The notes under the pieces were generated by a model that did no database searches, had not been told where the DNA came from, and saw only the letters and a list, made by a program, of their open reading frames with translations. A stretch of DNA of 64,000 nucleotides, from contig JAKSXM010000014.1 in assembly GCA_022575985.1 (NCBI GenBank), forward strand, positions 25,172,001 to 25,236,000. The letters run 5' to 3'. Shown here piece by piece: positions 1-64,000 of this stretch. The DNA is from Anagrus nilaparvatae. Taxonomy: Eukaryota > Arthropoda > Insecta > Hymenoptera > Mymaridae. Numbering within the stretch: position 1 is the first letter of the stretch; every line of letters begins with the position of its first letter. The translations under genes and the position numbers were made by a program.

Positions 1-1290
1 TGGTAGCAATTATTATCTGGGATATTAAAAGGGATCATTTATTATAAGCCGTAGTTTCAGTTTCTTGCTAATGAATTTAACATGATATAATTGTTCAATT
101 ATAAGCTTTCTGAAAATATAAAGGTGGTTAAACTTATGAGCTACGATTCTAAATTTAAAATATTTAAGTAACTCTTTATTTATTAGGGATTTTTTCATTT
201 TTAGAATCTATAAATTAGATTCATTTTTAAGAATGATCACTAGTTTCAATTAAATTTCCCAATGAGGCCTAAATAATATGTGAATAAATTTGTCAAAAAC
301 ATGACTTAAACACATATATTTTTACAATATAGGTCGTACATAAATTATGGAGAGAAAAAAGCTTTATTAAAGTTTATAACAAAATTTGCTTTCTTAAAAT
401 TCAACACTTTAATATTTGTTATCTTCTGTTTAATTCATTTAAAACTTTCTATATACTTATTTTCTGTATTATAAAGAGGATCTAAACTTCAATACAATTT
501 CTTAAACTTTTTGACAAAACTATTGTAATTCAATAATAAAGAAAATAACTTTTTTTTTGAGAATGTATGAACAATCAATTTAATAAACCTCCTTTACCCA
601 TACTAATATTTTCAGTGCATACTTTTAAAACATTTATATATATGGATAGATCCATCATTTGTTATCAAAAATTTTAGACTCTGATTCTTCATGTGACTAT
701 CATTTAATACTATTAGTTTCTGAATGTGGCACTCTACCCTTTTGAATTTTTTAGGCAAGATATTACCCAAGCAACACGTAATATTCCTATGCCCACTTTG
801 AAACATTTAAGAAATATTTCTGAAGAATTTCATACTGATTGAGTATGCAATAAATAAAAAATACATACACACTCAATTTTCGTAGTAAAAAGAAAAATAT
901 TAAATTCTGAGAAATATGTGTAAAGAAATACCTAAAGGAAATATGCTTTTTAGATATTATTTTCATTTTATTGTGTCAAACAAAAATCTCTATGTTTTTT
1001 TATAAAATGTAAAACTGTTTAACAAAACACTCAGGCAAAATCTAAGTTATTTCCTTGCTTGAGTATCTTTTATTGCACATCTACATCTTGCATCTTAACA
1101 GCAATTGTTACGCATGTATAAGAAGAAAATATATTATTACTGCAAGGAGGATTAACTTTAAACTATTCGTTACTAAGAATACCCTTTCGTAACAAACGGA
1201 ATTAGTTTTTTGTTCAAAATTTTTATTACAAGCATTTAGAGTGAATTTATTACTGAATGACCAACCTCCAATTAATGACCAAACCGTATA
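1..1290. other. AT-rich unique sequence, no gene seen
   Basis: No repeat, RNA or gene family is recognisable here. A 64-codon open frame on the minus strand (806 to 612, real ATG) has a fairly mixed residue composition. It has an in-frame stop directly upstream and no clear splice sites, so it is not called a gene. Confidence 0.5.
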
Positions 1291-1292
1291 TA

Positions 1293-1657
1293 CACTGTAA
1301 AAAGTGACTTTCTTAGATTTACAAAAAAAATAGAATTTTTTCGAAAAATTGGTAATTTTTCGAAAAAAATCGTATATTTACTGAATTTAGTATATTAACT
1401 AAAAATTTGAGTATTTTCAATTTTTATTCGTAAATTCACGAGAAAAATTGATAATTTACAATTTTTTTTCGAAAATTTAAAAAAAATATTTGATAATTTA
1501 CAAATTTTTTCATAAATTCATAATAAAAAATCGAGAACTCTCGAATTTGTTGTTAATATACTAAATTTAGTAAATTTACGATTATTTTCGAAAATTTACT
1601 AATTTTTCGAAAATATTCTATTTTTTTATGAATCTGAAAAATTTACTTATTACAGTG
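1293..1657. mobile_element. TA-flanked MITE, copy 1
   Basis: This 365-bp non-coding element begins CACTGTAAAAAGTGACTTTC and ends with TTACAGTG, an inverted match. A TA dinucleotide flanks it on both sides (1291-1292 and 1658-1659), the target duplication expected for Tc1/mariner-type transposition. The inside is a run of short complementary blocks built from variations on AATTTTTCGAAAAA, so single strands would fold extensively. Related copies lie at 4625-4943 and, split, at 22592 and 56823. There is no transposase, so it would depend on an element elsewhere. The Tc1/mariner assignment rests only on the TA duplication. Confidence 0.85.
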
Positions 1658-1659
1658 TA

Positions 1660-2032
1660 GGTATCTATTAGAAAATTAAAGGCTATTTATTATATTTTAA
1701 GCAATTATTCAGTGGTGAATGTACCCTACGTTAAATTATGCTCTTGTTCTAAACAAAAATCTTTAAAGTAAAAATTGACTTATTTTAATTAAAAAAAACT
1801 AGGACAAAAAGCACTCCATAGTATTTAAGATAATACAATTATTTACTTTAATCTAAAAAAAACTTTATTTTACATTCAAACAATAAAAAAATTTCGAATA
1901 ATTTTTTTGTTTTTTTTATTTTGAAAAGAAAAAACTTGAAAAATAACGATAAAAGATAACATCCATCCATAGAAAGCTTTCACCTATTTATACCACCATT
2001 CTTTATTTGAATGGCAAAGTTCAATACTAATG

Positions 2033-2064
<32 letters not shown>

Positions 2065-3526
2065 AGTCTTCGAGACTATAGTAAGAGTTATTTCCAATCG
2101 TTGATCCATTGTGTAGTATAAGCACTAGTTAAACTGATAAAGCATATCTCACACCTCCTGGTTCTATATATTTCTTTCTCATAATGAATTGACTATATAT
2201 TTTCATTATCTTTTTCCAATTAAAAGGCTGAAGTCTGACAACGAGGTTTCGTTTCCCGTTTGACAACTTTTCCAAAGAACAATGATGTATATTTATAATA
2301 CCTATAAAGATTCAACAAATACATTTATGTTTAAATAAAATCGATCTTGTATTTATGTTCAGTTAACACTACCAATGGTTTTTCCGCTTATAACAAACCG
2401 ATAACAAATATATATACACATGTTCCTACCTATATACGTTTATTTAAATGAGAAAGAGACCACAAGAGTAGCACGTAATATATAAAATTTATATATATGT
2501 TGGCTTTATGTTGACAACTAAAGAGAATTATAAAAGAAAATATTCAATTCAATTTTATAATACTATAGAAATGAATGCGAGTCACTGTTTTTTTTTTTAT
2601 AAATACATGATAAAAAAAGTAAAGTAGGCAAGAATTTAGTTTTTTATGTGAAAAATAGAAAAGCACATAATATGTCTTTTGTTTTAATTCAACTTTTATC
2701 GTTTAATTTTTTATTTTAAAATAATTTTATTGAAAAAATAGTTTGTTTACGTTGTGGATAATTTCAGATTTCGTTATCGGATTTACAGTTGCAGCTTCCA
2801 GATTTCCGTTCCGGCAGTTAGATTTTTTTTTTATTTTAAATAATTGCAAATGACATAAAACCTAAAGAAACTCATTAAAAAAATTTTTTTTTCTTTCAAG
2901 TCATTTAAAAAACTTTAAAACAAAAAAAAATTACGGCTGTCAGAATCGGAATTTTTTTCAGTGTAGAATATAGATAAAAATGCATCAGGGCCAAAAAGGT
3001 AAAAAAAGTTTTAACATTGGACAGGTTCATATTAGGGAGGCGGGAAGGTACTTGAAAAAGCTTCAAATATAGGGACAGGGGAGTAAAAAGTTAACATTCT
3101 TAGAGAGAGTCAGTCCTTTATTTTTCAGTGATAAAATTTTTAAAATAAAAATATTTTTAGAACATGTCCAAAAATCGGTGGAAATTCTACTTAAACACAC
3201 ACTCACAAGCACAAAACTGACATCAAAATCGATTTCTTAGCATCTGATGATCGAAAGGAACCAGAAAAAGTTTATACAAATATATTATTATACTGCCTGA
3301 ATTTGTGGAAACCTTCTAACCATAAAAGTTATTAATTTAATAAAGTTTTTGTATTACTTGTATTTTATTTCTTAGGATAAAAAATTTCTTTAAAAAAATT
3401 AATAAATACAGCTTGTTTTTTTGAAAAAAGACACTGCCACATGTTAAAAGCAGGGGAGAATTTTTTAATTTCTCTCAGTTCCAATCTTATTTTTATTCAA
3501 CTAAGTCAAACTTTCGGTATAATTTC
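1660..3526. other. AT-rich sequence with a TA microsatellite
   Basis: No gene is recognisable. A perfect (TA)n run lies at about 2033-2056. Mixed-composition patches near 2760-2830 and 2940 (TCGGAATTTTTTTCAGTG) resemble one near 11250-11310 and may be an old short element, but no paired ends were found. Confidence 0.5.
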
Positions 3527-3605
3527 ATGGGTTATATACGAATATTAAGTGTGATTTTCGTACTGATGAAGCTTGGTCACACTTAAGAAAGCTGAAATAA
3601 CCCAT
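3527..3605 (+). ncRNA. Hammerhead ribozyme, complete core (type III)
   Basis: All conserved parts of a hammerhead self-cleaving RNA can be read in order. Stem III is ATGGGTTA (3527-3534) with TAACCCAT (3598-3605). U16.1 is 3535 and H17 is A3536, so cleavage would fall between 3536 and 3537. Stem I is TACGAA (3537-3542) with TTCGTA (3557-3562). The core CTGATGA is 3563-3569. Stem II is AGCTT (3570-3574) with AAGCT (3589-3593). GAAA is 3594-3597. All three stems pair perfectly. The two 14-nt loops contain TTAAGTGTGA (3545-3554) and TCACACTTAA (3577-3586), a 10-nt perfect complement that could form the loop I-loop II contact known to raise hammerhead activity. Animal hammerheads usually reside in satellites, Penelope-like elements or retrozymes; no such body is evident around this one. 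Cleavage is inferred from sequence, not shown. Confidence 0.88.
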
Positions 3606-4500
3606 TTTTGCATAATTTTTTCGTAATTTTCATAATTTCAATTTTTATTTATAAATTTTTTTTTTTAATTTTCAATTTTTCTAAATTTAAATTCATAGTT
3701 TCAATAAAAAAATCGTTTTGATGAATAAAAGACTACTGATGGGTACGTTAATTAAAAGAGATATAGATTATATCCACGTATCAAAATGTGAGTTTATAAT
3801 TATAAATCGAAAAGATTTATTATTGTCCAACAAGGTCGAAGAAAAGTTATTTTAATCGAACTGTAATGTCTAGAAAGTTTCATCATATTCATGTAGTATA
3901 TACTGTTTAGTAAAAATTACTAAAAAGCTTTAGAAATTTAATGGTTATAAACAAGATTCTAAAAGAACCACAAAAAATTTATTCTAAAATTAATTACAAT
4001 TTTTTCTTAAAATTCGTAATAATTTTTCAAAATTTAATAAGCAAAGAAATAAAATTATATTCCAATCTAAGTTTATTTTATAACCCAGATTAATAATTAT
4101 TTAATTACTAGTAAATTAACTTGACATTACTAAAATTTCATATCCATTATTGGTAAAAGCTTGATATGAATTCGCACACAATATCTAACATGTTTTCAAA
4201 ATTATTATTATAATCCGAATGACGTCATAAACGTATATGTACCAGACTAAAATATCGATAAATCTTTTAACATAGAATAACGTATTTACACCTTATTTAA
4301 GGTATTATTTATTTTTCTTATCCAACAAAACTCATTTCTACATTTATATTTTTTTTTATACAAAATGTATATTAGGGTGGTTAAGAATTAAAAAAAAATT
4401 TTTAGGATTACAAAAATTCTTAACTTGTTTTGGAAAATTCTTAGACCCAAAAAATGGGTAATTTTAATTGCTAAAAAATGTTGGTACTCTGTTTTTGTCT
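3606..4500. other. AT-rich sequence, nothing recognised
   Basis: Downstream of the ribozyme there is only A/T-rich sequence with no gene, repeat boundary or structured element that can be supported. Confidence 0.5.
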
Positions 4501-5215
4501 AAAAAACAATTTGGCCCCAATACTGTCTGCTCTAAATTCTTTTCCTTTATGGTCGATTTCATGAAACATATTCTGACTTGATTCTATGGACACTAGAGTT
4601 GAAACAATCGAACTCTAGTAATTACACTGTAAAAGTAACTTTCTTAGATTCACAAAAAAAAATAGAATTTTTTGAAAAATTAGTAAATTTTCGAAATTCA
4701 GTATATTAGCAACAAATTCGAGAATTTTTCCTTGTGAATTTACGAAAAAATTTGTAAATTAGTAAATATTTTTTATTTTAAAAATTTTCTACAAAAAAAT
4801 GGTAAATTATCAATTTTTTTCGTGAATTTACAAAAAAAATCGAAAATAATCAAATTTTTAGTTAATATACTAAATTTAGTAAATTTACGATTTTTTTCGA
4901 AAAATTAGATTTTGTGAATCTAAGAAAGTTACTTTTTACAGTTTACCACTAAAAATTTATTGAAATTTTTGCTTTGAGGTAATTTTATGAATCCTGCTCT
5001 GGCAGAATTTTAATAGATTTTGAGTGATAATTAATTATTTCTACCCCAGTGCCCCTAGATCTAGTAAAAACATGCTCCAAGATATCGCCCCTTTTGTAAA
5101 AAAATTAAAAACTTTTTTGCTCTCTTTTCTGGAAAAGATTTTCTCTTAATTCGTCCCAAAGTAAAACATGCCTCAAACTTCAGGGTAACCCTCTTTTTAT
5201 TTCAATATATTTGAG
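4500..5215 (+). repeat. Dispersed repeat R, copy interrupted by MITE 2
   Basis: The sequence on both sides of the MITE at 4625-4943 matches 57360-57600 in the same orientation. Shared blocks include GAGTTGAAA followed by TCGAACTC-like sequence on the left, and CACTAAAAATT, TTTTGAGTGATAATTAATTA and a CTAGTAA block on the right. The copy at 57 kb lacks the MITE, so it records the empty site. The function is unknown and there is no coding potential. Confidence 0.7.
4625..4943. mobile_element. TA-flanked MITE, copy 2
   Basis: This 319-bp copy of the 1293-1657 family starts CACTGTAAAAGTAACTTTC and ends in the complementary GAAAGTTACTTTTTACAGT. TA lies on both sides (4623-4624 and 4944-4945). It has landed inside a dispersed repeat whose uninterrupted relative at about 57395-57415 has a single TA at that point, which supports both the boundaries and the 2-bp duplication. 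Confidence 0.88.
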
Positions 5216-7480
5216 CAACAAGCTTGAAATATCCCTCACGTACCTCATAAATTATCTTAATTTACATCTTGTATAGTTAATTGAATCACTGTTACTAATT
5301 TTATACCAAGTTTGTTTAATGAAATTACTTTAAAAAGAATTAAAAATTTTTTACAGGCCCTAATAGATATAAGAATATTTGAAAATTATCTTAAAAATAA
5401 TTATTATGTATATCTACGTTTAAAAATAGAAAAAAAAGAAGAATAAAAAAGAAAAAGATGAGATATTAGCATCAGAATAAGTCTATACACGATAAACTAA
5501 TAATGTTCTTTCATATATAAATAGGTTTGTCGAACTTTGACTTTGGGGAAAAAAAATAAATTTAGAAAGCAAAAAAAAAAGGTAATATAATACATTATTT
5601 AAGAAAACAAGTCAATAAGAGAGAAAAGCTCATAAGACAAAAAATTAGATAAAATACATCAATTTATTAGATAAAATACGTTCATTTATATATAAAAAAG
5701 AATTGTAATATACAGCAATGAACATATAATAAAATGATCTAATCGAGTTAATTGAATAAATATATCGAGGAAAAAAATATATTAAATAAAAGATTTCCAT
5801 TAAATTATATTATTTTTTTTTTTTTTAATAAAAAATTGAAAACTTTTGCTCAGCAAATTTAATAAAATTCTACTTTTCTGAATTAAATTTATTTTATTTT
5901 ATTGAAATAAAACTCGTACTTATACGTTTTGTTAAAATTTTAAATTAGTAAATTTTTTTTTACATTCGTAATCAAATAAAATGACAATGTCGAAATGAAA
6001 TATATTTTATAAATTTTAATATTTTGGTTACTTTTATAATTATTTTTAACGTGATGAAATTTATTGAAAAATTTTTTAATGATTTTTCATGGCTCTTAAA
6101 ATCAAAGTTTTATTAGAAATTCTGATCTATATATATTTTTATAACTCAGAGCTTTTGAGCTTTTTTATAAATATTTATTCAAAGACAAATTTGCAAAATA
6201 ATCTTTTAATTATCCTACATCCAACTAAATAAGGAGTTCAATCAGACTTTAAAGCAGCTATAATTTAATGGAGTAATACGAGCTTTGTTTAAATTCATGT
6301 TTCGATAATCCAAAATCCTCATATTCTCGTAATATCGATATTAATTATGATATATTTTTCGTTCAATTCTTATTTAGTACTTGCCACTTATATTTTGTAC
6401 TCCAGTAGCTACTCTTTGACGCAAATTATTTGCTAAGACTTTATATATTGCATTGTGTCGTCATAGTCTGACACTATAAGTCCTATGCACACATATTACA
6501 TATTTACATGGTAGCTTGCTTCAGTACCCTTTCATCCTGCTCAGCAAAACAATACATCATCTTTATTGCATCTATCACTAGTAGTCGTCCAAGATAATGT
6601 ATTTGCAAACAGTATATGGTGGTAATATAATATATAATCTTGCATAGAACTCCTTTTATGATTAATATACCTTCGTTTCATTTTTTTTTTTTTTTTTTTT
6701 TTTGATAGATAAAATTTAATTTTTATATGATACAGATCAAAGTCCTAACCAAGTACTGCAACAATTTATTGATTACAACAATTCAAAAATGGCCAAATTA
6801 GTTAATTAATCATCCCCTCCCACTTTTCAGATAAACACTCGTAGGTATCAAAATAATAATAATGATAGTAATATAATTTCTATGCATAAAGTTTGGAGTA
6901 AAAATTAAAAACACAAAGTATTTATAATTATCTAGATATAAAGGAAAATATATAAAAAATTTATAAATTTCATAAAAATAAAAAATTTCGTTTGAACTAT
7001 ATATGATCATATTTCAATTTTAATATTCGTCGAAAATAACAATTTCATGCATCAAAAACATAAAACCAAGAGTGTATAACTTCATTGCATCAAAATAAAA
7101 TAAAATATAAAATGATAAAAACCACTTTCAGATTGGAATAAATTTACAAAGCTTGAATAAAAAATTTTATTTTTATATTATAAAGTAACTGTAAAACGTA
7201 TGAAAACATGTATATAAATAATGCATACAATATTTATATGCATATACTGCTGCATCTAGTAAAAAATAAGAGAGTAGTTAATAAAGATATTTTTTTTTTG
7301 AATGTATTTCAAATTTCAAACCTTTAAAATCACAGTTTTCTATCGCTATCATCGTTATAGCCAATAAGATAAATGCTCTTTTTTTCTAATAATAAATAGT
7401 GTTTACGTTTGGAATACCACAAAACTTTTCAAAAATTGGTTTTTCGAACATAAAAAATATATTGGTATTTGTTTAACCTC
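5216..7480. other. AT-rich sequence, weak exon candidate only
   Basis: There is no confident gene. A pure T run occupies 6681-6703. On the minus strand, about 6680 to 6505, an open frame of roughly 58 codons ends at a TAA near 6508. Its C-terminal part has mixed composition (for example MMYCFAEQDERVLKQATM). A stretch this long is expected by chance at this base composition, and no clear donor or acceptor defines it. Confidence 0.4.
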
Positions 7481-7917
7481 CATCTTAAACTTCCATACGG
7501 ATGTTGTGATAAAGGTCACCAACAATTGCCCATGCTATCACACCCTGTACTATTTCAATTTTTCTATTTATCTATTTTAATGGGTATAGCGCTTTTTGAC
7601 AATTGTTAGTGAAGTGTTATTGTATAATTGTTTGAGTGTCAGTGTAGCTGGTATGAGCGTTGAACCTATGGTCCAGGAGGTAAGCGACCTCTCCCAATCC
7701 CCCACGCCGGCTTATAGTGCCCTGGAAGCACTTCCGAACCGCGTTTTCCACATAATGTTAATTTTTTTTTTAACATTAGGTGGATGCCTCAATCCTAGAA
7801 CCCACGGTAGAAGAACATTAAGCATTTTTCGCAAAGAGAAAAACTAGATGCTGGGAATCGAACCGCGACCTTCAGGTCCGAAGTCCAATGCCCTAACCAC
7901 AGAGCTACCGAGGCTCC
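7480..7917 (-). mobile_element. tRNA-headed SINE-like insertion
   Basis: This is a patch of much higher GC content than its surroundings. Read on the minus strand it starts with a tRNA-like head (7917-7845), followed by roughly 360 bp of unrelated body that includes a short palindrome around a T run (about 7756-7785). That order, internal Pol III promoter first and anonymous body after it, is the layout of tRNA-derived SINEs. No clean target duplication was found, and the 3' limit near 7480 is a guess. The open frame of 83 codons on the plus strand is a by-product of the GC-rich composition. A chance insertion next to a tRNA pseudogene is the alternative. Confidence 0.6.
7845..7917 (-). pseudogene. 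tRNA-Arg(UCG)-like head, not a functional tRNA
   Basis: On the minus strand there is an A-box-like TAGCTCTGTGGTTAG (7907-7893), an anticodon loop reading CTTCGGA (anticodon TCG), and a perfect B box GGTTCGATTCC (7864-7854). These spacings fit a tRNA. The acceptor ends do not pair, since GGAGCCT faces AGCATCT, and the T stem is broken, so a working tRNA is unlikely. The anticodon arm is closest to tRNA-Arg by recollection of that family, not by a search. Confidence 0.72.
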
Positions 7918-7936
7918 TCATAAAAAATATATATCA

Positions 7937-8131
7937 TCCTTAAATCTTTTTTTTATAGTCCTGGTAGGCTGAAAAACCATATTCTTTAATTTTTTTATTG
8001 ATTTTTATCAGTAGCCACCATTCTGCAGTCCAGGTATTAGAAAGGTTTCCCCTCCAGGAGATTTTCTAAAAATTTAAAAACTGTAGTTTTTTAATCTACC
8101 AGGACTAAAAAAAAATTTAAGGATGGCATAT
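7937..8131. repeat. Inverted repeat, ~40-bp arms
   Basis: The arm ATCCTTAAATC...AGTCCTGGTAG (about 7937-7976) is repeated in inverted orientation at about 8093-8131 (CTACCAGGACT...TTTAAGGAT), with about 115 bp between. It is probably a small hairpin transposon. No target duplication could be assigned. Confidence 0.7.
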
Positions 8132-8256
8132 CTTTTTATGCTCAAAAAACCGGTTTTCGAAAAATTCAAAATTATATTTCGGGGTCTTAAGGAGGCTCTG
8201 ACGGACCAACAAAGATTTTTATTGAAAAGTGTCGGAATTTTAAGTTTTCCAGCCTA

Positions 8257-8514
8257 TTGAGTCCGGCCCTTTCCCACTTCAAAAACAAATTAGAGCTGTG
8301 AAACGGCGATTTTTATAACTTTAGGTCCGGCTTGAATTAAAAATAAGTAAAAATTTTGCATAAAATATAATTATTAACATTTAAAAACATTTTAGATTAA
8401 TATATATTAATATATTGTATATGTTTTCAATTTAAGCCGGACGTAAAGTTATAAAAATCGCTGTTTCACAGCTCCAATTTTTTTTTTGGAGTGGGGAAGG
8501 GCCGGACTCAATGA
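8257..8514. mobile_element. Hairpin MITE with ~80-bp arms
   Basis: Outer ends TGAGTCCGGCCC and GGGCCGGACTCA open two ~80-bp inverted arms (about 8257-8340 and 8427-8514). Both arms contain GAGCTGTGAAACxGCGA and ATAACTTTAxGTCCGGC. The loop of about 85 bp is AT-rich and non-coding. It sits between the hairpin at 7937 and the foldback element that begins at 8539. Confidence 0.78.
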
Positions 8515-8538
8515 GCAAATTATTATCTGTTTACGGGT

Positions 8539-9610
8539 TACTCCTGTCAAATCGCGGAGGGGGGGGGGGGGGTATATTTTCACTGGCCAACATGAGATTG
8601 GCTCTTCTATATGTTTTTTGGGTCGCTGATTATGAAAATCGGGGTCTTTTCCGGGAGATATTTTCGGAACACCCTTAATATTTCACCCTTAAATTAGCAA
8701 AAACAAATCCTAAAAGGGGTGCATTTGCAATTTATGCACTTTGCGCGACTAAATTAGGTCCATAAGGGTTTTTTGGGTCGCTGATTAAGAATTTGGGGGA
8801 ATTTTTCGTGAATAATAAATATTTCACCCTTAAATTAGCAAAAACAACCCCTAAAAGTGGTGTATTTATAGCAGACACTCCTTTTAGGGGTTGTTTTTGC
8901 TAATTTAAGGGTGATATATTAACTGTTCATAAAAAATTCCCCCGAATTCTTGATTAGCGACCCAAAAAAACCCGTATGGACTTAATTTGATCGCTCAAAG
9001 TATAAAAATAGCAAAAACATTCCTTTTAGAAGTTGTTTTTGCTAATTTAAGGGTGACATATTAATTATTCATAAAAAATTCCCTTGAATTCTTGATCAGT
9101 GACCCAAAATACCCGTATGAACCTAATCTGATCGCAAAAAGTGCGAAAATAGCAAAAAACCCTTTTTAGGGGTAATTTTTGCTAATTTAAGGGTGAAATA
9201 TTAATTATTCATAAAAAATTACCTCAAATTCTTGATTAACGACCCAAAAAACCCGTATGAATCTAATCTGATCGCACAAAGTGCGAAAATAGCAAAAACA
9301 TCCCCTTTTTTGGGTAAATTTTGCTAATTTAAGGGTGAAATAATTATTCATACAAAAATTACCTCAAATTCTTGATCAGTGACCCAAAAAATCCTCTTAA
9401 ACTAATTCTTGGCTAAATTTAGAAATTCAGTTTGCTAACATATCAAAAAACCCCTTTTTGGGGGTAGTTTTTGCAAATTTAAGGGCGTTCCGAAAATATT
9501 TCCCGGAAAAGACCCCGATTTACGTGATCAGCGACCCAAAAAACATATAGTAGAGCAAATCTCATGTTAGCCAGTGAAAGTACACCCTAAACCGCGATTG
9601 GACTGGAGTA
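8539..9610. mobile_element. Foldback element FB, copy 1 (1072 bp)
   Basis: The ends are TACTCCTGTC (8539) and GACTGGAGTA (9610), flanked by the 3-bp repeat GGT (8536-8538 and 9611-9613). Each arm continues with a conserved block containing TTTTCACTGGCCAACATGAG and then tandem subrepeats. The subrepeat signature GCGACCCAAAAAACCCGTAT, or its complement TTTTTTGGGTCGCTGAT, recurs near 8770, 8957, 9096, 9237, 9377 and 9521, a period of about 140 bp. Each subrepeat also holds a short palindrome of CCCCTTTTAGGGG type bounded by AGCAAAAAC and GTTTTTGCT. There is no ORF. A pure G run (8559-8572) lies just inside the left end only. Other copies are at 12252, 29530 (fragment), 58515 and 60224. Confidence 0.85.
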
Positions 9611-9677
9611 GGTTGGAGAATTCAAAATCTAAAAGATCCTAAAAAAACGTTTTTTTTTAGGTTTTCGGGGACCTGTG

Positions 9678-10774
9678 CACAGTGGGCTAGAAAAAGTCAA
9701 AAGGGAACAAAATTCGGCTTCAGCGTAATTTAGACTGAAAATATAATTTAAAAATTGGAATTTATAGGTTTTCATATATATTAAACGTTAGGATACCGCT
9801 TTTTTCGAAAAAAAAATGTTGGAAAATTTTTTTAGACGTGGGAAATCAGCAAAAATTTTTTAAAATTTGGCACTAAAAAATGGGATACTCAAAATGTCAA
9901 ATTTATAAAAAAAAAGTTTTTTGATGATATATATATTCATAAAAATATGCTGAAACAACCATAATTAACCTAAAAATTTTATCTAAGCTGTATGTGTTTA
10001 CTATTGTAGGTGTGTTAGTGGAATATTCGAAAAAACTTAAAAATTAAAACAAAAATCAGAGTTTTATTAATTTTTCGGGTTTTTTACTTCCTAAAACGCA
10101 CAAATAAAGTATATATGGGTTTTTTGCATTTACCTTGGTCTTATCCTACATCTGTGTATTTTTGTGTCTATATAGTTTTGTCATCTATAAACAAGTTAAA
10201 CATTTCATTATTTAATATCTTTATGATTAAATTTTAAAAAATCTACTAAAAATGCGAAAATTCAATTTTACACACGCTCACATACAGACAAAAAAATACA
10301 CAGATGTAGGATAAGACCGAGGTAGATGCAAAAACCCATATATACTTTATTTGTGCGTTTTAGGAAGTAAAAAATCCGAAAAATTAATAAAACTCTGATT
10401 TTTTTTTTAATTTTTAAGTTATTTCAAATATTCCACTAACACACCTACAATAGTAGACACATACAGCTTAGATAAAATTTTTAGGTTAATTATGGTTGTT
10501 TCAGCATATTTTTATGTATATATATCATAAAAAAACTTTTTTTTTATAAATTTGACATTTTGAGTATCCCATTTTTTAGTGCCAAATTTTAAAAAATTTT
10601 TCCTGATTTCCCACGTCTAAAAAAATTTTCCAACATTTTTTTTTCAAAAAAAGCGGTATCCTATCGTTTAATATATATGAAAACCTATAAATTCCATTTT
10701 TTAAATTATATTTTCAGTCAAAATTACGCTGAAGCCAAATTTTGTTCCCTTTTGACTTTTCCTAGCCCACTGTG
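9678..10774. mobile_element. Palindromic element with RSS-like ends (Transib-like)
   Basis: Two nearly identical inverted arms of about 500 bp (9678 to about 10175 and about 10277 to 10774) enclose a ~100-bp loop. Both ends read CACAGTGGGCTAG inward and are flanked by the same 5 bp, CTGTG (9673-9677 and 10775-10779). CACAGTG is the recombination-signal heptamer. An ACAAAATT block follows after 22 bases, where a 23-spacer nonamer would sit. Transib transposons, relatives of RAG1, are known for CAC-starting ends and 5-bp duplications, so a non-autonomous Transib-like element is the best inference. hAT elements would give 8 bp and do not fit. There is no coding capacity. Confidence 0.82.
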
Positions 10775-10779
10775 CTGTG

Positions 10780-12250
10780 GTAGCCCAGAGGTCTAATTCT
10801 AATGAGAATCAGTGAGTTTTTTAATAAATTTTTCGATGCTACTACTTAGGTTAGGTTTGTTTTGGGGGCCAAAACACTGTACTAATCCGGAAGTGGCCCT
10901 TGAAAATTAATTTACGAAACTTTTCATGTTTTCAAGGCGGAAGGTTAGCTAAGATCAGCTAAAAATGTTTAATAATCATACTAAAATGTACATATTTTAA
11001 CCTATTGCTAAGAAATTAAAAGGAAATTTGATATTAAAATGAGTTAAATACTGATAACTTAAACTGGTCAAGTACGTTAATATTAAACATTGGTGTTTAT
11101 AAAATAAAAACTAAAAATTTTTAAAGGTTTTGAAATACATGCAGTGATTCTAAATAACTTTTTTTTTAAACATCAATTTTTATGCACAGATTTATTGTAT
11201 ATGAGGTTTTAACTATTCTTTGACGTAAAAAAAAATCCATTTGTCGAAAAAGTAATTCTGGTTGCCGCAAACGGAAATTTTCCAGTTACAGCAACCGGAA
11301 TTTTTTTTCAGTGCATATAGGGAATTTAAAAAAAAAAATTATTAGTTTTTTATAACTATGGTACAATCTATTTAAAATATATTATAATTTCTAATAAATT
11401 AAATATTAAATTATATTATTTTACTTTCGTCGGCAATAACGCTGACTTATACTACTGAAAAAATTACTAAAAATAAACTGACTTCAATAAATCTACTTTA
11501 AACAAAAAAATATGCCACTGAAAAAAAAATGGCATGTACATAAATGTCTAAAACCATTTTTTTTTAAAATGTAAAAGTATAAAGATTTATATATATTATA
11601 TATTATACCATTTTTGACATTTGCATCCTTAAAAGTATTAATGTCAATTGTTATATTTCAATTCTTATAAAACTTATTTTATTATCCTACATACAGTATA
11701 TTTTCATTAATATAAAATAAAATTTTTTATTTTTAATTAGTTTATATTATTTTGTAAAATGTATCACGATATTTGTTGATAAAATTTATTACTTAAACGT
11801 GAAATTATCGATAATTAATTATATAGGAATTGTGTCTAATTAAATGTTACTTACAGTCAGTTATTTCATTTTGTATAAATTAAAATATAAGGTGACAGAT
11901 TTTAATTAATATTAATTTAAAGCTTATTCAAACTGCCAAATATTATTATTGTCAAAATAAAACTTTTAATTTGAATGCTATATAAAACACTGGGATTTAT
12001 CAAAGTTAAGATGCAAAACAGCTAACTTAATTATGTGTGGCACAATTTTAAATACTATTACTATATAGCAGTTTATACTTTTGTTCGAAACACGAGAGTT
12101 ATTAAAGTTGCAGTATAATTCATCATTCTTTAACAAATTTAATGATTTTAGGTATAATTCGGAGCAGATAATTCATGATGCGTTCAATTTAATTAAAACA
12201 GCGTTATTTCGGGTATGAATGTAAATGGTAGAAAACCAAAGTCTATTTAC
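10780..12250. other. AT-rich sequence, no gene
   Basis: Right of the palindrome there is an A-box-like TAGCCCAGAGG at about 10782, but no matching B box. A small self-complementary patch with GGTTGC and GCAACC lies near 11255-11300. Otherwise nothing is recognised. Confidence 0.5.
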
Positions 12251-12251
12251 C

Positions 12252-12874
12252 TACTTTATGAAAAAACGGGGGAGGGGTGTTATCGTTACTGGCAACCACC
12301 GGATTTGGTCTAGTGTAGGTTTTTTGGGTCGCTGATCACGAATTTTAAGGTCATTTTTATTTTCAAAATGGGGTATTTTTAATTTATTCAGACTTGGAGT
12401 GCCCAGATTTAGCACAGAGGAGGTTTTTAAGTAACTAATCAAGAAACTTGGTGATTTTTTAAAATAAAATTTATATTTTGCCCTTAAATTTGCTAAAAAT
12501 ACCCCAAAAAGAGGTATTTTTGCTATTTTAGAACTTTCAGCGTCTAGATTTAGTACATATAGGTTTTTTTGATCGCTGATAAAGAATTTCAGGGATCTTT
12601 TTATGAAAAATTAATATTTTACCCTTAAAATACCAAAAAATACCCCATAAAGGGTGCCTTTAATATTTATTAGGGACTAAATTTGGACGCTTAAAGTGCG
12701 AAAATAGCTAAAACATACTTTTTTGAGGGTAGTTTTTGCAAATTCAAGTATGTTCGGGTATTTCTTTACAAAACGATCCCAAAATTCATGATCAGCGACC
12801 CTAAAAACCTATATTATACCAAATCTGGTAGTTGCCAGTAACAATACAACCAAACCAGTATTTTAACTGGAGTA
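12252..12874. mobile_element. Foldback element FB, copy 2 (623 bp)
   Basis: A shorter member of the 8539-9610 family. The right end reads AACTGGAGTA. Both arms carry TACTGGCAACxACCxGATTTGG-like sequence, followed by the TTTTTTGGGTCGCTGAT signature (12328, variant at 12568) and its complement (about 12790). The left end has lost the CTCCAG part and reads TACTTTATGAAAAAACGGGG. A G-rich run (12268-12277) stands in the place where copy 1 has its G tract. No clear target duplication is visible. Confidence 0.78.
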
Positions 12875-13478
12875 CTACTATTTTTTTGAAAACATTTTTT
12901 GTTTTATTACTAAATATTTTAATTCTAACAAGAGAGTTTATTATGCATGCTATAAAAAAATCATATTAATAAGGATTTACTGTATTAATTCACGCTTATC
13001 TCTAAAATATATCAATTTAATTTCTGTTTCAATCCAAAAGACACGTGTCGATATATAAACGTCAAATGTTTTCACGATATATGGATACGTTTATTGGTAC
13101 AAATACAATTAAAACTACGAGGTTAAGATAAATCTATTGGAATTATAACGTTCTGCTAAATACACATTTTATACGTATAAATGTCTATATATGTAGATAT
13201 ATATAATACAAATGCTCTATGTATATTTTTGCGCTTATTGAAAATTATATTATACCTTTCAATCGATTAAATGAACAATGAACAGAAAAAGAGTTATGTA
13301 TCATATTCTTTTTTTTTTTTGTTATAAACTTTTATTTTCTATTATTTTGCTAGAAAATACTAACACTTTATAAAACAGAAATGTATAAAATAATATGTAT
13401 GGATATTATAAGCTGACACATTTTTACCTTTTGTCAGTTTATTCAAGGCACTCATTAATTTTTAGGTTAAATTATATA
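12875..13478. other. AT-rich sequence, nothing recognised
   Basis: No gene, RNA or repeat end can be supported between the foldback copy and the next element. Confidence 0.5.
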
Positions 13479-14108
13479 TGTTACGGGTAGAGTCCGATCT
13501 CTGGATAAAGCTAGTTATCCAAGTTGTCTTGGATAAAGTCCGATTTTTGACAATTTTTATTTTTTTAACCTGGATAAAGACCTGGATAAAGCCTGATTCG
13601 TATAAAATTTAATACAATATAGTAAAAAATGAACGTATATCTAGTAACTTTTTTAAAAAAATATTTGATTACCTTAACTATATCATATTTTTCCATTCAA
13701 TTGAACTTTTATTTATTTTACAATAAAATATAATTTAATTAACTTTATAAAATTTTTAAATAAATATTTTTTACTAAATAAAGAAGAATTAATGTAGGTG
13801 GAAATATTTATATAATTTTGCCTTGTGTACTCAGTATAAAATCTAAAGTGACCAAAAATGTTTAACGAGTAATTCTTTTATTTAATTACTAAATAAATAT
13901 AAATAATTATTTTTTGAATTCATCACTAAATAAAATGTTTGATTGCTAAAGTTACGACGATTTAAAAATTATTTTTTATCAAAAGTTTAATTAATTACTG
14001 AAAATAAAAAAATAAAAGAAGTCGAACTTTATCCAACACAGCTTGGATAAAGCTAGCTTTAACCGGATAGTCCTAGCATTATTCAGAGATCGAACTCTAC
14101 CCGTAACA
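13479..14108. mobile_element. TA-flanked hairpin element, 630 bp
   Basis: The ends TGTTACGGGTAGAGTCCGAT and ATCGAACTCTACCCGTAACA are inverted matches, with TA on each side (13477-13478 and 14109-14110). Just inside, both arms carry repeated GGATAAAG octamers or their complement TTTATCC. The centre is plain AT-rich DNA without an ORF. The next palindrome begins directly after the right-hand TA. TA duplication points to the Tc1/mariner mode of insertion, but no further assignment is possible. Confidence 0.83.
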
Positions 14109-14109
14109 T

Positions 14110-14928
14110 ATGAGCAATTATTTTAAAAGTGCTACTTAATTTGAGCCTGAAATCGTAATTTTTTTTTTTGAGGGCACATCGATATGACCCGTGTTTTCAG
14201 TTAGTTTGAACCTTCAGAAAACCGAAAAAAATCATGAACAAGAAATCGGCGATAGGTGCCAAAAAGATTTTTCCACTTTTATGTTAAAAACCGTGTTTTT
14301 AGCATCTAAGCTACCCCAAATTTTTAAAATAACTTTTTGGGTAAATAAAATTTAAAAAAATAGATAAAAAAATCTAATTGCCAGGGAAAAACCACTCCAG
14401 AAGAAAAAAAAACTTATCTTTTTACGATGAAATTTAGCCAAGTTATCGACAATTTAAGATTTTGTTCAAATTCGTCTTAAAAAAGATTGAAATTTTATTG
14501 AAAAAAGCCAGTTTCTGAACTTTAAACATGCTTTACTCGCTTGATTTTCATCGTAAAACAATAATTTTTTTTTTTAAATCAATTAATTTTTCCCTGAGCA
14601 TTCATTTCTTCAAAAAAGAAATCATTTTTATTTTCTTCTGGAGTGGTTTTTCCCTGGCAATCAGATTTTCTTATCTATTTTTTTAAATTTTATTTACCCA
14701 AAAAGTTATTTTAAAAATTTAGGGTAGCTTAGATACGAAAAACACGGTTTTTGACATAAAAGTGGAAAAATCTTTTTGGCACCTATCGCCGATTTCTTGT
14801 TCATGATTTTTTTCGGTTTTCTGAAGGTTCAAACTAACTGAAAACACGGGTCATATCGATGTGCCCTCAAAAAAAAAAATTACGATTTCAGGCTCAAATT
14901 AAGTAGCACTTTTAAAATAATTGCTCAT
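14110..14928. mobile_element. Long palindrome element, ~819 bp
   Basis: Near-perfect inverted arms of about 296 bp run from ATGAGCAATTATTTTAAAAG at 14110 to its complement ending at 14928. They share landmarks such as CACATCGATATGACCCGTG and GAAATCGGCGATAGGTGCC. The central ~230 bp keep weaker symmetry (TTTTTACGATGAAAT facing TTTTCATCGTAAAA). It abuts the 630-bp element on the left and a ~105-bp MITE on the right. There is no ORF. The high arm identity suggests a recent insertion or arm-to-arm gene conversion. Confidence 0.85.
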
Positions 14929-14931
14929 GTA

Positions 14932-15036
14932 CACTGTAAAAAGTTTTGTTTGAGTATTTACTACCATGGTAATTATACTAAGCAAAGGGAATTCATTACC
15001 ATAGTTAAAAATATGTGAACAGGTTCTTTTACAGTG
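14932..15036. mobile_element. Small MITE, ~105 bp, CACTGTAAAA ends
   Basis: The left end CACTGTAAAAAGTT and right end TTCTTTTACAGTG are complementary over the outer 10 bases. TA precedes the left end. The right flank reads TGTA, so the duplication is imperfect. Inner blocks ACTACCATGGTAAT and ATTACCATAGTTAAA also pair. The termini resemble those of the 1293-1657 family, but the interior is different. Confidence 0.65.
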
Positions 15037-15039
15037 TGT

Positions 15040-18000
15040 AAATTAGCCTAAAAATTTTTTTAAAAAGTGGATTTTTGATTACCGAAGGAAAATAGTAATT
15101 TTCTAAAAAAAATAAGATAATATAAATTAAAGCTTATTTAATTACTCCTCAGTATTGGTACGAATTACACGGGCTCTTATGGCACGAATTTTTTGGTCCC
15201 ATGAGAAACAATGTTATCTTAAATTGCTTGGTGGCTAATGTGGATTAATGAGCTACAATTTTGGGAATCTTATTTTTTTGGTAAAAGGGGCCTAATTTTA
15301 ATGTTATAAATTTAGTTAATTTTTGGTTCTCATAATTTTGAAAAAAATAACTTGGATAAATTAAAATTTAGGTAAAAAATTTAATATTTTAACATTACAT
15401 TAACTTTTCAAATAAAAAGCAAAATTATTTAATTGACTCTCTTATAACCAAGTTAAACCGCTGGTAATGTTTGCTTAAAATGCACTAATGTCTATTTCAT
15501 TTTCTCATCTTTGAAGATATTTGAACTATTAGCATTTTACGTGACTGAATTTCAAATAAATAGACATATAAAATTAACAAACAAACTTTGGTTTCTATAC
15601 ATAAATGTATAATAAACATTCATCTTAACTCTCCTTTATTTTGTCTCATAGGATTCTACATCAGTGCAATTATAATTTAAAATTTAAAGTTTTAATAAAT
15701 AATTTTAATAATGATAATAATAGTTTTTATCAGTATTTTAATCTCTTATCATGGATATTTTAAGTATCATATATATTAGGTACATTAATAGAGATTTATA
15801 TTAACCACATAAATTTTATGTTTTTATTATGCGTTCAAATAAAATTAAGAGAATGAAACTTTAGAGACATTCGCGTATCTAGTGGTTTATATTATGTTTT
15901 ACCGCAAGAGTCAATTCTCAAGCTATATAAATATATAGTGCATTAATGCGACAAAGTGTACGCTTCACTTAATTGCGATTGTTAATTTCAAAGCTTGGGT
16001 GCTCATCCAGGCTATGGATCTTGATTCTGATTTGGTTAATAACGTAATTATATATACTTTGATGTTTACGCCAAAAGTTATACTATAAATGTATATGAAG
16101 CATTTCATGCTTGCTTGTAGTCACTTAAAATTTTTACAATTAAAAGACTTGGGGTTCCAATTTAAAGTGATGTAAAATTTAGTCTTATCAAAATTTCAGT
16201 TTTTATGAATTTTAAAAAACAGGTGACAATTAGCTTAGGAGACGAAAATTGGCAATTATTTTGGCAGCCGTTGAACTTTACAGATCATGTGCATCCGAAT
16301 ATATCAGAGAACTTATGACCTGCGAATGAACCTTTTCATTACCGCAGCCTCCAGAGGGTACAAAAATAAAATATGATATCAAACGCCTTACTGAATTTAA
16401 AGTGTAATAAAAAAGTGAAGGAGCAGAGGTCACGAAGAAGAGTTAAGAATTCATTTGTTATTTTTTGGCGCAAATTTGGTTCACACTTGGCGCACAATTA
16501 CTATTGCTTGACTAGCTGTCCCTTGATTTCAAGTGAATATAAAATGGCTCATTGATTATTTGATTTCTACAACAATAGATGAATTGACGAGTAAATATAT
16601 ATAATTTAAAGTTTGTTAAATGCAAATTTTATTCAAAAAAAATATTTAGTCTGAATAAAAAATTGATAACTTTTAGTTTATAATAAAATACGATTATCTA
16701 TAAAAAATAAAAAGTTTCAACTAAAAAAGCAATAGATTTTCATTTAACCAAAAGATTCATGTTTATTAATGTGTATACAAACAAATTTTTCAATACGCCC
16801 ACCCGTTGCACATACAGAAGCAGAAATATATTCTGATTTTAACTTCAATCCATTTATATCGAGTGTATTTATTGCAGAAAGAAAAATTTATTGCTCAACA
16901 AATTTTAAAAGGAAACATTATACTTAGTACTTTTTTTAAAAAATCTTTGAAATATGATTTTTCAAGTTTTAAAAATATTGAAATTTACAAGTATTCAAAA
17001 AAGTTTTACTTCAAAAAGATTTAATTTAATCATAGTTTTAAAATTTTCTAAAGCTTTTTTTAGATATATGGTCAAGATTCGTGTTATTTATTTCTTTGTA
17101 GAATTTGCTACGTTTGTTTGGATTTGAATGGATAAAATTTTTTTATTCATAATAAAACTGACTAAATATCACGTTCTTGAGTTTTTTTTCCATTTTATTT
17201 CGAAAATTAAGTTTTATTGGACTAAATTTTAAATTGGCAATTTCTTATAAATTTAAATTTACAAATCAGTTCCTAAGAAATTATGTATGAAAAAAATAAT
17301 TTTTAAAAATGACCTTTTTGTATCGAACATTTTTAAAATATAAATTTCTATCTCTATTTTATTTAATTAATGTAAATGACATTAAAGTAAAAATATGGAT
17401 ATTATAAAATTTCTCAATATATTTTGCTTTAAATATTGAATAAATAAAGTAAATTTGATTTATATGATTAAAATAAATACAGAGAATATATTTCATGTCT
17501 ATATTCTAAATTATGTGTTAACTAGAGATTATATATTACTGATATAAGGGGTATAAAATATAAAGTGAATCTCATTAATATATTAATAAATTATTTTATT
17601 TTTCACCTAGAAAATAATTAAATTTACTGAAAAATTATCTCGATTTTTTTCTTTTTTTTTCATTTATTGAATTTGAATTTTTTAGGGTTTTTTGATTTCA
17701 TTGAAACGAGAAAAAAGTTTCAAAATTTTCATATTTAAGGACTTACGATACACATTTTTAACAATCAAACAGGGGACTGAAACTTTGAAGAAAAAAAATT
17801 AATACAATGTTAAAAATACCCTATAAATTTCAAACTTATCGACCACATAGTTTCTGAAAAAATTCAAAAAGAAAAACAAATTTTCTTAAGGGGAGTGCAA
17901 AAAAGAGACAAGAAATGTACCGATTTCTCTCTTAAAATTACCGCAGTTTTTCTATCTTACTAACGCTATTCCCATAAGAGACTTTGTTTTTCATTTCAAA

Positions 18001-19890
18001 TTTTCTTAGAAACTATGCGGCCCATCACATTGAAATAGGTATTTTTAAAATTGTTTAAATTCCCTCGTTTGGTTATTACAAAATTGTGTCGTATGACCTT
18101 AAAAAAAACTTTAATTTTATTTATTTTTAATTTTGCATATTTAATTCTCAAATATAAATATCAAAATGACTTTTTTTTAGAAAGCAATTTCTTATTATAA
18201 ATGTGTAACTGCATATATGCTAGTTAATATAATACTAAAATATTTTGAATAAAGTATAAATATTTGCAGTAGGTACTCTATATTCATCTTTGACTTATAT
18301 TACTTTTCTGACTCTCAGAGTGAAAATTTCTAATATATTTAAAAATATTTGTACTATGCATGAAAAATACTTTCCATTGCAGTTTCAAATGTAATAAAAT
18401 GTATGTATGCATTTCAACACTAATACCACTACAGTACTAGCTGATGATTATATGTTCAATTCTCGGTATTTGAGAGTATCAAAACTTATTGGTACTACCG
18501 AATTGGCTAACAATAGTAAAATAAGTGGAAGAATTTGGTTAATTGTATTATAGACCTAAAATTAAAAAATGGACAACTTGCAGATGAAAAAAGGCTGACC
18601 AAAAATCCTTCCTTCTTCCTTTCCATGTCTTTACTATTCCCACATAGTTTTTAATGCCTAGGTATCTTATTTTTATACATAAAGATGACTCCTTACTAGT
18701 TCAAAATATTAAATCTTTCATATAAAAATATTTAAGTAGGACGAATGTGTTCTTTTGGAGCTAAGGAGTAAAAATTTTTTACGCTTTCAGCTAATTTTAA
18801 GATTTTTTGGTCCATTCGAGTTAGAATTTTGTTAATATAATTTTAAAATAATTAAATTACACAAATATTTTTTAAGTAATAACACCAAAAAATATCGTTT
18901 ATAATAAGTTCAACGTTAAAATAGACAAAATATTAAATAATTTAGGGTATTATTGGATTTTGAACCCTAAATTTAATAAAAATAAAATCATCATATAGTC
19001 CCAAAAGTTCCTTTACATATATTACATGGACAAAAAAATCTCTGCTCTTAAAAAAAAAAATTTCCCTGCTTTACTTTTATAAAAAATGGCGTCCATTTTA
19101 ATTTTTTGACGAAAAATGACGATTTAGGCCACAGAAAACAATTTTTTTCTTTCATTTTTATCATACCTTGCCGACATCAAAACAAACATTTTCAGCAGTT
19201 TTGACGAAAATCCAAATTAATTTTACCTATTACTCTGCCCTTACTCTGCACTAACTGTACTGCTATATTGAGGTTTTTAATCTGTAGGGCAGTACTTTTT
19301 AAGAAATTCTATTCCACATATTGATTGTAAATTTAATTAAAAATGACTTTTTTGCGGCCACTAGAGACAGGTATATTTAAAAAACAATGAAATCCAATTA
19401 TGGGTAAAAAATAATTATGAATAATTGCCAATATTTTTAATTTGAATAAAAAATAACGAATATTCGAATATTAATTAGTAAAAAAAAGTACAACACATAT
19501 TTATTTACATAGATTAATCTTTACGCCAATCAAATTTAATGGATATTTGACAAGCTTTTTATTGAATTTCATTTTATTATACATTTAAATAATTAATATC
19601 CTCATACGTAGATATCTTAAAATAACAAACTTTACTAATCCGAGAATTTCTAAATTTTTCATTTCCCTCCTACTTAAAATCAAACTAATTCAATATTTCA
19701 GGTCAATCTCCGGTTTTCACGGGTATCAATATTTAGTTAAACTGTAGTATATATAAAATATAAATAATATCAGTGTATTAAGCATTCATGAATAGAAAAA
19801 TTGTCAATATAAAAAACTAGAGTATATATTTGAAGAGAGAAAATTATCGTATATGCACTTGTCTGACTAAAAACCACTTGTTCTACTAGA
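15040..19890. other. Long AT-rich stretch, weak coding hints near 16 kb
   Basis: No gene is confident. The patch 15950-16560 has higher complexity than its surroundings. An open frame near 15965-16090 contains AWVLIQAMDLDSDLVNNV. A 37-codon ATG frame at 16205-16318 reads MNFKKQVTISLGDENWQLFW at its start. A 60-codon frame lies at 16373-16555. None overlaps in frame with another and none has convincing splice sites. A decayed gene or a conserved non-coding element are both possible. The remainder is plain AT-rich DNA. Confidence 0.35.
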
Positions 19891-19899
19891 AATATAATA

Positions 19900-20489
19900 T
19901 ACGTTTGCTTTTCCCTGGTTATCTACTCTCGAGCACCGGCCGCGCCTATACAGTTTTACTACTTTTACCAATACATTTACATTTTGATATGTATACTTTT
20001 ACGTGCATGTATACAATTTATCACCTTTTTCTATCTTTATCTAAATTTTAATACACGCATATATATATACACGTGCGCGCGCGCGAGACCACATTACTCA
20101 TAAAGTAATTTAATAAATTTTTCTTAACTTATAATAAAATTATTTAATTAAAAACAATTATTTTTAATATACACATATATATACGTATGTGTGTATAATC
20201 CTTTTACATATACAAAATGAAATTATATATGAAATATAAATTATAAGAGGGAAAGTTCATTGCCATATTATCATAATAAATAAATAAGTAAACCCTTTTT
20301 TTTAATCTAAAAAATCTTTCTAAGGATTCTGGAATTTATTATTAACACTATTAATTAATGATTTTGTTGAGTTGAATATTATCTAAAAGTTACTTGATAT
20401 ATGTAGGATATTTGATGCATTGTGCTTGCGGACACGCCTTATATTATACATACTTTTTTGTTACATTTTTTTTTATTCAATTTGTTACT

Positions 20490-20526
<37 letters not shown>

Positions 20527-22060
20527 GTATACATATAAATATTTGTGTCCATATATATATATATATAGATATAAAGCTTTAAGAAAATACTTTTTAAAAA
20601 AATTTAATTTTAAGCAATACATAGAGCTATATATATATATATATATATATGCATATATAACAAAAAACTATAAAATAATATTAAATAATACACGAGATAA
20701 TACATTTTTCATACAATATAAAAAAATGTCTATACAATTTTGTTTTTTAGTATGCAGGAGATAAGTATATATATGCTACATATATGTAGATCTCATAGGG
20801 ATAGATGAATTCGCGCGTGGTCTTTGCCCAATGGGAATGACTACTCGTATTTATATATATGTATATATTGCAATTTCATGCGCTTGCGTTATATATTTAT
20901 ATATAGTAGAAAAATAAATGTTTAAAAAATTTAATACAAATAATAATAAAATACATATTTCATATATAATTTTTCTACTTTATTCTTTCATATATATATA
21001 TAAATATATATATATACTCATGTTTATATATATATATATACATATATATAGTTTAATATTTAACTTACTTAATTTAAAGTTAGTCAAGAATAAACATATT
21101 TGTCTCCTTTTCATAAATATTTTCTCAGATCATTGGTCCAGTGTCCTGAATTTTTCGACCGGTGGCGCTCATCAGTCGACATGATTTCTAATCCTTTTTT
21201 ACTATTTTTCCTTTTTGATTCTAAATAAACTTATTTTTCATTTTGAAAAAATATATAAAAATTATTTTTTACACACATTATTTTAACTGCTTATTTTTTA
21301 CAACCATTCTTTGTTTTATTTCGGTCAGAAAAAAAAAAATTTTTTACATTATTTTTTTTTTTTAATTTTATTATTACCATACACATTCACTTAGGTATTA
21401 AAATTTTTATTATTTAGTATTATTATTATTATTTTATTTAGCTTCAGAAAAACACAATTTTTTTAAAAAATAATTTTTTTTTATTTTTAAAAGTATGATT
21501 AAGTTTCAATTTTATTTATTATTAATTGATTTTTTATAACTTATTAATTTAATTTATGAATTTTTTTAAAATTTAATATATTTTCATCAAATATAACACT
21601 GAAAACCATAAGAACCATACACACGAAATATCAACTATGAAATAAAAATTATTTGGTCGTTAGCCCCGTCTACTCAGTCCAATGATCGTTGCACGACTGA
21701 TTTTACCCATTTCTGTATGATAAATATGTATATATATATATTTGTATTTATATACATATATATATATATTTTCTCTCGATGCGGGCGCGTCGCGGCGCAG
21801 CCTCTCTTTCGAGCTTTCTCATCTTAAATTCTTTTACTCTCTCTTTTGAGCTTCCAAATGCTCTCACTCTGGGCATTTTCACTTGTTATATGCGTGCGCA
21901 AAATTTTTAAAAATTCAAATAGAACGAAAAAAAATTTTTTAAATCTAAAAAATTCAAGAAAAAAAATAATAAAAAATATGGTTCTATTATAACAGTAAGT
22001 ACAACAATTAAATAAGCAGGTTTTTAAAAAGATTTCAAGTATCATATTTTAGAAAGCACA
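19900..22060. repeat. TA/ATAC microsatellite tract with small GC-rich islands
   Basis: Runs of (TA)n and related ATAC repeats occupy 20490-20525, 20553-20570, 20628-20652, 20995-21055 and 21725-21770. Small GC-rich islands break them: CACCGGCCGCGCC near 19935, GTGCGCGCGCGCGAG near 20075, CGCGCGTGG near 20812 and GATGCGGGCGCGTCGCGGCG near 21780. The tyrosine/isoleucine-rich open frames here are translations of the microsatellites. The islands could be regulatory, but nothing in them identifies a promoter. Confidence 0.7.
21153..21175 (-). other. Hammerhead-core-like motif, unproven
   Basis: The minus strand reads CTGATGA (21175-21169), 12 nt, then GAAA (21156-21153), the spacing of a small hammerhead stem II. 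The 12 nt pair only poorly, and no convincing stem III with an NUH site was found. The same bases on the plus strand contain GGTGGCGCT, which resembles the insect CTCF core. Either reading is speculative. Confidence 0.25.
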
Positions 22061-22591
22061 AGCAGTACTTTTACTTACAAGTATAAAAGAATGACAAGAA
22101 AGCTTAACTAAAAAAGAGTTGTAGATTTTAAGTCTCTAGTTAATTAGTGACAAATTAATTTCAAGTGTATGAAGAAAGAATAGGCATAAAAATATTCCTT
22201 GAGGGTATATAAACAAAAGTATAAATGCCTAGAAGTGAATGTATACGTGTTCATGTTTCCCTCTGTATAAATGCCCTTATGAATTTTTGTACTACAGTGC
22301 TTACAGGGCATAAAGGGTGTTAGATGAGCTAAATATTCATAAGATTATAAGTTACATCTGTATATTCTTTTGGAATTTTTCTTTTTCAATAATTAAAGTT
22401 TTAAAAGTTGCCATTTTTATTGGAATTTTAAATTCAAATCATTTTTTTAATAATCCTTCGGGTATAGTAATTATTTGGCATGGAGAATATATTATGTAAT
22501 ATATTACATATTATATTATAATATTTTATATCAATCACAATGTGCTTGGACGTACCTGAAAGTTAAATAAATTGACGACAAAAACTAGCTA

Positions 22592-22830
22592 CACTGCAAA
22601 AAGTAAGTTAAAAAAAAAAATTAGAACATTTTCGAAAAAATTTGTAAATATTCGAAAAAAATTTACTAAATTTAGTATATTAACAAAAAATTCGAGTATT
22701 CTCGATTTTTTTTTGTGAATTCGCAAGAAAAATTGATAATTTACAAATTTTTCAAAAATTTACAAATATAGTTGTAAATTTTCAAAAAATAGTTGTGAAT
22801 TCACAACTTTTTTCGTAAAATCATTAAAAA
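22592..22830. mobile_element. Left part of a split TA-flanked MITE (copy 3)
   Basis: This starts CACTGCAAAAAGTAAG after TA (22590-22591) and follows the family sequence of 1293-1657 as far as TTTTCGTAAAATCATTAAAA. The family sequence then resumes 34 kb away at about 56668. The interruption falls inside an A run, so its exact edge is uncertain by a few bases. Confidence 0.85.
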
Positions 22831-23910
22831 TACCCTGCCAAGTAATTGGCACTATGGTTCCTCATTAGCAATAACAAAATGTTGTCAATATTCTATTTTA
22901 CCTAATAAAAAATTAAAATATTAGAATAATTGTGCCAATTATTCTAAATTTAATAAAGAAAGTGGATAAACTTTCTCCTGATACCCAAAAAATTTTCAAA
23001 CATCAATAAAAAGATATTTTTTTAACTTTTTTATGTGAAAAATTTTAAAAGAAAATTTTGAAAAAAAATTAGGTATCAGATTGTTTATATCCAGTTAAAA
23101 AGATAATTCTACATATTAGTACTTTCATGGAAAAAAATGAGGTACTACGTCCAAAAAGAAAAAAAATTATGCTATTTTTTTAATTATTTTATGTAAAAAA
23201 TTTTAAAAAAAAAAATTTCGAAAAATTATGTATCAGATGGAGAAATCCTTTACAAACGATAATTCTAGATATTCGTACTTTCATAGGAAAAAATTAAGTA
23301 ATACGTCCTAAAATAAAAAAAATTTTGGCGGTTTTTGTATTTTTTGGCGACAAAAATTTTGAGAAAAAAATTTTGAAAAAATTAAGTATCAGGTCCAAAA
23401 AATTACTATAAATGATATTTCTAAAACTAGTACTTCCACAGAAATAAATTAAGTACTGCGTCCATAAAGAAAAAAAAAATTGGTATTTTTTGTATTTTTT
23501 GGTGAAAAAAATTTTGAGAAAAAAATTTTCTATAAATAAATTATAAGATTCGAGATATCGAGTAAAAACGATACTTCTAGATATCAGTACTTTCATGGGA
23601 AAAAATGAGGTACTACGTCCAAAAAGAAAAAAAATTATGGTATTTTTTTAATTATTTTATGTAAAAAATTTTTAAAAAAAAATTTCGAAAAATTATGTAT
23701 CAGATAGAGAAATCCTTTACAAACGATAATTCTAGATATTCGTACTTTCATAGGAAAAAATTAAGTATTACGTCCTAAAATAAAAAAAATTTTGGCGTTT
23801 TTGTATTTTTTGGCGACAAAAATTTTGACAAAAAAATTAAAAAAAAATTAAGTATTAGGTCCAAAAAATTACAATAAACGATATTTCTAAAACTAGTACT
23901 TTCATGGAAA
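22831..23910 (+). repeat. ~155-bp minisatellite, left part (interrupted)
   Basis: After a short head that includes a TGCCAA/TTGGCA hairpin (about 22837-22850), a tandem array begins. Its signature TACTACGTCCAAAAAG or variants recurs at 23143, 23300, 23454, 23612 and 23767, giving periods of 154-158 bp. Units one and four are the most alike, so a three-unit (~469-bp) higher-order period is present. The array breaks at 23911 and resumes at 56394. Elements with internal minisatellites and terminal hairpins include Helentron-like DINE/HINE elements, but this assignment is only a suggestion. Two open frames here are chance products. Confidence 0.8.
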
Positions 23911-23912
23911 TA

Positions 23913-25649
23913 CTGTGTGACAATTTTTTCGCGCAACAACTTTTAAAATGGATTGCTCAGGCTGGAATTAATATTTTTAGGTGAAACTTGGTGGGAATAT
24001 GTAAAAATATGTAGAGAATACAATGCCGTAGTTGGTTTTGCATAAAATTAATCATAAAAAGAAATAAAAATTTTATTTTTGAGAAAAAAACGTTTTTTTT
24101 TCAATTTTTTTTAGAAAATGGTAATTAGGTTCAAAAAAATGCTAAAATATCAATCGGTACTTATTAATGTTGAAAACTTTTGGAAATATCGTGAAATAAA
24201 AGTTAAGAATTTTAAATTTTTATTCGTAAAATTAGTAAATAAAAATATATCGAATTCAACTTCAAGCCTAACCTGAATTTGATTAATTTAGGAACGCATG
24301 AATGTAATAACATGGCGGCCTTGTTTATATCCGGTAGGTATTTACTATAGAAAATTTAATCAGCTGATCGGTATTATTCTATTTACATGTCACTAGTGAA
24401 CTTAATTCTTAATTAAATTAAAGTAAAAAGTGCTAGTTGAAATAAATTATAAATAAAAATAAATTATAAAAAATAAATAAATGAATATAAAGTGATAGTA
24501 GTGAATAATAAAAAAATTGTGCATCATGAAATTGTGTTATGTATATTAGCACACATTGGTTTTTTTGTATCCGAGACGTTTTGACGTTTTATTGAATTAG
24601 ATGCGCAAGATAATTCTACATTTTTTTTAATAATTATTTTAGTGCACAAGTATCGATTAAAAAGAGGCTGCGTCTATTTACCCAGAAATTATGGATAAAT
24701 AACCTCAAAATTTCAGAAACTTTTTTTCATAGATTTCACTCATAATAATTAAAATTTTTAAAAAATTATATTTAAATCTTATAAAGTACTAAAAAAAATA
24801 GTTAATTTTTCATAACAAATTTTAATATTCAGTGCAGAGTGCAGAAAAGCAAGCAAAATAAACCTTAAGTTGAGGTTCAAAATATTTTTTTTTCGTAAAT
24901 GTGTGAGTGCATTTTACGTAAAAAATTACTGAGTAAATAGACTTTGCGTATGTATCTTTTTAACGTCAAATCCCTAAAATATTCATTTACTACAAAAGAG
25001 AAGTATACAACATTATGATTGCACTGAAAAATAAATTTTCTTATCAGCTCATCAATATAAGGAGTATCACTTTTTGTTAAAAAAATCATTTTTTTATTGC
25101 CTTTTAGGTCCAATGCTCTCCGCTCTCACTCGAATAAGCAAAGTATGCAAATACTGCATGGTTTATGACAACTTTATGAAATAGTCATTTAACTTGTAAA
25201 TATTCAAACAATTTTAAAACTAAAACTTTAACTAATTTGTAAATTTAAAATGTTATTGTTGTAAATGATAATTTTAAAATTTATTTTAAAAATGGTTTAA
25301 TAAAAAATTGTTGCTGAACAAAGTAAGCTATTTCTTTAAAATTTTGTGCACAAGTGTCGAGTCACATGATAAATATAGATTTTTTAAGTTTGAAGATGTT
25401 CAATGAAAGATAATTTGATTTCATCGTTATAAATTAATTAAAAGTATTTCTCATTCATTGTGATGATTACCTGATTATTTAATTGAGAAAATTTTGTGCA
25501 CAAGTATCGAGTCACAAGATACATATTTTTTAACTTTGAAGATGTGCAATACAAGATTATTTTACTTCATCGTTATAAATCAATAAAAGTTTTTTTTTTA
25601 TTCATTGTTATTATTACCTGATTAGTTTTTTTTTTAATCTAATACTTAC
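23913..25649 (+). repeat. Left outer arm of the composite element
   Basis: This matches 56393 back to about 54664 in inverted orientation with very few differences over ~1.7 kb. Both arms hold an open frame of up to 78 codons, 25113 to 24877 here. It opens with TTG rather than ATG and differs from its mirror copy by one residue, which simply reflects arm identity. Two tandem ~145-bp units with GTGCACAAGTxTCGAGTCAC lie at about 25348-25630. Near-identity of arms 30 kb apart implies recent origin or conversion. Confidence 0.9.
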
Positions 25650-27084
25650 TACAGGAAAGGAGGTAAAATCTGGAAGCAGTAATTAGAGGCAAGTAGCAGA
25701 TACTTGATGTAACTTTAATTTTTTTAAGAAAGGTGCCCAATACCAAAGTAAACAATTTCCGATAGTTGCAAAAAGGGCGGGAGGGGTGGCGGAGGAACTT
25801 AATGGGGGGGGGGAGTTGAAAACAAAATAACGTATCCAATCGATAAATTATCATTTTTTAAAATAAAAACATTGAAATTTTTCATAAAAATGAACCCCTT
25901 CCGAATTATAGCGCAATGAAAAGTGTGATTTTAGCCCAAAAAATTTTTATTTAAAAAAATTTTTTTTAATTTTACTTAAAATCTGGTAGTATTACAAAAA
26001 AATTTCTATATTATTAATATGAAGTATTTTCGTTGACAAATAAAGCGATTTTTTTTTATTTTTGTACGATAATATTAAAGGAGATATGAAATGGCAAAAA
26101 TGTTTGTTTAACGAAAAATTAAGAAATCGGATCGTTCTGGCGTAAATACCTGGAAAAATATTACTTTCCCAAAAAAAATTATTCCTATCATTTTGCAAGA
26201 TGATAAATTGGGAAATTTTGAGACCACCTAGAACCTTTTAAAATAAGCATAAAAAAAGTCATGGGCAAAATAATTTTTTTTCCAAAATTTTTCTTGCCAA
26301 TTTTTTAGCGCCATCTGGGCTAAGGTGCTTGGAAAAAAAATCCTTTGGTGAAAAGTCAGAACACTTGTTCCTAAATATGTCCAGCCATTTTTGGCCCTAT
26401 CGGGTATTTATTGTTTATGTTTTGGCCTTTTGGGTAAAGCCGTGTATTTTTTAAAACATTTTCAGTTTTTGGCCAGCAGCTTGAACATTATTTATTTTAA
26501 ACAGCCAAATTTTTTAGCATTTATTTCAAGTTGTTTGTGATTCAAGTTTTTGTTATAATTTTTCATCTGCATGTAGATTTGGCCGTTTAAAATTGCCTAT
26601 TTTATGTTTATAACGGTAAATTCTCTTTTTTGTCGGGCGAAATTAAAGAAAAATAGCCAATCCAATTAAAATGTTGCATATAACATGAAATTTTGGCGTT
26701 AACCTTAGCTTTTTAACGGTTCATTGTACATCTCGTTATCATTAGCCAAAAAAAAGTTATGGCCAAAATTCTAAATTTTTTTCATTAATTAAAAAAAATT
26801 TTTATAGTTAATCCATTAGGTCCCTCTATTTCTAAGTGTTATGAACAATTATCGTACAGTACCGTATGTTTAGATGATAACTCAAAAAAATGCTGCTGTA
26901 AAATTTCAAATTCCGACTTTTTTGCTGTAAATTAGCCATACAACCTAAAGTAAGTAAAAAAAGGCACAAAAATCAAAGATTTGTGTTTTCTTCGTTTAAA
27001 TATTTCATTTCATGAAAAATGTTTACACGACAAATGTTTATAGGCAGGGGGTTTTTCAAGCACGTTATTGGGGGGGGGGGGGGC

Positions 27085-27570
27085 AAACGAACTTAGAATT
27101 ATTTCAATTTAGAGACTCAGAATGATTTGAGTTTAGATTTAGAATTGAAAATTATTTTCATTTAGGGACTTTGAATAATTTTGATTTAGGGACTTGAAAT
27201 AACTTTTATTTCCAAACTTCGAATAATTTCGATAAAGGGGTAAAGAATAATAATGATTTTAAGAGCTAAAAACTATTTTTTTTTTGGATTAAGGCAAGTT
27301 TCTTTGCTATGAGCGCTATTTTAAAGGATATTTTTAATTGGGCTTTAAAAAAAATCATTGTGCTTTCAGTGGCGGATTTAGAAAATTTTTTGGGGGGGTA
27401 ATTTAAATCAAATTACAAAAAAGTTACTAAAAAAGGTCCTTAAAATGTTAACATGGAGCATGTTTATATGGAGGGGGTACTTCAGAACTTAAAATGAAGG
27501 GGGGGGGGTCAAATGAGACTTAGAATAATTAGGAGACTTCGAAAAATTTAGGCTTAAGGACTTAGGATTA
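27085..27570 (+). repeat. Short tandem motif TTTAGGGACTTxGAATAAT
   Basis: A ~25-30-bp motif with core TTTAGGGACTT-GAATAATTT recurs several times in 27085-27270 and again around 27520-27570. A block containing GGAGCATGTTTATATGGAGG lies between them. The same combination occurs inverted at 52985-53250 and in weaker form near 57250, 58400 and 61935. It belongs to a dispersed repeat family with an internal minisatellite. Confidence 0.65.
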
Positions 27571-27586
27571 TAATAGAACCATGTAA

Positions 27587-27590
<4 letters not shown>

Positions 27591-27627
<37 letters not shown>
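27591..27627 (+). repeat. (CT)n microsatellite
   Basis: A pure CT dinucleotide run of about 18 units lies inside the 2.8-kb insertion. Confidence 0.95.
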
Positions 27628-27631
<4 letters not shown>

Positions 27632-28463
27632 ATCTCTTTACAATCATTACAATACCCCCTGTTTATCGCTATTTTTTATGCTTACATTGAAAGGTTTTAG
27701 AAAAAAATTTAATTACGACTTTATTCAATTTTTTTTACATTTTGGGGTACTTTTCACCCCCAGGGTTGCAAATATTGTTACTTTTTTTGTTGCAAAACGA
27801 AAAGGGGCAACAAAAAAACTTAATAACGTTTATTTCATTTTATAAAATTTTGGGTAGTTTTCACCCCCCCCCCCCCACTGGCAATTAATTAAATGATAGT
27901 AAATATACGATAAAATGTTTTCAAAAAATTGATCCAAATACAAAAAAAATAATGAAGTCATGTTTTTTATATTTTTTCTTATTCTGGGGGTAGTTTTAAC
28001 CACCCTATTATTAAACCTTATATCTCAATTTCAGGCCATAATAAAAAAAAAAAAAAAAAAAAATTCTTCATTAATTTTTCTAAAAAAATGGCATGCATTT
28101 GATAATTTTAGCAAAAATTCCAAAATATTTAAAAATAACCCTTAAAAAAGGGTAGTTTTTACTGTTTACAGGGATTTGAGAAATTTCTTACATTAAAATC
28201 GTAATCAGTGACCTAAAAAACGCCCTGGTACCTATTTTCACTAAAATTCATTTAATATTGCCCGAGGTATTAAATATTTATTTATTTTTGGCCAAAAAAA
28301 CAGTGGCCAATTTTTACAACTTTTTGGACCAACTCCAACCAATCAAACTTGTTTACTTCTGAACTTGACACCTTTTTTGACAAACTGCAATAAATTTCAA
28401 GTTGATCTGAATTGCCTCTAATTACTGCTTCACTTAAAAAAAAAATTTACCTCCTCTCCTGTA

Positions 28464-29360
28464 TTATGTTTACTTATATGAGAAATTCCACCAAAAAATT
28501 GCGCTTACATGTTCAAACTTTTGAAAAAAAAAAAATTTGAAGGCACAACTTGCTAATACGTTTTTTTATGTTCCTTAGATCATATATAGTCATGAAAAAG
28601 CGATGAACAGAAAAAATGTTGCGTGTACAATAGTTTTTTTTGAGTTTGAAAAAGCTCAAAATCACGTTTTTTCTATATTAAAAGAAAACAATTTAGAAAG
28701 TTTTTTTTTATCCATTACAATCATTATAAACGATATACTTATGTTTTTTCACTTGTATTGTACTAAAAATTAATTTTATAAAAAAATAACACAAATTTTT
28801 AATTAATAGCATCTTAAAGCAGCTCAAAAGTTTAAAAAACCTTTTTAAATAAAGATTGCTTCTTTAGCTTTTAAAATTTCTTTTAGTGGAATTATTATTA
28901 AAAGATAATGATAAAAAGTTAAATTAAATTAAATTATCTAAAACAGCTGAAAACAACTCCAAAGCTAAATTTACCAATTTGGGATCATTTTTAAAATAAC
29001 AAAATCAGTCTCGTTTTTAATGATTTTGTTTATTACTCATTTCTTTTCAGATTTTTTTATTATTTACTTTAATTTTACATATTATTCAGTATTATCTTTC
29101 TGTTGAAAATAATTTTTATTTTAATTTTCAACGTCTTAGAGCAGTTCAAATGTTAAATTTTAGATTTTTTAAAAATTCATAGACTTGGGATTTTTATAGC
29201 AGATTCAAATGGACTAAAAGATGGAGTATGAATTGGACTAAAAGACGTATTCGTAATGAATTTTCCCGTACAATTCGAACTCATTATTTATTTTAAAATT
29301 TTACTACGCCTTACACGAGAAAAATAAATGTTTAGTTTTTTAGGGTACCAATTATGAGGG
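28464..29360 (+). repeat. Inner left arm of the composite element
   Basis: This continues the outer arm after the 2.8-kb insertion and mirrors 53270-54663. Landmarks include AGCGATGAACAGAAA, CAAAATCAGTCTCGTTTTTA, TTTCTGTTGAAAATAATTTT and GGTACCAATTATGAGGG. Divergence from the mirror copy is clearly greater than in the outer arm. The right edge (29100-29360) also matches 52060-52270 directly and 32220-32460 inverted, so this sequence exists four times in the composite. Confidence 0.8.
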
Positions 29361-31639
29361 AACCAATTTATTTATATATTTTTTACTCAGCAATTCGATT
29401 AAATCACTTAGTTCAAGAAATAATTTCCAAAAATCCTTTAAACCCCCAATTAATTCTAAGTATAGAATATGGTTGGGAAAAATTTTTCGTATTGATGTGT
29501 AAAATAAGAGTAACAAGTTTTGTCAACTCTCAGGATATCGCTAGTTGCGAAAACACCCTTAAATTTGCCAAAAGTACCCCTAAAAAGGTTTTTTTCTATG
29601 TTTTCGAATTTCGAGCGGTCAGATTTTGTCCATATGGGTTTTTTGGGTCGCTGATCAAGAATTTCAGGGGGTTTTTTATGAAAAGTTAATATTTCACCCC
29701 TAAATTAGCAAAAATTACCCCTAAAAAGGGGTGTTTTTGCTATTTTCGCACCTTCAGTATTCAGATTTGGTTAATATAGGTTTTTTGGGTCGCTGAACAA
29801 GAATTTCGGGAAATTTGTTATTAAAAATTAATTTTTCACCCTTTATTTAGCAAAAACTACCCTAATGCGCGCAATCAAGGAATATAACTTTTTTTTAAAT
29901 ATTTCCAAATTGTTAGAATTGACAGAAAAAGTTTAATTTATGAAAATTCAGACTTTAAATATTTATTACCTTAAAAATTTAATATTTTTGTGATCTTTAA
30001 CTAATTATCAATAAAAATAATAATTATTTATTAACAGCAAAAGTTAATATTTGTTGAAAAATAAATTTTTTTCAAAACTTTGACCAAGTTTAAATTAAAC
30101 TATCCTTTAAAAATTTATGTTAAAATTTGTTGACAATATTACATTTTCTAAATTAATAAATAGTTTTATTTCTCAGCAAACTAACTTTTCCTGTTAATAA
30201 ATAATTATTTTTATTAATAATCAATTAAAGATGACTAAAATATTAAACTTCCAAAGGTTTTTTGTTACTTCACTAACCTAAAATAATACTTATTTTTGAG
30301 TTATTTGCAATTATCTGCCAAAAAACTGCGAAAAAAATAGATGGTACTTGAAGATTATTATATTCTTTACTTAAATTATAATACATTTATTCAATTTCAG
30401 CAAAAAATTTTTTTTAAATCAATAATTAATAAGCGATCTCCATAAGAACTTATGTTAAAAACGTCCATTGTTTTCTACCCGAATCCACGTTGTGTTAGTA
30501 AATAGCTGATGGTTAAATACTCTATTATATACTAACTCCGATGCGACGCACGCGCATAGCCACGGAGTAAAAAATCAAGTAATTCATACCAACAGGTTTT
30601 TAAACGTGTTACATTTAATCGATTTCGCCATGGGCGATGGCACCCTACTGAGTTTCCATTTACATGATCAGATAAATAAACTATTCAAAAATAAATTCCA
30701 AAAAAAATAAAATCGATATACATTTTCAGTTTTAAACGGCATTATAAACTTCTTTAAGAAACAAGGAATTTTTTTTGCTCGGCACTTATCGCAATTTTAA
30801 TGTATATATCAAAATTTGCAACCGAAAAATAAAAAATAAACATACCATCCAAAGCTGCAGAATATTCCAATTAAAATAAGACCTATTTTACTGTTCTAAG
30901 ACTTTTCTTTAAATCAGTATTCTCAAAAGAAATTCAAAGTCAAAAAAAAAAAATTTTTTTTCCGATTGGCCAAATATTTAAGTTTCAATATTTTTGGGCG
31001 TATCAGACATATTTAGATTACGCAAACTGAAATCTTTTCCCAATGATATAAAAAATAACAATCAAAAAAAAATTTTTTTTAATTTTTATTCTAACCCCCC
31101 CAAAATTTTGCATTAAATTAAAGAAAATTCGTTCCAACTAAAATTTGTCCATGTGGACAAAATTTAAGAGACAATTTTATCAAAATATTTTTTTTTTATT
31201 TAAAAAGGTTTTAGCAACTTAGTGTACATTTTTTTTTATACAAAAAATTGCACGTTTTTAAAATTCATTTTTTTTGGACCGAAGGCGGTACATTTTTAAC
31301 AAATATGCATACCAATGGCGCGCGCAGAAGTAAATTTAAGGTACAATTTAATTTTCAATTTTCTCGGGATGGGTAGATTGTACAGAAAGCTATAGGGACT
31401 CTTTGGATAGGGGATTGGATAAGCTTTATTTTGCATTAAAAAATTTTTTTTTATCTTGAATAGTTTGCCCGTAATTTAAAAAAAACTGAAAACGCAAAAC
31501 TAAAAATTGATTTGCCAAAATTCGCGATACTCGGCGAGTTGACAAAACTTGTTCCCCTTATTGTACACATCAATACGCACAACTTTTATCCCAACCATTT
31601 TCTATACATAGAATTAATTGGGGGTCAAAAACTATTATT
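29361..31639. other. Spacer between inner arms, with an FB fragment
   Basis: An FB-family fragment occupies 29530-29870 (separate entry). The rest is AT-rich without a gene. Around 30533-30573 an imperfect hairpin pairs ACTCCG with CGGAGT and ATGCG with CGCAT in otherwise structureless DNA. CGCCATGGGCGATGG near 30630 is a second small GC-rich self-complementary patch. The 111- and 88-codon frames in this stretch overlap repeat fragments and are not genes. Confidence 0.5.
29530..29870. mobile_element. Foldback element FB, truncated fragment
   Basis: Two subrepeats of the FB family lie in the same orientation, with the signature TTTTTTGGGTCGCTGATCAAG at 29640 and a variant at 29781, 141 bp apart. 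Each is accompanied by ACCCCTAAAAAGGGGT-type palindromes. There is no mirror-image arm and no CTCCAGT end, so this is a relic of one arm. Confidence 0.8.
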
Positions 31640-32700
31640 TCTTGAACTAACTAGTTCTTTTGCCATAAAATCTTATGTTTTTATTTTGAATGGTTTTGTA
31701 CAATCTTATATATTTTGCATTAGTAGCCCATTTGAGTATACAGGGTTGGAAATATTTAAAATTATCTTTAATAAATAAATAATCAGAAAAAAACTACTCG
31801 ATAAAATTCTAAAACTTTTTGTTTTTTAATAAACGAGTTTATTAATAATTTAAGATTTTGCAATAATTCTCCTATAATCTTAATTGCATGTTACTTGATG
31901 TCCAATAACTTAAAAATTTGATAAGTAAGTGAATTTTCATCATAAGGCTAAACGATTTCGTATTTTCTTTAGCAGTTTTTTCCTGTCCATTTTTTTATTA
32001 AAGATATTTTTAAATATTTCCAACTCGGTAGGCTCAAATGGGCTGCTAATGCAAAATATATAAGATTGGACAAAACCAGTAAAAATAGAAACATAAGATT
32101 TTATGATTAAGGAAATCCCCAGATAAAAAAAAATAGCGATTCATCGAATTCCTGAGAAAAAATATATAAGTAACTCCAGCAAATATTATTCAGAAAATTT
32201 TTCCTTCAAGACTGCGAAACTTTAAAAAATTGGTCCCCTCATAATTGGTACCCAAAAAACTAAAAAAATTAATATTTCTCCTGTAAAGCGTAGTAAAATG
32301 TTAAAATAAATAGTGAGTTCGTATTGTACGAGAAACTTTAGTAGGGAATACGTATTTTAATCTAGTATATAAAATCATTTGAATCTGCTAGAAAAATCCC
32401 AAGTCTCTTAATTTTAAAAAAACCCAATATTTAACATTTGAACTGCTCTAAGACGTTGAAAATGTAAAGAAAAATTATTTTCAACAGAAACATAATACTT
32501 CAAATATGTACAATTAAAGTAAATAATAAAAAAATATTAAAAGAAATTTTTAGTAAAGAAACTCATTAAAAACGAGACTGATTTTGTTATTTTAAAAATG
32601 ATCCAAAATTGGTTAATTTAGCTTTGGAGTTATTTTCAGCTGTTTTAGGTGATTTCGAAAGCTCGTAACTAATGAATTATAAATCAAGCTTTTAAGCAGA
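31640..32700 (-). repeat. Inner arm next to the satellite (left copy)
   Basis: This is the inverted match to 52045-52860 on the other side of the satellite. It contains its own hairpin: CCAATCTTATATATTTTGCA to AAATATTT at about 31690-31765 against about 31990-32080 inverted. The segment 32220-32690 is also inverted relative to 28890-29360. The satellite starts directly beyond it. No coding is supported. Confidence 0.78.
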
Positions 32701-34110
32701 ATTTAAGGAATGGGCTAAAATCAAAAGTACTGCCAGTATTTGCTTGATATTTATTTTATTTTTTAAATTAAATGTTAATCTGAGTCATTTACATTTTCTC
32801 TTATGAATCTAATTTACTCTTTATTAAAAGACTTTCTTAATCGCTTAAATTATATTCAATGTTTTGACTGGTGTGATCTTCAGTATCTGAAGCTCAAGTA
32901 TAAAATGTTATATTATAATTCTCTTATCAGAATAAAATACATTTTTTTAAAAGATGATTCAAATTCTTAAAGAATAATTAAATTAAATTACGGAACTTAT
33001 CAGTATTGCTGGAGTTTGCTTGAAAATTTTCGAAAATCTGTATATTCCAACTGATGCAGTGTAATTTATCATATGTTTCCTTTAAAAAAATTTATTTACT
33101 TTTTATTCTTAGCAGAATAAAATCAATTTAATTTATTATTCAATTTTTTCTAGCTTTGTGTACAATTTCTAGAGCTCTATTTAAAGTTACGCCTTTATAA
33201 TTCTCACATAAAAATAAATACAATTGTTTAATTATTTCTCACGTTTTTCAAGAAAATTCTATTTAAAGTGATACAGTTTCTTTACATTTTTTCTATATGA
33301 AATCAATTAACTCTTTTTTTGTAGCAAACTCAAATCAATTTAATTTAAGTTTTTATTTTTACCTGCTTAGTCTACAAATTCTAAAGCTCAATTTGAAGTC
33401 ACCAATTTGTCATTCGCACACCAGAATAAAAAATATTTTTTAATTATTACTCAAGTTTTTCAAACATAATCAAAGGAAAAGGCAACACTCGAAAGTACTG
33501 TTGGTGTTTAATTGAAATTCATTGTAAATCTATATTCAGTGACTTTAAATTTTTTTCTTATGAAATTAATAGAGAATCTATTTCTAGAAATTAAAATTAA
33601 TCAATTTCGATTCAAAATTTGGACTTGCTTGGTCTACAACTTTTAAATTAAAATTTGAATTAATTAATTTTTCATTTCTTTGTCAAAAGTATAAAAATTT
33701 GTAAATTATAATATAATTTTTTTAAAATATAATTACATTTATGCACGAGACTCAAAAGTACTGCTTGTGCTCGCTCAAAATTCATTAATAATCTTTATAA
33801 TAAAAGTAATGCAGTAACATTTTGTTTTTTCATTATGAAATTAACTGATTCTAAGTTAGCAGAAATTGAAAATCAATCTAATTCAATTGAAAATGATGAC
33901 TTGTTTGATATAAAATTTCTAAAGATCTATTTAAAGGTAATAATTTTTCGTTCCCGTATCAAAATTAAAACATACTTTAAATTTAAATCCAAGCTTTTTA
34001 AGCGGAATATAAGGAATGGGCTAAACTCAAAAGTACTGTTGGTGTTTGCTTCAAATTCATTAAAAATTGATGCGCGTGCACTAAAATAGTAAGAAGTCAA
34101 TTTTGTTATC
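32700..34110 (+). repeat. Degenerate ~267-bp satellite, left flank
   Basis: The motif AAAAGTACTGxxxGTGTTTG followed by AAATTCATT recurs at about 32725, 33005, 33495, 33763 and 34030. The intervals are 280, 490 (two units), 268 and 267 bp. Units are strongly diverged. The unit size and the AAAGTACTG core link them to the half-units of the homogeneous array that begins at 34.84 kb, so this looks like an older, decayed edge of the same satellite. Confidence 0.7.
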
Positions 34111-34834
34111 GTTCTTTACTTTTGAAGTTTATACAATGTAAATTCAAAAATTTTGTATTTCTCGTGTCATTATTAAGTACAGAAATAAACTGTGAATAAA
34201 GTGACATAATAAGTCTTTTATAATTAAATAGTATGCACATATCAAATTATGTGTCAATAAACTCATAAAAATATAACCTTACTTTTTTCGACGTTAATTT
34301 TGGCGCAATTACTAGTTACACTGTGGAATTATTGTGTACTTCAATTCCATAGTTAAAATATATTCAGATACTGTCGTATATATAAGGAGTCTAAGTGAAA
34401 AGTAGAAATTTTTAATATCAAAAGCAAACAATTTTAGAATAATTTATTATTGCTAAATTTTGTGAAAAATTAAACACCTTTTCTATTATCATGTAAAACT
34501 CCAAGAAATTTCTACATTATCAGCATGGGTTTCTATAGATTTCACTCAAAACAAACCTTATTTATATACGAAAATCAATTCTTTTTACACGCATAATTTC
34601 ATATCAAGTCTGACGGAGAAGATAAAATAGTAAACAAAGCAAGGTGTTTATATACTTCTAATTACTTTATAGGTGTAAATGTTCTCATCACAACGACAGA
34701 CCAAGAAATGAACAAGATTCATAAAATTTCATGATAATTTAAATATTTTCTTTATCTTTTTATATTTCAGTATATCTATGTAAACTATTTATTCGTAGAA
34801 AAATGCGTCAACAAATATGTTATATCTGTAGCAA
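34111..34834. other. Unique AT-rich spacer between satellite blocks
   Basis: No unit of either satellite block could be recognised here, and there is no gene. It separates the degenerate block from the homogeneous array. Confidence 0.55.
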
Positions 34835-35469
34835 ATTATTAATTTTAATAAGGTTATCAAGAATCTAAATAAATTTAAAGTACTGACATGTTTGAATATA
34901 TTTTCTGGCAAGATAGTTTATTCTGGAACTTCTAAATTTACAAAATAGCTTTTAAATTGTTTTATAAATCTGGAAAGAAAAAAAGATTAAGTATTTTACA
35001 ATACAGTTGGCTGTTTAAATTTAAAGACTGCTTTGTTTCTAAGCATAATATCTTATATTATCTTGCTGGTAAAAAACAGAATAAAATTCAGGCTTGAGAA
35101 ATTCATCCAAAATTTTTATAATATTATCAAGAGACTAAATCAGTTGAAAGTACTGATATGTTTTTTACTATAATTTGTTTTAGGAAAATTCATAGCAGTA
35201 CTTTGAAAACTCACGTGAGATCCTTTAAAATTATTGAAGGAATATTAACAGAAATTTATTTTTTAATTTTACGTCTCGTATGAAAAATTACGATTATTAA
35301 ATAATACGACCTTTCCAGACAATGATAAAATTCTTAAATACTCGTGCAGACATGTGGTGTAATATTTACACTCTAAATATATCAGACAGTGTAGTATTAT
35401 TATGTTAAGAACAATCAATAAGATGTTTAAAAATTTTTTATGTTGGGAAATTCCGAAAAATTTTTCGGA

Positions 35470-35560
35470 AAATCTCAAGGTCATTTCGCCTATTGGCTAA
35501 ACAGTGTGAGGCTTCATCAGTATGATCACTGTTTAGCCTTAATCATAGATACCAAGATTT
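35470..35560 (-). ncRNA. Hammerhead ribozyme, slightly decayed
   Basis: Read on the minus strand, the site TATC is followed by stem I TATGATTA/TGATCATA (one G-T pair), then core CTGATGA, stem II GCCT/AGGC, GAAA, and an imperfect stem III whose outer part pairs AAATCT with AGATTT. Loop I contains GGCTAAACAG and loop II CTGTTTAGCC, a 10-nt perfect complement, as in the ribozyme at 3527-3605. The base that should pair with A10.1 is missing, leaving a bulge, so activity is doubtful. Core, order and loop pairing make the identity secure. Confidence 0.75.
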
Positions 35561-36210
35561 TAATAAAAAATCAATTTTTTATTTTTTAAAAATTAAAAAA
35601 ACAAAAAATTTCTTTCAAATTATTAATTTGGGATTTTCCGTAATATATTTCGGAATTTCCCAACATAAAAAATTTTTAAACATCTTATTGATTGTTCTTA
35701 ACATAATACTACGCTGTCTGATATATTTAGAGTGTAAATACTACACCACATATCAGCACGAGTATTTAAGAATTTTATCATTGTCTGGAAAGGTCGTATT
35801 ATTTAATAATCGTAATTTTTCATACCAGACGTAAAATTAAAAAATTTTTAAATTGAAGCATTGACGGCGCTTTAAATAATTTAACAGCTTGTTTAATATC
35901 ATCAAAATTTCCCTCAATAAGCAATTAAAAATTTTATTTTTTTTTTTAAATAATTTTAATTTAAAAAATTTTTTTAAAATCTTTTTTCAAAAATTTATTT
36001 TCAAGTAGTTTGTTTTTTGTACTACGTGCATTCCTTATAACACTGTTGGACCAGATGGCCTTTGTGAGGGATGATGGGAGTAAAAATCTCTTTCTCTCCC
36101 CATCATTTCACAGTTCATCTTCGCCGAGTCAGTACTTTTTTGAATTAATAACTCGAAAGAAATTTTTTGTTTTCTTAATTTTTAAAAAATAAAAAATTGA
36201 TTTTTTATTT

Positions 36211-36303
36211 AAATCTTGGACATCTATGATTAAGGCTAAACCGTGATCATACTGATGAAGCCTCACAATGTTTCGACAAGAGGTGAAATGACCTTGGGAT
36301 TTT
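36211..36303 (+). ncRNA. Hammerhead ribozyme, decayed copy
   Basis: This is a plus-strand relative of the copy at 35470-35560. The cleavage site would be CATC (after 36224), stem I is TATGATTA with TGATCATA, the core CTGATGA is 36252-36258, stem II is GCCTC/GAGGT (one G-T pair, A10.1 bulged) and GAAA is 36285-36288. Stem III keeps its outer AAATC/GATTT part. The loop I-loop II complement is largely lost through substitutions in loop II, so this copy is probably inactive. Confidence 0.65.
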
Positions 36304-39300
36304 CCTAAAAATTTTTTGGAATTTCCCAACATAAAAAATTTTTAAATATCTTATTGATAGTTAGTCTAGTACATAATACTAGACTGTCTGATATATTTAG
36401 AATGTAAATATTACACCGAATATCAGCACGAGTATTTAAGAATTTTATCATTGTCTGGAAAGGTCGTATTAATTAATAACAGAATATTATATTATTTTTT
36501 AATTATGCAGTTGGCATATTGAATTTTAAATATGCTGTAACAGTAGAATATTATCATATCATTTTCGGCTGCTAATAACAGAACAAAAATATATTCAGGT
36601 TAATTCATCAGGAATTTTAATAAGTTTATCAAGAGTCTGAATAAATATAAAGTACTGACATGTTTAAATTTATTTTCTGTCAAGATAGTTTATACTAGAA
36701 CTTCTAAATTAACAAAAGACCTTGAACCTTTTTTTATTGTTCTAGAAAGATAAAAAATTCAATATTTTATAATGCAGTTGGCTGTTTAAATTTAAAGACT
36801 GCTTTGTTTCTAAGCAAAATAATAATATCTTTTAATATTAACAGAATCAAATTCAGGCTTGCGAAATTCATCCAAAATTTTTATAATTTTATCAACAGAC
36901 TAAATCAGTTGAAAGTACTGATATGTTTTTTACTATAATTTTTCCTAATTCATAGCAGTACTTTGAAAACTCACGTGATCCCTTAAAACTATTGATTGAA
37001 TATTATCAGAATATTGTATTTTTTTTTAGTTATGCAGTTGGCATATTAAATTTTAAATATGCTGTAACAGTAGCATATTATCATATAATTTTCGGCTATT
37101 AATAACAGAACAAAAATCTATTCAGGGTAATTTACAAGAAATTTTAATAAGTTTATCAAGAGTCTGAATCAATTTAAAGTACTGATATGTTTAAATTTAT
37201 TTTTTGTCAAGATAATTAATTCTGGAACTTACAAAATTACAAAAAACCTTGAAACTTTTTTTATAGTTCTAGAACGAAAAAAAGATTAAGTATTTTATAC
37301 TGCAGTTGGCTGCTTAAATTTAAAGACTGCGTTGTTTCTAAGCATATTATCTTATAATATTTTGCTGGTAACAACAGAATCCAATTCAAGCTTCAGAAAT
37401 TCAGCCAAAATTTTTATAATTTTATCAACAGACTAAATAATTTGAGAGTACTGTTATGTTTTTTATTATAATTGGTTTTAGGAGAATTCATAGCAGTACT
37501 TCGAAACCTCACGTAATCCCTTATAATTATTGATGGAATATTACAGAATATTATATTATTTTTTAATTCTGCAGTTCGCATATTAAATTTTAAATATACT
37601 GTAACAGTAGCATATTATCATATAATTTTCGGCTACTAATAACAGAACAAAAATCTATTCAGGGTAATTTATAAGAAATTTTAATAAGTTTATCAAGGGT
37701 CTGAATCAATTTAAAGTACTGATATGTTTAAATTTATTTTTTGTCAAGATAATTATTTCTGGAACTTACAAATTTACAAAAAACCTTGAACCTTTTTTTA
37801 TATTTCTAGAACGAAAAAAAGATTAAGTATTTTATACTGCAGTTGGCTGTTTCAATTTAAAGACTGATTTGTTTCTAAGCATATTATCTTATAAGATTTT
37901 GCTAGTAACAACAGATACAAGTTTAGGTTTGAGAAATTCGTTCAAAATTATTATACTTTTAGCAATACACTAAATACGTTGAAAGTACTGATATGTTTTT
38001 TACTATAATTTTTCCTAATTCATAGCTGTACTTTGAAAACTCACGTGATCCCTTAAAATTATTGATGGAACATTAAAAGAATGTTATATTGTTTTTTTAT
38101 TATGTAGTTGGCATATAAAATTTTAAATATGCTGTAACAGTAGCATATTATCATATAATTTTCGGCTACTAATAACAGAACAAAAAACTATTAAGGGTAA
38201 TTTATAAGAAATTTTAATAAGTTTATCAAGAGTATGATTCAATTTAAAGTACTTATATGTTTTAATTTATTTTCAGTCAAGATAATTAATTCTGGAACTT
38301 CCAAATTTACAAGAAAACTAGAACCTTCTTATATAGTTGTAGAATGATAAAACGATTTAGTATTTTATAATGCAGTTGGCTGATTAAATTTAAAACTGCT
38401 TGTTTCTAAGCATATTAACTTATAATATTTTGCTTGTAACAAAAGAATGAAATTCAGGCTTGAGAAATTTATCCAAAATTTTTATAATTTTATCAACAGA
38501 CTAATAATTTGAAAGTACTGTTATGTTATTTTCCTATAATTTGTTTTGGGAAATTTCATAACAGTACTTCGAAAACCCACGTAATCCCTTATAATTATTG
38601 ATGGAATATTACAGAATATTATATTATTTTTTAATTCTGCAGTTCGCATATTAAATTTTAAATATACTGTAACAGTAGCATATTATCATATAATTTTCGG
38701 CTACTAATAACAGAACAAAAATCTATTTAGGGTAATTTATAAGAAATTTTAATAAGTTTATCAAGGGTCTGAATCAATTTAAAGTACTGATATGTTTAAA
38801 TTTATTTTTTGTCAAGATAATTAATTCTGGAACTTACTAAATTACAAAAAACCTTGAACCTTTTTTCATAGTTTTAGAACGAAAAAAAGATTAAGTATTT
38901 TATACTGCAGTTGGCTGTTTAAATTTAAAGACTGATTTGTTTCTAAGCAAAATAATAATATCTTTTAATATTAACAAAATCAAATTCAGGCTTGAGAAAT
39001 TCATTCAAAATTTTTATAATTTTATCAACAGACTAAATCAGTTGAAAGTACTGATATGTTTTTTACTATAATTTTTCTAAATCATAGCAGTACTTTGAAA
39101 ACTCACGTGATCCCTTAAAATTATTGATTGAATATTATCAGAATATTGTAATTTTTTTAGATATGCAGTTGGCATATTAAATTTTAAATATGCTGTAACA
39201 GTAGCATATTATCATATAATTTCCGGCTATTAATAACAGAACAAAAATCTATTCAGGGTAATTTACAAGAAATTTTAATAAGTTTATCAAGAGTCTGAAT

Positions 39301-42300
39301 CAATTTAAAGTACTGATATGTTTAAATTTATTTTTTGTCAAGATAATTAATTCTGGAACTTACTAAATTACAAAAAACCTTGAACCTTTTTTTATAGTTC
39401 TAGAACGAAAAAAAGATTAAGTATTTTATACTGCAGTTGGCTGTTTAAATTTAAAGACTGCTTTGTTTCTAAGCAAAATAATAATATCTTTTAATATTAA
39501 CAGAATCAAATTCAGGCTTGAGAAATTCATCCAAAATTTTTATAATTTTATCAACAGACTAAATCAGTTGAAAGTACTGATATGTTTTTTACTATAATTT
39601 TTCCTAAATCATAGCAGTACTTTGAAAACTCACGTGATCCCTTAAAATTATTGATTGAATATTATCAGAATATTGTATTTTTTTTAGATATGCAGTTGGC
39701 ATATTAAATTTTAAATATGCTGTAACAGTAGCATATTATCATATAATTTCCGGCTATTAATAACAGAACAAAAATCTATTCAGGGTAATTTACAAGAAAT
39801 TTTAATAAGTTTATCAAGAGTCTGAATTAATTTAAAGTACTGATATGTTTAAATTTATTTTTTGTCAAGATAATTAATTCTGGAACTAACTAAATTACAA
39901 AAAACCTTGAACCTTTTTTTATAGTTCTAGAACGAAAAAAAGATTAAGTATTTTATACTGCAGTTGGCTGTTTAAATTTAAAGACTGCTTTGTTTCTAAG
40001 CAAAATAATAATATCTTTTAATATTAACAGAATCAAATTCAGGCTTTAGAAATTCATCCAAAATTTTTATAATTTTATCAACAGACTAAATCAGTTGAAA
40101 GTACTGATATGTTTTTTACTATAATTTTTCCTAAATCATAGCAGTACTTTGAAAACTCACGTGATCCCTTAAAATTATTGATTGAATATTATCAGAATAT
40201 TGTATTTTTTTTAGTTATGCAGTTGGCATATTAAATTTTAAATATGCTGTAACAGTAGCATATTATCATATAATTTCCGGCTATTAATAACAGAACAAAA
40301 ATCTATTCAGGGTAATTTACAAGAAATTTTAATAAGTTTATCAAGAGTCTGAATCAATTTAAAGTACTGATATGTTTAAATTTATTTTTTGTCAAGATAA
40401 TTAATTCTGGAACTTACAAAATTACAAAAAAACTTCAAACTTTTTTTATAGTTCTAGAACGAAAAAAAGATTAAGTATTTTATACTGCAGTTGGCTGCTT
40501 AAATTTAAAGACTGCTTTGTTTCTAAGCAAAATAATAATATCTTTTAATATTAACAGAATCAAATTCAGGCTTGAGAAATTCATTCAAAATTTTTATAAT
40601 TTTATCAACAGACTAAATCAGTTGAAAGTACTGATATGTTTTTTACTATAATTTTTCCTAAATCATAGCAGTACTTTGAAAACTCACGTGATCCCTTAAA
40701 ATTATTGATTGAATATTATCAGAATATTGTATTTTTTTTAGTTATGCAGTTGGCATATTAAATTTTAAATATGCTGTAACAGTAGCATATTATCATATAA
40801 TTTTTGGCTACTAATAACAGAACAAAAATCTATTCAGGGTAATTTATAAGAAATTTTAATAAGTTTATCAAGTGTCTGAATCAATTTAAAGTACTGATAT
40901 GTTTAAATTTATTTTTTGTCAAGATAATTAATTCTGGAACTTACTAAATTACAAAAAACCTTGAACCTTTTTTTATAGTTCTAGAACGAAAAAAAGATTA
41001 AGTATTTTATACTGCAGTTGGCTGTTTAAATTTAAAGACTGCTTTGTTTCTAAGCAAAATAATAATATCTTTTAATATTAACAGAATCAAATTCAGGCTT
41101 GAGAAATTCATTCAAAATTTTTATAATTTTATCAACAGACTAAAACAGTTGAAAGTACTGATATGTTTTTTACTATAATTTTTCCTAAATCATAGCAGTA
41201 CTTTGAAAACTCACGTGATCCCTTAAAATTATTGATTGAATATTATCAGAATATTGTAATTTTTTTAGATATGCAGTTGGCATATTAAATTTTAAATATG
41301 CTGTAACAGTAGCATATTATCATATAATTTCCGGCTATTAATAACAGAACATAAATCTATTCAGGGTAATTTACAAGAAATTTTAATAAGTTTATCAAGA
41401 ATCTGAATCAATTTAAAGTACTGATATGTTTAAATTTATTTTTTGTCAAGATAATTAATTCTGGAACTTACTAAATTACAAAAAACCTTGAACCTTTTTT
41501 TATAGTTCTAGAACGAAAAAAAGATTAAGTATTTTATACTGCAGTTGGCTGTTTAAATTTAAAGACTGCTTTGTTTCTAAGCAAAATAATAATATCTTTT
41601 AATATTAACAGAATCAAATTCAGGCTTGAGAAATTCATTCAAAATTTTTATAATTTTATCAACAGACTAAATCAGTTGAAAGTACTGATATGTTTTTTAC
41701 TATAATTTTTCCTAAATCATAGCAGTACTTCGAAACCTCACGTAATCCCTTATAATTATTGATGGAATATTACAGAATATTATATTATTTTTTAATTCTG
41801 CAGTTCGCATATTAAATTTTAAATATACTGTAACAGTAGCATATTATCATATAATTTTCGGCTACTAATAACAGAACAAAAATCTATTCAGGGTAATTTA
41901 TAAGAAATTTTAATAAGTTTATCAAGGGTCTGAATCAATTTAAAGTACTGATATGTTTAAATTTATTTTTTGTCAAGATAATTAATTCTGGAACTTACAA
42001 AATTACAAAAAAACTTCAAACTTTTTTTATAGTTCTAGAACGAAAAAAAGATTAAGTATTTTATACTGCAGTTGGCTGATTAAATTTAAAACTGCTTGTT
42101 TCTAAGCATGATATCTTATAATATTTTGCTTGCAACAACAGAATGAAATTCAGGCTTGAGAAATTTATCCAAAATTTTTATAATTTTATCAACAGACTAA
42201 ATAATTGGAAAGTACTGTTATGTTATTTTCCTATAATTTGTTTTGGGAAATTTCATAGCAGTACTTCGAAAACCCACGTAATCCCTTATAATTATTGATG

Positions 42301-42529
42301 GAATATTACAGAATATTATATTATTTTTTAATTATGCAGTTCGCATATTAAATTTTAAATATACTGTAACAGTAGCATATTATCATATAATTTTCGGCTA
42401 CTAATAACAGAACAAAAATCTATTCAGGGTAATTTATAAGAAATTTTAATAAGTTTATCAAGGGTCTGAATCAATTTAAAGTACTGATATGTTTAAATTT
42501 ATTTTTTGTCAAGATAATTAATTCTGGAA

Positions 42530-45500
42530 CTTACTAAATTACAAAAAACCTTGAACCTTTTTTCATAGTTTTAGAACGAAAAAAAGATTAAGTATTTTAT
42601 ACTGCAGTTGGCTGTTTAAATTTAAAGACTGCTTTGTTTCTAAGCAAAATAATAATATCTTTTAATATTAACAGAATCAAATTCAGGCTTGAGAAATTCA
42701 TTCAAAATTTTTATAATTTTATCAACAGACTAAATCAGTTGAAAGTACTGATATGTTTTTTACTATAATTTTTCTAAATCATAGCAGTACTTTGAAAACT
42801 CACGTGATCCCTTAAAATTATTGATTGAATATTATCAGAATATTGTAATTTTTTTAGATATGCAGTTGGCATATTAAATTTTAAATATGCTGTAACAGTA
42901 GCATATTATCATATAATTTCCGGCTATTAATAACAGAACAAAAATCTATTCAGGGTAATTTACAAGAAATTTTAATAAGTTTATCAAGAGTCTGAATCAA
43001 TTTAAAGTACTGATATGTTTAAATTTATTTTTTGTCAAGATAATTAATTCTGGAACTAACTAAATTACAAAAAACCTTGAACCTTTTTTTATAGTTCTAG
43101 AACGAAAAAAAGATTAAGTATTTTATACTGCAGTTGGCTGTTTAAATTTAAAGACTGCTTTGTTTCTAAGCAAAATAATAATATCTTTTAATATTAACAG
43201 AATCAAATTCAGGCTTTAGAAATTCATCCAAAATTTTTATAATTTTATCAACAGACTAAATCAGTTGAAAGTACTGATATGTTTTTTACTATAATTTTTC
43301 CTAAATCATAGCAGTACTTTGAAAACTCACGTGATCCCTTAAAATTATTGATTGAATATTATCAGAATATTGTATTTTTTTTAGTTATGCAGTTGGCATA
43401 TTAAATTTTAAATATGCTGTAACAGTAGCATATTATCATATAATTTCCGGCTATTAATAACAGAACAAAAATCTATTCAGGGTAATTTACAAGAAATTTT
43501 AATAAGTTTATCAAGAGTCTGAATCAATTTAAAGTACTGATATGTTTAAATTTATTTTTTGTCAAGATAATTAATTCTGGAACTTCCAAATTTACAAGAA
43601 AACTAGAACCTTCTTTTATAGTTGTAGAATGATAAAACGATTTAGTATTTTATAATGCAGTTGGCTGATTAAATTTAAAACTGCTTGTTTCTAAGCAAAA
43701 TAATAATATCTTTTAATATTAACAGAATCAAATTCAGGCTTGAGAAATTCATCCAAAATTTTTATAATTTTATCAACAGACTAAATCAGTTGAAAGTACT
43801 GATATGTTTTTTACTATAATTTTTCCTAAATCATAGCAGTACTTTGAAAACTCACGTGATCCCTTAAAATTATTGATTGAATATTATCAGAATATTGTAT
43901 TTTTTTTAGTTATGCAGTTGGCATATAAAATTTTAAATATGCTGTAACAGTAGCATATTATCATATAATTTCCGGCTATTAATAACAGAACAAAAATCTA
44001 TTCAGGGTAATTTACAAGAAATTTTAATAAGTTTATCAAGAGTCTGAATCAATTTAAAGTACTGATATGTTTAAATTTATTTTTTGTCAAGATAATTAAT
44101 TCTGGAACTTACAAAATTACAAAAAACCTTCAAACTTTTTTTATAGTTCTAGAACGAAAAAAAGATTAAGTATTTTATACTGCAGTTGGCTGCTTAAATT
44201 TAAAGACTGCGTTGTTTCTAAGCATATTATCTTATAATATTTTGCTGGTTACAACAGAATCCAAATAAAGCTTCAGAAATTCAGCCAAAATTTTTATAAT
44301 TTTATCAACAGACTAAATAATTTGAGAGTACTGTTATGTTTTTTATTATAATTGGTTTTAGGAGAATTCATAGCAGTACTTCGAAACCTCACGTAATCCC
44401 TTATAATTATTGATGGAATATTACAGAATTTTATATTATTTTTTAATTATGCAGTTAGTTTATTAAATTTTAAATATGCCGTAACAGTAGCATATTATCA
44501 TATAATTTTCGGCTACTAATAACAGAACAAAAATCTATTCAGGGTAATTTACAAGAAATTTTAATAAGTTTATTAAGAGTCTGAATCAATTTAAAGTACT
44601 GATATGTTTAAATTTATTTTTTGTCAAGATAATTAATTCTGGAACTTACTAAATTACAAAAAACCTTGAACCTTTTTTCATAGTTTTAGAACGAAAAAAA
44701 GATTAAGTATTTTATACTGCAGTTGGCTGTTTAAATTTAAAGACTGCTTTGTTTCTAAGCAAAATAATAATATCTTTTAATATTAACAGAATCAAATTCA
44801 GGCTTGAGAAATTCATTCAAAATTTTTATAATTTTATCAACAGACTAAATCAGTTGAAAGTACTGATATGTTTTTTACTATAATTTTTCTAAATCATAGC
44901 AGTACTTTGAAAACTCACGTGATCCCTTAAAATTATTGATTGAATATTATCAGAATATTGTAATTTTTTTAGATATGCAGTTGGCATATTAAATTTTAAA
45001 TATGCTGTAACAGTAGCATATTATCATATAATTTCCGGCTATTAATAACAGAACAAAAATCTATTCAGGGTAATTTACAAGAAATTTTAATAAGTTTATC
45101 AAGAGTCTGAATCAATTTAAAGTACTGATATGTTTAAATTTATTTTTTGTCAAGATAATTAATTCTGGAACTAACTAAATTACAAAAAACCTTGAACCTT
45201 TTTTTATAGTTCTAGAACGAAAAAAAGATTAAGTATTTTATACTGCAGTTGGCTGTTTAAATTTAAAGACTGCTTTGTTTCTAAGCAAAATAATAATATC
45301 TTTTAATATTAACAGAATCAAATTCAGGCTTTAGAAATTCATCCAAAATTTTTATAATTTTATCAACAGACTAAATCAGTTGAAAGTACTGATATGTTTT
45401 TTACTATAATTTTTCCTAAATCATAGCAGTACTTTGAAAACTCACGTGATCCCTTAAAATTATTGATTGAATATTATCAGAATATTGTATTTTTTTTAGT

Positions 45501-46755
45501 TATGCAGTTGGCATATTAAATTTTAAATATGCTGTAACAGTAGCATATTATCATATAATTTCCGGCTATTAATAACAGAACAAAAATCTATTCAGGGTAA
45601 TTTACAAGAAATTTTAATAAGTTTATCAAGAGTCTGAATCAATTTAAAGTACTGATATGTTTAAATTTATTTTTTGTCAAGATAATTAATTCTGGAACTT
45701 CCAAATTTACAAGAAAACTAGAACCTTCTTTTATAGTTGTAGAATGATAAAACGATTTAGTATTTTATAATGCAGTTGGCTGATTAAATTTAAAACTGCT
45801 TGTTTCTAAGCAAAATAATAATATCTTTTAATATTAACAGAATCAAATTCAGGCTTGAGAAATTCATCCAAAATTTTTATAATTTTATCAACAGACTAAA
45901 TCAGTTGAAAGTACTGATATGTTTTTTACTATAATTTTTCCTAAATCATAGCAGTACTTTGAAAACTCACGTGATCCCTTAAAATTATTGATTGAATATT
46001 ATCAGAATATTGTATTTTTTTTAGTTATGCAGTTGGCATATAAAATTTTAAATATGCTGTAACAGTAGCATATTATCATATAATTTCCGGCTATTAATAA
46101 CAGAACAAAAATCTATTCAGGGTAATTTACAAGAAATTTTAATAAGTTTATCAAGAGTCTGAATCAATTTAAAGTACTGATATGTTTAAATTTATTTTTT
46201 GTCAAGATAATTAATTCTGGAACTTACAAAATTACAAAAAACCTTCAAACTTTTTTTATAGTTCTAGAACGAAAAAAAGATTAAGTATTTTATACTGCAG
46301 TTGGCTGCTTAAATTTAAAGACTGCGTTGTTTCTAAGCATATTATCTTATAATATTTTGCTGGTTACAACAGAATCCAAATAAAGCTTCAGAAATTCAGC
46401 CAAAATTTTTATAATTTTATCAACAGACTAAATAATTTGAGAGTACTGTTATGTTTTTTATTATAATTGGTTTTAGGAGAATTCATAGCAGTACTTCGAA
46501 ACCTCACGTAATCCCTTATAATTATTGATGGAATATTACAGAATTTTATATTATTTTTTAATTATGCAGTTAGTTTATTAAATTTTAAATATGCCGTAAC
46601 AGTAGCATATTATCATATAATTTTCGGCTACTAATAACAGAACAAAAATCTATTCAGGGTAATTTACAAGAAATTTTAATAAGTTTATTAAGAGTCTGAA
46701 TCAATTTAAAGTACTGATATGTTTAAATTTATTTTTTGTCAAGATAATTAATTCT
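42530..46755 (+). repeat. 2115-bp higher-order repeat, two copies
   Basis: Distinctive unit variants recur exactly 2115 bp apart: TCTGGAACTAAC at 43054 and 45169, GGAACTTCCAAATTTACAAG at 43581 and 45696, and a GTTAGTTTATT variant at about 44450 and 46565. Four dimers therefore form one higher-order unit, present twice (about 42530-44640 and 44645-46755). Outside these limits neighbouring units no longer match. The first variant also occurs at 39894, six dimers before 43054. Confidence 0.85.
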
Positions 46756-48789
46756 GGAACTTACAAAATTACAAAAAACCTTGAACCTTTTTTTATAGTT
46801 CTAGAACGAAAAAAAGATTAAGTATTTTATACTGCAGTTGGCTGTTTAAATTTAAAGACTGCTTTGTTTCTAAGCAAAATAATAATATCTTTTAATATTT
46901 TGCTGGTAACAACAAAATCAAATTCAGGCTTGAGAAATTCATTCAAAATTTTTATAATTTTATCAACAGACTAAATCAGTTGAAAGTATTGATATGTTTT
47001 TTACTATAATTTTTCCTAAATCATAGCAGTACTTTAAAAACTCACGTGATCCCTTAAAATTATTGATTGAATATTATCAGAATATTATATTATTTTTTAA
47101 TTATGCAGTTGGCATTATAAATTTTATATATGCTGTAACAGTAGCATATTATCATATAATTTTCGGCTACTAATAACAGAACAAAAATCTATTCAGGGTA
47201 ATTTATAAGAAATTTTAATAAGTTTATCAAGAGTCTGAATCAATTTAAAGTACTTATATGTTTCAATTTATTTTCAGTCCAGATAATTAATTCTGGAACT
47301 TACAAAATTACAAAAAAACCTTGAACCTTTTTTTATAGTTCTAGAACGAAAAAAAGATTAAGTATTTTATACTGCAGTTGGCTGTTTAAATTTAAAGACT
47401 GCGTTGTTTCTTAGCATACTATCTTATAATATTTTGCTGGTGACAACAGAATCCAATTCAAACTTCAGAAATTCAGCCAAAATTTTTATAATTTTATCAA
47501 CGGACTAAATAATTTGAGAGTACTGTTATGTTTTTTACTATAATTGGTTTTAGGAGAATTCATAGCAGTACTTCGAAACCTCACGTAATCCCTTATAATT
47601 ATTGATAGAATATTACAGAATATTATATTATTTTTTAATTATGTAGTTGGCATATTAAATTTTAAATATATGTAACAGTAGCGTATTATCATATAATTTT
47701 CGGCTACTAATAACAGAACAAAAAACTATTCAGGGTAATTTATAAGAAATTTTAATAAGTTGATCAAGAGTATGATTTAATTTAAAGTACTTATATGTTT
47801 CAATTTAATTTCAGTCAAAATAATTAATTCTGGAACTTCCAAATTTACAAGAAAACTAGAACCTTCATTTATTGTTGTAGAATGATAAAACGATTTAGTA
47901 TTTTATAATGCAGTTGGCTGATTAAATTTAAAGAATGCTTGTTTCTAAGCATAATATCTTATAATATTTTGCTTGTAACAACAGAATGAAATTCAGGCTT
48001 GAGAAATTTATCTAAAATTTTTATAATTTTAGCAACAGACTAAATAATTTGAAAGTACTGTTATGTATTTTACTATAATTGGGTTTAGGAAAATTCATAG
48101 CAGTACTTCGAAAACTCTCGTAATCCCTTATAATTATTGATGGAATATTACAGAATATTATATTATTTTTTATTTATGCAGTTGGCATATTAAATTTTAA
48201 ATATGCTGTAACAGTAGCATATTATCATATAATTTTCGGCTATTAATAACAGAACAAAAATCTATTCAGGGTAATTTACAAGAAATTTTAATAAGTTTAT
48301 CAAGGGTCTGAATCAATTTAAAGTACTGATATGTTTAAATTTATTTTTTGTCAAGATATTTAATTCTGGAACTTACAAAATTACAAAAAACCTTCAACCT
48401 TTTTTATAGTTCTAGAACGAAAAAAAGATTAAGTATTTTATACTGCAGTTGGCTGTTTAAATTTAAAGACTGCTTTGTTTCTAAGCATATTATCTTATAA
48501 TATTTTGCTGGTAACAACAGAATCTAATTCAAGCTTGAGAAATTCAGCCAAAATTTTTATAATTTTATCAACAGACTAAATAATTTGAAAGTACTGTTAT
48601 GTATTTTATTATAATTGGTTTTAGTAAAATTCATAGCAGTACTTCGAAAACTCACGTAATCCCTTATAATTATTGATGGAATATTATATTATTTTTTAAT
48701 TATGTAGTTGGCATATTAAATTTTAAATATGCAGTAACAGTAGCATATTATCATATAATTTTTGGCTACTAATAACAGAACAAAATTCT

Positions 48790-51640
48790 ATTCAGGGTAT
48801 TTCATTGGAAATTTTAATAAGTTTATCAAGAGTCTGAATCAATTTAAAGTACTGATATGTTTAAATTTATTTCCTGTAAAGATAATTAATTCTGGAACAT
48901 CCAAATTTACAAAATACCTTCAACCTTTTTTTATAGTTTTAGAACGAAAAAAAGATTAAGAATTTTATACTGCAGTTGGCTGTTTATACTTAAAGACTGA
49001 TTTTTTTTCTAAGCATATTTTCATATAATATTTTGCTATTAACAACAGAATCAAGTTCAGGCTTGAGAAATTAATCCAAAATTCTTATACTTTTAGCAAT
49101 ACACTAAATACGTTAAAAGTACTGATATGTTATTTTCCTATAATTTGTTTTGGGAAATTTCATAGCAGTACTTAGAAAACCCACGTAATCCCTTATAATT
49201 ATTGATGGAATATTACAGAATATTATATTATTTTTTAATTCTGTAGTTCGCATATTAAATTTTAAATATGCTGTAACAGTAGCATATTATCATATAATTT
49301 TTGGCTACTAATAACAGAACAAAATCTATTCAGGGTAATTTATAAGAAATTTTAATAAGTTTATCAAGGGGCTGAATCAATTTAAAGTACTGATATGTTT
49401 AAATTTATTTTTTGTCAAGATAATTAATTCTGGAACTTACAAATTTACAAAAAACCTTGAACCTTTTTTTATATTTCTAGAACGAAAAAAAGATTAAGTA
49501 TTTTATACTGCAGTTGGCTGTTTAAATTTAAAGACTGATTTGTTTCTAAGCATATTATCTTATAAGATTTTGCTAGTAACAAGAGATACAAGTTTAGGCT
49601 TGAGAAATTCGTTCAAAATTATTATACTTTTAGCAATACACTAAATACGTTGAAAGTACTGATATGTTTTTTACTATAATTTTTCCTAATTCATAGCTGT
49701 AATTTGAAAACTCACGTGATCCCTTAAAATTATTGATGGAACATTAAAAGAATGTTACATTGTTTTTTTTATTATGTAGTTGGCATATAAAATTTTAAAT
49801 ATGCTGTAACAGTAGCATATTATCATATAATTTTCGGCTACTAATAACAGAACAAAAATCTATTCAGGGTATTTCATTGGAAATTTTAATAAGTTTATCA
49901 AGAGTCTGAATCAATTTAAAGTACTGATATGTTTAAATTTATTTCCTGTAAAGATAATTAATTCTGGAACATCCAAATTTACAAAATACCTTGAACCTTT
50001 TTTTATAGTTTTAGAACGAAAAAAAGATTAAGAATTTTATACTGCAGTTGGCTGTTTATACTTAAAGACTGATTTGTTTCTAAGCATATTTTCATATAAT
50101 ATTTTACTATTAACAACAGAATCAAGTTCAGGCTTGAGAAATTCATCCCAAATTCTTATACTTATAGCAATACACTAAATACGTTAAAAGTACTGATATG
50201 TTTTTTACTATAATTTATTTTAGGAAAATTCATAGCAGTACTTCGAAAACTCACGTAATCCCTAATAATTATTTATGAAATATTACAGAATATTATATTA
50301 TTTTTTAATTATGCAGTTGGCATATTAAATTTTAAGTATACTGTAACAGTAGCATATTATCATATAATTTTCGGCTACTAATAACAGAACAAAAATCTAT
50401 TCCTGATAATTTATAAGAAATTTTAATAAGTTTATCAAGAGTATGAATCAATTTAAAGTACTTATATGTTTAAATTTACTTTCTATCAAGATAATTAATT
50501 CTGGAACTTTCTAATTTACAAAATACCTTGAACCTTTGTTTATAGTTTTAGAACGAAAAAATGATTAAGAATTTTATACTGCAGTTGGCTGTTTAAATTT
50601 AAAGACTGCTTTGTTTCTAAGCATATTATCTTATAATATTTTGCTGGTAACAACAGAATCTAATTCAAACTTGAGAAATTCAGCCAAAATTTTTATAATT
50701 TTATCAACAGACTAAATAATTTGAAAGTTCTGTTATGTATTTTATTATAATTGGTTTTAGGAAAATTCATAGCAGTACTTCGAAAACTCACGTAATCCCT
50801 AATAATTGTTTATGAAATATTACAGAATGTTATATTATTTTTTAATTATGTAGTTGGCATATTAAATTTTAAATATGCTGTAACAGTAGCATATTATCAT
50901 ATAATTTTTGGCTACTAATAACAGAACAAAATTCTATTCAGGGTATTTCATTGGAAATTTTAATAAGTTTATCAAGTGTCTGAATCAATTTAAAGTACTG
51001 ATATGTTTAAATTTATTTCCTGTAAAGATAATTAATTCTGGAACATCCAAATTTACAAAATACCTTGAACCTTTTTTTATAGTTTTAGAACGATAAAAAG
51101 ATTAAGAATTTTATACTGCAGTTGGCTGTTGATACTTAAAGACTGATATGTTTCTAAGCATATTTTCATATAATATTTTGCTATTAACAACAGAATCAAG
51201 TTCATGCTTGAGAAATTAATCCAAAATTCTTATACTTTTAGCAATACACTAAATACGTTAAAAGTACTGATATGTTTTTTACTATAATTTATTTTAGGAA
51301 AATTTATAGCAGTACTTCGAAAACTCACGTAATCCCTAATAATTATTTATGAAATATTACAGAATATTATATTATTTTTTAAATATGTAGTTGGCATATT
51401 AAATTTTAAATATGCTGTAACAGTAGCATATTATCATATAATTTTTGGCTACTAATAACAGAACAAAATTCTATTCAGGGTATTTCATTGGAAATTTTAA
51501 TAAGTTTATCAAGAGTCTGAATCAATTTAAAGTACTGATATGTTTAAATTTATTTCCTGTAAAGATAATTAATTCTGGAACATCCAAATTTACAAAATAC
51601 CTTGAACCTTTTTTTATATTTCTAGAACGAAAAAAAGATT
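48790..51640 (+). repeat. ~1072-bp higher-order repeat at the right edge
   Basis: The variant GGTATTTCATTGGAAATTTT marks every second dimer at 48796, 49868 and 50942 (1072 and 1074 bp), then the adjacent dimer at 51479. A two-dimer period therefore operates here, different from the four-dimer period in the middle. Confidence 0.8.
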
Positions 51641-52044
51641 AAGTATTTTATACTGCAGTTGGCTGTTTAAATTTAAAGACTGATTTGTTTCTAAGCATAT
51701 TATCTTATAAGATTTTGCTAGTAACAACAGATACAAGTTTAGGCTTGAGAAATTCGTTCAAAATTATTATACTTTTAGCAATACACTAAATACGTTAAAA
51801 GTACTGATATGTTTTTTACTATAATTTTTCCTAATTCATAGCAGTACTTTGAAAACTCACGTGATCCCTTAAAATTATTGATTGAATATTATCAGAATAT
51901 TATATTATTTTTTAGTTATGCAGTTGGCATATTAAATTTTAAATATGCTGTAACAGTAGCATATTATCATATAATTTTCGGCTACTACTAAAAGAACAAA
52001 AATCTTTTCAGGGTAATTTTTAAGAAATTTTAATAAGTTTATCA

Positions 52045-52980
52045 AGAGTCTTTATTTAAAAAAATTTTTATTTTAATATTGGGTTTTTTAAAAATTCATG
52101 GAGTTGGAAATTTTCTATCAGATTCAAATGATGTTATAAACTGGACTAAGAGACGTATTTCATAGTAAATTTTCCCGTACAATTCGAACTATTTATTTTA
52201 ACATTTTACTACGCTTTACAGGAGAAATTTAATTTTTTTAGTTTTTTAGGGTACCAATTATGAGGGGACCAATTTTTTAAAGTTTCGCAGTCTTGAAGGA
52301 AAAATTTTCTGAATAATATTTGCTGGAGTTACATATATATTTTTTCCTCAGGAATTCGATGAAATCACTATTATTTTTTATCTGGGGATTCCCTTTACCA
52401 TAAAATCTTCTGTTTATGTCTCTGTTAATGTTTCTATATTTACTGGTTTTGTCCAATCTTATATATTTTGAATTGGTAGCTCATTTGTAAGCTCAAATTT
52501 GGGTTAGAAATATTAAAAAATATCTTTAATAAAAAAATGGACAGGAAAAAACAGCTAAAGAAAATACGAAATCATTTAGTCTTGTGATGAAATTTCACTT
52601 ACTATTATCGAATTTTTAAGTTATTGGACCTCAAGTAACGTGCAATTAAGATTATAGAAGAATTATTGCAAAATCTTAAATTATTAATTAACTCGTTTAT
52701 TAAAAAACAAAAAGTTTTAGCATCGTATCCAGTAGTTTTTTTCTGTCTATTTAGTTATTAAAAATAATTTTAAATATTTCTAACCCTGTAGGCTCAAATG
52801 GGCTACTAATGCAAAAAATAAAAGGTTGTGCAAAACCAGTAAAAAAACTTATAACCGGTTTGTGTAAATACAACCTAAATGCGTGGAACATGTTTACTTC
52901 CAGCTGAGGACTAGGTATAATACAAATGTTACTCAACATTACAATACATATTTCTAATTTTATAATTATATAACCACCTT
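52045..52980 (+). repeat. Inner arm next to the satellite (right copy)
   Basis: The inverted partner of 31640-32420. Shared landmarks are GGGTACCAATTATGAGGGGA, AGTTTCGCAGTCTTGAAGGA, TTTTTTATCTGGGGATT and the hairpin arms around AGGCTCAAATGGGCTxCTAA (52790-52812). The satellite joins it at about 52037, where unit sequence stops after TTTATCAAGAGTCT. Confidence 0.78.
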
Positions 52981-52984
52981 ACTA

Positions 52985-53250
52985 GCTGTTAAGATTCTAA
53001 ACCCAAACTATTTTGATTCCCTAAATCTGAATTATTCTAAGTCCCTTAATCGATATTATGCCAATCCCTAAACCTGAATTTTTCCAAGTCCCTAAATCGA
53101 TATTATTCTAAGTAAATAAACCTGTATTATCCTAAGTTCTTAAGCTAAGATTTTTCAAAGTCTACTAATTATTCAAATTTTCTCTTGACCCCCCCCCCCT
53201 TAATTTTCAAGTACTGAAGTACCCCCTCTCTATAAACATGTTCCATGTTA
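52985..53250 (-). repeat. Short tandem motif family, inverted copy
   Basis: Repeats of AATTATTCTAAGTCCCTAAA, the complement of the 27085-27270 motif, are followed by a C run (53191-53199) and GTACCCCCTCTC with AACATGTTCCATG. This mirrors 27440-27570. It lies between the two inner arms of the right half. Confidence 0.7.
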
Positions 53251-53269
53251 ATAGAAACATAATATTTTA

Positions 53270-53937
53270 TGTCTAAGGAAATCCCCGGATAAAAAAAGTA
53301 ATGATTTCATCGAATCCCAGAGGAAAAAATATATAAATAAATTGGTACCCTAAAAAACTAAAAAAATTAATTTTTCTCCTGTAAAGCGTAGTAAAATGTT
53401 TAAATAAATAATGAGTTAGAATTTTACGGGAAAATTTACTAGGGAATACGTGTTTTAGTGCAGTTTATAATCCATCTTTTAGTCCATTTGAATCTGCTAG
53501 AAAAATCCCAAGTCTATGAGTTTTTAAAAAATCCAATATTTAAGATTTGAACTGCTCTTAGACGTTGAAAATTAAATTAAAAATTATTTTCAACAGAAAG
53601 ATAATAATAATACTTAATAATATGTCAAATTAAAGTAAAAAAATCTGAAAATAAATTAGTAATAAACAAAATCATTAAAAACGAGACTGATTTTATTATT
53701 TTAAAAATTATCTAAAATTTTTAAATTTAGCTTTGAAGTTGTTTTCAGCTGTTTCAGGTATTCTAAAGCTCGTAACTAATGAAATATATTTAATTAAACT
53801 TTTTATCATTATCTTTTAATAACAATTCCACTAAAAGAAATTTTAAAATCTAAATAAGCAATCGTTATTTTTAAAAAGGTTTTTTAAACTTTTCAGCTAC
53901 TTTAAGACGCTAATAATATAGTATATTAAGTATCAAG
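53270..53937 (-). repeat. Inner right arm of the composite element
   Basis: Inverted match to 28790-29360 (GGTACCCTAAAAAACT, CGTAGTAAAATGTT, TTTTCAACAGAAAG, AAAAACGAGACTGATTTT) and directly similar to 32225-32700. Divergence is moderate. Confidence 0.8.
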
Positions 53938-54113
53938 GGCGTAAAATTGTAGCATTTAGTCTTATGATGAAAATTCACTTACGGCATCACCGAGCACTCG
54001 TGCTAGTGCTCACACTAGTGTCTAAAGTTTTTTGCCCATGGTGCTTACGATATTTTTTGTTACCCAAGCGTACAACGAGTGCATAAAATTCCATGAGAAC
54101 GAGTTTTACGCCC
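53938..54113 (+). mobile_element. 176-bp hairpin element X, copy 1
   Basis: The ends GGGCGTAAAA and AGTTTTACGCCC are complementary. The interior holds GAGCACTCGTGCTAGTGC and CCCATGGTGCTTACGATATT. Copy 2 (63795-63970, opposite strand) has the same length and the same flanking AGTATATTAAGTATCAA. In this copy about 45 bp after the left end derive from the arm sequence (TTTAGTCTTATGATGAAAAT), and the GAGCACTCGTGC block is in the opposite orientation relative to copy 2. Confidence 0.7.
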
Positions 54114-54440
54114 GGGAGGAGAAAAAAAATTTGTTATTTTTTTATAAAATTAATTTTGAGTACAATCACAGTATATATATTTTTACAGTAATCCTACTCC
54201 AAAAAAATAACACGGGACGGCTTGTCCAGATGAGAAATGCTGGCGCCATTTGCAGAAGGCGATTTTTTAAATTTAAAACACACGCGTATAGAAGAAGAGG
54301 TAACTATAATAGAAAAAGATAAATATATTCTAAAGGCGAAACGCGCGCATGGTACCCCGGACAACAAAACGCTTGAGATGTCCTACTGTAAAAATATGTA
54401 TACTGTGGTACAATACAAGAGAAAAAAATTAAATTTTTTT
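54114..54440 (+). other. GC-richer unique insert in the right arm
   Basis: The left arm has no counterpart to this stretch, so it was gained on the right. It contains CACGGGACGGCTTG, CTGGCGCCATTTGC and GCGAAACGCGCGCATGGTAC in AT-rich surroundings. An ATG frame of 121 codons (54237-54602) begins MLAPFAEGDFLNLKHTRIEE. Its last third runs into arm sequence that is non-coding in the mirror copy. It may be a captured gene fragment. I do not recognise the protein. Confidence 0.4.
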
Positions 54441-56393
54441 AAATATCGAAAACACGTGATTTTGAGCCTTCCAACTCAAAAAAAAAACTATTGTACACGC
54501 AACATTTCTGTTCATCGCTTTTCCGTTACTATATATGATGTAAGGAACACAAAAAAACGTATTTGCAAGGTGTGTCTTCAAATTTTTTTTTCCAAAGTTT
54601 GAACATATAAGCGCAATTTTTTTATGGAATTTCTCATATAAGTAAACAAGTATTAAAAAATACTAGATTATTTAAAAAAACTAATCAGGTAATAATAACA
54701 ATGAATATAAAAAAACTTTTATTGATTTCTAACGATGAAGTAAAATAATCTTGTATTGCACATCTTCAAAGTTAAAAAATATGTATCTTGTGACTCGATA
54801 CTTGTGCACAAAATTTTCTCAATTAAATAATTAGGTAATCAATACAATGAATGAGAAATACTTTTAATCAATTTATAACGATGAAATCAAATTATCTTTC
54901 ATTGAACATCTTCAAACTTAAAAAATCTATATTTATCATGTGACTCGATACTTGTGCACAAAATTTTAAAGAAATAGCTTACTTTGTTCAGCAACAATTT
55001 TTTATTTAACCATTTTTAAAATAAATTTTAAAATTATCATTTACAACAATAACATTTTAAATTTACAAATTAGTTAAAGTTTTAGTTTTAAAATTGTTTG
55101 AATATTTACAAGTTAAATGACTATTTCATAAAGTTGTCATAAACCATGCAGTATTTGCATACTTTGCTTATTCGAGTGAGAGCGGAGAGCATTGGACCTA
55201 AAAGGCAATAAAAAAATGATTTTTTTAACAAAAAGTGATACTCCTTATATTGATGAGCTGATAAGAAAATTTATTTTTCAGTGCAATCATAATGTTGTAT
55301 ACTTCTCTTTTGTAGTAAATGAATATTTTAGGGATTTGACGTTAAAAAGATACATACGCAAAGTCTATTTACTCAGAAATTTTTTACGTAAAATGCACTC
55401 ACACATTTACGAAAAAAAAATATTTTGAACCTCAACTTAAGGTTTATTTTGCTTGCTTTTCTGCACTCTGCACTGAATATTAAAATTTGTTATGAAAAAT
55501 TAACTATTTTTTTTAGTACTTTATAAGATTTAAATATAATTTTTTAAAAATTTTAATTATTATGAGTGAAATCTATGAAAAAAAGTTTCTGAAATTTTGA
55601 GGTTATTTATCCATAATTTCTGGGTAAATAGACGCAGCCTCTTTTTAATCGATACTTGTGCACTAAAATAATTATTAAAAAAAATGTAGAATTATCTTGC
55701 GCATCTAATTCAATAAAACGTCAAAACGTCTCGGATACAAAAAAACCAATGTGTGCTAATATACATAACACAATTTCATGATGCACAATTTTTTTATTAT
55801 TCACTACTATCACTTTATATTCATTTATTTATTTTTTATAATTTATTTTTATTTATAATTTATTTCAACTAGCACTTTTTACTTTAATTTAATTAAGAAT
55901 TAAGTTCACTAGTGACATGTAAATAGAATAATACCGATCAGCTGATTAAATTTTCTATAGTAAATACCTACCGGATATAAACAAGGCCGCCATGTTATTA
56001 CATTCATGCGTTCCTAAATTAATCAAATTCAGGTTAGGCTTGAAGTTGAATTCGATATATTTTTATTTACTAATTTTACGAATAAAAATTTAAAATTCTT
56101 AACTTTTATTTCACGATATTTCCAAAAGTTTTCAACATTAATAAGTACCGATTGATATTTTAGCATTTTTTTGAACCTAATTACCATTTTCTAAAAAAAA
56201 TTGAAAAAAAAAACGTTTTTTTCTCAAAAATAAAATTTTTATTTCTTTTTATGATTAATTTTATGCAAAACCAACTACGGCATTGTATTCTCTACATATT
56301 TTTACATATTCCCACCAAGTTTCACCTAAAAATATTAATTCCAGCCTGAGCAATCCATTTTAAAAGTTGTTGCGCGAAAAAATTGTCACACAG
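54441..56393 (-). repeat. Right outer arm of the composite element
   Basis: From about 54664 outward it is the near-identical mirror of 25649-23913. The first ~220 bp mirror 28464-28690. It includes the mirror 78-codon frame (55192-55428), which opens with TTG, and the ATGGCGGCCTTG-complement block near 55985. At 54640-54665 it preserves the empty site for the 2.8-kb element of the left arm. Confidence 0.9.
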
Positions 56394-56395
56394 TA

Positions 56396-56667
56396 AATGA
56401 GGTATTACATCCAAATTAAAAAAAAAAAAAAGTACCTCGAGCTTTTTTGGTGAAAAAATTTTTGAAAAAAAAATTAGGTCTTAATTCCATAATGTTTGTG
56501 AAATATCAGCGATTACATACGTACGTACGTACACACACATACACACATACAGACTTTTTTTAAAAACCGGTTTTTTAGCTTCCTGAGGTCTCAAAACGTG
56601 CTTATATACCAAAAAATCAAAAAAAAAAAATTTTGACCGATCACAATGGTTCCTCTATGAGGAACCA
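56396..56667 (+). repeat. Minisatellite element, right part
   Basis: One more minisatellite unit (AATGAGGTATTACATCC) resumes directly after the composite element. Next come (ACGT)n-(CACA)n-like sequence (56518-56545), a block with AAACCGGTTTTTTAGCTTCC, and a terminal hairpin GGTTCCTC/GAGGAACC (about 56648-56666). The sequence GAGGAACCATxGTG occurs near both ends of the element when it is read on the minus strand. Confidence 0.75.
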
Positions 56668-56823
56668 AAAAATCGAGAATTCTCGAATTTTTCGAGAATA
56701 TATACTAAATTAGTAAATTTACGATTTTTATCGAATATTTACAAAATTTTTTGAGAATTCACTAATTTTTCGAAAAAATTCTATTTTTTTTGTAAATCTA
56801 TAAGAAAGTTACTTTTTACAGTG
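56668..56823. mobile_element. Right part of the split TA-flanked MITE (copy 3)
   Basis: The family sequence resumes with AAAATCGAGAATTCTCG and runs to GTTACTTTTTACAGTG, then TA (56824-56825). Joined to 22592-22830, it makes a MITE of about 395 bp that matches 1293-1657 throughout. Confidence 0.87.
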
Positions 56824-56825
56824 TA

Positions 56826-57240
56826 AGTAGATTTCAGACAATATTTTTGGCCTCTTTTCTATCAGAAATATTGAGATGGCCATCTGCCCAAAAATCACTG
56901 AATCTTAAATTCTGTTCTTTTTTTAATAAATTAAATTTAAATTTACAAGAAAATATGATGTGTATAAAATTTTAAAATATTTCAAATAAAAATGAAAATT
57001 TGTTACTTATTTATTTGCTGAATGTAAATTTCATGTACTATTAGAGGTGATCAAATTGAAAATTGAGAATAGTTTTATCATCTTTATCTTTTATTATTAT
57101 TTCACGTATCAAGAATTGTGGTTTGGGAATCAATCGGTAAAAGCTACTTAGATGTGTATACATAGCCATACAAAAAACTTACAACTTATTTGTGAACTCA
57201 TAACCAACGAACACATGTTCAAAATAATATTTTGAAACTT
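56826..57240. other. AT-rich sequence, nothing recognised
   Basis: This stretch lies outside the nested structure, with no gene or repeat end that can be supported. Confidence 0.5.
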
Positions 57241-57244
57241 GAAG

Positions 57245-57605
57245 CCTTTATAATTTTAAGTCCTTAAGCCAAAAAAAATAATATTAAGCTCCTAAAACCC
57301 TTAGTATTCTATACCCCTTTATCGAAATTATTCTAAAGAGGCGATTTTATCGAGAATATTTTTACTAGATTCTGGGGACTCTGGAGTTGAAAAAATTGAA
57401 CCTCGATAATTATCACTAAAAATTATTAACATTTTGCTTGAAGGGAGTTTTCTGGATCCTGTTCAAGCAAAATTTTAAAAAATTTTGAGTCATAATTAAT
57501 TATTTCTATTGTCCCTAGAACCTAGTAATTAGAATACGCTCCATGAAATCGACCCTTAAATCCCTAAATCTAAATTATTCCAAAGTCCATTTATCCCCCA
57601 CCTCC
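57245..57605 (+). repeat. Dispersed repeat R, uninterrupted copy
   Basis: This matches 4580-5090 without the MITE. Around 57397-57402 the sequence reads GATAATTATCACTAAAAATT, while the 4.6-kb copy has the MITE between the two halves. It also carries AATTATTCTAAA and CCCTAAATCTAAATTATTCC, linking it to the 27085 tandem-motif family. Confidence 0.7.
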
Positions 57606-57615
57606 AAGTTACATA

Positions 57616-57715
57616 CACCGTTATTCAGAGCGGGACGTAAATTTGTATCATTGGAGTATATATAGGAGGCGTATATTTTTAAGTCCAAATTTACGTCCCG
57701 CTCTGAATAACCGTG
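57616..57715. mobile_element. 100-bp MITE, CACCGTTATTCAGAG ends
   Basis: GTTATTCAGAGCGGGACGTA (from 57620) is repeated in perfect inversion, ending near 57711, with a 40-bp loop. TA on both sides (57614-57615 and 57716-57717) suggests another TA-duplicating family. Confidence 0.8.
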
Positions 57716-57719
57716 TACT

Positions 57720-58514
57720 TAAAATACCCCCCTGCCAATAATCATCTTCCATGTTAATAATAAACGCAATTTTTTGTGTGTACATAATCGCATTTATTTT
57801 GTGTTCATAAGCTTGTACACTTAAAAAATTTGATATGAAACATTTCTGACTAGTTTGCACTGATATCTCATATTATAGGCAATTTAGGTAGCTATTTCCA
57901 TTTTTTAAATCCGTTTTTACCTGTGACCTCCAGAAACCCCTTGAAAAAGATAGGTATATATTCCTGAAATAGATTAAATTTTAATCCTTTATCGCCCTGT
58001 GTACACTATAAGATAAAAAATTCAAATACTCATCAATAATATGTACATGACTCAAGGAACTTAAATACATGGTAATAATGTATAAAATTAAATAAGTAAT
58101 CTTTGTTCTACATTAATTGAAATAACGACCAAGATTAATTTGTTTAGTTTTAGGCTGAAAATGTAAGTATCCTCTGTAAGTATGTACAGCCTAATCCATA
58201 AGGGTTACTTTTAACTTTATGCATAAACGATTTATAAACTTTTTATCTTCTCAGTAATTGCTTCAAGTAACCAGGTCTTTCAGAATTACAGTCCTTAATT
58301 ATTACCGTCAATACAGTCCCAACATCTGATTTATTTGAAGTTTTTAAAATCAAATTATTTATAGTCCTTTAAAAGAATATATTCTACCTCCCCCCTCTCC
58401 CAAATCGAAATTAATAAATTCCCTTAAGCTCGATAATTAAGTCCAAATTATACTTTTCCCCCATAAATCGGACACATAACATGTTGCATGTTAAAATATA
58501 TAGTACCTTTTAAT
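57720..58514. other. AT-rich sequence with weak repeat-R traces
   Basis: There is no gene. Around 58380-58500 the sequence contains CCCCTCTCCC, AAATTATACTTTTCCCCC and AACATGTTGCATGTTAA, reminiscent of the repeat-R family. The remainder is unrecognised. Confidence 0.45.
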
Positions 58515-59439
58515 GTAAGTATAAAAAGGGGGTGGAAACCAAGATCAGAAAAGAAGGGTTTTTCGGATTGCTGATTCCGAAAATTGAGGTTTCGCTCGTG
58601 CGAAATTTGTCTAACGCCCTAAATAAGCAAAAATCATCCCTCATTAAGATTGTTTTTGCAACATTCACAAATTGTAAAAAGATTTAGCCCAACACATAAG
58701 TTTGGGCTGCTAATTGCGGATTTAAGGGTCTCATGCAAGAAAAATGAATCAAGCATTCTTAAATTGGAAATAAATACCACTTTCTGGGGGTAATATTTGA
58801 ATATTTGAATATTTGCTGATCATAACCAAATTTGTCACTTTATACGTTTTTTGAATTGCTGATCTTGAATTTTGGGATTTTTAATGTGAAAATTTTGTTT
58901 AACACGGGCGCCATTCACTGGTCATAATTGTCTTTATCCATCCGGGTCAGTTTTCCGAATCCTGAAAATTAAGTATACGAACTTCCTAATGCAGAATAAT
59001 AAAAACTAGAAGGATTGTAACGCAGATAAATCGAAATTAGAGATCAGTGCAAATTTCATAAAATATCTGAAGTTATTATTTGTAAAAAGCAAAAATTTAG
59101 CATGAAATACAAGGTTTCATAAAATAAATTTCGGAAATTCTGTTTTTCAAAATTTTGATTTATTCTAATTTTACGAATCCGGAATTGAATTTTTCTGCAA
59201 AATTCATTTTTTAAGTCTGTTTTCGATTTAAGGGTGGTTGACCAATTTTGCATTAGTTGAATATTGTTGGAAAAAAATCCTTAATAAGGAGTGATTTTTG
59301 CTAATTTAAGGATGCTAGGCATATTTTGCCCGAGTGAAGCCTTGATTTTCGGAATAAGTGAGCCAAAAAACTTTTAGTTGACTTTTCCTCATCTTGGTTT
59401 CCAAAAACAATCGCAAACCCGTGATTTTACTGGAATAAT
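58515..59439. mobile_element. Foldback element FB, diverged copy (~925 bp)
   Basis: The right end AATCACGGGTTTGCGATTG, read inward, follows TTATTCCAGTAAA. The left end has a short G run and GGAAACCAAGATCAG, and the same block is inverted on the right (CATCTTGGTTTCC). Inside are diverged TTGGATTGCTGAT-type signatures and TTTTTGCTAATTTAAGG-type blocks. This is the most degraded full-length copy of the family. The short open frames inside are not genes. Confidence 0.7.
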
Positions 59440-60220
59440 AAAGCTATTACTTAAATTGTATTCAAATTTTTACGTAATTACTTCCGTTGTATATTTGACT
59501 ATCAGATATTTTTAATACTATATTACGAACCCGTGTCTAGAAAAATAAACAATGGCCCAAATCAAACGTAAACTGAGATTTGAGGTATTTTTTGTATAAA
59601 TAAAGTAGTATACGATTTTTCTTCGTCAGTGGCCAGAATATGTGCTTAATTCTAACCACTAACAATAAAAAGTCTTTTTGTGGCTGTTTATACTGAAAAA
59701 ATAAGTTTTTCGTGATAAATAATTGAGAGACTTAATTCAGCAGATCCAGTTGTTCACGCCGCTGTATAAACTAAATTAAAAGGAACATATCGAAATTTAT
59801 CAATAATTTTAGCTGACCGATTTAAAATATTTTGCAGCTTTCAAAAGGAATTTTAATAAATATTATTTTTAAAGGGACCTATTTGTTTTTTTCATATGTA
59901 ATCCGATGATACCATTTATTTTTCACTTTGACTTTTTTTTACGACAAAATCTAGTTTTTCTATTTTAATCAAGTTTTTCTAGTTTCATATACATTTATGA
60001 ATGTTATTTACCTATTTTTATCTACTTAACAATTTTAAAATATGTCAAATTAAAAAAATAAATTATCTTAAAGGAAACAAAAAATTAAAAGAAAATATTT
60101 AAAATGTTGCTCTTATACAAAAGTAAATTATAGACACAAAAAGATAATAATTTATTGACGTTTAAAATTTGGTAATTTGCAAAAAATTGAATTTACCCAT
60201 ATCTTTTATGTAAAAATCCA
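59440..60220. other. AT-rich sequence, nothing firm
   Basis: An ATG in good context (59552) opens a 15-codon frame (MAQIKRKLRFE...) followed by a GGTATTT donor-like site. This alone cannot support a first exon. No repeat was recognised. Confidence 0.45.
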
Positions 60221-60223
60221 TTC

Positions 60224-61167
60224 TACTCCAGTCAAAATACGGGGGGGGGGGGGTTGTATTTTCACTGGCGAACACGAGATTTGCTCTACTATAAGTTTTT
60301 TGTGTCGCTGAACACGAAAATCGGGGTCATTTCGTAAAGAAATAGGGGCTCCACCCTTAAATTTGCAAAAACTACCCCCAAAAAGGAGTTTTTTTTACAT
60401 ATTCGCACTTTGAGTGCTCAGATTTGCACCATACGGGTTTTTTGGGTCGATGATTAAGAATTTTGATTTCTTTTTCATAAATAATCAATATTTCACCCTT
60501 AAAATAGCTAAAACTACACCTAAAAGGGGTGTTTTTGTTATTTTCGCACTTTGAGCGTACAGGATATGCCCATATAGGTTTTTTGGGTCGTTATTCAAGA
60601 ATTTGGACTCCTTTTTTGTGGTGAAATATTAATTATTTATGAAAATGAAGTCGAAATTATTAGTAACCCAAAAAACCTATATGGGCATATCCTGGATGAT
60701 AAAAGTATGAAAATATCAAAAATACCCCTTTTCGGGGGTATTTTCAGCCAATTTAGGGGTAATATTTTAATTATTTATGAAAAATAAGTCGAAATTCTTG
60801 ATAGCGACCAAAAAAACCCTATATGGGGATATCTTTCATGCTCAAAGTGCGAAGATAGCAAAGACACACCTTTTAGGGGTAGTTTTAGCTATTTTAAGGG
60901 TGAAATATTGATTATTTATGAAAAAGAAGTCGAAATTCTATATCAGCGACCCAAAAAACCCGTATGATACAAATTTGAGCGCCCAAAGTGCGAATATGTA
61001 AGAAAACCACCTTTTTGGGGGTAGTTTTTGCAAATTTAAGGGTGAAGCCCCCATTTCTTTACGAAATGACCCCGATTTTCGTGTTCAGCGACCCAGAAAA
61101 CCTATAGTGAAACAAATCTCGTGTTCGCCAGTGAAAATACAACCAAACCCGTATTTTGACTGGAGTA
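60224..61167. mobile_element. Foldback element FB, best-preserved copy (944 bp)
   Basis: The ends TACTCCAGTCAAAATACGG and CCGTATTTTGACTGGAGTA are inverted matches, flanked by TTC (60221-60223 and 61168-61170). Subrepeat signatures point inward from both sides: TTTTTTGGGTCGxTGATTAAG near 60440 and 60580, complements near 60662, 60802, 60943 and 61085, spaced 140-142 bp. Each carries a CCCCTTTTxGGGG palindrome. The left end has a pure G run (60241-60253) where the right end reads GGGTTTGG. A 3-bp duplication here and in copy 1 suggests a superfamily with 3-bp targets (for example PIF/Harbinger or CACTA), but there is no protein to test this. Confidence 0.88.
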
Positions 61168-61545
61168 TTCCTGATAATTTTAGTTTTCGTAGAGTTTACA
61201 AAAATTTTTCTAGTTTTAACCAAAGATATGAAGTTTTTACATGGAACATGTTTATATAGTTAGGTAATTGGTTTGATTTTGTTAGTAAAGTTTCATTAAA
61301 AATTGAGGGGTGATGTATGTGTAAAACAATTTAAAGGGGTAGAGGAATGACGACCCTGTACTCCCAACAATTGCCCCCCCCCCTTACGTCACCTAGGCAA
61401 TTGCCATCCTGAAAATCTAAGCAAGTAATTAATTAATTAAGTAATTCAGGAAAAATTTTTTTTTTCAGTAATCAATAATTATTTTTTTTATAAATTATTT
61501 TTATTTTGTTTCTAAAAAAATAGTGGTAGAGATGTGTTTCACCAT
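61168..61545. other. AT-rich sequence with a C run
   Basis: This contains ACATGGAACATGTTTATAT (repeat-R family) near 61240 and a C run near 61374-61384. No gene. Confidence 0.45.
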
Positions 61546-61549
61546 TAGG

Positions 61550-61745
61550 GGGTAAGTGGAGTGTCCAGTTTTTTTTTCAAGGGACTTTGCCCCTCACAGT
61601 CTAGCTTACTGAAGGGGTAGGTGTGAGTACACATTCAGAGGTATATGGAGTATTTGGTTTATTAATGAAGGGGCTTTGCCCCGAAACATCACCCCCTCAA
61701 ACCCTTTCGATCTAGCTTGCCGTAAGAGTAGGTACGAGTATACAC
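61550..61745 (+). repeat. Two diverged ~109-bp tandem units
   Basis: GGGACTTTGCCCC, TCTAGCTT and GTAGGTGTGAGTACACA in the first unit correspond to GGGGCTTTGCCCC, TCTAGCTT and GTAGGTACGAGTATACACC in the second, offset by about 109 bp. The GGGGCTTTGCCCC block is a perfect small hairpin. The composition is GC-richer than the surroundings. Origin unknown. Confidence 0.7.
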
Positions 61746-61869
61746 CTTAAATAGTATAATTATTAAAATTGTATTTTAATTTTTTGGAATATTATTATTC
61801 GTTATTATTCTTTTATCTCGCTTTTTATTATAAAACTTTATTTTACTTAATGAATTAAATATTTTGTAA

Positions 61870-62160
61870 ATACGGGGGGGAGCGGGAATTCTCGAGGAGA
61901 AAATTACTGGGCTGTACACCGGGGAGAACGGAACGCAGGATATTTTTGATTTAAGGACTTAAATAATACGAGTTTAAGGACTTAGAATAATATGGGTTTA
62001 GCATGTGGGGCTTAAAATAACATCTATTATTAACTACAACTAATTGTAGAATAATTTTAATTTAGAAACTTAAAATAACCTGGGTTGATTCAATTCCAGA
62101 GTCTCTACAGATCCAATTTTTTTTTTTAAGTAAGGACATTTTAAGAATTTTAAAATGAGT
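61870..62160 (+). repeat. GC-rich patch and short tandem motif
   Basis: A G run and a GC-rich patch (61876-61940, with GGGCTGTACACCGGGGAG) are followed by three to four copies of GATTTAAGGACTTAxAATAAT (61945-62090), then TTCCAGAGTCTCTAC, which is shared in weak form with 57375. This belongs to the repeat-R/27085 family. Confidence 0.6.
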
Positions 62161-63350
62161 AATGTAGGGATACTTTATAGGATCGAACCAAAATGTTTAG
62201 CTAATAAAATATTTGTTCAACTAATAAAAAAAACATAATTTGGCATTAATAAATTTATCAATGAAAAATTCTTTTACAATTCCAAAATTTTACCACGTAC
62301 AATACGTGACGTATTAAACCATTTTTTGAGGTTTTTTCATTTTTGAAGCACCAGAGCCAAAAATAATGTGTTTAAGAATACAAATTTTTAGACAAGTCAT
62401 GAGACAAAATGAAAATTCTACTTGCGGACAAAAATGCTTTAGAGTCTATTTTTTTTGAAGATCCGACCATATTATGCACTTTGGAAATATTAATCCAAAT
62501 TAAAAAAAGAAAAATATGTTAGAACTTTTTCGTGTCAAATAAGGAAATTTTAAGGATTTAAGGACTTTTAAGGATCTGTGAACACACTGTAATTTTAAAA
62601 TATGGACCATATACCCATTAACAATATTTTTATGTTAAAATAATTTAAAAAAATTAGATTATTTAAAAAATACCAAAAAACCAGTTTTAATTTTATTAAA
62701 AATTGTACAATCTATTATTTTTTTTGCAGTATCAGAAATTTATTAATATTTTAAATATTATCATTCATTAACATTTACAAAACAAATTTCATAAAAATAT
62801 TAAATTACAAAAAAGTTTACGATTCAGTTACATTCAAATTTTAAATTAAAAAAATTTACAAATTAGTTTTTAAACTACATATTAAGTTTCTATATGAAAG
62901 TAACTTACAAATAATTAAAATAACAGTTTTGAGTATAATTATTAAAATAAAAAAAAATACAGAAAAATTATTTTTTAATTTATTGTTAATTGTACATTGG
63001 GATATTTATTATAAAACTTAATTTTTATTTGATTGATAAAATATAATGATTAGATACGATTTTTACTCAAATATAAATAAGAAAAAAAAATTACAATAAT
63101 GATTGATGTTTTATAGACAATTTATTAGATTTTTATAAAAAAGAATATTTTTATAATCAAAAAAAAAAAAAAAAATCAATTATTAATTTAATTATTCAAT
63201 GATTTTTCTACTTAATTATAATAAATAATTATTGTTCCTAAGACGAAGCAAACTTGTGCGACGTCGAGTACTTTTTAAGTCATCATATTTGCGTATAAGT
63301 TAAAATGCGCTTTTTAAGAGAATACATTTAACAAGATCCACAATATTGAC
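62161..63350. other. AT-rich 3' flank of the candidate exon
   Basis: There is no further gene. If the exon at 63351-63435 is real, its 3' UTR would run leftward through the mixed-composition part 63230-63350. A minus-strand AATAAA at about 63121-63126 would be a possible poly(A) signal. Confidence 0.45.
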
Positions 63351-63435
63351 TCACATATAGTAACCAAATCCAAAAGTTCGTTTTATAGGTTCCCAATAAT
63401 ATTTATCCCAATTTTGTTTTGTTGTTGTCTCTTCG
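63351..63435 (-). CDS. Candidate terminal exon, protein not recognised (partial)
   Basis: On the minus strand a pyrimidine-rich tract and AG acceptor (CTATTTTTAG, ending at 63436) are followed by an open frame. It ends EETTTKQNWDKYY, then WEPIKRTFGFGYYM, and stops at TGA (63353-63351). The residue mix (two Trp, several Gly/Thr/Pro, charged residues) differs from the Lys/Asn/Ile/Phe-rich frames that AT-rich DNA gives by chance. An in-frame stop lies just upstream of the acceptor, so the gene would have to continue in exons beyond the right edge of the window. A 28-codon frame is short, so chance cannot be excluded. I do not recognise the protein family. Confidence 0.35.
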
Positions 63436-63794
63436 CTAAAAATAGTTTAAAATAAATTATTATTTTAATAATATTATTATCCAGATAAGAACTAATATTA
63501 ATAGTATTAAAAATAAATACATATATATAATTTGCTGGGTAATAATTATTATTAGAAGTTTAGAGGCTCTAAAAACCTAATTGATGTTTTGAAATAACAG
63601 TTTTATTTACTTTTTTTATTAATGTATCTATCACCCGTTATTCAACATTCTTTTAAAGGAATTTTCCGACCAATAAATTTAAGTAAATTTAGTGACATTT
63701 CATTTCAATGTCACACAGCTTTAGAAATCACATGGAAACTTTAAAATTTTATTTTATAATTTCATTATATTTATATATACATTTTTTCCCTCCC
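63436..63794 (-). other. Possible intron sequence, otherwise unrecognised
   Basis: AT-rich and non-coding, lying upstream of the candidate exon on its strand. No other feature was recognised. Confidence 0.4.
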
Positions 63795-63970
63795 GAGCGT
63801 AAAACTCGTGTCACAGAATTTTTTGCACTCCCTGTATAAGTAGGCAAAAAATATCATAAGCACCATGGGCAAAAACTTAAGACACTAGTATTAACACATA
63901 TAACTCGTGCCCGGCTTCACCGAGCACTCGTGCTAGTGCATTCTCACACTAGCACCAAAGTTTTACGCCC
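63795..63970 (-). mobile_element. 176-bp hairpin element X, copy 2
   Basis: The ends GAGCGTAAAACT and AGTTTTACGCCC are near-perfect complements. Inside, GTGCTAGTG (63930-63938) and CACTAGCAC (63947-63955) form a 9-bp hairpin next to CACCGAGCACTCG. It shares length, ends, flank and the CCCATGGTGCTTA-type block with copy 1 at 53938. It would lie within an intron if the neighbouring exon is real. Confidence 0.7.
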
Positions 63971-64000
63971 TTGATACTTAATATACTATTGTTTAAAGAA

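Follow-up and report, generated by a model that had tools for sequence, protein, structure and literature searches.

The hammerhead motif at positions 3527–3605 (+) of the window (the whole 64,000-nt stretch of DNA analysed here, G000:C1:25172001-25236000, in an assembly of 488.7 Mb) is part of a repeat that is dispersed through the genome, and a second dispersed repeat family carries a hammerhead of its own. The best reading of these repeats, judged from their sequence, is that they are non-autonomous, retrozyme-like retroelements that bear an unusual type III hammerhead. A first-pass annotation of the window had described the motif as apparently isolated, with neither a satellite nor a retroelement around it. 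This description proved to be wrong; the motif lies inside a dispersed repeat with a 553-nt unit, and the window also contains two decayed hammerheads of the second family.

By direct reading and with a script, we assigned the parts of the window hammerhead (family A), all of which lie on the forward strand. Stem III (9 bp) is formed by 3527-3535 with 3597-3605, stem I (6 bp, TACGAA/TTCGTA) by 3537-3542 and 3557-3562, and stem II (5 bp, AGCTT/AAGCT) by 3570-3574 and 3589-3593; direct reading places the core boxes CTGATGA and GAAA at 3563-3569 and 3594-3597, respectively. The first pair of hammerhead stem II is usually G-C; here it is A-U. Position 17 is occupied by A3536, an allowed base (H17) that adjoins stem I, and the hammerhead scheme predicts cleavage immediately after it, at 3536/3537. 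The arrangement is that of a type III hammerhead, with the core CUGANGA ... GAAA, H17 next to stem I, loops closing stems I and II, and stem III open. Loop I (3543-3556) and loop II (3575-3588) both have a length of 14 nt, and their sequences predict a 10-bp loop–loop helix between TTAAGTGTGA (3545-3554, loop I) and TCACACTTAA (3577-3586, loop II). The complete hammerhead with a 10-nt loop–loop complement that the first-pass annotation had reported is thus borne out. The motif scores 95.2 bits against our own covariance model, which includes this sequence.

A chance origin of the motif, which had also been judged unlikely at the outset, is indeed improbable by comparison with shuffled sequence. 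Strict type III matches with summed stems of at least 20 (the window's value) arose 12 times in 29,738 dinucleotide-shuffled windows, and when two 14-nt pieces are taken at random from the window, the probability that they share a complement of at least 10 nt is 3.9e-4. (Among 2256 shuffled type III matches of any stem length, the longest loop complement was 12.) Two other occurrences of CTGATGA...GAAA, at 3244-3267 (+) and 21153-21175 (-), were absent from the output of the type III scan and were dropped. Two pattern scans of viral contigs gave 0 and 2 matches, and there was no hammerhead around one of the latter, L001.

The Rfam models gave a different outcome. No family reached its gathering score in a scan of the whole window; 7 matches at E up to 10 were returned for positions 3400-3750, and 4 matches at E up to 5 for the loci L064, L016 and L061, with hammerhead families absent from both sets. 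A covariance score below threshold is half of the result that the first-pass annotation had named as refuting the hammerhead, the other half being absence of cleavage at the predicted site. We set this miss aside because the copies, the second family and the covariation described below each back the motif independently, and in our view it probes the library of models and not a property by which the RNA is defined. The case also displays hammerheads that are missed by current Rfam models.

The search of the genome for further copies that had been proposed with the first reading found both families to be dispersed repeats, with at least 46 matches to the family A region (40 of 226 candidates scored) and at least 57 to the family B region (40 of 192 candidates scored), the window's own included in each count. 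An exact pattern that runs from the 3' strand of stem I to GAAAT and that fits both families occurs at 119 sites in the genome, and its reversed control at 0. All but two of the pattern sites listed look A- or B-like by eye; listed matches of different sequence lie at C62:19705470 and C152:798314. The unit is 553 nt in family A (reference L016:896-1448) and 661 nt in family B (reference from L064). As located by the genome search and by a comparison of boundaries across 39 loci, the window's family A copy spans 3409–3851 (+), or about U106 to U551, and is shorter at both ends than the fullest copies; its right edge falls anywhere from 3665 to 3860 depending on the alignment, mostly at 3843-3860. 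The hammerhead of family A is better conserved than the rest of the unit (minor-base fraction 0.029 vs 0.075; rank 7 of 475 windows), and the corresponding fractions in family B are 0.029 vs 0.058, with a rank of only 167 of 586. In two family A copies, L034 and L037, about 16 nt upstream of the cut are swapped for a different stretch that the two share, and stem III is broken up to the cut.

Within the window, a plain pattern search yielded two further candidates, at 35484 (-) and 36252 (+), both of them decayed family B hammerheads. That at 35478–35554 (-) (65.3 bits, own covariance model) has a decayed stem III and an intact 12-nt loop complement; that at 36217–36294 (+) (67.2 bits, own covariance model) has a mismatch in stem III and a broken loop complement. 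They sit in a head-to-head pair of family B copies, the left arm of which spans 35258–35628 (-) and comprises UB385-661 followed by UB5-92, while the right arm spans 35628–36491 (+) and comprises UB539-661, UB1-661 and UB1-71, that is, 864 bp or 1.3 units head to tail. Intact family B copies elsewhere carry the loop strands GGCTAAACAGTG and CACTGTTTAGCC, which form a perfect 12-nt complement; its probability by chance, for loops of 15 and 17 nt, is 7e-5. The long loop–loop complement claimed for the window hammerhead is strengthened by this second family and by the pairing-preserving differences described below. The family B pair is inserted in a satellite-like tandem repeat of about 268 bp that occupies 34708-38000. 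The same head-to-head pair recurs at 11 other places, with the right-arm copy 96-99% identical, and so seems to be carried along by a larger repeat that was amplified recently.

Several further features of the window and the assembly were recorded. Tandem repeats of about 140 bp are dispersed over 8875-9391, 29554-29862 and 60352-61046, and their units look related. An 82-codon open frame occurs twice, at 24877-25125 (-) and 55180-55428 (+), with one residue different, and the copy at 55180-55428 (+) has no Pfam match over the cut-off; in all, 10 of the 26 listed open frames of the window were compared with Pfam, and no family scored above the cut-off. The assembly contains two COX1 genes that are readable under the invertebrate code, L127 (on C146) and L128 (on C18), and may hold more than one organism. 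Further pieces of COX1 lie on additional contigs that include C244 and C264; the pieces on these two are split and might be intron-bearing (fungal-like, at a guess). A nuclear mitochondrial insertion on C62, a contig that also carries copies of both A and B, is 96.3% identical to L128 and 73% identical to L127, and chalcidoid wasps head the ranking of named relatives of the L128 protein, with identities of 84-87% for the first ten. Because the C62 insertion matches L128 and the relatives of L128 are chalcidoid, the genome carrying the window is likely that of a chalcid wasp, an assignment whose basis is L128 and C62 and not contig C1 itself.

To compare the two families pair by pair, we aligned 13 copies chosen from A and B. 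In three stem pairs both bases differ from one family to the other and yet still pair: the stem III pair 5-74 (U-A in A, C-G in B) and the stem I pairs 11-33 (C-G in A, U-A in B) and 14-30 (A-U in A, U-A in B). With two families only, each such A/B difference counts as one event. The covariation score of 0.217 and the proportion of paired cells, 88.0%, were each reached by 0 of 500 shuffles, and sliding the partners lowered both values, the best slid score being 0.147. The number of pairs with two-sided change (3) was close to the shuffle mean of 2.4, with 227 of 500 shuffles as high, and the number of further pair types did not beat the shuffles at all (500 of 500 as high). Stem II has no common register in the two families; that of B is GCCU/AGGC, and between it and the preceding core box stands a single additional base, mostly A or U, that does not pair.

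Pairing within the loop helix was surveyed with an ungapped filter that tolerated up to 14 mismatches and dropped copies with indels or more decay, leaving 55 copies of A (40 distinct) and 32 of B (21 distinct). Among the distinct copies, 383 of 400 loop-helix cells in A and 241 of 252 in B hold standard pairs. In one copy, L061, an A-U pair of the loop helix has turned into G-C on both sides, a single case among the 21 distinct B copies; no compensated loop-helix pair was found among the 40 distinct A copies. The better argument for the loop helix is that the loop strands of A and B differ and that each pair of strands is nonetheless fully complementary. The contact between stems I and II is thus a prediction, drawn from complements of 10 and 12 nt and one compensated pair.

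The lengths and arrangement of the copies bear on how the repeats are propagated. By a hand count that includes small insertions, 11 of 39 family A loci are longer than 553 nt: L016 (593 nt), L018 (606), L020 (614), L034 (619), L028 (622), L013 (639), L019 (687), L040 (707), L014 (723), L023 (867) and L012, the longest at 887 nt. Because they exceed one unit, some of the A copies carry a direct repeat of 40 nt at their ends. Genomic copies of more than one unit are what would be expected from the copying of circular or tandem RNA, and they suit a process in which such an RNA serves as the template for target-primed copying. We think it probable that the motif cuts tandem transcripts of the repeat to unit-length RNAs, which would be circularized and then reverse-transcribed back into the genome by a borrowed enzyme. 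In such a cycle the hammerhead would cleave tandem repeat transcripts into unit-length monomers, the monomers would be ligated into circles, the copying into DNA would be primed at an A-rich 3' site, and the reverse transcriptase would be supplied by another element.

The ends of the copies raise the alternative that the repeats are SINE-like or Penelope-like fragments that moved as linear RNA, with no circle and with the ribozyme at most trimming 5' ends, which we regard as a real if lesser possibility. Such a route would agree with the 5' ends, which vary among copies of both families, and with the head-to-head inverted pairs, which are present in A as well as in B. It would also agree with the few 5' ends that lie at the predicted cut. 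An active ribozyme would lead one to expect that DNA copies of cleaved RNA begin there. For family A, copies whose starts coincide with the cut (U233/234) or lie only a few bases from it are L087 and L091 (one insertion), L088, L090, L098, L133 and L137 (one insertion, by eye exactly at U234), L136 and L140. (Samples for this count were picked by sequence downstream of the motif, with 40 of 43 rows traced and 11 new loci; the starts of five sampled near-cut copies were refined by eye; and seven insertions in loci fetched earlier, none of which starts at the cut, were added.) Merging copies with common flanks reduced 50 copies to 40 clusters, or 47 with the added insertions, although the cluster of L041, L109, L136 and L140 may represent separate insertions in one kind of target. 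Depending on the rule chosen, ends at the cut then number 4 of 47 with conservative merging (P 0.048 or 0.023), 6 of 47 with liberal merging (P 0.006 or 0.001) and 3 of 47 with raw BLAST starts and conservative merging (P 0.15 or 0.10); the unmerged count is 7 of 46. In family B no 5' end falls at the cut (UB469/470), the nearest being UB474, 4 nt inside, and several fall inside the motif (UB474-531). By eye, a second cluster of B 5' ends lies at UB315-385, well upstream of the hammerhead. What a linear route accounts for less readily is the copies of more than one unit that run past the cut, which need a tandem or circular template, although uncut tandem transcripts could supply one.

At the other end of the repeat there is a preferred 3' end: of the 39 A loci that were retrieved by querying with the hammerhead region, 18 end at U34-U51, in a listing that covers only terminal pieces ending at U30-U60. 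The other 21 of the 39 do not; L012, L014 and L038 run on to U84-U109, and the remaining ones, the window copy among them, end elsewhere. All 20 further A loci end at U34-U51, but the query used for them contained that end. Terminal pieces of B end at UB58-72 or UB84-104, among pieces ending at UB40-110. Matching between the flanks of 27 copies, as expected of target-site duplications, was at the null level (equalled or exceeded by 222 of 500 shuffles), in a test that is weakened by AT-rich flanks.

If the repeats moved with the help of the hammerhead, it may have done so only in the past, with no copy active now. In keeping with such a fossil, many copies are truncated or mutated, and the core and all helices are intact in only 6 of the 40 distinct A copies and 4 of the 21 distinct B copies of the helix survey. 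We nonetheless consider it unlikely that the hammerhead is wholly extinct, given that several copies are identical across the motif and that one array, at L141, holds three intact hammerheads of the same sequence, two in tandem at a distance of 575 nt and the third inverted; both kinds of identity could, however, reflect recent duplication.

Folding energies were predicted for two states of the motif. In family A, a hairpin that combines stem III with the loop helix is predicted at -22.5 kcal/mol, compared with -13.3 kcal/mol for the hammerhead minus the loop helix; the corresponding values in family B are -26.2 and -10.7 kcal/mol. Because the energy of the loop-helix duplex (-11.2 kcal/mol in A, -18.5 kcal/mol in B) is left out of the hammerhead state, these energies do not show which state wins. 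When pseudoknots are disallowed, the fold predicted to have the lowest energy is the hairpin of stem III and the 10-bp helix (z -4.5). Folding one reference unit per family as a circle, with 60 shuffles each, gave z -1.4 for A, which is not notable, and z -6.5 for B. The idea that the motif is a mere hairpin in mobile DNA, a foldback or MITE-like palindromic repeat in which the hammerhead core is decoration or chance, draws on this minimum-energy hairpin and on the commonness of inverted copies but is improbable, as it leaves unexplained stem I, stem II, both core boxes and the two pairs of stem I in which A and B have different bases on either side, and as the 5' ends are variable and not fixed terminal repeats.

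For the retrozyme-like elements that we favor, the hairpin suggests a second role for the loops. The prediction is that the loop–loop helix keeps stems I and II alongside each other for catalysis, and the same helix could also lock the inactive hairpin and in this way shield circles from a second cut. The loop helix and the three stems have no base in common, and therefore all four could coexist as a double pseudoknot. These features raise the possibility of a new architecture, in which a loop helix of 10-12 bp, about one full turn, forms part of a double pseudoknot able to switch between an active, cutting fold and a hairpin that resists cutting, so that closed circles would last long enough to be copied into the genome for more than one lap; the elements would then be the first type III retrozymes of the non-LTR kind in animals. 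We put this forward tentatively, and think it somewhat doubtful as a whole.

In the available parts of the literature, plants and circular RNA agents are the main sources from which type III hammerheads are described, and the retrozymes of animals are given as type I (PMC7761336, PMC7229834). Across the portions of the sources consulted, the known range comprises type I retrozymes of animals, type III LTR retrozymes of plants, extended type III hammerheads with a short pseudoknot, and pseudoknots of 4-6 bp (PMC7936874, PMC7761336, PMC7229834, PMC3088659, PMC11722881, PMC6155905, PMC10886601). In searches on insect type III hammerheads and retrozymes, hymenopteran hammerheads and loop–loop pairing, no such element appeared among the matches listed, which consisted of titles and abstract openings, with subscription journals mostly outside their scope.

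The metazoan non-LTR retrozymes are described, in the part of the source available, as repeats of 150-450 bp with type I hammerheads (PMC7229834). Like them, the elements described here are small AT-rich hammerhead repeats of a kind that is often tandem and for which a circular RNA and a borrowed reverse transcriptase have been proposed (PMC7229834, as available in part). Unlike them, the present elements are of type III, have units of 553 and 661 nt, and carry long Watson–Crick loop complements (compared with the available part of PMC7229834). Head-to-tail hammerhead repeats, a trait of the metazoan set, are present here, whereas a type I hammerhead, another such trait, is absent, the topology being that of type III; we therefore say that the element works like a retrozyme and not that it belongs to the metazoan set. 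Target-site duplications in that set, when present, exceed 4 bp; over our 27 copies, with AT-rich flanks that weaken the test, nothing rose above the null. Penelope-like elements differ in carrying a minimal type I hammerhead, whereas the one described here is of type III with a full stem III.

With the LTR retrozymes of plants, as portrayed in the excerpts at hand, the present elements share a type III hammerhead, paired units and a circular RNA model (PMC11722881, PMC7761336). For the plant elements these excerpts describe LTRs, a primer-binding site, a polypurine tract and short non-Watson–Crick loop contacts (PMC11722881, PMC7761336). Extended type III hammerheads are reported, in the part of the paper available, from HDV-like RNAs of a toad and a termite and from termite and dipteran genomes, and that part reports no further ones in hymenopterans (PMC7936874). 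These too are of type III, occur in insects and have a Watson–Crick pseudoknot between helix I and loop II (PMC7936874, in the same part). In them, as there described, GCCR of an internal loop pairs with YGGC of loop II, and helix I bears an extra hairpin (PMC7936874). By contrast, the contact proposed here would join two terminal loops of 14-17 nt that are complementary over 10-12 nt.

In the pseudoknotted hammerheads of Perreault et al. 2011, according to the passages available, loop I likewise pairs with nucleotides at stem II (PMC3088659). Those passages give pseudoknots of 4, 5 and 6 bp, as against the complements of 10-12 nt found here, and report that shortening such a pseudoknot cut activity about 20-fold to more than 100-fold (PMC3088659). 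Set beside these systems, the two families found together in an insect genome have a much longer loop complement, and they offer a natural, testable hammerhead with loops that could serve to silence it as well as to activate it.
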